In this document: in pieces, positions 1 through 64,000 of the stretch
Position numbering within the stretch: position 1 is the first letter of the stretch
How the letters are laid out: every line of letters begins with the position of its first letter
Source of the DNA: Ischnura elegans
Taxonomy: Eukaryota; Arthropoda; Insecta; Odonata; Coenagrionidae
Reading direction: 5' to 3'
Length of the DNA: 64,000 nt
Assembly (NCBI RefSeq): GCF_921293095.1
Contig: NC_060253.1
Span: 73,321,992-73,385,991, forward strand
Made by a program: the position numbers and the translations under genes
Notes under the pieces: model-generated
The model's database searches: none
What the model was told of the DNA's origin: nothing
What the model saw: the letters and a program-made list of their open reading frames with translations, nothing else

Positions 1-201
1 ATTTTCCGCCTCCCTTCCCCTTGGGTTTTCCCTGTATCCGCTACTGTTTGTATCACAGCATTTATTTCAAGAAAAAAAGTTTCGTCCCGCAAAAAGAAAG
101 CTGAGCAATAGATCATTGATCAATTTAAATTCTCTCATCATTCTAACATCTTGCGGTACTGATACGTTCGAACGTACAAAATAATGATTCACGGGAAGTG
201 T

Positions 202-431
202 TTAACCCATTATAACCCAATGTTGCTTCTAAGTTACATCAAAAATGTGTAAATTTTCAGCTCAGTTTAGGAAATATCTAAACTACGCATTATTTTGTGA
301 TGTAAACTGCAATGACGAAATATTTAGCTGCCACGATGATTCTGATTGAGAGCAAAATTTTCAAGTACTCATAGTGATAAATGTTTAAATTTCATTTCTC
401 CCAGAAGCAGCTCTGGGTTAGAAAGGGTTAA
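202..431 (-). mobile_element. TTAA-flanked MITE (piggyBac-type), copy A
   Basis: A 222-bp element (206-427) sits between TTAA at 202-205 and TTAA at 428-431. Its ends, CCCATTATAACCCA on the left and CCCTTTCTAACCCA read inward from the right, form an inverted repeat. Copies at 1032-1253 and 32780-32997 share the body. TTAA target duplications and CCC-starting ends are the piggyBac hallmark; that a piggyBac transposase moved this family is inference. It is in opposite orientation to the copy at 1032. Confidence 0.75.
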
Positions 432-1027
432 ACCACATATCTCTGGTTTGAACCTTTTGCAAATCCTTATTGAAAGAACGATATGATGAGACCAAAGGGT
501 AACACCGTTTAGTGCCTCCGTAATTTTTGGCGGGCAGTGTTTATTCTAGGTATTGCGTTGAACCCGCAAATGGGGATCCCGATTGTAAATTCTCCGTGCG
601 AAAAGGAATTGAGCGGATTAGGTTGACGGGTGACAGGTCGGGAAACGGTTAATGAGACCGTTCCGATGAAGTACAGTCGGAAATAGCCCTTCGAAGTTCA
701 TGTATATTCAATTCAGAGCGTCGCATGCCTCTGCGACACCCTACAGGGAATTGGCGACGGCTGCCGTCACTTTCAAAAGGCAATGGCGATCCAATACCTC
801 GCATTCCGTGCGCACTTGCCGCGCCGTAATCCCCATTCGGGGTAACGGATAAAACGCCGACGGGAATGTCAACGCATTAACCCCATCAGAACCTATTGGA
901 AAATAGGTACACACGAGAGAGGTAGTTTACTCTGACAGAGATGTATTCTCATGTAATGCCGGTTGGATTGGTGTCAGTAAAATTCGGAATTCAGCGGAGT
1001 ATCGATGACTTTTCATGCATGTAGAAT
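432..1027. other. No gene seen; moderately GC-rich spacer between two inverted MITEs
   Basis: This 600-bp stretch is richer in G+C and CpG than its surroundings, especially about 520-870, and is bracketed by two oppositely oriented copies of the TTAA MITE. I see no ORF with a recognisable product and no matching copy elsewhere in the window. Confidence 0.5.
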
Positions 1028-1257
1028 TTAACCCTTTCTAACCCAGAGCTGTTTCTGGGAGAAATCAAATTTCAATATTTTTTAATTTGAAAACTTGAAA
1101 ATTTTACGCTCAATGATAATTATCCTGGCATCTAAATATTTCTTCATTAAAATTTACACAAAAAAATAATATTTAGTTTAGATATCTCCTAAATAGAGCT
1201 GAAAGTTTAAACATTTTTGATGTTGCTTAGAAGGAACATTGGGTTATAAAGGGTTAA
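1028..1257 (+). mobile_element. TTAA-flanked MITE (piggyBac-type), copy B
   Basis: The element at 1032-1253 is 222 bp and is flanked by TTAA at 1028-1031 and 1254-1257. It begins CCCTTTCTAACCCAGAGC and ends with GGGTTATAAAGGG, so the tips are inverted repeats. It matches copy A in reverse orientation over its whole length. Confidence 0.75.
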
Positions 1258-2049
1258 TAACAACGAGATCTTGATAGAGATATAGAAGTGAGTGGACTGG
1301 CTGCGATAATAATTTCTGACTCGGCATTACAATTTGGTGTTTTCCCCTGGATCTACCAAGTGAGAAATGGGGAAGTCCCATGAAGAGAAGAAACTTGTAT
1401 TTGTAATATTTCAAAGCCTGTCGCGAGAACGGCGGTGAAATATACACGAATTGCGATGAGAAAAAAATCCCCTGGACCCCGGACGAGTTATATATTATGT
1501 ATGACATGAGTTGCAAGGATTGATGAGTTATGTATTTTCTTGATATCCATGACCCATTTGCGCCTTGCGTAAAAACTCCTTATTTCAGCTATGATATTTG
1601 ACGAAAGAAAGACATTGGCCGAGGTGATTAACAAAACGTATATTTTAAAACAACGCTGATAAAATAGATCCATTAAATGTCAATAATGCATTTCAAGTTA
1701 AACCAGTGCTGTAGCTGGGCCGGTACGGCGAACCCCATAAAATCCAAACTTTTTATAAGCACACCAGTTAAACTATCTTTGTAAATCTGTAAAAAAAATA
1801 GCCCTACTGTAAATTGCCCAATGGATTTCAGAAAGAAAAATCGGAAATGATTATTCACCTGTTCAGAGTTATCTCGTGGCACAACTTGGAACTAATATAA
1901 GAGTTGGAGTTTGACATTTCAATCGCGGCCGGATGTATAATACATGTTCAGCTGTTGAAAATATATGATGAGTACCGCCAATTTTTTTTCCAACTACAGC
2001 ACTGAGTTTAACTCTACTTATGTATTTACTGTAAATTGAGAATTTAATT
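1258..2049. other. No gene or repeat recognised
   Basis: AT-rich sequence with only short chance ORFs on the minus strand. No motif, repeat partner or splice-flanked coding segment was recognised. Confidence 0.4.
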
Positions 2050-2312
2050 GGTATGGTATTTAGAGAAGACGACCGAAAGCCGAGATCATTTCCTCAACGA
2101 ATGAAAAGTATGGAAGGAAACTCGGTGTTGGCATTATTTTTCTCTTAAAAGACCGTGGCAAGGGACCCACGGCTAAACATACCATCTGACGGACCAAGTA
2201 TTGTGCTTCAAAGTACAGATGGTCACTCTCTAAGGCATAACCGCCATTGCCGGGATTTGAACGTGGACTTAAAAGATGGGAATCTAATACACCAACCCTA
2301 ACCTCCGAAAAA
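2050..2312 (-). mobile_element. Decayed tRNA-headed SINE (family B)
   Basis: This copy matches, in order, the SINE split by the piggyBac element at 28382-28521 and 31412-31590: a segment like 'gaccgaaagccgag', then the 'cggctaaac' region, then a pol III B-box-like complement 'gccgggatttgaac' near 2247-2262. The tRNA-like head is at the high-coordinate end, so the SINE reads on the minus strand. It is considerably diverged, hence old. Confidence 0.6.
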
Positions 2313-3301
2313 AAATATTTTACCCATCAGTTAGTTCTGTCTCTCCCAACCTTCTTTAATACATATGTCAGATTTATCGATGAAATTTTGCGTCAAAATT
2401 ATCAGCTGTACGCCGAAATATATTGGTTTTAATCACCTTGATAAATAAAAGCGCAACACAACTGCTCATCAACGGTACCAATAATCTGCACACGAAGTTC
2501 AAGTTCGTGGGGCTAGTGCGCGCTGTAAGCGTGTGACTGAGTGCAGGTAGTTCTGAGCATACCGATAGGGAGCAGAGTCCTCGGCAGTTGGACAACCTGG
2601 TGGTGAAAGTAGTAACTACGTGAGCACCGACTCTTCAGCGGCATAAATCATGCGTTTAGTGTACCTATTCCTCAGCATGTTAAAGTACAACATTAATATT
2701 AAAACGTTTGGAATAGCAAATCAAGCGCAAATAAATCGATTGCAATGGACTAAAAAAAAATTGATAATGTTGAAGTTACTTGAGCTATTCAGTTTTGAAA
2801 CATTTTTTCTAGTCTAACTGTTCTGGGCATTCCAGAGTTTTCTAGTCGCCCTGGCACAAATGAAACTCATAAAATGATAGCCGATGATAATGACTCCCAT
2901 GGTGATGAGATGATTCCTATAAAATATAAATGAAGAGTGTTTGATGTGGGGATGGAAGATATATCCACGAAAATAATATTAACCCCTACTAAGGTGTAGG
3001 CGTATAAAAGGTATGAACTTGTAAAGTACGAGATGGTGCAACTGCATCATTTCTTCTAACTAAATATTTCATCTACCCGCCAAATTTAGAATAATCAACC
3101 GCTTAAATCGAAATGGAGTGATAAATGATGACTAAGTTAAGTTTTCATGAAGCTGAAATAGCCAAAATCATGTTCCTATCGCCTTTCGCCATCATAACCT
3201 ACGTCCTAGCAAAAATATCCAGATATAAAACCGTTTTAGTTTTTATTTCCTTTCCCCCATAACTTAACGGGCTATCGATGAACTTTCCTATAAAATAGGG
3301 T
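2313..3301. other. No gene recognised
   Basis: AT-rich DNA without convincing ORFs or repeats. The short ORFs at 2374-2595 on the minus strand have no recognisable motif. Confidence 0.4.
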
Positions 3302-3604
3302 AGCCAAGGGAGTAGTGAACTTGGCTGCTGACCGAAGGTTACTTAGATTGTTTGTGAAACTGAGAATCGATATCTCTAAGAGCGACACGGAAAACATAAC
3401 TTTAGAACCTCACTATATTTCTAGGTCCAATAGAAGCGATAAGGAGATATTTTTCCGAACGGAATGGTATGGAAATTCGGTTTTCCCCCGAACAATGAAG
3501 GACTTTAATAAGTGCCTTTATATTTGTAAACGGTTGGTGTCCTAACACCCCCTGCCACACGCCTATTGAGACGGCTCACGGAGTGGTATGTAAATGAAGA
3601 TGAA
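3302..3604 (+). mobile_element. 3' end of CR1/Jockey-like LINE, copy 1
   Basis: The translation at 3315-3545 (for example SDTENITLEPHYISRS, then PRTMKDFNKC) is the extreme C-terminus of the reverse-transcriptase ORF also seen at 10604-11180. It is followed by the same 3' UTR motif, TGTCCTAACACCCCCTGCC, and ends in an ATGAAG-rich tail. Loss of the 5' part is the usual LINE insertion outcome. An internal deletion brings the arginine-rich segment close to the upstream sequence. Confidence 0.8.
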
Positions 3605-4363
3605 GGGTCCCGGGCTCGACCACCGTTGAAGCCATCGGACACCCCACTTCAAATCCTCGACTGCTAGATGACCCATGGAAATTAATGACTCCTCCAACCC
3701 TGATCATGTTATTTTCACATGCCTGAACCTGAGTTGAGGGTAAGGCCTACCTTCACCTATCTAAATCAATCTACAGGTTAAAGTCACTGAGTTAGTGAGG
3801 CATACTCCGAATGGAATTCGAACTATTCAAATGATATTACCATTACAAGAGGCATTCACGTTACCGGTAACATTAGAAGAGGGAGATGCCTCTCCAAGCG
3901 TTTCGTATAACATCAGAACAGGCATCTGCCTCTACAAAGACTCCAAAGCATTGGTGGGATTTTTAATGCCACCTCTACGGTATGTATGGTCAAAGGCCAA
4001 AATCTGATAATATTATAATGACGCGGGTTTCGATGTCTAACCGATGCGATTTTAAAGGCGAGCGCGAGGGTGATCTCATCCTTTTAAGTGAGAAAATGCG
4101 TAGTGAAGCAATACCTTCAGGTTCTCTGGGGGTTTAGGGTAATGTTCGCAATATATGTAGTGAAATAAATAATACACTTAACTCCTCGCATAGACCAAAG
4201 AAAGCTGTAGGAGTGCATAGCTGCACCGCATTTCACCCTCAAAGGAATCATTTTGTGCGTGCAATATATCGTTGTATTGATTAGACAAGGGTCCAACTGA
4301 CCTTGATCACGCATGAAGTCATGATAAAAATCATATTTGAAGTTGGATCTAAATGAAATGTTC
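3605..4363. other. No gene recognised
   Basis: Unannotatable AT-rich sequence. The ORFs at 3795-4007 and 4117-4365 show no domain or neighbour support. Confidence 0.4.
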
Positions 4364-4669
4364 ACTTATCCCAGGCGCGCAGTTAGGAAATAAGGGAAAA
4401 GGGGGAGGGGGGTTAGGCGCAAGTAATACTTAGGGATAAGTGGTGGCATACATAAAGCGCGGTGATCGTAAGCGGGTACCCTCCCCCAGAATATTTTTAA
4501 GATAAATCATTCAAAATGGCGAGTTTTACGGCTTTCAGATGGTACTTTCTTTATCCTTAAACTATTCTATAATTAAAAGTAAGTAAAATTGATTAAATTA
4601 AAAACTTTCCGCGCTCTGGGGAGGGGTTTATCCCCCAAAAACCCCCCTCGCTGCACCACTGACTTATCC
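4364..4669 (-). mobile_element. hAT-type MITE, family F2, with 8-bp target duplication
   Basis: The element spans 4372-4661 (290 bp) between exact copies of ACTTATCC at 4364-4371 and 4662-4669. Ends are CAGGCGCGCAGTTAGG and, read inward from the right, CAGTGGTGCAGCGAGG. The CAG-start terminal repeats and 8-bp duplication are typical of hAT transposons. It has no coding capacity. The body matches the copy at 50167-50486 in the other orientation. Confidence 0.8.
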
Positions 4670-7600
4670 TGCATATTGGCGGAGAATAAATGGGGTAAAA
4701 TAAAGATACTGAATTTGACTCAATCGTGGCATAAATAAAACTGCACCAAGTGTTTTAACTTATTTTTTCCAAACTAAGGTGGCTTAGTATCTTCTCGGGA
4801 CTTACACTTGAACGGTGGAATAGGTTATTCATTCTCACCAACGTTTCGACACGCAATCGCTGGGTCTCTTTCGTCGATTGGTAAGCAATACCTCACAACA
4901 TCTTACTATATGAAGATAAAGTAACCATAGCTGCGAGAGTCGCCAATTTTTTTCGCAAACTTCAGTTAGCGTCCGCTAATAATAACCAGGGTAAACACTT
5001 TGAAGATAATAAAAGGATTTTGAATCGAAACGTTGCTGAACATGTAGAACCTTGCTCCATGGAAATTGCGAGAAGAGTTGTTAACATTATGGACCCGGAA
5101 AACGCAAGATCTTATTCTAATATGGTTTCAGAAAGAATCTTGACAAAACCTAGCAGTGAAATATAAGTAATTATGACACTTGTCTCTAGTGGCGGATCCA
5201 GGATAGGGACGGGGGGGCTACGTGGGAGTTGAAATTCCGGCAGAAGTGGGGGTTGGAAAAAATTAACATTCTATCTTGTGTAAATTGGATACCACTGCTT
5301 GTCAGTACTCACCGTCCACGTCCTTCAACCGCCTTTCAACGTCCAGGGTACAATCCAATTAATGTAGAGAACGGAAAACATGCCAGTGTTGTATTCCGGG
5401 AGTTCCTGAGAGAATTTCTTTTCACTCTATTTTCGATGTTCTGCTTCAGTTTGAGAAATTCAATGCTTCGTCACCACGACAATCGGGCTGCAACTCCTCT
5501 GGCGGCAACGAGCAGCGTATTCTCGTCCTCTGGGTTTGGACACGTCTTAATCCCACCTTCAACTCTAGCCACGTGGGGAAAATACACCTTGAACCATTAC
5601 TGTGTGTGTGTCACATCCCTAGTCAAAAGCGTACGGAGACTGTTTAGCACAAGAGGCTAAAAGAATTGGGCGAGGTCTGCCTTGACCTTTGACGGACGAA
5701 TTATCGACCTCGTGCCGCATATATGATTTTGGGATTTCAACTAACGGACTCCGCCTCGGGACATAATACACCTCAATTGCATCTCCATCTAAGTTCTTTT
5801 AACCCCGACATATACTCATATTCCGATAAAAAAAACTCACACCAAATGCGTGAAGTCGACCTTATCTTAAGCATCTTAAAAGATAGTACCTTAATTAATA
5901 ATTAAAATGGTCATGGATAATCTTTGGTGCATCTTATTTCATGCCTTGATTATACTCCACGACGAGATTTGTCACTTGCTTACGCCAATTTAGTACCACA
6001 CTAATTTTAAGTAGCCTGGGGACTCTTAAGTGGAAGAAGCAGTGAGATGTGGGCTTAGATGTAACAAGTAATTCCTCTTATATCTTTTCCTCTAAAGCAT
6101 TAATAAGTATCGTGTAAAGCGATGAAGCCTACAAGGATTTTTTTTTAAATTATCAATATCCTTTGAATACCAACCATCATGAAAAAATCGAGCACGACAG
6201 GTCAGAGTGTTTGCACTTCAGCTAGATGACAGTAACAAGTATTCAGCACCTAAAAATAAGATGCCGAAGACCCTCAATTTCGTTGAGAACAAGAATTTGT
6301 TTTGTACTGCTAGAAGTAGACTCATTGAAACAGTTTATTTTCAGTATAAAAATGATTTTCATTGTCTTACAGTTCATTGAGTCATATCCTTAAGTTTACT
6401 CCATACAACTCACTAAATATAAAATACTTCAGTAAAAATATAATATACACTTTCATATTAAAATTCACCAAATACTTGAGTAAAACCACTCTGGTGATGG
6501 CATAGTTATCTTAGATCAGGACTAATCACTTTTTCAGGTGACCATGTGTAGTGTGTACTAGAGTAGTTATTGGCTAACAATATCACTTAGTAAAACGCAG
6601 TAACAAGTTGAAACTAAAGTAGATTTCTCGCAACTGCTCATAGATGCAGTGCATAACTATACGTACTCGCTACAATAAGTTTTTTTTGGTCATAGACAAA
6701 TAGATTAAGCATAATATTCACACATGCCTGTATATGTTTAGAAATGGAGGAAGACCAACAGTGTTTTAATTTACCCAACAGATAATTTTGCATTAAAGTA
6801 ATCGGTAAAATAAATGTTGCATAGCTTCATTATTCTGTTTCATGACATCCCGATCTTTTTTCGCCACAAGCAGGATATCACTGCAGTTACTAGCATTCCA
6901 TGTTGCGTTGATGTTGATGATCACCAGTCTCAGAACAAATTGGCAGCTATTCGTCGAAATGTTTATCTTGCCCACAATTCCCTAAATAAGAAGTACTCAC
7001 TGCTCAGCTGAGCTACTTGACTCCATGGCAAGTATTTGAGAGTATTCTTACAGGTATTTGAATACGTGATCAAGTGCGTTGGCTACTTCTCCCTCTGTTC
7101 ATCTTCTCAGAGGGTGAAGTATCTCCGAATTCTGCGCTCAGCTCCTTTCGAGTTGATCACAATGATTTTTTATCGATTTTTCGACGATATGAGTTCACCA
7201 AACCACTTAAGCCATTCCCTGAAAAAGGCATTAAAGATAAGTTAGTGGAATAGAAATGTTCATGCTATGATTATGAAATAAAATTATCATAATATTTCAT
7301 ATTTAAATCCGAAATCATTAACTCTACACTTTTTTTTCGTAAACTCTTCAGAAAATCTATTCTGACATAGACCAGGGTTTATTTGGAATAAATTATTTGT
7401 ATCTTCGTTCAGGAGAAAACTTCAGCCTATAGTATCTTTGCAGCAACAGATAGATCAGTACTTAGCCTCCTTTTCTGGGAAAGCAAACGCTTATACCCAT
7501 ATTTTTTTCACTGTTCATAATCCAAGTATTAATATTTTCCAAATTATTTATTCCCCTTTCACTCCAGTGCATAAATCATACTTAGGTACGTTATACCTCG

Positions 7601-7961
7601 GTTATACATAAAATACCGCCGACACCGTGATTTTTTAGGTGACAAGAAATATTTATATCGCGCACTGACAATTAATGTCAATAAATATCATAATGTAGCG
7701 AGTAAGGTCTAAAAAATCGAAAATTCTACATCATAACTTATAAAAACAACTTATTAGAGCTTATGTAATAGCGCGTTACTCATTTTGGTTGAAGCCACGA
7801 AGTTAACTTCTTTCTCACTTCGAAGTTTAATATTTACACATTATTTATCAGGTAGTTACTCATTACCATGGAAGAGCGAGAAGCACCATCAGTTTTGTGG
7901 GCAACGAATTATAATAGTTAAGACGTTATAATAAAGCCTAACATTATGGTTATCAGCTACG
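4670..7961. other. Long stretch without a recognisable gene
   Basis: I see no supported gene here. A short hAT-end fragment (GTGGCGGATCCAGG) lies at about 5188-5222. The longest ORF (5229-5660, 143 codons) contains no domain I know and has no sister copy. A motif like those in Penelope-type ends, 'caacgtttcgacacg', is at about 4838. The remainder is AT-rich. Confidence 0.4.
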
Positions 7962-8130
7962 ATTAAGGCTATTAACCAAAATTTATATACGTGATGGTAT
8001 GATCTATCAAATTCATAACTTTTTAATGCGATGGACATTTTATGTCAAAAATATTGGGAATAAATCTATCGCACTAAACTCATTAACGCGCTAAGGCCTT
8101 TTTTGAATACCGATTAAAATATTCCCTATT
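7962..8130 (+). repeat. Dispersed repeat R370, partial copy
   Basis: This segment shares 'tattaaccaaaattt', 'tatcaaattc' and 'accgattaaaat' in the same order as fuller copies at 15862-16235 and 62597-62975. All three copies are in the same orientation. No coding content or clear terminal repeat was found, so its class is unknown. Confidence 0.5.
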
Positions 8131-10468
8131 TGTTAACAAAAATAATGCTTCTAAGAAACGGAGTGGCCGCCTAAATGTATTCCTGTTGTATACACCCATC
8201 ATAAGGAAATGTATACTTATCATGCGTCAAGATTTGAGATTGCTTTGAACAAAAACACCAAAGGCTATTCAGTATATTTTGTGTTATGCTTAGCCGTCGA
8301 ACATGAAGCCTGAAACATACGATCATTTTTTCTCAGAGTCTCAGAGTGATAGCTCAAGGGACCGAAAGATTGATCGCTAGATCCATCATTTTTTTAATCA
8401 CACGTACATTCCAACCCTCCTTTTTTCCATCGATTATTCCGTCACTTTCCGAATTTACAAATGCCATTCAATTAAATACCAAGCGTGGCGTTTCAATCAC
8501 CCACAGCGGCCGTGTGAGATACGGAGGAGACAGAAGGTATGGATGGAGGGAGTACTTAGCGGGGAGGGGTTGTTGAAAACGTTATTAGAGGGTAGAATGT
8601 TAGGTAAACGGGGTAGGGGAAGGAAGAGAGTAATAGAATTAAAGGTATTAAGCCCAATTGTGAATTGAAGAAGGCAGTGCTAGAAGGAAAGGGAGCCTCA
8701 CAGATTACTTCTTTAGTATTCCAAGGAAACCTACCTTAATTGGTAGAATACTATAATAATAATAATAGCAGCCGAGAGTTCTGATTGGCTGAAGGACCGT
8801 GCCAGCGATGGTTTCAGCGACGGAAAAAGGGACTTGCCAAGTGATGGAAAAAGGGATGGGATTTTCGTCCCTCGAGCCATCGCGGAAAATGATAATGTGA
8901 AACGGTCTGTAGCTGTCCCACGAAAGGGATGGTAAAAATGACGGTCTCATTCAGGCTTACGACTAGGCACGTTCTCTACCGTTCATCGATACCAATCTCT
9001 TGTCAGCCGTTTCCACCCCAAAGCAAGGCAGAATTTTCAGAGCAGCGAAGAGACCATGGTAACGAAGCCCTTTAACAGACTAAGCTGCTAATCCCCAACC
9101 TTTCCGACATTTTTGGTGCAATCATGCGACCGTTTCAAAATCCCTGATATCCACCCTTGGAATGGCAGTTGATAGATTTTTTTCTTTTACATCAAGAGCA
9201 TCGTGAAAATATGCTCCAGCGATGGAAACACACTGTTGGGAAAACACATTTTTGAAATTTACTGATAATAGTTTAATTCGGCATTTTAAAAATTTCATTA
9301 GACACATGAATTTCATCCAAAAATTTGCTGGCAGAATAATGTTGTAGAACCTTAACTTTTAAGTTTAGAGTCACTTTTTATTTACTTATCGGTAGGTTTT
9401 CCTAAAAACAATAGTCACACCGTACTTTAAGGTAATGGTTGCGTCATCTTTCGGATTTAATTTTCAGCCCAATTCCACAGAAGCATTGGAACATGGATGC
9501 GTTTTCTGCGAGAATGAAGAAAACTGTCGAATTTCGTATACGTCCATGAGACAAACTTTGGCCTTGTACAGATTCGCGAAAAAACTGAGAATAAAATTAA
9601 CTGAAGTTTTTTAATGAGCAAATGGATGTATCGTAAGATTCAAATTTAAAATTTGGCTCTCCAATAAAATATCAATTAAATTAATTGTTAGTGAAATTTT
9701 TTTTTTTTAATTTTTAAATCTTCAATTTATCTCTCAATCTTTAGTATGCATATTTATTTAATGTTCTGATAGCAACTTCGAGGTTTAGCCAAATGCTACT
9801 TTGGGTGTTTTTAACTCTTGGTGCAAAATGATGAACAGTCGATTGCATAAGACTACATCGCCATTGATAATCAGATCATCAATTTAATATTTCATCCATA
9901 TAATTAAATCCATTATGAGATTGAACTTAACCAGATAGAATAACATAAAATCCTTTATATATTAGCCATTAAGTCATAAATATTTATGTATTATTTATAA
10001 CTGAATAAAATTTATATAATATAATTATCCATTGATGAACACAATGCCCTAATAGTTAACTCAAGGTCGATTAGAAAGGGATGACTTTGTACAAATATGT
10101 AATAATATGAATGTGCCTTTATTGGCAATGAAAAATGATAGTATATATTGCTCATATAAGCCCACCAATCACGCCTTGAGCCGTACTACGTATGATATAC
10201 AGGACAGATAAACTTCTATAGGGAGATTAATTATCTAAAGAATTTTAAGAATAACAAATATTTAACCATTAAGGATAGTCTCAAACGAAGTAAAACCAGG
10301 AAGGAATAAAGGAAAAACAAATTTCAAATAATACCAAGGAAAAGATAGACACTCCTTCAACTATCCTAGCGAAAGCAATTCAATTAATTAAATGGCATTT
10401 TTAATCTCCTCTATTTCATAATTAATTAGTTTCCTCTCTTGATCTCGTCCACCCTAGTACGACACTAA
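8131..10468. other. No gene recognised
   Basis: AT-rich intergenic sequence with simple runs such as (AAT)n near 8755 and poly-T near 9697. Short ORFs lack motifs. Nothing here could be matched to another part of the window. Confidence 0.4.
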
Positions 10469-10603
10469 GTGAAGAATACATTACACATCATCAGAGAAAA
10501 AAAATTTACTTCGAATTTTCACTGCAATTTTAGCTTATATTTTGGCCATCGCTATATACAATATAATTTTGCGTTACATTTCTTGCGGAATTCGTCCAAC
10601 TCT

Positions 10604-11302
10604 AACCATGTTTATGCAGTGGATGGCATTAACATAAAGGCAACAGACGAAGTGAAGTACGTGGGAGTTACGATAACCTCGAACCTCTCGTGGGGAACAC
10701 ATATAAAGAATATTTGCGGCATAGCCCTGAAGAAATTAGGATTCGTCAAGCGTATTGTGGGAAGATTTTCGGATGAGAAAGTAAAAGAAAGGTGCTATTT
10801 CGCTCTCGTCCGACCGCACCTTGAATATGCAGCGAGCATATGGGATCCGGTGCAGAAAGACTTAATCCGCGAACTGAATAAAATTCAAAGAAAGGCTGCG
10901 CGTTTCGTCAAAAACTGCTACGGGCGTACAGACAGTGTTACCCAGATGTTAAGCGAGTTAGGCTGGGAGCCGTTGGAGACTCGGAGGCTGCGCGCTAGGC
11001 TTAGATTGCTTGAACAATTGAGAATGGATATCTTTAAGAGCGATACAGAGAACATAATATTAGAGCCACATTATATTTCCAGGTCCGATAGAAGTGATAA
11101 ATTAAGAGAGATGTTTTGCCGAACGGATAGATATGCGAATTCGTTTTTACCCCGAACCATAAAGGACTTTAATAAACGGTAGTCCCAACTTCGTTTGAGC
11201 ACTTAATTTTTTTAGCTGTAAACGGCTGGTGTCCTAACACCCCCTGCCACACGCCTTTTAGGCGGCTTGCGGGGTATTATGTAATGTAGATGTAGATGAA
11301 CC
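10604..11302 (+). mobile_element. 5'-truncated CR1/Jockey-like LINE, RT C-terminal part
   Basis: An open frame through 11180 encodes the region after the reverse-transcriptase palm of a non-LTR retrotransposon: VKYVGVTITSNLSWGTHI, then ALVRPHLEYAASIWDP, then IQRKAARFV, ending in PRTIKDFNKR. These are the usual C-terminal motifs of CR1/Jockey-group ORF2. The catalytic FADD box lies upstream of the preserved part and is absent, so the copy cannot encode reverse transcription. The ORF's nominal start at 10469 lies in unrelated flanking DNA. The 3' UTR ends with ATGTAG repeats at 11285-11297. Further copies of the tail occur at 3302, 48251 and 59411. Confidence 0.85.
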
Positions 11303-11855
11303 ACTTTGACCTTCTACAATCTGGAAACGCTGATCTCTTACAGTAATTGTTCTTTATACATTTCACCAAGAATAAATCGAATACCTAGGCTGAACTCTGT
11401 CGATGTCTATTACTAGTCCAACCCCATGGAGCATTTCAAGCTCTGGTAATTGCATTCATCATCGCACTCTCGTGGAAATTCATGTAAATTATTTATTGGC
11501 GATGTATTCTAATGCAATTGGCTGTTCTTCATTGTGCTCCTAGTTTTAAAACTTTCGAAGTAAAGGAGCATTTGGTACGATTTCGATATTCCTAACAGGA
11601 TATTAAATAATATGCATACTAAATATTGGGAGGGTTTGATAATCCACTTCAATGCTATCATTAACTATTTATCTTTGACATTGGAAACTTTGCTGGAACA
11701 TTGGTCCTGTGTGGCACTGATCGAAATTTCCAGGCAACAACTTCCAGTTCAAGCCAGTTTTCTCTCGAAAACAATTAAGTGGTGTAATCCATGGCGACAG
11801 ATATGAGATGCAAGCACTATTTGGACAGCTTGTAAGTGAAAAAACAATACTATAT
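11303..11855. other. Spacer between a LINE copy and the 3' end of the AIG1-like gene
   Basis: No repeat or gene is recognised. The 64-codon plus-strand ORF at 11612-11806 lacks any support. Confidence 0.4.
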
Positions 11856-11861
11856 TTTATT
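11856..11861 (-). promoter_or_regulatory. Candidate polyadenylation signal of the AIG1-like gene
   Basis: AATAAA on the minus strand, about 130 bp downstream of the stop codon at 11991-11993. It is the first good hexamer I see after the last coding exon; transcript data would be needed to fix the 3' end. Confidence 0.4.
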
Positions 11862-11990
11862 CATGTGCACTTATTCAATCTTGAAAAAGTTCGCTTTTAC
11901 CTATGATTTCTTATTCACGGAAGCAAATAAACGATAGGCAACGATAACAGCGGGCCTGCAAAGAGTCGAGGCTGAAGTTTGCTCAATATA

Positions 11991-12303
11991 CTAGGATATG
12001 TCATGATAAGGGTGGGTATTCACACCTCTACGGCAAAAGGACACAAAGTTTCCGCGGATATTTACCTGGTCCTCACGGGCGTTACGAGGACGAACTATTT
12101 CAAATCTTTGCTCGATTAGAGATGCCATGTCCGATTCCCTCGATATCTTACCACAAATTTTGTCGTTAGCTCTGCACCCAACTATATAAAGGGTTGTGAA
12201 AATACTGTAAACCAGCAGGAAGTAGAGCATTTTCTGAACTGGAGTCAACATTCCAAGAATAGGGTAGGTCCAGAAGCCTTGCACACAGGCGGCAGTAATT
12301 AAT
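11991..12303 (-). CDS. AIG1-like gene, last coding exon
   Basis: Starts after the acceptor CTTTCTTTGCAG; its first base completes a leucine codon from exon 3. It encodes LITAACVQGFWTYPILGM, a final hydrophobic segment (about KMLYFLLVYSIFTTLYIVG), then a hydrophilic tail to a stop at 11991-11993. The alternative frame at 12166-12348 is a shadow. Confidence 0.85.
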
Positions 12304-15300
12304 CTGCAAAGAAAGAACGAGACATGTAAGAGTCTTTCCCTTACACAACGAAGATACATTACCATTATATATTTCTAAAAAGTTATAAGAGAGACTTTTT
12401 AAAATTTCGAACTATTAATTTTTCTCCTGAACAATGTAATCGTATTTGGATGAGCTTTGGGGACTCGTGAAGGGAAATGGGCCCGTAAAATTGCATTTCA
12501 AGCAATATCTTTAACAGATATTAACCCAATAAACGATTAAAATCATTTTTAATCAACTTAACCTTAATTAAAAATGCAAATGTGGGGAAAATGTAGGGAA
12601 ATTTCAAAGATAATTTGCAGGAATATTGTGGAGCTGATCGAAATTTCCAGTCATTGATGCCCGGTTCAAGACCTACTTGGCGCGGAATACCTCGGGAATT
12701 TATACTCACAATGCGTTGTACACAGCTATGACAGCCAACCCATAGAGGTATCGCAGTTTGAGTTCGTCGAAGGGCCGCTGGCAGATGATCATCTCCACCC
12801 ATGGGAAAAACACGACGGCTGTGTGCAATACGTGGTTGTACCAGAAGGGGATGAATGCATCGAAACCAGCCGGGTAGATGAGTTCCCGATCATAAGCGAA
12901 TGTGGCCCAGAACACTACGAAGACGCACTGCAAAAGACGTATTGAAAAGTACACCGCATAAACGTATTGAAACATGGTAAGAACTCACAGCTAGACTCAA
13001 ATGTGTTAGGGAAGGTCAGAGAAATGACATTGGATTCCCGTACGGATTTGAATAAATCACCAGATGATCAAATGATCTGGTAGACTACAGAGCATTATGG
13101 CAAATTTAAAAAATACTTTTTTATTTTATAATGTGATATTATCTTAAATCTCTGTCAAGTTGAAATAAAAAATCCTAATAGTCACTACTTTTAAAGGTTT
13201 TGAGACTCTGGCAAGCTTTTTCTCTGATGGAATACATATATGCAATCTTTAATTTGATGATTCTTTAATTCAATGCCATGAAAGCAATATACTATTGATG
13301 ATACCGCTCAGCGCAGAAACCACGTGTGAAAATTGATCTGAAATTATGTAGAACCCTAATATTAATAATGATAACTATTTTAATATCAAAGATTTCCAAA
13401 CAGTATAGCCTGCAACCATTGATTCTCAAAGCTGCTGAAAAGAATTTTTCATGGACAAGCGCATGTCAGTCAGGGATAAAAATTTCCCACCAATCATCAA
13501 TATTTAGGTATCGAATCAATATTAATAGCGATTGATGGCTTTCATTCTAATAGTGAATTAATCTATGAAAAGACATTTACTTGAGAGCCCAATTTAGTCT
13601 TCGACGATTAAGTAGCAGATATTTGCAATGGAGGACGTATCACAAGCTTCTCGTAATCAACTAAAGGCAGCTTAATTCAGCTTTTAATTGGATATATAAG
13701 TTTTTGGTGTGTGGCAGCTGAGGTAATTTTATCCAGCAAAGACAAGAGAATATATTGGTTGGGAAAGGACACCGAGGTGGGAAAAGACCTCAAGAAAAAG
13801 AAAGAAAAAGAAAAAGTGATATCTTGGTCGTAATCAATGGTCATCAGTTAATAGGGAGAATTTTAGCATCACTTCCGATAATCTCAAGGTTTTTCTCGAT
13901 AAAAATTAATAAGTATCTCAGGTGGCATTATGATAAAATTCAACATTAATCCTGCATTTAGGCACGATAGTTATTAATTGTAGTAACATAAAAATAGAAA
14001 CTGGCCGTAATTTCGTCCAGTAAACAAGAACAGTAAAAGTATGGAAAAAATTTGCCGTCAAGAGCAGCAATTACGATAACTTAAAATACCTTCTTCAGTT
14101 TTTATCCTCTGCGTTTTCGCAATCCCGCTAGGCAAAAAAAAATAAAACGAAAAATATTTACCTGACTCACCAGCGGTAATGCGGTGAAGCCTCAAAATGT
14201 ATTGCGACATTTTTTTCTCTTTCACAGGCCAACATTTCCCAATGAAAGACAAACGCTTAGGACACACATTTTAATTTCTTTGAGGACCAGGTTTTTATAA
14301 CGGAATATCATTAGGAAATTCCTCGGTTAATTTATTTGAACATCTTTTTCTATGTTTTCTTTACATTTCACCCCAATCTGAATGAATGGACGTTATTTTA
14401 CATGACATGAGATAAGTTCGACTTTATAGCACCTTCCTTCTGGGAAAAATTGTTCTTAAATAAGAACGTATCTCTTAGCAAGATGCATTACTAATGGAGT
14501 AACGCGTTGAACGTGCCAATGAATCACAAAACTTCGCCGAGTACACAAGTAACACCAAGGATGGCAGTATATAATCATTGAGATTTTTTTGTCATTTTTT
14601 GTGAGAAAAGAGTTCAAGGTGTTGCTGACTTCGCCGTGTGTCTCTTATTTCGAGATGCTCATTTCGCAATACTCAAGCAGAGATAACGAGTTCTTAGGTA
14701 GGAAAAGTTAAGTGCGTGAAGACGAATTTCGACACCCTGCATTGATTTGGCTATGAAACCTCGAATACCTGTTTCAAAAAGTTATATGATATTGTGTTTT
14801 TCTATTTGTGAAATAAATTAAATGTAATATTCTATATGCTTTCAATGAATATTTTAAAAATCTCTTCCAATAATAACCTGACACGAATTCCAAAATTTTC
14901 ACCTCATTTTTCACACATTAAATAAATAATATAATGCGTTACCCAGTTGCTTGATTTGTAAAATTTAAAGTTCCGAAATGCTTTAACCATACATTTGATT
15001 TCACACATGATTTTCAAATATAAACCCCCGTATAACTTCATAGCAAAATGGAATGAAAAAACTTTGTAAATTTCACATGAATTTTATTGGCACGACCAGT
15101 TTCATCGCTGCGCGACATCATCGTTCATAGCAAAAGTCTATGGACCTCACTACAACATAGAATTTAATGAGTAATTTAATGCAAAACGCCAACCTAAAAT
15201 TCATTAGTTGTGTGCAGGTGCAAAAATTGGTTTATCGGGCTAAAAACATTCTTCGTTGAAGAAATAACCTAAATCAATTCTCCAAATTCTAGATTTTAAT

Positions 15301-18300
15301 CCAATCTCTAAATATGGGGAATTTTGCTTGTCATGACGAAGTTTTAGTGTGCGAATACAAAGTTACGTAAAAATGATATCTCATGTCTGTGCGCAGGAAT
15401 GCATTAATACAAACAAGAGCTTTAGAAAATTCTTCGGACAAGTACTACGGTCAAAAAATCCAAAATTCATACCAGACACTGTCTTCACACTCTAATGCAA
15501 CTTGTTACACATACAAGGGTGTGTTTTAGCTTACATTTCCAAGAGGAAAGGTGAGCGATTGGAACAACGTGTCTCTCGTCCACTCCAACTTCTCCTTGGC
15601 TTCGAGCAAAACCTTTCGCGGGTTGCCGCTGTCGAGGTAGTCGCTGATGACGCAGAGGAGGACGTTGAGTGCTTGGATTATCTGCAACAAAAGAATCAAA
15701 GACAGGAGATAAATGCCACGCTTAACAAATTCCATCATCATCACGGTTAGGAATAACCGATTGTGTCGAGTGCGTCAGTTTCATTTGTCGTGGAAGCCGA
15801 ATAGCATATCGCCTGAGGGAATTGCATTCTGAAGAGATTACATATCACTTGCCAGGAATATTATAAAAGAGGATCATCAAATCGGTCTCTAAATGTGTTG
15901 TAACCCACCGCGCATTTAAGTAGGTTTACTACTGTCGCCACTCGCGTCCCTGACTCACAAATTGATCCGAGTTTCATGGGGAAATAAGATTTAATTAGGG
16001 GTATTAACCAAAATTTTATTCATGATGATTTGGTCTATCAAATTCCTAACATTTCAATGTTATGCCTCACAATAACAAACATTATACTTCAAAATATTGC
16101 ATAGAAGTGGATCGCATTGTACTCATCACCGCGCCGCGGACATTTTTGAAACCCTATTAAAAAGCGACCGAAGTGGCGACGGAAATTAGCCTTCTATGGG
16201 ATGGAATTGGGCCTCCTCTATGCAGTCCCCTTGACACTTGCAATGATTGTAGCGCCTCCATTAGATTTCTGTGGCAATTTTGTTAACTTCTCTCGTAATA
16301 TTGACTTTTATTTCTGAGTATTACTCAAGATACTGTTCCGATCCTGGTATAAGTGTAATTGCATTGCATCGCCATCCAGTTCTTAGCTATCCTGAAAATT
16401 TTAGCGCTCTAGCTAATCGGAAAGTGGTAAAAAAAATCGATTGCAAAATTTTGACCGAACAGAGAACGAAATCTCAAGTGAAGTTAGCAAAAACATTGCA
16501 AAATAAGAGCTAAAAGAATTTACACCCATATTTAAAATGCAGAATCTACAAGTAACAAAACAGGTTAGATGATTTCCTCGATGTACAATTATGAAGAGAT
16601 GCGTCATTGTCTGATGATGATATGCATAGATAAACAAAACCTGTTTCCTATGAAACCTTTATCTTTAGATAGTTGTGAGTAGCTTATAATATTTTTTAAA
16701 TTTAAGAAATCACAAACCTACTCTACTTATTCACTCCGTATTAATAACTAATTTCCTCCCAACTTTTCTACGGTTTTTTATCTTTCCCATACTCCTTAAA
16801 ACAGCTCTCTGGCCTTTTATCATTACGGAAAATTGCCTCATTCAGTATATTTACATCTGCATTACTTCCAGATACTCCATTTTTTCTTCTAAGGCAATTT
16901 CTCTTTCCCATGAATCCTGTTCACACAATTTTCTTTGATCTCCGACCACCTCTCCCCTGACCGTTAATCCCTAAACTCACTAAGATAGGAGAGCATCTTA
17001 ATAAAAATGCATAACTACATTTAACTGATAATCAAAAATTATTTAATAATGTACTAGAATTTGTAGCATCTCTCACCACTTTTGACCAATCTTGTTAGCC
17101 AGATTATGTGCAATCTTCCAAGCTTTGTAAATGTATGCTTAATGCCTATTTTATGGCGCCATAAATTTTTTCATTGAAAGTTTTTTTAAGTTTTTATAAA
17201 AATGTATGCTTAGAACCTTTTAATCCCTTTTGGCAAAACAATGATACTCTTGATGATAGCATCAGATTTAACATTCCTAAGAAATCATCGATTTTTGGGC
17301 CCACGATAATTAAGTGGGTTAATTGCATGCGAAGCCATTTTTCAGTGATTTAAAGCCATTTCTTTCTCAAATCACTCATCATTTGCAAATTGGGGAAGAA
17401 ATTCATTTAAGTTTTGCACTTCTCAAGACCCATTTCACGAATATTACATCGTAAACGTGCCTTTTTCCCAACAGAAATGTAAAAAATGAAATCAAATAGA
17501 CCCACGGAATCAGCTGCGTCCCTCTCCTATCTTATTCCATATCTAATTTCCGTTCCTGTCTTCTAGGTTCTAAAATATACAGCGTATAACTTGTTCCCAT
17601 GAGGTAATCAGCTTTTCATACCCTTTTCACATGCGGGTAATATGTTATCTCATTTATACACAATGACAAGAATACAGCGCCAAGGGCGCAAATGAGGAAT
17701 AGAAAATATTTCTTTGCTTTGGACTTGCTTCGCGATGCTTCTGAGAATGAAGTAATATCTTTTTTCCTTCCTGGCCTTCCATGAGAAATAAAAACCAAAT
17801 AATGGGGAATTGCTGATCATATCATGGTAAACAAAACTTATCTCAAGCTTTGGCGATGGTTGCCTCTAGTTTTTACTGTAGAGAGGAGGAAGTTTAAATT
17901 CTGATTCAAAAGGTGACAAAATCGAAAAATTTTCAAATATTCAAGCAAATTGTAGCATACCAACGTTATAGCAATGTGTACATTTCCAAGTATTCAATTT
18001 TTTTAGCAAAGTTTCAACTATTACCAGCCTGCGCAAAAATTATTTAACCTAGCTTACGTATTTAATTGATAATCCGCGTAATATAGCGTGAGGGCATGTG
18101 TATTTAAAGGCGATGGTACTGCGTGAGGGCTGAAACCGCAGATTCCTGAATACTTTATACCATATCGTGTCATTCGAGGCCAATTTCAAGCTTAAGGTCT
18201 ACTTATTTATATATTATACTTGAAATAAATATTCAATAATCGCAAGATATTAAATTGCATACTTAGTTGAAAAAGTCCTAAATATAGGTCTTACAAATGC

Positions 18301-21300
18301 TTGCAGGTACTCCCTTCTTTCAAAGTCCATTTATAATATCATAATTCTATGCGAACAACGATCGACCATTACATTTGAATCTCAATGCTTAATTCACCAC
18401 CTTGGATATTTTTTCGTGAATGTATAAATTTAATAGGACAATAGGGTGGTTTTTTATTACCTAAATCGAAAGATTATTACTCCTGAAGTACGCATTTCTC
18501 GATTTTAGATTTTTAAATGACGATATCTATTTTTCGCGATTAAATGAAAAGTGAACATTTTTCAAAAGTGAAAAAAGAGAAAACGCGACGGGTAAGTATG
18601 AATGATGGGAAAACCCCGTGTGACGTCCTTCTGGTTCCCGCTGCCGCAAGTGAGATGATCTTGGGGCGAGGCTTTGAGCGCTGATACGACGCAGGATGCT
18701 AGCAGGTAGTGGAGTACCCTGCTAGCTGGTAGCGCTTGGCTCAAATAAGGATTATTAATACCCTATCAAAAGATGGAAAATGTAATTCCCTGAGCTCTGA
18801 GCCCCATGCTTGCATTGGCAATCTCAGACGATGTAAAATCCTGAATACTCGTATAGCATCTGAGCCCCTGTTACGTCACGTGGAGTGACATCGCATGGCC
18901 GCCAATCTGGCCTTTTTCAAATGAGGTTAAAATTGACCATTGCCATTGGTCTAAACTGGGATTTCTAAAACCAAATAATTTTTATATTATGAATGCACAA
19001 ATGGTGGGTAACGAATCGCAATCAATGCCTTTCGTTTTCTTTGATGAAGGAAACTACCCTATGGTCTTGTACTGAAATAAAAACTTCTAATAAGGATTAG
19101 GTGATCGTGCATATGGTAATATAAAATTTTCCATTAGGGCATTTCTGTAAGTTATCCTATAGGAGCAATGAATCATCGTGAAACCTGTAGCAACGTCATT
19201 CAAGAAAAATCAACACATGCAGGGGCCGTGCGTAGGGAAGGAGGAATTATTCTTTTGAGGCTTCTTTCAGGCAATCTGACCCCCATGTCTGGCTTTGCTA
19301 TTTTTCCGAAGGCACGTGAGACCAATAAACAGCTGATATTCACGCAGCCCACCCGAACGTGCGCAAAAATAAACTCGCAAAAGAATGATCCTTCGGCAGA
19401 AAGTAACTTCTAAGCTTATAAGCCACATGGAGAGTTAGTTGGAAAGACAATTAACGCGTTTTCCGCCCCAAAAAAGTTGAAGCTTGCGATTTCTAAGGTA
19501 TTAATGTACGGCGTATAACTTTTTCCCATGAGGTTATCAGCTTTTCATACACTTTTCACAGGTGGGTAATGTGTTATCTCATTTATATACAAAAAATAGC
19601 AAGAATACAGCGCCAAGGGCGCAAATGAGAAATAGAAAATATTTCTTTGCTTTGGACTTGCTTCGCGATGCTTCTGAGAATGAAGTAATATCTTTTTTCC
19701 TTCCTGGCCTTCCATGAGAAATAAAAACCAAATAATGGGAAATTGCTGATCATATCATGGTAATCAAAACTTCCATAATCGTCTTTGGTAATTCAGTAAA
19801 ATATTTTGCTGATACAACAACTTGGTTCTTTAAGCACGAGCCCTATTCATATAGCTACACTAGCTGGTAATGAGGTCAGAATGTAAAATTGTTCAATCTT
19901 TTACGAGTGAGGATGAATTTTCAAGACAAGCTTATTTTTGGATGAAGGGAAGTTAAAATAATATTTACAGGGGATTTCGTGTTTACCTTAACGATACTAG
20001 CGTTTACCGACAACAGCCGATCATATTAAATTTCCATATCGCACCCTTCTCTTTCAAGTTAGTTTATTTTGACTGGCTTCAAAAATAGACTAACGAGTGG
20101 ATCAAATTATTACGAGCTTCAAAAACGTAATTGTTTCAATTCGACGGGAAAAGGAGTGCAGGTTTCTTTAAGAGTCGGAATGGTAGGATGTAGTCATGTG
20201 GCTATGGTGGGCGGAAAATAGGTTGAGGACTTCTTCTAAGTGTACCTATATACTCTCAAAGGGATGAAGGAAATTGTTGAAATGCAAGGATATGTGAAGA
20301 ACGGCAAAAGAATGCCTCGAAATAAATCCGAACGATAAGCTAAAAATCCAAAGAATCTTTCAAATCCATCATCTCAAGCTCAACTTTGTGGAAGTTCATT
20401 TTAACTTCAATGAAATGGAAAACTTAGTAACATTTCACCAGTTTAATTTAAGGTATGAGTAGTTCCGACGAAGCGGCGTTATCATCAGATACCTGTATCT
20501 AATGATGATACCGATATGTCTATCTGTTAATGAAGCCGCTGCGTCGAAACTAGTCATACTTTAAAATTAATTCGTGGAATACAACAAGTTTTTCATTACA
20601 TTAGCGTTAAAAGAATGTTTATTTATGGCAATAGGTTTTTGATGTCAACAGTGGCATAGATGGCAGGACGAGAAACATGCTAAATGTGTTGCAACAGCAG
20701 AATGAAGAAGATTAAAACGATATCTCCACTGCAAAAACGCTAAACAATCGCCCACCGAATCAAATCCGCTCATCTAGTAGCCCAACAGCACGAATGCGCT
20801 CAGCTACCAGTGTCCGGAGCATAAACGCTCGCCTCGCCGGAGGTATGGAAATGCATCAATAGAGTGAGTGACGAGGAAGTCCTAAGAAGATTGGGAGAAG
20901 AGCGAAATCCTCTGAAAACTTTTAAGAAGGAAGCGGTGCAACTTAATTGGACTCATTGTGAAGCATAATGGCTTGATGAAGACAGCCTCTGAAGTACAAG
21001 TGGCTGGGAAGAACAGCATGTAAATACGAGGGAGGACCCAAAAATAACCGGACAAAAACTGCTGCGCACGTAACTCTTATACTTTGGGCTTCTCCCGCCA
21101 GATGGGTGTTATTTCATCATTTATGAGTCAGTGTGCGAAACGGCGTGGCTTTAAACGGTTGTAGCGAGCCCCTGTTGTGACAGTTTACATCCAAAGAGTT
21201 TTTTGATATCTTCGATTTTTGAAATTGCTGATATTCGAGAACAGCGTGCAGCGTTGATAATTTGTTCTCTGCTCGGTAAAATTTGGTCGGCCACGATTAA

Positions 21301-24300
21301 TCTTTCGTCTACAGCTTATGAAGAACACGCCTTAAAAAGAACTGAAGTGCACGAGTGGTATTCGGAATTCAAACGCGAGAACATTTCGATCGAAGACATT
21401 CAACTCCCGGGCCGGCCTTACAGGTCCAGAATTGATGAAAATGTGGAAAAAATCGTGCCCTTGTGTACGAGAATAAGAGGCGTACTATTTACGAACTCTC
21501 TGAACAACCTGGTCTTTCTTTGAGTTCATTGCAGTGATTTCAAGCTGAAGATTAGCAAATGAGATGAATCGCGGCGAAATTCATCCCCCGTTGCTGACTC
21601 ATGATCAAAATGCGGCACGTGTCGCTGCTTGCCACGACTTGTGTTTTTGGCAAAAAAAATTGCATGACACTGCTATCTCACCCACCCTACTCACTAGATC
21701 TCGCACCTTGCGATTTCCTTTTTTTCCTCCGAAGAAAATGGTGATGAAAGGGAAATGTTTTCATCACATAACGGAGGTGAAAATGGGATCGAATGCGGTC
21801 CTGCAAGGCATCGGAAACAACGAGTACCAAAGGTGTTTCGCGAACTGGAAAACATTTTTTAACCGAAGTATCAGTTTAAATGGAGAGTACTTCGAAGGTG
21901 ACTAGCGCTTGTAACACAAAAAATTAAATTTTAATTTTTTTTTTAATTGTGTCCGGTTATTTTTGGGTCCCCCCTCGTAAAAGCATCTCATATGTTGCAT
22001 TTTATGACACTTTTGGGAGTGTTTTGTTATTGCCGCGAGTTTTGGTCGTTGGCAATAATGACGGAAAAATCGATTTCGATTACATTCGAAAATCGATTGT
22101 AAATTTTCAAGTTATTTTTTAATTAATAATAAACATATATTTTACACACCTTTTTTTAACGAGCCGTCAATTTATTTTCGATTATTCGATTATTTGGTTC
22201 AGATTTCGATGTTTGTGAAAAAGTCGAACAATTCATTTGGATTAAAAATCGATTGCTCGATAAATCGATTTCGACCGAGATTTTTCCATCGCTACTTGAT
22301 AGCAGCATATAAAGCGAAATGGGAAATGAGGAAAGTGAGGGGCAACGATAGAATGACGAATATTAAATGGATCGATCGGGTTAGTAATTAGTAAGTCCTC
22401 AGAAGAGTGAGGGAAAATAGAAGCCTCCAGTGACGTTATCGTTGAAGGACAAGTGAACGAAAATAAATGCATCGAATGAATTAATAGATGAAAAATTAAT
22501 AATTATAATATTGAAAAGATATTTTCAATGGGTTTGATAACTCAGATCCGCAATCGCAATTCAGAAAGAGAATTCAATAAATAGAAGGGTTTTGTGGCCC
22601 GGAACGTAACATGTACGTATACATGAACCAGATTGGAGCAGGTTCGATTTTCTGTACATTCGTTCGCACAAGTTGGTGGGTTACACGGTGCATTTTGGTA
22701 TACAGTGTCGCGCTTAGACATTAACTCGCACGTGTTTATGTCTCGTGTAACAAGGCCTTTAGAATTTGCATTGATGAATTAAAAAATCAGCGAAATAAGT
22801 GCGAAATACGTGAAAGGGGTAGATATGAAAAAAAGTCTGTAATGACATAATGCGGATGAATATGAGAGAGTTAAAAAAACTGAATTTTATCTGAGGCCCC
22901 CGTTGCGTCACAGAATGAAAAAGTGGAGTTCTTGAAAATTTTCGACGGAAATTGAAGTCGAGCCGTTAACAATGGGCTGAGTAAAAACTTTAACGATCGG
23001 TCGGCGTTGAATTCCCCCAGCCTCCCCGAGGAAAACCAACCGCAAGATCCTTTAGACGCCGAGCTAGGATTGCGATAAATATTTCAGTTCCGTAGACAAA
23101 CTTTGTTCGCTGAATATGGAGCCAAAGGGTTGCCCTATTGTGTACCCTATGGCCACCCTCCCAATTTGTGAGTCGAGTAGAAGGTCGACCAGCTTCAGAC
23201 GGAGGCGGCGCCTTCCAACTTCATTGTGAAAGGCGTCTGTGACCTTGACCTCCACGTCTGGGCGTTTCGGCATTCAAAACAGTGCCAGTGCAAAAAAGGG
23301 CATTTTCCAAGTCACGTAAATACGCTGCAAAAAAATGTTATAAACAGGAAGTCGGGGAGAAGAATTTAATGAAACTTGCCTCTACCAAGCTGACAGAAAT
23401 AACTCAACGACGTATTTTTCGAAATGGTACCGACTACACGCGCGATAAAAATTTAATAAGCTCACAACTAGATAAAAGCCTTCTCTTCGACGATTGATGG
23501 CTCTCTCCACTCTACAGGCTACAGGCAAATAAAAGATTTTTACTTTTCCAGACTTCGGAATTATTTATTAAACCGTATCGTGCAAACGACTATAATCTTC
23601 CGATGGCTTGTTAACCACAACCACTAATTGTAACATATATTTTGCAAGAATCATAATTTCCATGTACATGTATTCTATTTCATTCAAATACATACGAGGG
23701 TCATTCAACAAGTGATGCCCCTTATTTTTTTCTCAGAGCGTATGTATTGTTAATAGTCACAAATTGGTGACAATATGCATCAACACGTCTTGTCCATGCC
23801 CTATTTTTCTACATTGTACCCGAAGTGCCGGCCTCGGTGGCGCCGGGGTAAAGTCCCCTACTGTTAACTTAACTGGTCGCGGGTTCAAATCCCGCGTGGG
23901 TGGTTTGACCACCATCCAGGGCATGGATGTATGTGATTGTCAATTAAGTTAATTGTAAGAGAGGACTATCTAGTCCTAAATTCGCTTGTGAAATAAAGAC
24001 GACATTATTATTATTTTTTAAATATATTTTCACAGCATTTTTGCTGGTTTTAGGCGAGGTACGGGTATCACCAAGTACTCTCGTCTCTTTACTCTGTGTT
24101 GAAAAATTTTCTGACAGTTCGGCAATTATTTAAAATTGCTGCTTTTGTAATAAACTAGTTTTTCGGCAGTCCAATAGTTTCAAGACCTGTATTATTATTA
24201 TTAATATTATTACAATCGGGTGTCATGGTGGTTGGACGTGTGTTACCCTTCTGCCTATGTCTGTAGTGCCGATACATTGTATTGTACGCATATTGTGATA

Positions 24301-27300
24301 TAATCAGCTCTCACAAGTTTTAATAAGTGTGTGTTCTCTCTGGTGTATCATTGGTGCGACCCCAGAAGTATAATTGAGTGAGTTGTGACTGCTTTTATCC
24401 TTGTTTTGCCGAGCAGAATCAGTTTGTTTACATTTTGGCCGAAAACAAAAAAGCAGCGAATAACTCTTCAGGCTTTAATTTAATTATTACAAGCCAATTA
24501 CAAGTTTAATCTGGGATCTCCTCTGAGCGATGATATGTGCAAGATGTCGTGACTCTCTCCCTTCGGACGGTGACTTCGTGGCTTGCAGCTCCTGCGCAGG
24601 TAACATTCACTACGAATGCGCCGGCGTCAAGGAGTCTACTTACAGATGCTTGTCTAAAAAATCAAAGGAGGCTTGGAGATGTGTGACGTGCCGTCAGAAG
24701 AAGGTATCCGCAACAGAATTGGGTGATGAAAAGCTAGAAATTAATGTAAACCTGTCGGAGATATCAAATAATTTATCCAGTCTTGCGGATAAATACGATA
24801 AACTGTATGAATTATGCTCAGGATTTGATGACAAGATTAGTGACCTTAAATGTGTAATAGATAAATTAACAATCAATCTAAAAGAAAAAGACATAAAAAT
24901 TGAGCGTCTAGAGGAGAGGCTATGTCAATTAGAACAAAAGGAATTAATAAATGACGTTGAAATTGTTGGGCTTCAAGTGGAGAGAGGAGAAGATCTAAAG
25001 AAAAAAGTAATAAGCTTAGGCAATGCTATACAGGTGAGCAACATACCCGGCCTCGGGTAAAGTCCTCGCCTGCCAAACCGAAGGTCGCGCGTTCGAGTCC
25101 CGCCTGTGTAAGTAACCCTTATCCAGGGCATTGATGTTCGTGATTGTTAAATGTTATCAACCCCGATGTAAAGGCCGAACAGTGCTGTTTTCGGTGATGT
25201 GTGAAATAAATAAACACTGATGTTAATGACATCAAAGATTGCTGTAATCACTTCTAAAATTGCTAACAAGAAGCAAAAAATTGTTGTTCGCTTTAATAAC
25301 AGCACAATAAAAACGGCTTGGATGAAAAACAAGCACAAATTTTCCTCTGATGAAATAAAAGATAAATTAAACAACACCAAGGTCTACATTAATCATAATC
25401 TAACCAAATATAACAGAGAATTATTGTGGAAAACAAAAAACCAATGTTCCAGTTATAAATATATCTGGATGAAAAATGGAAATATATTTGTAAGAAAATA
25501 CGATAATTCAGAGGCTGTTGGAATCATTAGTGAAAATCATTGAATAAACTTTAATACAGTTTGTTCGTTATTATAACGTTTGTAAAATTATTGCGTAAGG
25601 GTATTTTTGAGAGAATTTTTCTTTTTTTACCAATGGTAAAATAATAATGGATTCTTTTTCATATATTTCTAATCCAACAATTAAGTGTTTACAATATGAC
25701 TCCATATTTGACATGTCCTCCAAAAATAGTATTAGAGGTGACACATTAATCCATTTAAATATAAGATCTCTTAGAAAAGACTGGAATGCTTTATTAATAA
25801 ATATAAATATTATTGTAAAAAAGGTCAATTTAATTGGTATTATGTTAACAGAGGTTAATATCTGCAAAGAGGAAATTAATAATTATAAAATTGAAGGTTT
25901 TAATGTGATTTATAATTTGAGACAGGGGAGAAAAGGAGGAGGTATTATTTTATATGCTAAGTGTGATATGTTAATGATTGTACAGGATGTGAACATGTTG
26001 TCATGTGAATCAATTGTAGCAAAAATTTCAAGTAAAGAAACTACTTAAAGAGTAATAGGTATTTACAGACCACCGGATTTCAACTAAACTCATTTTATAG
26101 AGGAACTAGAACAGGTTCTGGATGGCGATAAGTCTGTTAGTACAATTGTAATAGGTGACATGAATATTAATATTAAAGATGGGAAAGATGTTACTTCTAT
26201 TAGATATCTTAACATGTTCTCCAGTTGCGGTTTTGCCTCAATAATTAATAGATACACAAGAGAAGAGATACAAAATGGTATACTTAGCCAAACTTGTATT
26301 GACCATGTTTTCTATAGAGGAGATACTGACTATATTGAGGGAGTGTTAATAAAAGCTAAAATAGCCGACCATCATATGGTTGGATGTGCCATGAACATCC
26401 TTGGTGAGGTAAGCTTAGAAAAGGTAGAGAAAGTGTCTGTAGAATATAGAATAGACAATAAAAGAGTAAAAAGAGAGATATTGCACCATAATTGGAATAG
26501 TTTATTGAAAGAATCTTGCCCTATTAAATTATATGAAAAGATATGTTGGGAGTTTTCTCAAATATATAGAAATTCCGCAGGGGCAGTAAAAAAATCAATA
26601 ACTTGGGAAGAAAACCAGAAAACAAATGGATATCTAAAAAATTCCTTCAGCAAATGCAGGAAAGAGATAAGGCTTATAAAAAATGGAAAAGTAATAAAAC
26701 AAACAAAACTTATCATCTTAGATATAAAATTCTGAGAAATAAATGTATAAAGGAAATTAATGATGCCAAGAGAAGTTACTACCATAATATCCTTGGGAAA
26801 ATCAATGATGGAAGGGAACTTTGGAATGTTATCAATGTTATTAGGGGGAAAGATAGCAAAAAAGACAATGATGATATTGCTATTAAACACCTTTGTAATC
26901 ACATGGATATCAGTACCATATGCAATGAATTTGCCAATAATTTCACTGATGGAGTAACGAATTTAAAACTGCGATGCTCAAAGAAATTAGGGCCTTCATC
27001 CTCTAAGTCAGTATTAAATAGCCTATTTATTCCCGAGCCTAGCATCTCAGAAATAGAAAATATTGTTAAGCAGTTGAAGAATAAGGCTAGTGGAGTAGAT
27101 GGAGTTCGTATGAAGAATAACCCACAATTAATACCTACTTCATTTATATTGCCTAAGCGTCCTCAGCTTATTCCGGAATCACGTAGAGTTAGTTGTTACC
27201 GCGCTGCGGCAGAATGGCGTTAGCTTATCAGCCATCCGGTCATTTAGGAGTACACTGGAAGCTAGATTTTCAGGCCGCGAAAACTCTTTAACGCATATTA

Positions 27301-27803
27301 GCATGAAACCTTTTAAATTTTAAATTTCAATGATGTTGGACGTTGAATTTACGGCGTGGGACGTTTGCCGTGCAAATATATTTTGGTTTAATTCAGGAAA
27401 TAAATTTAATAATCACATTTCAATCATGATGTCACTATATATTTACGATACAAAATATTTAAATTTAATCAACAGAAAATAGCATTTCGCACTAATATCT
27501 AGCCTAAAATAAATATTAAATTTAAATGAGAAGTAATCTAAAAATTATCTATATTCCATTGATTGTCATACCTACTACTAAAATGGAAATGAGGAAATTC
27601 AAAGTGAGATGATAAAACCCACGAAATCGCCTTACCAAGTTCCAAACTGTCAAGTACTGCCACCAGTGGTATCTCAGGTGAGGCATGTTGACCTTCATGT
27701 TGTCGGGAACATGAATCTGAAGCCAGTAGCACAGGACGAACACGTAGTAACCCCAGGTGACCACATGGAAGATCTTGGGAATCATTGCGGAGATTTGGCT
27801 CAT
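11991..27803 (-). CDS. AIG1/ADTRP-family membrane hydrolase, spliced gene of four coding exons
   Basis: Exons at 27803-27636, 15681-15535, 12927-12710 and 12303-11991 join in frame (phases 0, 0, 2) with GT and AG at every intron border, giving 281 residues. The product matches the FAR-17a/AIG1-like family: YHWWQYLTVWNL, IIQALNVLLCVISDYL, FAYDRELIYP, WYNHVLHT and GFWTYPIL appear in the same order as in human AIG1. Family members are multi-pass membrane proteins; human AIG1 and ADTRP hydrolyse fatty-acid esters of hydroxy fatty acids using a threonine and a histidine. The equivalents here appear to be Thr52 and His140, both kept. The start ATG at 27803 is fixed by an in-frame TGA nine bases upstream. 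The C-terminal tail of about 45 residues is longer than in the vertebrate proteins, which are near 230-240 residues. Introns are about 12 kb, 2.6 kb and 0.4 kb; the first is full of transposons. Confidence 0.85.
12710..12927 (-). CDS. AIG1-like gene, coding exon 3
   Basis: Encodes about 73 residues from CVFVVFWATFAYDRELIYP to AVIAVYNAL. It contains the family's most conserved block, with His140 in the NHVLHT motif. The acceptor TCTTTTGCAG precedes 12927; the donor is GTGAGT at 12709-12704, leaving two bases of a codon (phase 2). Confidence 0.88.
12928..15534 (-). other. Intron 2 of the AIG1-like gene
   Basis: About 2.6 kb of AT-rich DNA without a recognised element. Near 15085-15140 is a stretch with 'gaccagtttcatcgctgcg', a motif similar to the conserved hairpin arms at 20443-20570 and 60228-61015. 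Confidence 0.6.
15535..15681 (-). CDS. AIG1-like gene, coding exon 2
   Basis: Encodes 49 residues from IIQALNVLLC to SLTFPLGN. The acceptor reads TTTTGTTGCAG just above 15681 and the donor GTAAGC occupies 15534-15529. Both borders are phase 0. The segment RDTLFQSLTFPLG corresponds to RDWMLAVLAFPVG of human AIG1. Confidence 0.85.
15862..16235 (+). repeat. Dispersed repeat R370, long copy in intron 1
   Basis: About 370 bp that align with 62597-62975: shared blocks include 'aaccaccgcgcatt' (one base different here), 'cgccactcgcgtc', 'cgcgccgcg' and 'tatgggatggaattg'. A shorter copy is at 7962-8130. Class unknown; divergence suggests an old element. Confidence 0.6.
16236..17577. other. Intronic sequence with nothing recognised
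   Basis: Part of the first intron of the AIG1-like gene. ORFs at 16271-16513 and on the opposite strand have no motif support. Confidence 0.4.
17578..17839 (-). repeat. Local duplication, copy 1, with a conserved open core
   Basis: This 262-bp unit recurs at 19507-19772 in the same orientation. The middle (about 17675-17805) is nearly identical in both, while the low-coordinate flank differs at roughly a tenth of positions. On the minus strand an open frame (17798-17616) encodes a basic stretch, SRSKSKAKKYFLFLICALG, running into a hydrophobic segment. Whether it is an exon, a small transposon or a plain duplication cannot be decided here. Confidence 0.6.
17840..19506. other. Spacer between the two local duplication units
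   Basis: AT-rich intron DNA, with a somewhat GC-richer stretch at about 18590-18900. No element identified. The ORF at 19168-19413 lacks motifs. Confidence 0.4.
19507..19772 (-). repeat. Local duplication, copy 2
   Basis: Second copy of the unit at 17578-17839. The same minus-strand frame with HGRPGRKKDITSFSEASRSK is open through the basic segment and the start of the hydrophobic stretch, then diverges from copy 1 and closes earlier. Confidence 0.6.
20443..20570. repeat. Nested inverted repeat with conserved 'gtcgaaac' arm
   Basis: Arms at 20443-20484 and 20527-20570 are inverted copies at about 80 percent. Inside lies a second hairpin, ATCATCAGATAC against GTATCTAATGATGAT. The minus strand carries CTGATGA followed by a short stem and GGAAC; the plus strand carries GTCGAAAC. 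The layout recalls the ends of retroelements with hammerhead-type ribozymes, but the core is not a clean match. Confidence 0.5.
21025..21979 (+). mobile_element. Mariner-family transposon, internally deleted
   Basis: A 951-bp element (21027-21977) is flanked by TA on both sides and has 27-bp terminal inverted repeats with one mismatch, beginning CGAGGGAGGACCC. Two ORF pieces remain. The piece at 21203-21523 has the mariner DNA-binding part (EVHEWYSEFKRENISIEDIQ, LPGRPYRSRIDENVEKI). The piece at 21564-21905 has the C-terminal part ending NGEYFEGD. Active mariners are near 1.3 kb; about 350 bp of the catalytic core are gone, the usual HDNA motif is not seen (HDLC or HDTA stand near it), and the frame is shifted. 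It lies in the AIG1-like intron 1 in antisense to the gene. Confidence 0.88.
22040..22300. mobile_element. MITE-like element rich in ATCGATT
   Basis: Ends resemble each other as inverted repeats: GGAAAAATCGATTTCGA near 22062 and TCGATTTCGACCGAGATTTT near 22264 leading to 'ccatcgcta'. ATCGATT occurs several times inside. No coding capacity and no clear target duplication were seen. Confidence 0.45.
22301..23692. other. Intronic DNA, nothing firm
   Basis: Contains a GC-richer patch at about 22980-23280 with a 69-codon minus-strand ORF (23064-23273), but no domain, splice context or repeat partner supports it. Confidence 0.4.
23693..23828 (+). mobile_element. Mariner-like left-end fragment
   Basis: TACGAGGGTCATTCAAC at 23693 is the typical outer end of another mariner lineage (TA then CGAGGGTCATTCAA). 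The body breaks off at the SINE that starts near 23829 and no right end was found. A relic at most. Confidence 0.5.
23829..24012 (+). mobile_element. tRNA-headed SINE (family A), full-looking copy
   Basis: A tRNA-like head with a pol III B box (GGTTCAAATCCC at about 23882) is followed by a family tail containing 'atccagggcatggatgt' and 'gtgaaataaagac' and ends in (ATT)n. Matching copies are at 25030-25225 and, on the minus strand, 58637-58776. Confidence 0.8.
24530..25060 (+). pseudogene. LINE ORF1, N-terminal part with PHD finger
   Basis: Starts MICARCRDSLPSDGDF. Residues 3-55 hold the zinc-binding pattern; about residues 65-150 are rich in charged and leucine residues, consistent with a coiled coil. 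The last residues (from about SNIPGLG) are translated SINE. ORF1 proteins of CR1-group LINEs bind element RNA; that role is inferred by family. Confidence 0.8.
25030..25225 (+). mobile_element. tRNA-headed SINE (family A) inserted in LINE ORF1
   Basis: Head with a perfect B box region (GCGTTCGAGTCCC near 25087) and tail 'atccagggcattgatgt ... gtgaaataaataaac'. The ten or so bases missing from the A-box region compared with the copy at 23829 show it is slightly decayed. It interrupts the LINE ORF1, so it is younger than that LINE copy. Confidence 0.8.
25647..27116 (+). pseudogene. LINE ORF2, endonuclease part and connector
   Basis: Three pieces of one decayed ORF2: 25647-26048, 26160-26735 and 26603-27116. 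The first two carry motifs of the AP-type endonuclease of non-LTR elements; the third is the linker before reverse transcriptase. None of the RT catalytic boxes is present. The minus-strand ORFs across this interval are shadows. Confidence 0.8.
27117..27635. other. Intron 1 sequence next to exon 1
   Basis: No repeat recognised between the LINE break and the exon 1 donor. The donor GTAAGG is at 27635-27630. Confidence 0.5.
27636..27803 (-). CDS. AIG1-like gene, coding exon 1
   Basis: Encodes residues 1-56, starting MSQISAMIPKIF and ending QYLTVWNL. The first membrane segment (about residues 13-30) and Thr52, the presumed catalytic threonine, are here. The donor is TTG followed by GTAAGG (27635-27630), phase 0. 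The plus-strand ORF at 27609-28280 is its antisense shadow. Confidence 0.85.
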
Positions 27804-28381
27804 GGTTCTTCAACCGGATGGACACCACCAGGGCGAGAAGTTGTGTCGACGGAGTATACGGATGACATGAACGGCCTGGGTCCACAGGATTGCGGCAGTG
27901 TATTTACCTGCTGTTGCTGCTGCGAGACTCGGAGGTTTTGTGAATGCAACGAAAGGCGAGGCAATGGAGGGAACCTATATGTTGCGAAGCCTTATAGCTG
28001 CCGAGGTGCTCGGGTGGGAAAACGCGAATGGGGAGGATGGGCTTCGGAAAGTCACGTGTCCGTGTCGTGGGTGACAATCGCGAAGAGTAAAAAACACAAG
28101 AATAAGGATATGCGGAGAGCAGCGTCGTGTCCAATTTGGAGGGGATGCATCCGATACGATACGATATCCGATAAAACCGATGAGCACATCAGATTTATTT
28201 ACATGACGTCTTCTTCATGGTCTCATTTAACTCTGAATTACACGATCATTTTTACCGCCCCTCAGAGTTTAAAAGTTTGAACGGTGTTTGACACCGAATA
28301 CTCAGTGATCATGATGTAATAATTTAAAATAAATATTATTCAACTGCACAAATAAACAGGAAGAGGATCCCAGTCACGAAC
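27804..28381 (-). promoter_or_regulatory. Presumed 5' UTR and promoter region of the AIG1-like gene
   Basis: Directly upstream of the ATG; GC- and CpG-richer than the introns, mainly 27840-28150. A good donor-like site, CAGCAG then GTAAAT (minus strand, 27907 downward), suggests a possible non-coding first exon. No TATA box was pinned down. The function is inferred from position only. Confidence 0.4.
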
Positions 28382-28521
28382 AGGTAGGTATTTGGAGAAG
28401 GCGACCGACAGCTGAGGTCATTTGCGCCACGAGAGAAGGGTATGGGAGGAAGGGTGGAGAGAAACCCGGCGTCGGCATTAGCCTACTCTTGACGAAAGGC
28501 GCCAAGGAGACCGCGGCTTAA
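28382..28521 (-). mobile_element. SINE family B, low-coordinate half (split by piggyBac)
   Basis: The SINE tail half, ending at TTAA (28518-28521). The other half, including the tRNA-like head, continues at 31412-31590. The same order of blocks is visible in the undisrupted but decayed copy at 2050-2312. Confidence 0.75.
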
Positions 28522-28649
28522 CCCTTTGACTACCTTTTTTTTCCTTTATATTTCTTGCTCTTTTTCATTATATTTTCGATTTGTTTACTCCAATGAAGAT
28601 ATTCATTCAATATTATGAACTTTTGATCAGGGGGGGCGGAGATGGAGGG

Positions 28650-28770
28650 GTGGGACATATGTGTCCCACTGGTATTACGGCGTGGGACATATGTGTCCCA
28701 CTGGTCTTACAGGGTGGGACATATGTGTCCCACTGGTCTTAGAGGGTGGGATGCATGCGTCCCAATGGTC
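28650..28770. repeat. 32-bp-period array of near-palindromes in the piggyBac end
   Basis: Four units start at 28650, 28682, 28714 and 28746, exactly 32 bp apart. Three share GTGGGACA-TATG-TGTCCCAC followed by TGGT; the fourth is altered (GTGGGATGCATGCGTCCC). The right end of the same element carries one related perfect palindrome followed by GTTGGT. Subterminal repeated sites in transposons are commonly transposase-binding sites; that is inference here. Confidence 0.9.
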
Positions 28771-29123
28771 GTTAGATTTTTGGCTGTATATTCCCGTAAC
28801 AATCCATTCTAAAAGCAAAAACACCATGATGTTTTCAAAGTATTTATTAGCTATACATCTTGATGTTTTTTTTTGTAGATTGATACTCAAAGCTGAAAGA
28901 TACTCCCACAAATCTCTTTCAAATATCAACATAACAATTTTGTTACAAATAAGAGGAAATGATTGAAAGTAATTATACTGGTACACATAAAACAAATATT
29001 CATTATATCCAAAAATGCTCAATAGTTTCAGCAGACAATGTCAGTTCTAATTATATTGTAGTCACTGAAAAGGGAATTACATTTATAAGTTTCAAAAGAC
29101 AGAGTAAACCGGGAATACAATTG

Positions 29124-30848
29124 CTATGTGTGATAGGAAGTGAAACATTGTCTACAGAGTGGCACTTGACACATTGTGCACAGAGTTTTTGTTCTCTTTT
29201 CTACTTTGTTCTGTGCACATCTCATGCACCGTCTCCTTGTATTTCCCTCAACGGGAAGGTGGTCACCGACGTTCAGCATAAGCTTTGCTATTTTTGATGG
29301 TCTGCCTCTGCATCGCTTCCGTTTTACTTTGCTTTGTTCCTTACCCATTGCCATCATTTTTTCTGCCAAAGGCACGATGAACTGCAATAGCCTTACATCC
29401 TTTTTGGTTGTGTCCATATACAAAATCCATGAATTTACCACTGCTAACATAAGTACCTTATAAAATACTTTTTTCCACCACTTATTAGATCGCCTATCGA
29501 AGTCATACACGCCCACCTTCTGGTCTGAAAGATCTACTCCTCCCATGTATTTATTATAGAAGCAAATTAATTCTGGACAGTCTACCTTTACTTTTCTTCC
29601 ATCCTTTTGCTTTCGGTTTGCTGTATTCACTGTTGCATCATGGCAATTACTGAGAACAGTTACTTCTTTGCTATCCTGCCACCGGGCTGCCATTGTTCGT
29701 TGGTGATTTGCAAGAAATTCGAATTCCCCTCTTTTCAATTTCCCTTGAAATTTCGGCATATTTTTTCTTGTACTAATAGCAGTACCTACTGCTGGATATT
29801 GAATACTATTTAGTAGATGCACGCTCGTGAAAAACCTATCAAAAACAAGAGTAACATCTGGATTTCTGATTGTTTTTGTTAGAGATAAGACAACTCTTTC
29901 CCCCAGAGTGGAACTCTCCGGTAGGTCTTGTCCCAATTCCTTGCCAGAGTATACATTCAAATCATATGCATATCCAGTCATTGCATCACAGCGCTCCCAA
30001 ATTTTTATTCCTCGTTTTATAGGCTTGAGGGGAAGATATTGCTTTAGAGCTGACCTGCCCTTGAATTTCGTCATAGATTCGTCAATGCTCTGGTAGGGGC
30101 TTTCATCTCTAGCCTTGGAAAATGTATGTTTTAGGCAAGATATTACCTCATCAATATAGTATGTCTTTGAGGAGCTGGCAGGTTGCTCAGGATCTGTGAA
30201 GTAGAGCTTTGATATAAGCAGTTGAAACCTGTTTCGTGAAATGGCTCCTTTGATTGCCTCATTTCCCAAGGAAGGAGTATGCGACCAATAGTCCGAAATG
30301 CTTGGAACTTTATTGTAGCTCATCACGAGCATGCATCCAAGAACTAACAATATCTCCCCTGGATCAGTTTCACAGAGATTGACCAAATTTTTCTTCTTGC
30401 GTAATATATCCAAACGTTTGTTAGTACACTGGCTGATAAAAATGATCAAACTTCGAGGAAACACTTTTAGAAAGTATGCCATTTCGTCAGATGACATATC
30501 CAAGTTGCATAATGAGGCTGTTCTACGATGTAATGTCACAGTGTGTCTAGGAATAAATAATACCTTCGGTGGAGACCAGCATATTTCACTAGAAACCTTT
30601 TTTTTAGATGAAGCCGGATAAGGAACCTCATCGCCACTCACCCCGTGCAGGAGATTGACACCATGAGCTTCTAACGAACTGTCCTCAGCATCCTGACTCA
30701 CTCCAGAGCAGTCACTATCACTCTCTGTACTACTTTCATGTTCGGGCTGATATTCCCCATCTGATGAGTCGTCCGAAAAATATTCTTCTTCAGATTCATC
30801 CAGTATTTGGCAAAGCTCTGCTTCAGAATATTTCCTTTTATTGCTCAT
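29124..30848 (-). CDS. piggyBac transposase, 574 residues, apparently intact
   Basis: Cuts and pastes its own element at TTAA sites. The N-terminal 60 residues are acidic. The DDE core keeps the aspartates expected from Trichoplusia ni piggyBac (D268, D346, D447, D450): D256 in SIDES, D337 in VFDRFF, D439 and D442 in MGGVDLSDQ, with matching spacing. A basic stretch, KRKRCRGRPSKI (about 510-521), may be a nuclear signal. The C-terminus is a cysteine-rich zinc-binding domain (CMRC at 541-544, CTMC at 557-560, CRQC at 565-568), the family's usual end-binding domain. Length is close to the 594 residues of the T. ni protein. The ATG at 30848 gives MSNKRKYSEAEL, a normal start. Plus-strand ORFs across it are shadows. 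Confidence 0.95.
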   Translation of the reverse strand: MSNKRKYSEAELCQILDESEEEYFSDDSSDGEYQPEHESSTESDSDCSGVSQDAEDSSLEAHGVNLLHGVSGDEVPYPASSKKKVSSEICWSPPKVLFIPRHTVTLHRRTASLCNLDMSSDEMAYFLKVFPRSLIIFISQCTNKRLDILRKKKNLVNLCETDPGEILLVLGCMLVMSYNKVPSISDYWSHTPSLGNEAIKGAISRNRFQLLISKLYFTDPEQPASSSKTYYIDEVISCLKHTFSKARDESPYQSIDESMTKFKGRSALKQYLPLKPIKRGIKIWERCDAMTGYAYDLNVYSGKELGQDLPESSTLGERVVLSLTKTIRNPDVTLVFDRFFTSVHLLNSIQYPAVGTAISTRKNMPKFQGKLKRGEFEFLANHQRTMAARWQDSKEVTVLSNCHDATVNTANRKQKDGRKVKVDCPELICFYNKYMGGVDLSDQKVGVYDFDRRSNKWWKKVFYKVLMLAVVNSWILYMDTTKKDVRLLQFIVPLAEKMMAMGKEQSKVKRKRCRGRPSKIAKLMLNVGDHLPVEGNTRRRCMRCAQNKVEKRTKTLCTMCQVPLCRQCFTSYHT

Positions 30849-31411
30849 TTTTCACGTCTAAAAATAAAAAAATTCTGTTGATTATAAAATTGGATATTGT
30901 GAAATTATTGCAATATATTTGCTGAAACTTACTTACCAAATGGATAGAGGAGTCGGGAAGGAAGATATAGTTGCACACTGGTACTCGATTAGAAGATACA
31001 GATGCACACTGACATGTAGAGTTCCCATAATGACATGTTGTACAGTAAAATATATTCATAAATGCCACTCTAATTTCAGTGGATGCGAAATTGATAATTC
31101 TTCACGTAAAATGAATGCTGTCAAATGATTATGATATGTGCATACTATAAAAATGAGAAGTATAACTTTACAAAATAAAGAATATTCAGTACGAGCGTAA
31201 GTTCACTGGAGAGCTAACGGGTGACGACCAAAAGGTATTTCACTAAAGTAAGGTAGATGCTGCTACCTGTTGCCGGAAATTCAACCTAAATAACAATTGG
31301 TACCAAAACAACCATTGGGACAAAAACATATGGGTTTTTCCAAAGCTTTTGCCCCATTGGTATCTCAATACTCCTTTGTGGGACATATATGTCCCGTTGG
31401 TAGTCAAAGGG

Positions 31412-31590
31412 TTAACGTCCCATCCGACGGACGGAGTGCTGCGCTTGAAATGTCCTCCACACAACACTCAAGCAGGGATCGGGCAGTCTATGAAAATTCT
31501 CTGCCGCTGCCGGGATTTGAACCCGAGCCCCCCGGGTGGGAAGCCAACACTCTAGCCTCCACTCCAACCCGATCCCCCCTAATCACGAAC
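31412..31590 (-). mobile_element. SINE family B, head half (split by piggyBac)
   Basis: Read on the minus strand, the head includes a pol III B box (GGGTTCAAATCCC near 31510-31522) and runs down to TTAA at 31412, where the piggyBac element interrupts it. Confidence 0.75.
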
Positions 31591-32775
31591 ATCTCATGAT
31601 CATAAAAATGTCACTGATGTAAACAAGCAGGTGCATATTCTTGCAAAGACACAACTTGCCAACGGTTAGTTATTCCTATATTGAATCTATGAATATAAAT
31701 GTAAGGTTAAAACAATAGAAAAATAAAACTATGAAATGAGCTGTCCTAGCGAATGCCGCCATCAATTATATCTAGAGAGACACCTTTGCTATCCCTGATA
31801 ATATGAAGTAAGAATGGCGTTTAAAATTTCTATGTTTTGCGGTCTACCTGTTTATCCTTTATTTTCCTCTCATGATCACGTCTGCAAATGCATCTAATCA
31901 TAGGTCGTCCTTTGCATTCTTCCAAATAGGTAATTATTTTGTTATGTACCTTAGATACTGGGTGGTGGAAGCTTGACTCTCGGGCCTCAAACTCACTTCA
32001 ACCCACAATAATATGAAACTTATTATATAACCAATAGTTTAGTATACTTGTTTTAAAAAATATTTTTGAATGGTGCTTAACACCGAATTTTCGGTGATCG
32101 ATTGTAGTGATTCTTTTATCTTAGTCGAGGAAACACATTCTGGTGTACTATTTTATTAAAAAAGTAGAATACCTTTTAATAACTTATTTAACGTTATCTA
32201 ACATAAAGAGTTAGAAGTCATCGCATTGGAGTTCATTCAAATAGTCATATTACTATCAAACATTTTAAAGTACACCCGTAATTATTTTAAAATGTAAATA
32301 AGACTCGAAGGTCATAACCAACGGAGATACAACGATTTTGACGGCCTCCATATGGTACTCGAGAAACAATTTCCGTATTTTCAGTCATGAATCTAATTTT
32401 TTAGGCATTAATAAGTATTCCAAAAATGAAAATTACTTTTCCGGAGATTACACACCCATTTAGCAACAATCGTCCAAATAGCATTCAATAATGAAGATAC
32501 GGGTAGATAAGAAACTTTAATTTAGTGATCGGTTCAAGTAAATACATATCAATATCACATTAAAAAATACTTGGAAATTTTAATTAAAGGCTATTAAAGT
32601 GATATACTACCATTAAAATATTAACGTGAAGGGTGAAGGAAATGGGTAAACTCTCATTCCGTAATTCATTGAGCTAAGAAGAAATGCAGTGCAAGTAGAT
32701 AAATTGAAGAAATAATAATCATGTAATTGTATAAATGAAAATCATGATATCAATCGTTTCTATATTCAACTCGTA
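31591..32775. other. No gene recognised
   Basis: AT-rich intergenic DNA with no motif or repeat partner identified. Confidence 0.4.
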
Positions 32776-33001
32776 TTAACGCTTTCTGACTCAGAGCTGC
32801 TTCTGGGAGAACACAAATTTGAAGAATTCTCATTTTTTTAAGTGAAAATAATCTACTCAATCAAAATTATTGTGGCAGCTACATATTTCACTAAACTTTA
32901 CAGCACAAAATAACACGTAACTTAAATCTCTCCTGAATAGAACTGAAAATACGTACATTTTTGATGCTACTTAGAAGCAACATTGAGTTATGATGGGTTA
33001 A
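32776..33001 (+). mobile_element. TTAA-flanked MITE (piggyBac-type), copy C
   Basis: Third copy of the family at 206-427 and 1032-1253: 32780-32997 (218 bp) flanked by TTAA at 32776-32779 and 32998-33001. The tips are worn (CGCTTTCTGACTCAGAGC), so it is older or more decayed than copies A and B. Confidence 0.7.
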
Positions 33002-33669
33002 ACTAGAGCAAGGACATTAAAAAAGTTAATTATGATATGAGAGACTTCTATATTCAAGCATTCTACTCGAATTAAACTAGATTAAAGACTTGTAACTTGT
33101 TAAAGGACTTTAACTTGTGAAAAGTATGGTCAGCTCTAAGTGAGGATTGAACCGATGCTTTTCGCTGTTTCCAAAATGCGTAATCCCGAGTCTTCGTTAT
33201 ATGGAACGCTAAGTCCGTTAAAGGGTGACGTTTAGGAGGCCATAAGACTTTTAGTGAGTTCCGAAAGGAGTAAAAATATACCGGATTTGCGTCAACGGGG
33301 AATTTCGCTTCTAGAGTGGCTGATGCAATTCAGCTCACGATTTACGAGCGTTTTAACTTGATAGGGCGAACTTCAATTCCTCTCCATTACCCATAATCCC
33401 CAGTACCGAAAACTCTAATCCAGACGCAGTAGGCCCTCGAATGAGAAATAAGACTAAATGTTCATGTAATAACCTAAGTTACTCTCCAACCACTGATAAG
33501 ATAAGCAGGGTGTTTTAATCCACACCTGATCGGTAAGCTTATGGCTCAACAAAATTCACTCCAATATTTGGATGTGGGCAACAAAAAAACTTCCAATAAT
33601 TTAGCCACAATATTCTCGCTGACCGAGGATATTAACTGCAGGCCATGTGAAGAATATCGACTGTTTTTA
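33002..33669. other. No gene recognised
   Basis: Mixed-composition intergenic DNA without identifiable elements. The ORF at 33541-33738 runs into the Helitron-like end fragment. Confidence 0.35.
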
Positions 33670-33970
33670 CTTCTTCTTATGAATAATAAAATAATAAAAT
33701 TCTCGTGTCACGCTTTTTTGTTTCCAACTCCTCCGTAACGGCTGGACCAATTCCTATGAAATTTGGTGTGTGTGTTCAGTGGGACTGAGAATATGTTGTA
33801 AACTATTTTTCATTCTATTCCAGCGCCCAAGACGCCCTGAAATAGGCCCTGAGCATAGCCACCTAGAGAGAAGGCCCGATCGGTGGCATGTGACGTCACT
33901 GATTGTAGTGCTACCGCCAGAGCAAGTGGCCGTGGTGCTGTCTGCGACGCTGGTTCAGTCACCGTAATGA
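33670..33970 (+). mobile_element. Probable Helitron 5'-end fragment
   Basis: Contains 'actcctccgtaacggctgg' and 'atgaaatttggtgtgtgt', a pairing I know from the 5' regions of animal Helitrons. Coding sequence is not reached before the RTE-like LINE at 34655. It may be the front of the same element whose tail is at 36130-36512. Recognition rests on memory of the family, not on a search. Confidence 0.4.
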
Positions 33971-34654
33971 AAAGATAATGTATGCCTATTAAACTCAGTC
34001 AATAAGAAAATAGTCTGCGGGTTCCGAAGAAATACACGCATAAATAGAAATATTTTCAAACTGAAATGATTCTTAATATTGCGTCTAATCCACTTTTTAT
34101 ATAACCTCACCGTTCTCCAGAAAACAGAAAATATTTTATAACTGATTCATTGACCTGTCACGGTATCTTCTGTTATGGAAGTTAAGCAAGAAGTATTTAC
34201 GCCGAAAATAAAATATATGTCGTTAAGTTTTTGCTTAAACGCTTAAAATCCTGCCCTAGAGCCTAACTAAATAAGATTTTTTAATGATAATTGCCCGTGA
34301 AACATAAGGCCGTTGACACAACTGCTATTATTACGCTTGAACTAATCAAAATGCAAGGAAAAATTACGTATAGACCAGTCTTACTTACTAAAACGTACCC
34401 GTACCTGGCGCTTAAGTATTTGAAATATTATTTGGGATGAGCAAAAGTCTTAATATCACTCCAGTAGACATTTCCATCTAATAAAAAAATCTGAAAGTTC
34501 TGCCAAATCACCAGCATAAATAATTGTATAGAAAAACATGATATCTCTTAAATTACACTTCAGATCTTGTCATAAAGTTCGTTTTTAGTGACTGCAGACC
34601 TTTTTCCTTTTGCATATTTAAATTAATAATTAAAATTAATTTAAATTAATTAAA

Positions 34655-35910
34655 CAAATACTATCTAAAATTGTTTTAAATAGACTCAAAGGTCATGCAC
34701 AAGAAATAGTAGGAGACCATCAAGCAGGCTTTATGAAAGGGCGATCAACAACAGACCAAATATTTATTCTAAAACAACTGACCTCAAAATACTGGGAATA
34801 TGACAAAGATATATTCTTAATGTTCATTGACTTTAGTAAAGCTTACGGCTCAATAGACAGACATAGACTTTGGAAGATAATGAAAAGATACGGTGTACCT
34901 GACAAAATAATTCAGTTGTCAAAAATGTGTCTGAATGAATCTAAAGGTAAAGTAAAAATAGGAAAGGAATATACAGATACATTCAATATAAACACTGGAG
35001 TGAGACAAGGCGATGGTCTATCGCCACTACTATTCAATATAGCACTAGAAGAAGCACTTAAGAAAACAAGAAATAGTCAAGGAGGGGCAAGAATTCCTGA
35101 TAAAATAAACCTTCTAGCGTTTGCAGATGACGTAGCCGTTGTAGCTGAAAACAAAAATAATCTTCAAGCTCTGACAGAAATACTAATAAGGGAAGCAACA
35201 AAAGTAGGCTTACAAATAAATGAAAGTAAAACCAACTACATGAAAATTAGTAGACAAGATGATGAAGAAGACTACTTAGAAGTCTTAAACTACAGGTTCC
35301 AGAGAACTGATACCTTTAAATATCTGGGAGTAACAATAGCTAACAATAATAGAGAAGACATTGAAATTCGTAACAGGCTCGCAGCTGCTGAAAGATCATA
35401 CTGGAGCCTAATCAAATTATTTAAAAGTAAAATTCTATCAAAAACCACAAAAATAAGAATGTATAAAACCATAGTACAACCTGTAGTTATATATGGATCA
35501 GAAACGTGGGCATTCACCAAAAAATCTCAGAAGAGCCTCAGTACTTTCGAAAATAAGATATTGAGAAGGATTTTTGGACCGATAAAGGAAGGAGATACAT
35601 GGAGGATAAGGAAGAATAGAGAATTGAAAGAATTGTATAGGGAGCCAGATATTGTGGGCGTAGTAAAAAGTAGGAGGTTGAGGTGGCTGGGCCACATTCA
35701 ACGCAGAAATGAGAGAGAAATGATAAGACAAGTGTAGAGGCAAGCCAGAGGGTGGGAGACCGCTAGGAAGACCAAGGATGCGATGGATTGACGAGGTGAC
35801 GAAGGACTTGAGAAGAATGGGAGCAGACATAGAGATGGCAGAAGACAGAAGTGCATGGAGGCGCATGGTTGGTGAGGCCAAAGACCACTTAGGTTTACAA
35901 TGGCCACAGT
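34655..35910 (+). mobile_element. RTE-like LINE, reverse transcriptase and C-terminus
   Basis: A 334-codon frame (34733-35737, open a little further upstream from about 34655) encodes reverse transcriptase: MKGRSTTDQIF, FIDFSKAYGSIDR, GVRQGDGLSPLLFN, and the catalytic FADD box in LLAFADDVAVV. Then come LGVTIANN and RRLRWLGHIQRR, and after a frame change the usual tail GRPRMRWIDEV. Normal FDKAY/FxKAFD-type position reads FSKAYGSID. The endonuclease and the first RT boxes are missing, as in a 5'-truncated copy. The clade call RTE is from the overall motif set. Confidence 0.82.
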
Positions 35911-36129
35911 AGTAAGAGTAAGTATATTTAAATTAATGATAATGGTCACATTAAGTTGAGACATATACCATTGGAAATAAAAATTTATGCAAATTCTTAT
36001 TCTTGCAATCGAATTTAGTTTTCCACGTGATTTACGGTGACTTTAGAAAAACACATTCAAAAAAAGCTGAAATTTCAGCGTTTTCGGCTTACTGTCCCCT
36101 TGACGACCGTCAGTATTGTTTATGAAGTT

Positions 36130-36512
36130 TGACACCTTTTTTATCGATGCAGTTTGCGATACCACCGAAGCTTTACGTTATCCACTTGAGTTTTTGAATT
36201 TCTTGGATTTGCCAGGATTGCCATCGCACCGTTTACAACAAGGTTGGATCTCCAGTTGAATATGCTTCATCATTTGTTGAAGAGTAGGATTTGAAATTCA
36301 TTGATTGAGATAATAAAAGTGCAATGCATTCAAAAAATGAATGTTTAGTGTTTTGTTATTTTTATAGGTCGTCATTGTTCACAGCGCTCTATTCCTCTTT
36401 AGGTCATATACCACAGGCCCACACACAATAACTCAGTTATTTTTTATTTCACTACCAAAATATTCGCTAGAAATGACCTATATGGCAGAACAACGTTTTC
36501 CGGGTCAGATAG
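36130..36512 (+). mobile_element. Tail of a second, internally deleted Helitron
   Basis: The sequence parallels 41207-41974 (C-terminal helicase coding plus 3' end) but jumps directly from the helicase segment to the 3' UTR, omitting roughly 430 bp. It ends GGGTCAGATAG, a one-base variant of the CTAG end of the longer element. Confidence 0.7.
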
Positions 36513-36711
36513 TCTCTTTATAACAAAGTTAAGTCCCGAAATAAATCCTTGATGTAGTCTTTAAAAGGTTCAAGCGCTTTCAGCTAAAAGTAATGGCCTA
36601 ATTCGTTTTCGGCCATTATTAATACTCTAATAGTGCGTGCAAAAGTTTTGGGAATCATTTTCAATTAAAATATAAATATATGAAGGTAGGTAAAATAATA
36701 AAATAACAAAT

Positions 36712-36771
36712 GCATTATCAGCATACTGTTTTTTAGCATTATAATGCTAGAAAACAGTATAATAATGCATA
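36712..36771. repeat. Short AT-rich palindrome
   Basis: 'tgcattatcagcatactg' pairs with 'cagtataataatgca' across 'gcattataatgc', giving an imperfect hairpin of about 60 bp just upstream of the Helitron gene remains. Confidence 0.55.
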
Positions 36772-36809
36772 TGTACTTCAATTAGGTTGTGAGCTTTTTA
36801 CAGAGAACA

Positions 36810-38304
36810 ATGCCAATAAGACGCAAAGGATCTGGTTTGGGCTGTCAAACGACTAAATCTACTCGGATACGAAATATAAGAGTCCAAATAACAGACGAAC
36901 AAATCCAACAGGAAAAGTAAGATGCGCGTGTGAACTTGGCGAAATAGGGTGAATCACAATCTCAATAGGTACGAGCTGCGCGAAATCACCAAAGACGATT
37001 AGAACGAAGTCAAGCGCGTCAATTGGCAGTTGACACACGTAGAATAATTATCCAACAACGCCAACAACTACATCGTGAATTTACATACGATTCATTCTGT
37101 CGTCTAGCATTCGAGTACGAGCCCGATATTAAATATTGCGCTCATTCGAAAGTGGAGATTGGTGCTATAGACAAGGATTGTCCGCATTGTAATGCGCTGA
37201 AATTCAAAAATGAGCCAGCCAGGATGTGCTGCGCATCAGAAAAAGTGCAACTACCGGAAACTGAAACACCACTAGAACCATTTAACGGTTTACTTATCGG
37301 TACGGATCCCGATTCTAACCTGTTCCTGAAGTCAATTCGAACATTCAATTCATGTTTCCAAATGACATCGTTCGGAGCAACAGGAATAGAAAAAAATGAA
37401 TCTGCAAATGGTCAACAATTGAATTCAACATTCAAAATTAAAGGCCAAGTTTATCACAAAGTGGGCTCATTGCTGCCAATGCCAAATGAACCACATAATT
37501 TTTTACAAATTTACTTTATGGGCGGTGAGGACTCCGAAAGCGCACTCGCCAATCGCGTGGATGCACGTTGTAGCTACAATAACCTGAACTCACCTTCCGC
37601 CAGACGCATAGTAGCCAAGCTGGACGCTTTGTTGATTGAGCCTAACGAACTGTTAAAATTATTTAAACCACACGTGAAAAAATTACAAAGTGACAATCAC
37701 GCTATTGTCATCAATCCTGCTGGAATACCAGCTGGAGAGCGCATTCGTAGATTCAATGCACCTGTTGTTGATGACGTTGCTGTAGTCATGGTTGGCGACC
37801 GTACAGCTACGCGAGAAATCGTGATTCGAAGAAGGAATAATAATCTTGAGTTCATTGCTGATACACACCGTTCGTACGACGCTCTCCAATGTCCCCTCAT
37901 GTTCTGAAAGGGTCAAGACGGATATTGCATAAATATTATATAACGGGATCCCGAAACAGGAGCCGAAACAAACAAGAAGGTTAGCTCGAAGGATTATTAT
38001 GCGTATCGTCTGATGATTAGACGCGGTCAGGACAACGTCATGCAACGGTGCCGTGAGCTTTGCCAACAATTCATGGTCGACATGTACGTGAAGATAGAGA
38101 GCGAACGACTACGATGCTTACGATATAATCAACAAAAGCTGCGTGCTGAAGAATACATTCACTTGCGAGACGCCATTGTGAGCAACGCTAATACCGCCGA
38201 AATTGGTAACTCTATAATTCTACCATCATCGTACATAGGCAGTCCTCATCAAATGCAAGAATACATCCAGGATGCTATGACTTTCGTTCGCGAATACGGG
38301 CGGC
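36810..38304 (+). pseudogene. Helitron RepHel, N-terminal region
   Basis: Best kept in the 294-codon frame at 37023-37907 (FTYDSFCRLAFEYEP, CPHCNALKF, QIYFMGG) and in 38013-38309 (MIRRGQDNVMQRC, GSPHQMQEYIQDAM). These are the conserved blocks upstream of the Rep catalytic core. A frame change lies between the two pieces near 37915. Minus-strand ORFs here are shadows. Confidence 0.85.
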
Positions 38305-38459
38305 CATAGGCGGACGTGCCCCCGTGCCCCCCCCCCCCCCAGATCCTTAAAAATATGCAAGATATTTAACACGGTCCCATTATGATTGCGTTTGTTTTGT
38401 ATTACGAGGTATCCTTGTGCCCCCCAGAAAGAAATCCTGGATCCCCCCCACCGGACGGC
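38297..38459 (+). mobile_element. hAT-type MITE, family F1, inserted in the Helitron
   Basis: The element at about 38305-38451 interrupts Helitron coding sequence. The flanks CGGGCGGC and CGGACGGC are an 8-bp duplication with one mismatch. It starts CATAGGCGGAC, and the right tip is worn. It is in the opposite orientation to the copy at 39459-39660. Confidence 0.75.
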
Positions 38460-39450
38460 CGTGTTTATTTATTACGTTTACTAGTAATCCAAAATGGCCC
38501 GATATAACATCTTTGCTATTTCCAGGACAAAATACAATACATCGTCATGATATTACAGCACGTGTGTTCAAACAAAAATTGAAGTCTTTAATGAGCTTCA
38601 TTACAAATATTCGGTCGCACACGTTGCTGGATGTATCCGGTTGAATGGAAAAAACGAGGATTACCTCATGCCCACATTTTGGTTTGGTTAATTGACAAAA
38701 TACGACCTGAAGAAATCGATAGTATATTTTCCGCGGAAATTCAGATACGTCTGCTGATCAATTACTGTTTGATATTGATACAAAAAACATGATTCATGAC
38801 CAATGCGGTAACCTGAATGGTTCATTGCCTTGCATGGCAGATGGAAAATGTACAAAGAGTTTTCCTAAAAATTTCACTAACGATACGATCACAAATGTCG
38901 ACGGATGACCAATATGTCGCCGAAGAAATACATTGTCGCCATTGGTGGGCAATCATTTTCAAAAAATGTCAGCAACACAGAAATTGACATTGAAATTGAC
39001 ATTGACAATCGTTGGGTGGTGCCATATTCGCCTCTAATGAGTATACCATTCAATGCTCATATTAATGTTGAGTTCTGCAGTTCGGTGAAGAGCATCAAAA
39101 TACATTTGCAAGTATGCGAATAAAGGAAGTGATATGGCTATATTTCGTATTGAAAATACGAATGTTAATGCTCCTCAAGTCAATAACAACGATGAAAATA
39201 CGCTCAACCAAATTGGCCGGTACATCAGCTCAAATGAAGCTGTTTGGCGTATCTATTTGGTATCCAAATTCATGACCGGGATCCAGCAGTTATTCATTTA
39301 GCCGTCCACCTTGAAAACGGCCAGCGTTACGAACGAGACAGCGATTGATCGTGCTATAAATCCACCAAAAACTACACTCACCGAATTTTTTGAATTGTGT
39401 AATCGTGCGGATGCTTTTGGTGTCTTTGCATGAACACTACTCTATTCAGA
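38452..39450 (+). pseudogene. Helitron Rep catalytic core
   Basis: Carries CLFITFTSNPKWPDI, the HUH motif at 38667 and the two-tyrosine motif at 39101-39115, in changing frames. Rep nicks and joins single DNA strands during rolling-circle transposition. The motif residues survive although the reading frame does not. Confidence 0.8.
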
Positions 39451-39668
39451 AGTACCACCAGGGGCGGATCTAGGATTTCTTTCTGGGAGGGGCACAAGCA
39501 AGGCTGTATCCATGATTTTGTTCAGGGGGGGGGGCATAAGGATACCTCGTTTTACAAAACGAACGAATTGATAATGGGACCGTATTAAAAATCTAGCATA
39601 TTTTTAAGGGTCTGGGGAGGGGCACGTGCCCCCGTGCCCCCCCCCCTGGATCCGCCTATGAGTACCAC
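39451..39668 (-). mobile_element. hAT-type MITE, family F1, second insertion in the Helitron
   Basis: A 202-bp element (39459-39660) between exact copies of AGTACCAC at 39451-39458 and 39661-39668. The tips are CAGGGGCGGATC and, inward from the right, CATAGGCGGATCC. Runs of G and C lie beside both ends. No coding capacity. Confidence 0.9.
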
Positions 39669-40324
39669 GCTATTTCACATGGGCTCAAAGAAAAAAGTGG
39701 ATGCCCCGCAAGCAAGGCTTGCCGATTGATGCATGTTTATTCAAATCAAACACCTTGGGGAGAGCATTTACAGTCAATCCAAGACAGACTGAATGTTTTT
39801 ATTTGCGACTGTTGTTGGTTATGTCACCGGCCCATTATCATTTCAAAATATACGTCAAGTGAATGGAAAACAGTATCCAACGTATAAAGATGCATGTCTT
39901 GCACTAGGCTTGCTGGAAGACGACAAACAGTGGGACTGTATGTTTACTGAAGCAGCATAGAACTATGAAGTAATACAACTTCGTCTACTATTCGCTAGTG
40001 TTCACTACATGTTTCCCAATCCGAGCAGAGACGTTGTGGCATAATCAGAAAGATTCAATGACTGATGATATATATTGCATAGACATCGTACACGGTGTAA
40101 CGATCTAACTATAATATTCAGAGACGCTATGTACAATGAGGCATTGATTGCAATCGAGGATCTTTCCATTGCCATTGCCAATTTACCAAATGGAAGTGCA
40201 TCTGATTTAGTGAATACTGAAATGAATCGTGAACTGCATTTCAATACTTCAGAAATGGCAGCGATTGTTACTCGCAATGTCCCGCTACTGACTGAGGAAC
40301 AAAGAATCATTCACGACCGCGTAA

Positions 40325-41724
40325 TGCTCGCAGTTTCGGCAGGACAGTGTGGATTCTTTTTTTTTTTTTTTTTGATGCTCCAGGTGGAACTGGCAAAACA
40401 TACCTCATTTCGCTCATTCTCGCCGAAATACTATCAAATAATGGCATCGCATTGGCCATTGCATCATCTGGTATTGCAGCAACTTTATTGGATGGAGGCA
40501 AAACAGCTCATTCAACATTTAAGCTGCCTCTAAAAATTCTGAATAATCCAGACGCAGCGTGCAATAAAAAAAAACAATCGTCCATGGCCTCAGTGCTGAA
40601 ACAGCGTAAAATTATCGTCTGGGATGAATTCACTATGGCACACAAACATTCGCTTGAGGCAATGAACGGGACCTTTAAAGACATAAAAAACAACGGCAAA
40701 CTACTTGGCGGCACTCTGTTATTACTTTCAGGTGATTTCAGACAAACACTTCCGTCATTCCACGTTCAACGTACGCTGATGAGATCAACGCTTGCTTGAA
40801 ATTATCGCCACTCTGGTGCAATGTTGAAATAGTACAGCTAAAAGTTAATATGCGCGTTCAAATGCCTCGAGGCATTGCGCGTTCAAATGCCTTGATCAAG
40901 ATCAATCCGCTGAAACATTCTCAAAACAACTGTTAGATATCGGCGATGGAAAATTAGCTACATTAAAAGTTAGGAAAATTAGAATTACATGAAAATACTG
41001 GATACATAAAATTGCCGACCGATTTCTGTACCATCGTTAATTCGCAAAATGCTCTCATTGGCCAGATACATGCCAACATACATGTGCATCACTTGAATCA
41101 TCAGTGGCTGGCGGAAAGAGCAATTTAGGCAGCAAAAAATAAGACCGTCGACGACTTGAATTTCAAAATACAACAGTTTTTGCCAGGGGACTCGGTGTCA
41201 TACAAATCTATCGATACAGTTTGCGATACCAACGAAGCTGTAAATTATCCAGCAGAGTTTTTGAACTCATTAGATTTGCCGGGCATGCGCCAACGCACCA
41301 TTCACAACTAAAGGTTAGATCTCCAGTCCTTTTGCTTCGCAATTTGAACCCACCACGGCTGTTAGTAATTAAAAACTTGATGAAAAACGTGGTCGAAGCC
41401 AGCATTTTGAATGGAAAGTTCCAAGGAGAAGATGTATTAATACCGCGAATCCCCATTATTCCAACAAATGTACCAGTTTCATTCCAACGGCTTCAATTTC
41501 CTATTAGATTGGCATTCGCAATGACAATCAACAAGTCACGAGGCCAAACGATGTCTGTTAGTGGCATAGATTTGGGCACACCGTGTTTTTCACACGGACA
41601 ATTATATGTGGCATGTTCTCGCGTGGGCAAGCCATCCAGTTTGTTTTTGTCGGCTGAAGATGGACTCGCAAAAAATATCGCACATCCCATTGCACTAGGA
41701 GAATGGCAATGTTTATTTTTTTAA
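40325..41724 (+). pseudogene. Helitron helicase part
   Basis: The piece at 40347-40799 carries Walker A (GGTGKT), SSGIAATLL and Walker B (IVWDEFT) of a PIF1-like superfamily-1 helicase. The piece at 41221-41724 holds the C-terminal motifs NKSRGQTMSV and YVACSRVGKPS. A poly-T run at 40356-40373 just before Walker A adds Phe codons. Stops and frame changes lie between 40800 and 41220. Confidence 0.85.
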
Positions 41725-41984
41725 TTTTCATAATTTGTGATACATGCAGTTTGAAATTCATTGATAAAGATAATGAAATTAAAATGAAATTAACAAATGC
41801 TTGGTGTTTTATTATTAATACAGGTCGTCTTCGTTCAAACCGCGCCATTCCTCTTTCAGTCGTACCTATACCACGTCCCCACACACAATAAGTTAGTTAT
41901 TTTTTTTATCCCACTACCAAAATATTCACTAGAAATAGTTTATGTGCCAAAACAACGTTTGCCGGGTCAGCTAGTCTTCATAGA

Positions 41985-42238
41985 TAAATACACCAACGGA
42001 TGAAGTTCGCCATGAAAAAATATTTGACTTAGCCGGGATTCGAACCCGGATCTCCCGATTTCCGGTCAGGCGTGTCAACCAGTTCCACCACCAAGCCATT
42101 TTCTCAGAGCGAACGTCGGGAAAATGGCTTGGTGGTGGAACTGGTTAACACGCCTGACCAGCGATCGGGAGATAAGGGTTCGAATCCCGGATGAGTCAAA
42201 TATTTTTTCATGGCGAACTTCATCCGTTGGTGTATTTA
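41985..42238. repeat. 254-bp palindrome with tRNA-like arms
   Basis: Two 119-bp arms (41985-42103 and 42120-42238) are inverted copies with few mismatches and a 16-bp spacer. Each arm carries a tRNA-like unit: GGCTTGGTGGTGGAACTGG, resembling a pol III A box, and a perfect B box GGTTCGAATCCC. It starts 10 bp after the Helitron end. Possibly a fold-back element made from two head-to-head tRNA-derived units. No anticodon arm that pairs well was confirmed, so a working tRNA is unlikely. Confidence 0.85.
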
Positions 42239-42334
42239 ACTTTGCACCAGTGCGCGTGATTGCGTACTAAGTCACTTGTTCCTGCAGTGCTTAGTCTTTA
42301 TAGGTAATCCTCAACAATTGACCTGAGTAGACTC

Positions 42335-42726
42335 TTTCGCTCCTTGCACGCTTCCACGCGAAAAAAAGTTTAAAAATTAACCGTACAACAAGATTATTTT
42401 CAACAGTAAAAAGTGCGGGAAAAAAAGTTTAAAAATTAACCGTACAACAAGATAATTTTCAACAGTACTGCAGACAGCTCCCGCACGACTAAAACCGTCT
42501 AGTGTGTAAGTGTGCAATGGTTTACGTGGATCACTAAGCATAAAGACGATACGGTAGCCGTGTGGCCCCATTGGCATTGGACGGCTACAATGAGGCCAAA
42601 AATCGTGCCCGTGTCTTAACCGTGCAATGTGAAAGGTCTCGTACGCTTCTTCAGTGGACTATTAGAAAAAGTCCCGTGCGGTTTTTTCCCGCACGGGCGA
42701 AAAGGTATCATGTGCAAGGAGCGTTT
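42335..42726. mobile_element. Short TIR element with internal tandem duplication
   Basis: The element at 42338-42723 (386 bp) has tips CGCTCCTTGCACG and, inward from the right, CGCTCCTTGCACATG, flanked by TTT on both sides. Inside, a unit beginning 'aaaaaaagtttaaaaatt' is present twice (about 42360-42408 and 42420-42467). Near the right end CCCGTGCGG and CCGCACGGG form a hairpin. Superfamily unknown. Confidence 0.6.
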
Positions 42727-44480
42727 AAGTTAAACTTGTAACAAACTTAATCAACATCCTTTTCGTGTAATTGGATTTAATTGTGTAATTTTGAATTGTG
42801 ATGGAATTATTTTGAAATAATTTCCGATTTTACTTTTTAAAAACTTTATTAGAACTTTGAATACATTAAAAGGCTGAATAACTACCCCACAATATCTTCC
42901 GAAGCATGAATATTGTCAGCTATAAACATGAATGTACGCCATGTATTTAGTTAAATACACTATACTCGCGATGTGTAGATTAAACTACACATTTTGCATA
43001 ATTTTTAACTATTTTCCCGCAGCTGTGAGAATTTAATTTTAAATAGATACTTGATAATTTTTTGTATTTCCATCGATTTGAATTTATCTCCACGAGATAA
43101 ATACATTTTTGTGACCTCTTAAGGAAATTTGTTGTATTTAAATTATCCATATGATTCATTGCTTGCCTTACGAGAATAAAGGAGAATAATTTTCCTAAAT
43201 TACGCTAAAATTTTTCTTTTTCCGTTTCGATCGAAGTCGACTCATTTTGTAATCACTGATACGCAATATTGTGCGACTGAGAATTGTAATATCATAGTCT
43301 TAGAGCGCGTTCTTTCGAGTGGGAAAAAGTAAATGTTCATATCAAAGCAATACTTTATGCTTAAAAAGGAACTTTTAATTTAAATTAAATCCAAATTAGG
43401 ACTTAAAACTTAATATTTTTAACTCTCTATTACTTAGAATTATATATTTTTCATGTTTTCTTGAGAGTTGGTCAATTAACCACTCATCTGGGTATGCCGT
43501 ATATATACGCCACGCCGATTTAATGTTCATTTACAATGGATATGCTGTGATATTCCATCACACACCTACTGCAACTCGTAGATGGCTCCATTGAGGTCAC
43601 TTTCTGCCCGGCATATGATACTTCAGACATTTTTTTATGTACTTATGCGTCTCGTAGCATAGCTCTGTCGCTGCATTGCGGGTTGCATTCTAATTGCCCC
43701 TTGACGTATTTTTATATGTACCTTTATTTTCACCGATTTTCATGCGAATGTATCTATTATTTTCACTCTCCTGCATGTATTTTATTGAAAGCTTTGCTAT
43801 TAGTAAACGCTCCTTGCTGCTTCGGTCATAATTACCGATCCCATTCTTTTCACACAGCTTTGGTCGCTTTGATTGAACTTTTTTTGCCACTTGTAGCATA
43901 CCGTAGATCAGGATAAACTATAAAGTGTTATGAATACGATTAGCTTGCGCAACCATCTGGGAACGAAGTTGCCAAACTGAGAGACTGAGTATTGTAATCT
44001 AACCTTCTCTCAAGATAAGCAGCCTCCGCGTTGGTTATAATGACTGAAGCGGCGCTCCAGTGGGTGAATTCGGCGAAAATACGGCGGAAAGGAACGTGTT
44101 ACAAATCCTTTACTTGTATACAAATACTGCCTCTTTCCTTGGCAAGGAAAATTGAATGCTATCTCGACGGCTTGAGTAACAAGAAAGACTCATTTTATCG
44201 CGTACTCTTTTCTACCAAGCAGCGTGTTTTTTCCGAAAGGAATTATTGTTTCTCTACCCTTGTAATCCTTCGCAGATGGTGGCGATGGTGGTCTGCTCAG
44301 TTATTCTCTATGAGCAGGGTAACTGAATTGGATATCTTTAGCTACCTAAATAGTCCTCAGATGTCTTTGAGCATTGGATTGGAAGGTTTTTCGCGGTTTT
44401 GGGGATTTGGAGTGTGAATGACAAGTGAATGTTTTATAAATGTTTTGAAGTTCTCTCGCTTTTGGAATAGGAATAATTTC
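42727..44480. other. No gene recognised
   Basis: AT-rich to about 43450, then mixed. The 128-codon ORF at 44031-44417 shows no domain. Confidence 0.35.
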
Positions 44481-44506
44481 TATCAAGTTTGCTCACGTTT
44501 TCTACT

Positions 44507-44737
44507 ATGGTTTCATCGAATAAAAGAAATCGATCTGAACCTAGTGCAGACGAAATGGCTCACATTTTAGAAGAGAGCAAAGATGAAAGTGCGTCTGAGT
44601 ATCTGGATGACGATTACGTCAACACTAATGTAAGTGACAGTGAAAGTGATGAAAACGACGATCTTTTGGAGGTGGAGGTTACCAATCAACCTGGGTATCC
44701 TTACGTACTATTATCCTTCCGGCTATCCTTACGGTAA
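44507..44737 (+). CDS. piggyBac-like transposase N-terminus (relic or first exon)
   Basis: Begins MVSSNKRNRSEPSADEM, followed by the acidic, serine-rich block ILEESKDESASEYLDDDY and SDSESDENDDLL. This resembles the start of the transposase at 30848 (MSNKRKYSEAELCQILDESEEEY) in layout. No DDE core follows within reach. It is either a broken piggyBac copy or the first exon of a domesticated gene; a donor-like GTATCC follows the codons for NQPG at about 44696. Acidic N-termini are low-complexity, so the relation is tentative. Confidence 0.4.
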   Translation: MVSSNKRNRSEPSADEMAHILEESKDESASEYLDDDYVNTNVSDSESDENDDLLEVEVTNQPGYPYVLLSFRLSLR

Positions 44738-45852
44738 TTAATTACATGTATTTAATTCTCGGTAGGCTTTTCTGAAATATATTTCCTTCTTTACGGCTGA
44801 TAACTTTATCAAAATCCAACACATGCCTTATCCCAAAACCCTTGATTTAAAGTGATTTCATTTTTGTCACTTCTTTCCGCGAACCAATAAATACAAAATA
44901 ATAAAAGGCACATTGTCATGTTTGTGAGGCATTCTACAACTTTTTTGTGCATCTCTGGGCAAGTGAGTTCAACTGAGAAAAACCGAAAATGGTTGTAATA
45001 TACTTCAGAATTCATGAAATAATTCACACGAAAATAAAATCATGGCCTCATACCTGTATTTTACCAAATTGCACGTTTCGCATAAAATTGAACTGAACAT
45101 GGTATCTTTTTTTGAAAAGGCTTAAGCAATTTCCAAGAAATATTTTACCTGCTCTTGTTACAAAATTATAATTTTGAATTAATTAACACATTTTCATTGA
45201 GTTTCGGCTACAATCACTAATTACAAGAGGGATCCACTTGAAATATTATCCAGTAAATAATGTTTACTTGAATTGCTTCAATGTTTCATTCAGCTTATTA
45301 GGCGTAAACGCATAGGCGTTTTATTCAGGGCGGTTATATTCTTATGCTCGATCTTATCATTGCATAACATCTTAGCTGGATGCTAGTCACAATGGAAAAA
45401 AGAAACACCTACAGTGTTCGTTTTTAGCGTAGAGTGACAGTTACATTTTATGAATCGTTGCGCGGGCATTGTCATTGACGGCTTCTGACACGTAATAATT
45501 GCATTACCTATACCCAGTGCCTAATGAATGGACCGCAGCGGTGACCAAAACTGCTTGTGGGCTGGTTCTTACGCAAAATTCAATGGGCTAGTTCTTACGC
45601 AATACGAAACCAGCTACGAGTGGTATGACCGAAAGCCTTAGTCGCGCTTCATCTAGAATACGTAAAATAATCACCAATTGATCTCGTACGGCTTCCAATC
45701 GTTTACATAAACCGTGAATGCATATAAACGCTTGCCTTTAGCATGAAGATAATGGATTATGCAACCCCATAACCGCGTTGAATTAATATTGATTACCAAA
45801 AAAATATTAAATAACGTTGTTAACTAAATATTTCACGTCCCTTCCAAAAAAT
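44738..45852. other. No gene recognised
   Basis: AT-rich intergenic DNA with no motif, splice-flanked segment or repeat partner found. Confidence 0.35.
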
Positions 45853-46184
45853 ATCGTGACCAGTAGTGTAGCCAGGGGGGGTCCGGACGGGGGGTTCGGT
45901 TCGGGGGGTCCGGCTCGGGGGGTCCGGTTCGGGGGGTCCGGACACCTCCCCCCCCCCCCCCCCCCGAAATATAAAAACACAATTATTTTCCTTCATAAAA
46001 GATAACAAAATATTGAAAAATAATGAATTTACAAAATATTTCTTTAGCAAATGAAGTTTTTTCGATTATAAAAAGTGCTGAAATTAGTTTAAAACCATCT
46101 GCTTAGTACCCTGTTTTTCAAAAAATTTCCCCCTTGGTTTTGGACCCCCCGAATGAAATTCCTGGCTACACCACTGATTGTGAC
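45853..46184. mobile_element. hAT-type MITE, family F3, with G-rich minisatellite
   Basis: The element at 45861-46176 (316 bp) is flanked by ATCGTGAC and ATTGTGAC, one mismatch. Tips are CAGTAGTGTAGCCAGG and, inward from the right, CAGTGGTGTAGCCAGG. Close to the left end a GGGGGGTCCGG-type unit is repeated about five times, then a C run of about 18. Confidence 0.85.
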
Positions 46185-47023
46185 TTATCTTTTCATTTAT
46201 TCTGAGAATTAAAAAATATGGTTCCTACAGAAATAATTTTTCATTTCCCCCATTGTACAGTTCATGGATTTTTGGAATGTCCAGTCTAAAATTGTTATAA
46301 TTTCAGCAAAGACTGCTCATAATAATTAAAGAGTTGAAAAAAAAATTTGGTGAATTATGAAAGACCCATAATTTTTCAGATTAATAACTTTAAATGACAT
46401 TTTTAAATCACAGTAGAAACGTAAGAACTCATTAAATTTTAATTGTTCGGTCAATGATAATGCATTTAAATCGAGTTTCCTTCCTGCTTATTCCCGATTT
46501 TGCATCACTTATATGACTACGAGACTACTTATGACTACGAGAATATCTTTTCCATCCGGCAATGGCTATCTTGCCTCCATACATAGTTTCATTTAAATGG
46601 ATTGTTGGACAACTATAAATATTTAATTCCATCCCGACGTTTCGGCAAACTTATAACATCTTCATGCCTGATAGAAGGGGTGGATTTAGGGGGTGGTTAC
46701 AGGGGTCATGACTTACCCCAAATTTTATCAAAAAATTTTTTATTTTTATCGGTTTAATAGTTTTTGTATTCCTGTAAAAGAGTAAAGGGAATGTATACGC
46801 AAAATCATAAGAAGTACTGTCTTTTGAGGGTGAGTGCAAGAGAGGAAAAATGGATTTTTCTCATCCCCTAAGTGTAATAGTCATTTGGTAATTTACGGTA
46901 ATCTAACACTTCAATTGAATAAAAGCCATTTATAAATGTTGATGGAGGCTTCTGTGGAGTGCTGCAGTAGGCGGTCCTTTACTTCCGGGTTGTCCTCCGC
47001 GTAGGTTCATCTTTGTGACAACA
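46185..47023. other. No gene recognised
   Basis: AT-rich. A motif 'ccgacgtttcgg' at about 46636 resembles retroelement-end motifs elsewhere in the window. Nothing else. Confidence 0.35.
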
Positions 47024-47304
47024 GTTTTCCCAGTGATGTATGGGCAGGGATGAGGGAGATAGATCCCCCCCAAAGCCTCAGAGAAATAAAAAAATTACTT
47101 AAAATATTGTTTAGTTTTGACGTATAATAACTGCATCTGCTTAAAGTTAAGTTTTAAGTGCCAAAATAATGTAAAATGTATTTCCAGGAATGTAATTCTA
47201 CAAAACTTTTCAAGGACTGTCTCATGCTTCCTGGGGGAGGTCGCCCCCCAAGGCCCCAATCTCCCACCCCAAATCATACTCCTAGTTTCGCCACTGGTTT
47301 TGCC
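47024..47304 (+). mobile_element. hAT-type MITE, family F4, copy 1
   Basis: About 47032-47296, flanked by GTTTTCCC and GTTTTGCC (one mismatch). The right tip read inward is CAGTGGCGAAACTAGGAG; the left tip is worn. The body 'gatagatcccccccaaagcc' is the reverse of the neighbour at 47351-47620. Confidence 0.7.
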
Positions 47305-47342
47305 AAAATTCCAATCAAATGATAATTTCCCATTCCATAAGC

Positions 47343-47628
47343 GGTGAATGCAGTGGTGTAACTAGAAATATGCTTTGGGGGGGATGGGATGGCCTGGTAT
47401 GGCAAAACTCCCCATACACCCCAGACAACCGGGGGAAAATTTTAAAAAAGCAACATGCCTGAAAAATCATTTTACATCATTTTTACACTAAAAATTTAGC
47501 TTTAAGCAGACGCAGTTATTAAATATCAAAACTATGCAATAGTTATAAATAATATTTTTATTTTCTGAGGCTTTGGGGGGGATCTATCCCGTCATCCCCT
47601 CCCCTATAATTACGCTACTGCGTGAATG
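47343..47628 (-). mobile_element. hAT-type MITE, family F4, copy 2 (inverted)
   Basis: The element at 47351-47620 (270 bp) is flanked by GGTGAATG and CGTGAATG (one mismatch). Tips are CAGTGGTGTAACTAG and, inward from the right, CAGTAGCGTAATTATAGG. It lies 54 bp from copy 1 in the opposite orientation. Confidence 0.8.
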
Positions 47629-47899
47629 CATTCACTTGCTTCCCTTTAGCATGAAGATAATGGGGTTAATAAGACCATGAGGGTGTTGAATTAGATTATT
47701 AGTAAAAGGAATGCAGATTATTAGTAAAAGGAATGCATCTATTAGTAAAAGGAATGAATATGTAATGCTATCAATGAGGAACTTGCATGGGTCGTAGATT
47801 GCTCTAAAAACTATTTTGAATAAGTCAAATGGATACATTAGCTCGCAAAAATACCTTCAGTTTCTCCATTCAACATCAAAAGAAATAAAAAAATTGCAT

Positions 47900-49760
47900 T
47901 TAAAATCGAGAAAAATTTCTCTGAGCCGACCACTGCGCGAAGACACCCGAGCGTTGCCGAGGCCAGGCGTGACGTCATAGGTGCCTAAACAACCGTAGGG
48001 AGTAGGGAAATACGCTGAGCGCATGGTGTAAAATTTGTTTTGAGGGAGTATTTAGCCGCTCATCGTCACTTTATTTTGTTCTGTTATTCTTGGGCAAGTT
48101 TTCCTATTGCTATTGTGCCTAGATTATTACTTGGGACATTAATAATGCGGCATCGGGATGATGAAGTACAAGCGTTTCAATTCGTATGTTTTAGTTATCA
48201 GAAAAATGGATGATAACGTTGCCACTCGTTCGATTAGTACACCTGAAACTCATTTACATCTACATAATACCCCGCAAGCCGCATAAAAGGCGTGTGGCAT
48301 GGGGTGTTAGGACACCAGCCTTTTTTTAGGACACCAAAAATTGATGCCACGACCCTCATGGAATTTGTTAAGACAAATTATTGCTATACGTCGGCGGCAA
48401 ATCGAGTTGTAAAAGAAACTTGTAAGTAATACTGGAGGATAACGATCGTATGCTGTGCTGTTGACGTTAGAGTAAGCTGTGCTGTTGAATTTGGCAACGC
48501 CGAATTAGCGGAGAAGGTAGTCCTATCCGTCCTACGGTACGAATTCACAGCAAAACAGTCTGCACACAATCCACATGTGAAATCGCGTATCGGTTCCGCT
48601 GCCAACACACACACAAGCTAAAACCTATTTCAATAATACAGGTAAATCCATAAACAATATACTAGCATATACCATAAAATTATAGTGGGAAATAGGCAAA
48701 TACTCTTATCAAAAACTGGATGTCACTGTCACATTCTTATATTCATCACGTACAACTTACAATAGCAGAACTCGTTATGATGAAAACAACTATTTATTCA
48801 CTGATTTAAACCCTTAAATTAGCCCACACAAGTGACACAGGTGACTTTTCTCACTACTATTCGTTGAAATAATGGAATAACAAACTTCACACACAGTTTT
48901 TATTTTAATAGCGTGATCGTGAAATGTCATATGACATATATATCTACGGTGAGCAACGGAGATTAGCACGCCACTAACAATTTTTACACCACTGTTAGGC
49001 ATTTATCGATAGCGTAATAGCACTTTTTACAATTCAATCACGATGGAACACTGATAACTCTTGGCCGATATTTTTCAACCTTGTCAAACTTTGTGCATTA
49101 CAACCACTGGCACTATGATTTTTAGCAGTAGCGTCACGTTGAAAATAACACTATTTTGGCACAAAAATGTTGCTAGATGTCTCCAATCAGCGAGCTAAAG
49201 TTGCATTGACTGGAATTCACCCCATAATACTAGCACAGACAGTCCTAAACGACGAATTCTCCGGTACCTACGAATAAACGGATAAAGTTATTGTATATAA
49301 AAGCTAAGCGGACATTAGTAAACATCAAAATCGTTCTAATTACATACTTAAATGAATGATATGCCGTCGATAACATCAACTTACAATTAACGTATCCCCC
49401 TTCCAATGGCCGTGGCTCAGACTCCTGCAACGATGTTATTTAGGTATTATAAAATTTTTGGTTTAACTGCTCCAGTTTTATATTTTATGCCCTTACTCAG
49501 ATATTAATATTATAAATAATGCAAAATACGAGGGCTTCCAAGCCTCTATCGTCGGATATTTATCTTTAAATATAAAAGAATCAACACGTCTAACAAACGA
49601 AGCTCTCACAACTGCTGGCAACTATTACAAACAATCACAACAATAGCTTCGCGTGATGTTTAGGCACCTTTGACGTCATCGAGGCTTCGTCGGCAGTGGC
49701 TTGGGGGGTGAGGGAGTTTTTCCCGCGCTTTAAAATTCGTTATATTTATCATTAAATATC
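47900..49760. repeat. Inverted repeats with TGACGTCA bracketing 1.65 kb
   Basis: TGACGTCATAGGTGCCTAAA at about 47971 and, inverted, TTTAGGCACCTTTGACGTCA at about 49658. Similarity extends some 70 bp outward at lower identity. Between them are a LINE tail (48251-48331) and small ORFs, one (49002-48814, minus strand) ending with two CxxC pairs. It may be a TIR transposon or two inverted copies of one repeat. Confidence 0.5.
48251..48331 (-). mobile_element. 3' tail of CR1/Jockey-like LINE, copy 3
   Basis: Minus-strand copy of the 3' UTR: read inward from 48331 it contains GGTGTCCTAACACCCC, GGCTTGCGG.. and ends TATGTAGATG. Only the last 80 bp were kept, a very short insertion. Confidence 0.75.
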
Positions 49761-49912
49761 TCGCGAAGGAAAACTCAGATATACATGCGGTTTTCTTTGT
49801 TGTATTCAGAAAATAATTTTCTGTCCGCCTGTGAAATAAAAAAAATTCATGCAAGTTCCCCATTAGATATTAACCTGGAAGCCAAGCTGTGCCTAAAGGT
49901 CATCAATAAATT

Positions 49913-50680
49913 GTGCGTTGCATTCTCTTCCAGATAGAGGCTCTCAATTTGTATATTTGTGTACTTTGTACATGCCTTCACATAGTTCCTGTGGGATACG
50001 ATCATTTGGTGGGGTACAATGTTTTGTATCTTGGTCACGCAATTGAATCTTGTGGCCATGGAAGGAAGCATGGCATTGTATCTGTACCAAAAGATCATAT
50101 CCTGCAGGAACTATGCGAAGGCATGTACAAAGTGCCATGTTCCTGCGGAAGATCATATGTTGGTGACAGTGGCGCAGCGAGGGGATAAAGGATTTCTCTG
50201 AGCTCTGGGGGGGGATAAAACCCCCCCAAGAGCTCAGAGAAATTTTCAAGTTTAATCCATTTTACTTATTTGGATCAGTATTACTTATAGAATAGTGTCA
50301 GTATTAATCAAATATCCCTCAGAAAGCCGTAAAACTCGCCATTTTGAACCATTATTCTTAAAAATTTTCTGGAGGAGGGCCCCCGCAACTCCTGCTTACC
50401 CTGGTAGTTATGCAATACCCCCCACACCCCTAAGTATTAGTTGTGCCTTAAACCCCCCCTATACTTAAATCCTAGCTGCGCCCCTGGTTGATGAAACATG
50501 CCGAGGGATGGCGACAAGGATGAAGGAGCATGTAAGAGCCACCAATCAAAAACAACTGCACTTTTCAGCCATGGCAGAGCATGCATGGAGTGAGGCGGGC
50601 CATAAAATTGATTTTGATAGAGCAAAGATAGTGGCAAAAGAGAGTCGCTACTACCCCAGGCAGATCAGGTAAGCATTAGA
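49913..50680 (+). mobile_element. Penelope-like element, GIY-YIG endonuclease region, split by a MITE
   Basis: LCEGMYKVPCSCGRSYVGD (ending about 50166) is the start of a GIY-YIG nuclease as in Penelope-like retroelements. A second stretch with GMATRMKEHVRATNQKQLHF and AMAEHAWSEAGHKIDF (about 50495-50670) looks like the following part. A hAT MITE lies between. The reverse-transcriptase part was not found upstream. An inverted copy of the first 50 bp of this region lies at 49958-50010. Confidence 0.7.
50159..50494 (+). mobile_element. hAT-type MITE, family F2, inside the Penelope-like piece
   Basis: The element at 50167-50486 (320 bp) is flanked by GTTGGTGA and GTTGATGA (one mismatch). Tips are CAGTGGCGCAGCGAGG and, inward from the right, CAGGGGCGCAGCTAGG. 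The body matches the copy at 4372-4661 in reverse. Confidence 0.85.
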
Positions 50681-53600
50681 AATCCAAAAAAACACCAAAT
50701 GTTAACAGGGACAATGGCTACCCAATCAGCAACGTGTGGAAGAGAGTACTGACCAATCAGCGCACAGTGGGAGGACAGCCAGTGCTATATAAGGCGGCAA
50801 AAAATCAACATTTCTCACCTTCGAGTGAAAACGAAAGCAGTATGGCTTTTGAAACTGTAGTCAACTATAAATAACAGATTTAGCTAGATAACCCAGAACT
50901 TGGCAGTCATTAATAACTTTTAAGTTGGAAAGCCATCAATGAAATCAAATTTGATTATAGATTTTATGTATGAGATTAATAGGATAAATTAGGAGTCATT
51001 ATCTAACAGGGAATGGTTAGTATTGCTTGATTTGCAGACAAAATAACACCTGTAGGAGAGATAAAGGATTTCAAGAAGACTGTAATAAATACAGAAAAGA
51101 GAATGAACAGCAAAATCCAATAATGAGAAAACAAAGATGCATGCAGCAAAAGAGAAGAAACCAAGGAAAGCATTAAACTAGAAAAACTGAAGCTTGAAGA
51201 GGTAAAAGAGTTTTGAATAAAATGGAGAACAGCTCAGGCAAAGAAATCATTCTGAATAAATAAGAATCCACACACAGCAGAAAATACTTATAGAGTAGTG
51301 AGGAAAAAATTCATCAGATGCCATGAATCAAGCATGTTTCTTTATGCGAGCAAGGAAATGAAGGTGATAGCAGCAGAGAAGTCTAGAGTGTAAGAGAGTC
51401 TAGAAGCCTGAGCATCTTATTCCAACCAACCTGGGGATGTTTTATTGTCTAAGTGAAGTATGTGGCCTTATAGGGATCCAGGTCAGAAGGATTTCTGTGC
51501 TGGACCTGACCTCTCCTGAGCCTCATTTCCCTGACCAATTAAACAAACCTTTTGAAGGTAAGTTTGTGAAGAAATTAAAAAGTAACTTAAATTTTTCCCA
51601 AGAAAGAGCCAAGTCTTGAATCTAAAAATGCTGTGCCAAAATCCCTCAAATATTCCTCCTCCCCTGATGGTAAAATGTCACTCCCTCTTTAAGAAAACTT
51701 ATAAGCAAGTTCATGTTCACCCTTTCGTGCCGGACGTTGGGTGGAGCTGAAGGTATTTTCATATGCAGAAGAACTGACGTCGGGCATAGCTGTCGCAGAT
51801 TTTTCAATGCAGACGACCAGATGTCAGCTCTGGCCGACGGGAGCGATGGAGTCGAGTGATCGCTGAGGCGGCAATTGTCGGATGTATTCAGGCCCGGCCT
51901 GAGACCCAGCTTAGCAGTCCTTAGGTCCACTCCTCGGCAATTAAGCTCGACCCTCCCATCCATTTATGCTCATCCTTACTGCAGGAATCCATTGCAAAGT
52001 GATTTTACTGTCAATAGTTTTTTCAATTATAAATTTTGTTGCATACTACAATTTTTTATACATTGAAATTAATTCTTTACTTTGTTCTGTGCGTAAGCAA
52101 TTTTCAAACGAAATCTTAGCTTTAAAAATAATGGAATTCTGGACTTATATCCTTATTACCTTGTATTTACTAACTCTGTCGTTATATTATTGAAAATCAA
52201 ATATAATGTTTGGTTGATAAAATCACTGGCAACGCAATAAGTTGACCATGGGTTCATGCTATGATAGGGTTAGAGGGTCTAGTTCAGTGACCGTGGTAAG
52301 GAAGTTAAGCTGCATTGAGCATTGAGCGAAAGGTCTCAAATCTGAGGGATGAAAATACCATGGTATGTCCACCCCAAAAAAGAGCTCCATGCAGAGGGTT
52401 TAAAAATATTCTCATGCTACTCGTAGCATGGAAAACGTTTTCCAAATGTAGGTGCCCACAGGAAATGGTAAGTGGATTTCACACTTCACTTGCTAGTAGG
52501 TGGGGTGGATGCACACCAGAAGGTGCAAAGGTCAAAGTGCTGACCAGTTATGGACCAACTCTTCTCAACCGCAGCCAATACTCATTGCTCTCATCTGCAG
52601 TTCTTGGCCATCACTCCTTAGTATACTTAGTTGTCTTTTCCTCTGGTGAATAAACTATTGATAGATTCTACTTGGTCTTGATTATTTATGGTTTAAATCC
52701 CTAAATTAGCACAAGTGCACATTAACCATTTCAGAGCCAGCCTATTTTGCATGGCGCATTGAAGAATGCCAGGGTTTTTCTTGCCAAATTTGTAGGTTTG
52801 CCCTTAAAAATTTATATAAAGCCTAGCATGCATATTTGAAGCTAATTTTTTCATATCCGTTTAATACTTACGGGTATATCAAATCATAAAAGATACTATA
52901 AAAACACTAACAAAGGCTACATGAAGCACAATACATAATTAAAAGGTGGAAGTGTGAAAAAACCCTGCTGATCAATCAGTCTGGTGGCACTATGAGGGTC
53001 AAATAACATATAATGGGCTTAAAATAAAGTGAGAAAATATCTGGAGTGTTATGAACACTGCTTAGTTATTTCCCTACAAATTGTATTCACGAAGTTATCT
53101 CAGGCTCCATAGTTGGATAAACTGGTGCATATACAGATAAAACCTCTTTAACGTATTGCATATTCCAAGAGAATTTCATTAATATGAGGAAATTTGACAC
53201 AAAGATGAAGTATGTATTAGCAGATGATCTGAAGACGAGAGTTCAGCATTGTCCATAAATTTATTTCACCCCGTCAATAAGAGTCTGCATTATTTAGACT
53301 TTTATGTAAAAAGCTTGAGTATAAATTACAACTGTTTGGATATCTCAATAATTTAATAGAATACATATATTTCCCCTGCCACAAAATACAGAGTACATAG
53401 AACAAAAGATAATTATACATAATATAATAGTTCAATGGTAGACCAGGTTAATTCCCATGAATGAACAGGAATCGATGTTAAAAAAATTTACATCCGCACG
53501 GAAAGGGCTTCAAGAAGAATTTAGCCCATAAGAACCAAAAATGTCTTTGGGTGGCCTGATATAAAAAAAATTTCAGAAGGGAATTTCAACAGTGAAAAAT

Positions 53601-54190
53601 CTATGACTAAATTCATAATTTTATATAAAAATACAGACCCCTTAATTTTCACTTGTCTTTGACTCTGTAAGTTACACTAATTGTTTATGTCTCAAAAGCA
53701 AACATTATTCAATGACCTATTGCAGATTTGCATTTTTCATCATACATTTTATCATCTCTAATTATGGGATAATGTTAGATGGAACACTTCCACCACAGTT
53801 TCCAACCATTTATCCCATATATAACATTATGTTTGATTATTTTTGGATTGAAAGTTATAAGTTACTAGTAGGACAGCTGATTTACCAAAGTTCTCTCTTC
53901 ATCACTTGAGGTCTTTGAGTCAGATGAGGTATGGACATTACACTTTGATCTGTTTTAAGCATGATCATGTTACAATAAAGGAAAATGTTCAAAATGACGC
54001 AACAACATGTGATATTAGAACAGGTGACTTCAGGAAAAAAATGTGGACTATCAAATAAATAAATCACCAGAAATAAGCCTTATAAGCATATTAATTGAAA
54101 CCAAGTTTTTGTATCATCAAGATGGTTGCATATTTGATGATTGGAATCATCATAATTAGGTACAATTTTTTCAACCTCCATGTATAGTAC
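50681..54190. other. Long stretch without a firm gene
   Basis: The first 200 bp probably belong to the 3' region of the Penelope-like piece and contain 'ctatataagg'. ORFs at 51646-51963, 52315-52653 and elsewhere show no recognised domain. Otherwise AT-rich. Confidence 0.35.
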
Positions 54191-54342
54191 CTAACAAAAA
54201 CAATTATGGTAATAAATTCCACACAATCAAGTGCACTGACAGTATCTTCATTAAAAAACATAACCACTGCTTTCCAGAATCCTGCCACTGTTATGTCCCA
54301 TGAGCTATATAGGAGGTATCTAATATCATTTGAATTAGCCAT
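54191..54342 (-). CDS. Candidate exon of a membrane receptor (weakly odorant-receptor-like)
   Basis: The minus-strand frame reads MANSNDIRYLLYSSWD, then GFWKAVVMFF and SALDCVEFITIIVFV, followed by a donor-like AG/GTACTA at 54190. The pattern 'S..I...LYSS.W...(F)..KA...F' and a hydrophobic exon end recall the sixth membrane segment of insect odorant receptors. The acceptor is not clear. A candidate partner exon is at 56198-56369. No full gene could be assembled, so this may be a decayed copy or a chance frame. Confidence 0.3.
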
Positions 54343-54995
54343 CAGTCTCCAAGATAATTCAGAAATTTCTCATCTCAAGGATGCAACCAGCAATAAATAT
54401 AGATACCATTTTCTCAAAAGGCTAATGATGGAATTACAATTCATTCCTTACACGTAAATGGTTCAATGTATTCAAGACCATGAAGGAACTTTCCCAGCAT
54501 ATAACATAAACCTTTACCTAAATCTATATTCTCATATTTTAGATAACAATAAATATATTTTGCAAATGCATATCTATGTCATCATTTGGAGGTATTAAAT
54601 AGATACCCAGTTATTGCTGTGCATGTAGAATTAACTGTAGTGAAATTTCATGAGAAATAACACCCAATTTTGTAACTTGAAATTAGTTGGTCCTCCTCAC
54701 CTGTATTCTACTGGTCCACCAGCAAAATCTTCCATGGTGGGTCGCCCAAAACCCAAACCCAAAATAGATAACCCACCCATTCATGGCTCTTTAATGATCC
54801 TATGATTAATCACCAAGCAATGAGGCATTATCAAGAATACACTCCTTGCAAATGAGAATTCTGATAAGAGTTTAAGAAGAGATAAAGGCCCCCAATCATA
54901 TTTTGATTCAGAATTTCTAGGTAGTAACATCAGAGCTCTCCTATCTGGTTTGGTCTTTCACCAGTTTCTGATATTAGTTACATATTCTCAAACTT
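54343..54995. other. No firm feature
   Basis: A minus-strand stretch at about 54700-54780 encodes GRPTMEDFAGGPVEYR before a donor-like GTGAGG. I do not recognise it and see no other copy in the window. Confidence 0.3.
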
Positions 54996-55382
54996 ATTAT
55001 CATCATAGGCACCGACTCCATGGGGCCTGAGGGGGCTCGAGCCCCCTCAATAATTCTTTTGGGGGGGCGGAGCCCCCCCAATAATTCAAGAAATTAATTA
55101 AGTGATATTATCATGCAGTGGCGCCGACTCCATGGAGCCTGAAGGGGCCTGAGCCCCCTCAAAAATTCGTTATGGGTGTGAGAAAATAATGTGTCAGGCT
55201 TGTAGATTTTCCCCGGAGTGTTCAGATATCGAGATTTGAGTTATCAGTGTTCTAATGTTGATCATATGACTCTTCAAAAATGCTTAAAAAACTTAAAACT
55301 CACTACTTATAAAATTTCCCAGGGCAAGATCCCCGGTTAGGGCCCCCCCAATATTTTTTGTAAGTCGGCGCCTGATTATCAT
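54996..55382. mobile_element. hAT-type MITE family F5: one whole copy and one partial copy in tandem
   Basis: A whole element at 55115-55374 (starting gCAGTGGCGCCGACTCC, ending GTCGGCGCCTG) lies between exact ATTATCAT copies at 55107-55114 and 55375-55382. A partial copy, 55004-55106 (CATAGGCACCGACTCC...), lies directly to the left and is preceded by a third ATTATCAT at 54996-55003. Both are free of coding sequence. Confidence 0.85.
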
Positions 55383-55783
55383 CTATTCCATTAATCCAAA
55401 AATGTCCATGAATAGACATGGAAAGGGCACAAAGAAACAGCACATTCAAGTCTATATTTTAGCCTTTTCCTTTTCATATCTCCTTAAAACCATTGAGCAA
55501 TTTTGTTTGTTTTCTCATAGATTAAGTGTACAATGCTATATTTTAGATAGGCTAAACAATCTGAGCAGAAAATCGTTAAAATCAGGTATCATCTGATGCA
55601 TTTTCAACCAAAAAAGCATAATGCTGAATATGCAAGTGAGTTAACAACTCAGCTGATTTCATTGTGACAGGGATATATCTACTTTCTTCTGGACTTTCAG
55701 GGAACAGTTATTACGGCACGCAGGGTAAAAAAGGTTAATTATCTGCTTCAGTAAATCAGATTAGTCGGAGTCAGATTATCTGG
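55383..55783. other. No feature recognised
   Basis: About 400 bp of AT-rich DNA between two MITEs, without a convincing exon or repeat. Confidence 0.4.
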
Positions 55784-56083
55784 GCCCCATCCATAGGCGG
55801 ATTTTGGGGAGCAAAATTGACATGGGCATGACATGGCCCCCCCACCAGATGCTTAAAAAATAGACAAGATATGTAATACGGATATCATTACGTTCATTTT
55901 ATTTTGTGCATTAAGGAGCCTCAATCATTTTATTTAATATTAATAACCCTCATATAAAAATGAAGAGAATAGGTATGTTCCGCAGTAATCGTTGTATTAT
56001 TTTTTTTATCCCAAATATGAGAAGACCTGTCAGACCCTTGTGTCCACCCAGAAAAAAATCCTGGATCTCCCCCTGGCCCCATC
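55784..56083 (+). mobile_element. hAT-type MITE, family F1, with exact target duplication
   Basis: The element at 55792-56075 (284 bp) lies between exact GCCCCATC copies at 55784-55791 and 56076-56083. Tips are CATAGGCGGATTTTGGGG and, inward from the right, CAGGGGGAGATCCAGG. It belongs with the copies inside the Helitron. Confidence 0.88.
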
Positions 56084-56197
56084 ATTATGTTTTGCCCTAG
56101 GATTTCATATTGATAGCCAGTATAATACAATGATAAATATTGCTTAACCCTTCCACTAAATAAGACATGCATACACTGGTAAGAGTTGCATGTCTAC

Positions 56198-56369
56198 CTC
56201 TGATGATGACAAACACAAGAATATTGTATACATTTGTCCTTTGGTACATATCACACAAGAATGTAATTCCAGTCCAAATTAAGGTTTCTAAGGTCGTTAC
56301 TAGACCAACTAATATTGTTGAAGTGTCTTGATGGGCATGATTGACTCTTGTCTCCAAGGTCATCAGGCT
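56198..56369 (-). CDS. Candidate exon of a membrane receptor (weakly odorant-receptor-like)
   Basis: A minus-strand segment of 172 bp between an acceptor (CCCTATTGCAG) and a donor (CAGAG/GTAGAC) is open throughout. It encodes SLMTLETRVNHAHQ, TILVGLVTTLETLIWTGITF and MYQRTNVYNILVFVIIR. The hydrophobic stretch followed by 'YQR..VY.IL' resembles the second membrane segment of insect odorant receptors. Homology cannot be proved by eye, and no complete set of partner exons was found. Confidence 0.35.
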
Positions 56370-56499
56370 CTGCAATAGGGCCAATCCAATGTTCAGAGTC
56401 GCAAATTTATGACCCCTAACTGGTAATTATTTGAGGCCTAGATCCCATCCAAAAATCTATACATGCCACTGACATGTGTGTAGTCAATTCACATTAATC

Positions 56500-56620
56500 G
56501 TCATGGGTAATATATATAAAATGCCAATATCCCTAGGAACTAGGACTAGGAATAAAACCACAGACCTTTGGCTTTCTGAGCTATTGCTCAGACCACTATG
56601 CTATCCACATTCCTAAATTC
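56500..56620 (-). mobile_element. tRNA-like SINE head (family C), decayed
   Basis: On the minus strand, TAGCATAGTGGTCTGAGC fits the pol III A-box consensus and GTGGTTTTATTCC is a worn B box 40 bp further on. No tail or target duplication was recognised. Confidence 0.5.
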
Positions 56621-56934
56621 CATGGCAGTTATTGCTAATTTCTCTGCCATTAATGTGGCAAGCTTGAAATCTAACATATCATGTTGATGTTCGTATACAC
56701 ATTTTTCAGTACTTTGTGACCAGTTATAGAAACATAATTTATAGACAAATTCATGCCCTTTCTCTCTAGGCCAACCTCATTAAATAATAGTTCACCAACA
56801 ACTGTTTCCACGCGGGACATGAGTCGATGTCCATTTGAAATGGCTGAATCAGGCAATGTGCAGAAGAGAGGAATCTGGATATGAAGATGGGAGAAAGTGG
56901 TGCGGATGATGGTGGTGCATGAGATGGTGGTGAG

Positions 56935-57175
56935 TTGGAGGGGAGGGCAGCCTCGTTTGGTGTACGCTAGCCTCTCCTCCCACCTGGTGGTGCTGCCCCC
57001 CCTGACAGTAGTGGGATGGCGCATCGCCTTGCACTGACGGCCACTCGCCGCTCGGGTGAGAGATCACAGTTTGCCCACTTGCCACAGGGGGTGTCGAGTT
57101 GCTTGATGTAGATGAAGTAGGGGAGGATGAAGAGGATGTTGATGATGATCTTTGAAAGCTGAATGGCCATGTCTG
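56935..57175 (-). CDS. Candidate GC-rich coding exon with a signal-anchor-like start
   Basis: An acceptor (CCATTCTTTGCAG) precedes ACATGGCC. The frame then reads MAIQLSKIIINILFILPYF, IYIKQLDTPCGKW and an arginine-rich stretch, and meets a stop at about 56967 unless a donor such as CACCAG/GTGGGA is used. G+C and third-position use differ from the surroundings. The overlapping frame rich in Ser and His (57178-56849) looks like the out-of-frame reading. I do not recognise the protein. Confidence 0.3.
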
Positions 57176-57180
57176 CAAAG

Positions 57181-58103
57181 AATGGTGAGATTAATGTGGA
57201 TAATATCCAAAGCAGCAGATGATATCCATCGGATATCTAAATTAAGTTGATATATCCCAAACACATTATAATTACACAAGGGATATTTTGAAAACGTTAT
57301 ATAGATATGCTGTTTGCAACATCCACAACGAGTTGTAAAAATCCCATCACCCCCTTTGCAAGGCTGACCACATTGCCAAAAATTGCAGAGCCACAATTGT
57401 GACTATTTTATATCATAAGGTAGAATTGCCTTATATGTATGCGTATAATCAGTGTAAATAAAACTTTGCATATCCCTTGCTTTTTTTTCATTATGATAGA
57501 AGTATAGGTAGCTCAAAATATCTTTTGCGCCCCTCCCCCCCTTGAGTTTTTTCTGTAACCGTAACTGCTCCCAATGCTGTAGCACCCAATGTAAAGAATT
57601 TTCTCACTAATCCGAATATGATATCCAAATATGTCTCGGTCAATCACAAATTCTATAAAATGCTACTATAATTCTAATAAAAATAGATGAAAGTCACGTG
57701 ACCCGAATAATGCTTTCTCATTGTCTTGACATCACCGAATGTTATTCAGTATGACTCAGTCCTCGTAGCTTCAGAGAAAGGCACCTCATTGAGTTTGTTC
57801 GGAGCAAATTCTCTATTTTTATTATTCTAGTAATTTCTCGAGGTTTTGAGCAAAGTCGTTTCAGTTAGAATTCGACGCTCCACTAACAGCAAAAATTGCA
57901 AAGTCTTTAAGGAAAATCAGGACTGGTTCGAAACAAAATTTTCAAAATAATTTCTCCAAACACATGAAAAATGATATTAGGAAAAGGCATGGAATTAAAA
58001 TAAAAATATTTTTTTTCAAGCAAATAATTTTAAAAAGTAATAAAGCGCTGTCATAATTTTCTTAAAATATTGGTTTCATTCACCTTTTCCACGCTAAAAT
58101 GAT
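57181..58103. other. No gene recognised
   Basis: AT-rich sequence with a C run at about 57530-57541. Nothing identified. Confidence 0.35.
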
Positions 58104-58176
58104 ATTTCTTGAACGACTATAGCTTGCCCCCCCCCCCCTCCCCGAGTTTTCATCCTGGGTGCGCCCTTGCACCTGA
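58104..58176. mobile_element. One end of a hAT-type MITE
   Basis: A run of C, then 'gagttttcatcctgggtgcg' and 'cccttgcacctg'. Read inward this is CAGGTGCAAGGGCGCACC, similar in style to the F-family tips. The other end was not found. Confidence 0.45.
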
Positions 58177-58636
58177 CAGCGATATTTAGGATATCGTCGT
58201 CGGTGTGAAAAACTATCGACAATTTTTCGAATAATAGTTGCATCGAATGAGTGAGGCGATATGTATCTTACTTGCTGGCTCCGCCTTCTTTTCCGCTCCC
58301 CTAAACGTCCTGGAAGGAAAAATAAACCCTTCCGCCCCTCTTTCCTCATTCGCCGTAGCTGTGAAGGAGGGGTAGACAGTAGGCACCCCTCCCCCCCGCG
58401 TTTGTTTACACTACCCCGCTATCTCCTCCTAGGCCCTCCTTAGGCCTCTCGCCCTTTTCCCCTCCCCCCTTACAAGCACTATTTTTTCACAACGTTCCTC
58501 CTCTTTTCCTTCTATATCCTCCCCATCCTATGTCTTGTCCCTCGTAATATTTTGATGTGCCCTAATTTGTTGGATATAAGTACACCATTTTAATCTCTCG
58601 CGAATTTTATATTCTTCATTCGGAACCCTTTAAATA
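58177..58636. other. Pyrimidine-rich stretch, no gene recognised
   Basis: From about 58260 to 58520 the plus strand is unusually C+T-rich. It could be promoter-like or low-complexity DNA; the ORFs on either strand have no motifs. Confidence 0.35.
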
Positions 58637-58776
58637 TATTTATTTATTTTTATACAACCGAAAACAGCAGAATTGGCCTTTTAAAAATTAGGGCTACCTA
58701 CCCAGGTGGCACTTGAACCCGCGACCTTTTGTGTAGTAGGCAAGGACTTTACAACGCCACCACCGAGACCCCGGTT
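58637..58776 (-). mobile_element. tRNA-headed SINE (family A), minus strand
   Basis: Read on the minus strand: 'cctcggtggcgttgtaaag', B box GGGTTCAAGTGCC near 58718, then a tail with 'tgctgttttcggtt' and an (ATAA)-rich end, as in the copy at 25030-25225. Confidence 0.75.
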
Positions 58777-58969
58777 AAAATTCTTCGCACTGTGCATTAG
58801 ATTCTTTAAATTAATACTCTTTTCCACGATACGAAATTAAGGAAAACAACTTCTTGTCATTAACATTCTTTCAAATTTTGAATTCAATCAGCCTAAAACA
58901 TTCTAATAATTCTAAGAAGAAGAAGCAATGAATATCGAAGAAACAAAGTCTCTCCCTTTCTGGATTCTA

Positions 58970-59410
58970 TCGTAAGTCAGGGCTGGCCCTAGCAGGTGCG
59001 GGGCTAGGGGCGAACCTTCAGTGCGGGGCCCTTCACTTAAAATATTAAACTCTATACCCCATCTATAACCTCGAGCATTTTGAATCCCTACCACTCTCTG
59101 ACTAAGTGTGTGTTCCCCTCCCAAATTCAGACTTCGTAATTACGCCGTTATGATACCATCACGCAGTTGAGTTCAACAGGTACGTATTTTTATAAGTTAG
59201 AATATGAAATTAATGAGTTAATAAGTTGATGAGCTTCAAGCGTGAAAAACTTCTTTCAACTGATGCCTTACGGACTTAACAATACAGTAATAGTTGAAAT
59301 TGCGTTTTCAAAACTATCGTATATTTTAATTTTTTTTCACAAACGCGGGGCCCCCCAAAGCGCAGGGCCCGGGGCGGCCGCCCCGCCCTAAGGCCGGCCC
59401 TGTCGTAAGT
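58970..59410. mobile_element. hAT-type MITE, family F6, with exact target duplication
   Basis: The element at 58978-59402 (425 bp) is flanked by exact TCGTAAGT copies at 58970-58977 and 59403-59410. Tips are CAGGGCTGGCCCTAGC and, inward from the right, CAGGGCCGGCCTTAGG. GC-rich ends enclose an AT-rich middle. It abuts the LINE tail at 59411. Confidence 0.9.
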
Positions 59411-59702
59411 TATCTACATAATATACTGCCCCATAAGCCGACTCAGTAAGAGTTTTGCGGGGGTTGTTAGGACAACAGCCGTTACTAACAAAAATGAAAT
59501 ACGCATGTGACGAGTTGCTTAGCATTTATAAAAATCCTCTATTGCACGAGGGAAAACCGAATTCCTATACCTATCCGTTCGGCATAATATCTCTCTTAAT
59601 TTATCATTTCCGTCGGACCTGGAAATACGGTAGGGTTCCACTACGATGTTCTCCGTGTCACCATGAAAGATATCTCCCATTAACTTCTCAATCAATCAAA
59701 CA
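59411..59702 (-). mobile_element. 3' end of CR1/Jockey-like LINE, copy 4
   Basis: On the minus strand the frame remnants DKLREI and CRTDRY are readable near 59590, then the UTR motif TGTCCTAACAACCCCCGC and a TATGTAGAT end at 59411. It is a decayed sister of the copies at 3302 and 10604. Confidence 0.7.
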
Positions 59703-60227
59703 ATGAGACAAGCGCGTAGCCCCAGAGTCTCCAGCGGTTCCCTGGCTAATTCGTTTCAAATCTGTGTCTGTACATTCGTCAGAAACCCTTTCTGTACGCT
59801 CGTAGCAGTTTTGACGATGGAGAGCTGTAGTGTACCCATCTTAGGATTACAGTAAAATGAATGAAGGTCTGTCATATTATTTTGAAAATAATAGTCATCA
59901 TCTTGATCTCTTAAGATACAGGGTATTTCAGGAGGAATATGCAATACTTCAGGAGAGGTTTAGGGGAGAACATTATAAAATTGGACGAATTAACTAAGGT
60001 GCTCATAACTAAAATAAAATTTGCTTTTATAATTGTCTGAAACAATTCATCTCAAAATGGGTGAGATTTCGCAATCATGGCTCCATGATTGCGAAACCAC
60101 GTTTGCGTTACCCTAGCTCAGTAACTAAGGAGTTGAGACCCCATGTTTATGGACAAAAAATGCTTAAAATTGTCTCGTGAAGTTGATGGTGGGTGAATTA
60201 AATTTGTGAAGTTATGCATACTAACAT
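59703..60227. other. No feature recognised
   Basis: AT-rich. A small palindrome, ATTTCGCAATCATGG against CCATGATTGCGAAA, lies at about 60065-60097. Confidence 0.4.
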
Positions 60228-61015
60228 TTAAATAAAGGCATTTTATACTTTCCACACTTATTTTAATATTCTGCAACCGGTTTCGACATGTTCTACGTCA
60301 TTTTCAAGAGAAACTGCCATCTCAACACCAGCCGGAGTTCATTTTATACTAAAAGGTGGGGGAGGGGATGCAGGTAATGTGGATAAGAAGGTAGTGTGAA
60401 GGCTGGTGGTTTGAGTCGTGTAGGTCACGTACTACTGGGATCCGGATGTGGAATTGGGAGGTCTTGATGGAGGGGGGAGGTTAAAGCTGAGGAGGGGTGA
60501 CAAGTAGGTTGGCACAATGTCATCAAGCAATCTTAACGCATAGTTTTGAATATGACACAATTTCAAATTTTTCTAGGGAGTCCAGTTTTTCCTTTGTAAC
60601 AAGTGTGTAATTTGCCTCAGGTTCATCGTGATGGATCAAAATTTGCCTCGTTTAAATGTCACATAGATATTTAGCAAAAACAGGTTTAATGTCACAGTTT
60701 AAAAACGAATTAAAATGTTCGCAGGCCCTAGTCTTTATTTTGCGGCCAGTCTGGCCAACATACAAACGGTCACATTCAGGAGTGTTACATCGAAGAAAGT
60801 GGACACCACTTTTCTGTAAACTGGCCCGTACCGTGGCCATGAATAATTTGAAAGTGTGTTTTTATACAAACATGACCCTCGGTGAGCGATTTTTAATTCC
60901 AAAGAGCAGGTGAAGAATATACAGGAACGTTTCGCTTGAAAATGACGTAGAGCACGTCGAAACCGGTTGCAGAATGTTAAAATAACTGTGGAAAGTATAA
61001 AGTGCCTTTATTTTA
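60228..61015 (-). mobile_element. Penelope-like remnant between inverted terminal repeats
   Basis: About 85-bp inverted repeats at 60228-60316 and 60928-61015 share GCAACCGGTTTCGACA and TACGTCATTTTCAAG. Between them a minus-strand frame (60840-60652) encodes FLRCNTPECDRLYVGQTGRK and KTRACEHFNSFL, the beginning of a GIY-YIG endonuclease typical of Penelope-like elements. The reverse-transcriptase part is absent. A plain short hairpin, GACGT and ACGTC, occurs in each terminal repeat. Confidence 0.7.
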
Positions 61016-61365
61016 GTAAAATTGCTTCCCCTACCACCTCCTAAAGTATTGCAGATTTATGCTGTAACATCCTGTATCCAAGAATATTTCTTGGAGTACG
61101 AGCCGTTAATATTTTTCCTAATAATTTAAAAGGCCAAATTTTTGGAACTTCATTTATCCATTAACAAGGCTATCTAAGAGTTGCATTTTGTTTAATTACA
61201 TGTTTACATTATTTTTTAATTAATAATACCTAAGTTAAAGACCTATGCTCCAAGAAGTAGTATTTAAACATATAATTTTCTGTGATATGTTGATTGCTAT
61301 GAGTTACTCATGTAAAAAAAATGGTGGACGATCCCTTTCCTAAGCCACCCTTTTGCCTCAATATA
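61016..61365. other. No feature recognised
   Basis: AT-rich intergenic DNA with no repeat partner. Confidence 0.4.
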
Positions 61366-61745
61366 AGAATCCGCGGCAGCGTGTGCCACGAGAGGAGTGG
61401 GGTGAGAGGGAGGGGGATGGAGGGAGGGAAGGGGTAGGGGGTAACAGGTGGACGCAGGCCCACTTAAACCCTTTTCCCCTCTCGCTATTCGTTTGACTCT
61501 CGTTCGGGGAAGGTTTAACGGGGAGAGGAGGCGGGGGAGATGAGCTGAGGGTGTTAATGGCTGGCCGCGGTGCCCGACGGGAAGGGAATGGTGACGCAGA
61601 ACAGAATTTGTTCATCGCACGTGTAGGAGATCGGGTCGGTGGTGGCGGTGCAACAGAGAACGCACTCCACTGCTTTGGTTTCCAGACTCATTACTGGTTT
61701 AAAACGCAGGGCTCGTTCACGGCAAGTTAACTTGGACCGTATTCC
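61366..61745. promoter_or_regulatory. GC-rich island, possible promoter and first exon
   Basis: G-rich on the plus strand at 61390-61600, then mixed with several CpG to 61745, in AT-rich surroundings. A plus-strand frame starting MAGRGARREGNGDAEQN at about 61558 is open for nearly 60 codons. No conserved domain is seen. It may mark the start of a gene whose other exons lie outside the window. Confidence 0.35.
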
Positions 61746-62596
61746 AATCTAGCCTCGGTGGCTGCTCCCGTAATTTTTTGTCACGACTATCGTCACTGCA
61801 TTTTAACATCAAAAACTTCGTAAAAATGAAAAAATTAATTCTGTGAAACAGAGAAGCGGTGTATTTCCTTCTTTACTTTATTCTAACAGGGGTAGACCAC
61901 GTACTTTGCTACGCCGATTTTTTATGGCATTCGAAATGCCGAACGCTCAGAATGGGTGTTGGTTTCATTGAATGGGCCCTAGTTTGGCTATAGTTAATTA
62001 TTTTTCAAACGGTACGTTTAACATGTCTTACATGTAATTTTTAAAAACCTCATTCGACGAGGTTATGTAATATGTGAGAAGGGGCTCATTCACCAATTAT
62101 TACAATGTTCTGCAATAAAAAGTTCAAAAAATGCTCGACTACAATTTAGGGTGTTTCTGGCTAATTTTGGGTCGCTGAATCCGAAAATGACCCCTGTTTT
62201 TTCCTATCACCCTCCATTTTTACAATCAACCCCTAAATTGGGAAACCCAACCCCGTATCTAAACTTATCGCTTTTCAAGGGACTTTTACTAATTTTATCT
62301 GCTGCTGCTTAAAAAAAAACGACGTTTTGAGGCTATCACTGCCATGAAAGAGACAAACTTGATTGGGGTTGAAAATATTTAGGGGGTGAAAATGGCAAAA
62401 TAACCTTAAAAAACGTTTAAATAACCATTTTTCTTCACTTAATAATTTTGATTAATAATTATCAATGGCCTAGAGTGATAGTGTTTGGAAAATACAGATA
62501 CACTTATTTTTCTGTTCTTAGATCCGTCGCTCAATTGCCGCCCACTTTTATAAGTCCCGCACATAAACTTCCTTTAGCCTAAAAACCACAAAAATT
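61746..62596. other. No gene recognised
   Basis: Contains 'gggtcgctgaatccgaaaat' at about 62170, a phrase I associate with dispersed insect repeats, but no boundaries could be set. Confidence 0.35.
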
Positions 62597-62975
62597 ACAA
62601 AAGAGGATCCTCAAGTTTGCCTCAAAATGTGTTGTCAACCACCGCGCATTAAAATGGGTTTACAAAATTCGCCACTCGCGTCGCTGACGGACAACTTGAT
62701 TCGATTTTTAATGAAAAATGAGCTACGATTAGCAGTTTTAATCGAAATTCATGTGCACGATGATGTGGCCTATCAAATTCATAAAAGCTCAATGCTATTC
62801 CTCGAAATAAAAAAAATTGTACTGCAAAATATTGGAAAAAATGGGATCGCATTGCACTCATCTCCGCGCCGCGGGCATTTTTGAAAACCGATTAAAATGC
62901 GACCGAAGTGGCAATAGAAACCTCCCGTGTATGGGATGGAATTGGCCTCCTCCATGCAATCCCCTTGCTACAAAC
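62597..62975 (+). repeat. Dispersed repeat R370, long copy
   Basis: Aligns with 15862-16235 almost end to end, both starting 'aaaagaggatc' and ending near 'caatccccttg' or 'cagtccccttg'. The 85-codon ORF at 62627-62884 lies inside it and is not preserved in the other copy, so it is not a gene. Confidence 0.65.
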
Positions 62976-63250
62976 ATTTGTGACACACTTTGGAAAAACA
63001 TTATTCCTACACGACGAGAATTTTAGGGTAGGAAAAGGTATTAGCACATTGGACTTTGATTTGACCTTTTGGACTTTGATTTGACTTTGATTTGGCCCCC
63101 TACTTCGCTACTGCGTTCATGCGAGCTATGAAAATGTTTAGCAAAAAAATGATGACGCACATTTACACTGGTGCACTCCCGGAAAAATTCCAGGCATTGA
63201 TGGCAGCCATGTCCACAAATTTACAGAATACCCGTCAATTGACCCATGTC

Positions 63251-63507
63251 GGTTACATGCTTGAACATAGATACAAGGAGGGAGTTGGTGAAGACCTTCC
63301 AATCTAGCTTCGGTATAGTTCGTATTTCTCTAAATTTACAAGATGTTTTCAGTTTTTGACAAGGTAACCGTTGAAAGGTAATGGTTGCATGCTTTAACAC
63401 AGTAGTATAGAGCCAGTTGGTGAACAGTTTCCACTTAAGCCGTCGTCTAGTTCGAATTTCTCTAAAATAAAGGATTTTTTTTAGTTTTTGACAAGTTAAC
63501 CGTTGAA
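63251..63507. repeat. Two-unit tandem repeat, 132-bp period
   Basis: Units start at 63251 (GGTTACATGCTTGAACA) and 63383 (GGTTGCATGCTTTAACA). Both carry 'gttggtgaa', 'ttcgtatttctcta' or 'ttcgaatttctcta', and 'gtttttgacaag' in the same order. Confidence 0.65.
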
Positions 63508-64000
63508 TACATAGTGCACAACAAAGGCTTTCCTTTATTGTTATTTTCTACTTTACTGTGATAGCAAGAGTAGCATCATCATTTTTTAGTCAAGCACTGA
63601 GCTGCTCTCACTTTATATCCCATATCTTTGATCCATTCGGGTCATTGTATCAACTAAATCAGACAACTAGTTTGTTCCAGATTCACCGTCAAGTGCAAAT
63701 TCGTAAAAAAAATATTTCATGTATCCTATCCCCTTGAAAGGTGTCACAAAATCTTTTTTTATCCTCATATATGTCTCCATTTTCATTATATTATTATAAT
63801 GTTTTTATTCCATGTAATTTTGTTCGACTACATCATGTCTAACATTTTGATACGTCCGATATTTGAAGGTAGAATTTCTATGAACTACTCTGCTTCATGC
63901 TCGCCTATATTTATATCGGGAGTCCAAATTCGACGATGTTTTCGTAAAATAAAGGGTTTATAAGATGCGCAATAGTCGCTCTTTGCCTTCGGATGAATTC
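63508..64000. other. No feature recognised
   Basis: AT-rich sequence to the window end, without gene or repeat evidence. Confidence 0.4.

Follow-up and report, generated by a model that had tools for sequence, protein, structure and literature searches.

The window analysed here is a 64,000-bp stretch of the genome of Ischnura elegans (C8:73321992-73385991, in a genome of 1.72 Gb and 110 contigs). At window positions 28518-31415 it carries a TTAA-flanked piggyBac element, with mirrored tips of 17 bp (the TTAA counted in) whose two 17-nt arms, composed of TTAA and the perfect 13-bp terminal inverted repeat (TIR) CCCTTTGACTACC, are 100% complementary. The original prediction, made from the letters of the window alone, had recognized at this place both TTAA motifs, the perfect 13-bp repeat and an unbroken 574-residue transposase, and all of these were borne out (table 1). 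The transposase gene reads leftward; the window-right tip therefore corresponds to the gene-5′ end of the element, and the palindrome array treated below lies at its gene-3′ end; by the usual piggyBac convention, the gene-5′ end is the left end (LE). The TIR begins with the CCC/CCY expected of the piggyBac superfamily, of which CC[C/T]T is reported as a TIR hallmark (PMC2872659).

Table 1. Features of the piggyBac element, in window coordinates. CRD, cysteine-rich domain; A, B and D are element families described in the text.
Feature	Position	Strand	Remark
Gene-3′ (window-left) tip: TTAA + 13-bp TIR	28518..28534	+	without adjoining palindrome
AT-rich spacer, tip to array	28535..28649	.	distance of 133-137 bp kept in A, B and D; sequence not kept
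Array unit 1: near-palindrome and inward TIR-like part with TGGT	28650..28681	+	
Array unit 2	28682..28713	+	
Array unit 3	28714..28745	+	
Array unit 4, divergent, with ATGCATG	28746..28777	+	
Possible polyadenylation signal AATAAA on gene strand	28843..28848	-	putative; element position 326 in L004
piggyBac transposase, 574 aa, DDD + D442, C-terminal CRD (residues 541-573)	29124..30848	-	
Junction of 331 bp missing here	30910..30930	.	present in other complete A copies; upstream of ATG
Perfect palindrome GGGACATATATGTCCC, 16 bp, adjoining gene-5′ tip	31380..31395	+	place of the CRD-bound palindrome in piggyBac LE and piggyBat LE
Gene-5′ (window-right) tip: 13-bp TIR + TTAA	31399..31415	-	

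The transposase ORF (574 aa) matches PF13843 (DDE_Tnp_1_7) with an E-value of 3.7e-70. The residues D256, D337, D439 and D442, singled out in the original prediction together with a cysteine-rich tail, indeed align with aspartates of the piggyBac chain 6x67, and we take them to be the counterparts of piggyBac D268, D346, D447 and D450. Aspartate occupies all four positions in eight of the nine proteins compared, the exception being L056, which has N at the position of D337. A CRD is present and aligns with that of piggyBat through to its end; in the piggyBac superfamily this domain binds a palindrome near the element end, and elements excise precisely, leaving no footprint. A single-sequence structure prediction of the transposase reached a mean pLDDT of 34 and was discarded; no close relatives of the protein turned up when viral contigs were scanned.

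The family to which the element belongs (family A) occupies at least 13 places in its own genome. Twelve copies are complete, each differing from their majority by 1-6 substitutions in the alignment, and 11 of these keep the 574-aa ORF (it is broken in L010); the thirteenth copy, L013, is internally deleted. TTAA flanks both sides of 11 of the 13, one side of L011 and L013 being without it. When the 400-bp flanks of 37 complete copies of family A and of its relative, family B, were compared, none proved to be shared on the same side, short dispersed repeats excepted, so the near-identical copies with the same array at different TTAA sites that the original prediction had named as a sign of recent activity do exist. 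The window copy measures 2,898 bp, 331 bp less than the most frequent length among complete copies (3,229 bp), owing to a deletion with an altered junction that leaves the ORF untouched; the absent stretch, which bears splice-like sequences, is perhaps part of a 5′ UTR intron. The flanks of the window copy, once joined, correspond to an element-free dispersed repeat with a single TTAA in 40 of 40 scored matches (from 5,427 first-look candidates); these matches are 93-95% identical and span the joint, which indicates a precise insertion. The number of places, the small number of substitutions, the unrelated flanks, the intact genes and the empty sites together make it well supported that the element was recently active as a cut-and-paste transposon of the piggyBac type, and it appears to be young and potentially autonomous. 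The supposition that it is ‘possibly live’ thus stands as regards recent activity, whereas present activity goes beyond this evidence. A search for tips with at most one mismatch gave 174 matches; among the matches listed, no short (MITE) tip pairs were seen, most exact tips pairing at approximately 2.7-3.3 kb (two cases at 5.9-6.3 kb) and some being unpaired.

From position 28650 on, the gene-3′ end holds three identical 20-mers and a divergent fourth (GTGGGATGCATGCGTCCCAA), spaced by 32, 32 and 32 bp. The predicted run of four near-palindromes every 32 bp is therefore real in number and period, with the refinement that one unpaired pair near the centre leaves the 20-mer symmetric at 18 of 20 positions; the related perfect palindrome foreseen beside the right tip is also there. 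Allowing up to one mismatch, the pattern GGGACANNNNTGTCCCNNTGGT has 357 genomic matches and its reversed-pattern control 7; the array junction TGTCCCNNTGGTN10GGGACA has 102 and its reversed control 1. These counts place the array far beyond chance. Ninety-two of the 102 junction motifs fall within the 39 elements examined (see below) and the other 10 at five further places, four of which also match the left end of the element, the fifth being C5:32472837. As a separate observation, tandem GGGACA palindromes were encountered in 27 prokaryotic stretches.

Family B is the older of the two and stands at 72-77% DNA identity to family A over the gene and 70% amino acid identity; for the genes of A and of L015 (B), dS is 2.04, near saturation, and dN/dS is 0.10. 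Among the 25 B elements with both ends, whose nearest-neighbour distances range from 0.07% to 8.4%, only L015 has kept its ORF at full length (580 aa), followed by L027 with 464 aa. We examined 39 elements, 13 of family A and 26 of family B, the latter including L038, whose right end lies outside the sequence obtained, and located the array units with up to three substitutions allowed. The GGGACA-N4-TGTCCC array is present in all 39; neither of the outcomes that would have spoken against the original prediction, an array missing from the other copies or private to a single one, occurred. The first unit invariably starts at element position 133-137 from the gene-3′ tip (133 only in L011, where the TTAA is lost). 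The comparison of unit number among copies, likewise suggested at the outset, gave four units in 37 elements and three in L016 and L025, both of family B, and the spacing is exactly 32 bp in 113 of 115 intervals, the two of 31 bp belonging to L030 and L031 (again B). The tip palindrome lies 20 bp from the gene-5′ element end in 38/39, the remaining case being the end of L038 outside the sequence obtained. The array is thus a fixed trait of families A and B, as far as the patterns used can see. L030 and L031 are only 0.07% apart and have unrelated 400-bp flanks, yet they share a damaged third unit along with the 31-bp interval; elements with an imperfect array have thus still moved, and movement, at least in trans, can do without a perfect one.

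Gapped global alignments of the non-coding DNA of A and B gave a signal not separable from that of shuffles, and ungapped counts were used instead. The array of L004 (A) and that of the B majority agree at 89 of 128 positions, whereas 128-bp windows taken past the array and paired at shifted positions agree at 39 on average and 53 at most; the spacer between tip and array reaches 46/110 when optimally shifted, and the next 128 bp past the array 40/128. GGGA, GTCCC and TGGT do not vary among the four units of L004, the four of the B majority and the two tips, and the C, A and T that complete GGGACA/TGTCCC are kept in nine of ten. The motif ATGCATG occurs in unit 4 of both families and in no other unit, with an offset of two bases between them. 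Thirteen arm pairs changed between A and B: four changed on both sides and still pair, three changed on both sides and do not, three lost their pairing, two gained it and one stayed unpaired, so that covariation of the arms is modest. Conservation of the array across A and B, while the neighbouring non-coding DNA is unalignable, supports its being an old, conserved and functional feature.

The layout of the units points to their possible origin. Ahead of the TTAA at the gene-5′ tip stand 32 bp consisting of the 16-bp palindrome, two bases and TGGTAGTCAAAGGG (14 bp), and an array unit repeats this order and this length, with the part corresponding to the terminal repeat decayed. When the spacers of the units are scored against the terminal repeat in the inward orientation, their score is reached by 0/2000 shuffles in A and likewise in B, the opposite orientation scoring far lower; with TGGT left out, it is reached by 0/5000 shuffles in B and 231/5000 in A, where the likeness is then weak. 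Judged by these likenesses, the units look like degraded copies of the whole opposite (gene-5′) tip, palindrome and TIR together. As they lie close to the gene-3′ tip but keep the DNA direction of the gene-5′ tip, they face inward. A more distant family, D, was reached via pattern matches, and one of its elements could be followed in full (C3:138466730 to approximately 138470506; L041 and L051); its transposase pieces show identities of 58/154 and 55/139 over the core and of 18/34 over the CRD. In this element, GGGACATATATGTCCC lies 19 bp from the gene-5′ end; the same palindrome recurs at 137 from the gene-3′ tip, there with an inward TIR-like part (a score reached by 0/5000 shuffles), and once more 356 bp from the gene-5′ end, where the TIR-like part scores less clearly (3 and 26 of 5000). 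Its gene-3′ end thus has a single internal unit only, an arrangement suggesting that a tip site together with a lone inward unit some 135 bp inside the element is probably older than the four-fold array. Two D-like places (L059 and L060) have no recognizable CRD.

Two residues of the piggyBat CRD, R543 and E545, are reported to contact the palindrome (PMC11707139). At the same positions of the loop, aligned partly by eye, family A has E550 and R552, family B (L015) reads E-K-R, and family D reads E-N-R, also in six of six further D copies. For comparison we took seven loci (L052-L058) of the same genome from among 9,242 first-look candidate piggyBac stretches, with mutual identity of at most 57% over aligned residues and with L053-L056 forming one related group. 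Six of the seven read R-x-E/D/L in this partly by-eye alignment, L052 being not simply alignable, and the E-x-R families (A, B and D) are the three with the GGGACA-type palindrome. This contrast sets three families against seven loci, and four of the latter, L053-L056, are mutually related at 46-57% identity. Two of the seven have outward-facing units. L058, whose transposase belongs to PF13843, carries palindromes at 20, 63 and, more weakly, about 113 of one end, none being recognized at the other; unlike the window element it is piggyBat-like, with outward units 43-50 bp apart and a different palindrome, GCGCGTCTCTAGACGCGC. L057 bears outward-facing units at 45 and 90, and its other tip has one as well. 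In L052, repeats of CGGACACCGGTGTCCG occur on both sides of the gene (tip positions not placed), and a scan of L053-L056 recognized no array.

Studied relatives offer a frame for thinking about the role of the array. In piggyBac, the palindrome at LE bp 17-33 carries a CRD dimer, the right-end (RE) bp 34-63 are nearly identical to LE bp 7-35, and a second dimer has been proposed to sit at this internal repeat of the other end (PMC7351741). The left end of piggyBat has three units, each of GCGGGA and an imperfect palindrome, 44 bp apart and each bound by transposase; the CRDs hold the palindrome and the inner dimer serves synapsis (PMC11707139, PMC13405395). The palindrome holding the CRD dimer is at LE bp 19-30, and the third left-end site is inhibitory, its removal leading to more activity (PMC11707139). 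Subterminal arrays of transposase sites aid end synapsis in hAT, Tn7 and similar elements, too (PMC11707139; Hermes, PMC10368747).

We consider it the best explanation, with a probability of roughly 0.6, that the array units bind CRD dimers of the transposase and that inner, idle dimers hold the gene-3′ end in synapsis. The gene-5′ tip would have one CRD site adjoining the cut site, whereas the gene-3′ tip, with no site of its own, would depend on the four internal, inward sites that start at about 135 bp and are 32 bp apart. Each unit would be bound by transposase as a dimer, and the array would recruit inner, catalytically idle dimers, as modelled for piggyBac and seen in the structure of piggyBat, which would keep the gene-3′ end in the synaptic complex and so promote synapsis. 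Binding of the transposase is suggested by the tip palindrome lying at the known CRD place, by the E-x-R loop common to families with the same palindrome, and by the conservation between A and B. As 32 bp corresponds to about three helical turns, it is plausible that the dimers lie on one face of the DNA; two B copies have a 31-bp interval.

Help with synapsis may be the wrong part of this reading even if binding is right, given that the third piggyBat site is inhibitory, and the data obtained here are compatible with an array that helps jumping as well as with one that restrains it. We regard it as rather unlikely that the bound array restrains transposition, its inward pseudo-ends titrating dimers or forming dead-end complexes with the true tips and thereby limiting damage to the host. 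The piggyBat precedent, the large distance of the units from the cut site, the movement of a copy with a damaged unit, and the units facing away from the nearest tip, unlike those of piggyBac, piggyBat, L057 and L058, all fit such a restraint; against it, A and B, whose dS is about 2, have the four units and the 32-bp period in common, and selection among copies should remove a purely self-limiting feature, unless selection at the level of the host were strong. It is improbable that the palindromes instead serve a host protein or transcription (as a terminator, an antisense promoter or an insulator) and are unconnected with transposition. Their position just past the 3′ end of the gene would suit this role, but the same palindrome recurs near the other end at the known CRD place, every unit resembles the terminal repeat, and the array lies past the possible poly(A) signal, hence outside the likely mRNA, which also makes a role as an RNA hairpin unlikely. 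Least credible of all is a passive tandem duplication of an end segment, a functionless hitch-hiker: slippage does happen, as the two B copies missing exactly one 32-bp unit show, and the three identical first palindromes of A could come from recent copying, but the array is better conserved than adjacent non-coding DNA at near-saturated synonymous divergence, a genome-wide search revealed no pairs of strict palindromes separated by 0-15 or 17-46 bp, and, a weaker point, ATGCATG marks unit 4 of both families (its two-base offset making this weak evidence for unit-by-unit descent).

The reading of the array as a dimer-binding aid to synapsis can be carried further, as a tentative proposal. In the A/B/D lineage, a gene-3′ cut site without a CRD site might be captured via the distant inward array, by looping or by a filament of several dimers along one face of the DNA; unit number might set activity, palindrome specificity might derive from the E-x-R swap, and the whole might constitute an end architecture of a third type, in addition to those of piggyBac and piggyBat. 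Why piggyBac ends are asymmetric and whether additional internal sites are a help or a hindrance are questions raised by the piggyBac and piggyBat structures, for which the three families provide a natural test: they include a young, intact element with four even sites, copies with only three sites or with a step of 31 bp, and a distant relative that has a single site. The element is also a candidate gene-transfer tool with tunable ends.

A review by Bouallegue and colleagues (2017) reportedly catalogues the subterminal repeats of piggyBac elements. In the passages of the open-access piggyBac literature that formed the scope of our comparison, no description of a four-unit, 32-bp, inward-facing array was found. 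The original prediction knew of no such ordered array, yet ordered end arrays have been described, the three units 44 bp apart at the piggyBat left end (PMC11707139) being the nearest precedent. The arrays of hAT and Tn7 also consist of transposase sites, but those transposases are of other families than that of the window element. The piggyBac of Trichoplusia ni shares with our element the 13-bp TIR, the TTAA target, the palindrome by the left tip and a displaced internal repeat at the other end, the differences being that its repeat is single, outward and near the tip, whereas ours are four, inward and far from it. Like the piggyBat of Myotis lucifugus, the window element belongs to the piggyBac superfamily, has asymmetric ends and bears at one of them an ordered array of core motif and palindrome. 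The piggyBat units, however, start at the tip and face outward, whereas those described here begin at 133-137 bp and face inward; the piggyBat right end is without a unit such as the single tip palindrome at the gene-5′ end of our element; and the CRD loop is R-x-E in piggyBat and E-x-R here. What is new relative to piggyBat is thus the 32-bp period, the four units, the location at the gene-3′ end far from the tip and the reversed orientation.

The genome of Ischnura elegans is very rich in piggyBac elements. A whole-genome search for the piggyBac domain yielded 9,242 first-look candidates; 116 were scored, many showing long open frames. The window element itself is enclosed by a dispersed repeat, roughly 300 bp long and tRNA-like in appearance when inspected by eye, for which the genome holds 5,427 first-look candidates.

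At the gene-5' end of the element, weaker half-sites (ACCATTGGGACA ... TGCCCCATTGGT) are found interior to the tip palindrome, their distance from the tip being nearly equal in the family of the window copy (A) and the older related family (B). Another family A copy, L014, carries a 2,693-bp insertion within the stretch missing from the window copy; this insertion contains no open frame longer than 145 codons, and its ends are hAT-like.

Locations of the repeats and piggyBac loci discussed
Feature	Location	Remark
Flanking parts of dispersed repeat	window 28360-28517 and 31416-31578	
Weaker half-sites	window 31309-31362	
Tandem repeat GGGGGGTCCGGATC	window 45876-45943	14-bp unit, about five copies
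L014	C9:81589318-81595239	family A copy
L052	C7:10195700-10200100	piggyBac locus
L058	C2:142361900-142366300	piggyBac locus

Palindromes also occur at other piggyBac loci of the same genome. Those of L052 are 16 bp long (CGGACACCGGTGTCCG) and form repeats flanking the gene on both sides. L058 bears three palindromes at one end, in an outward array resembling that of piggyBat.
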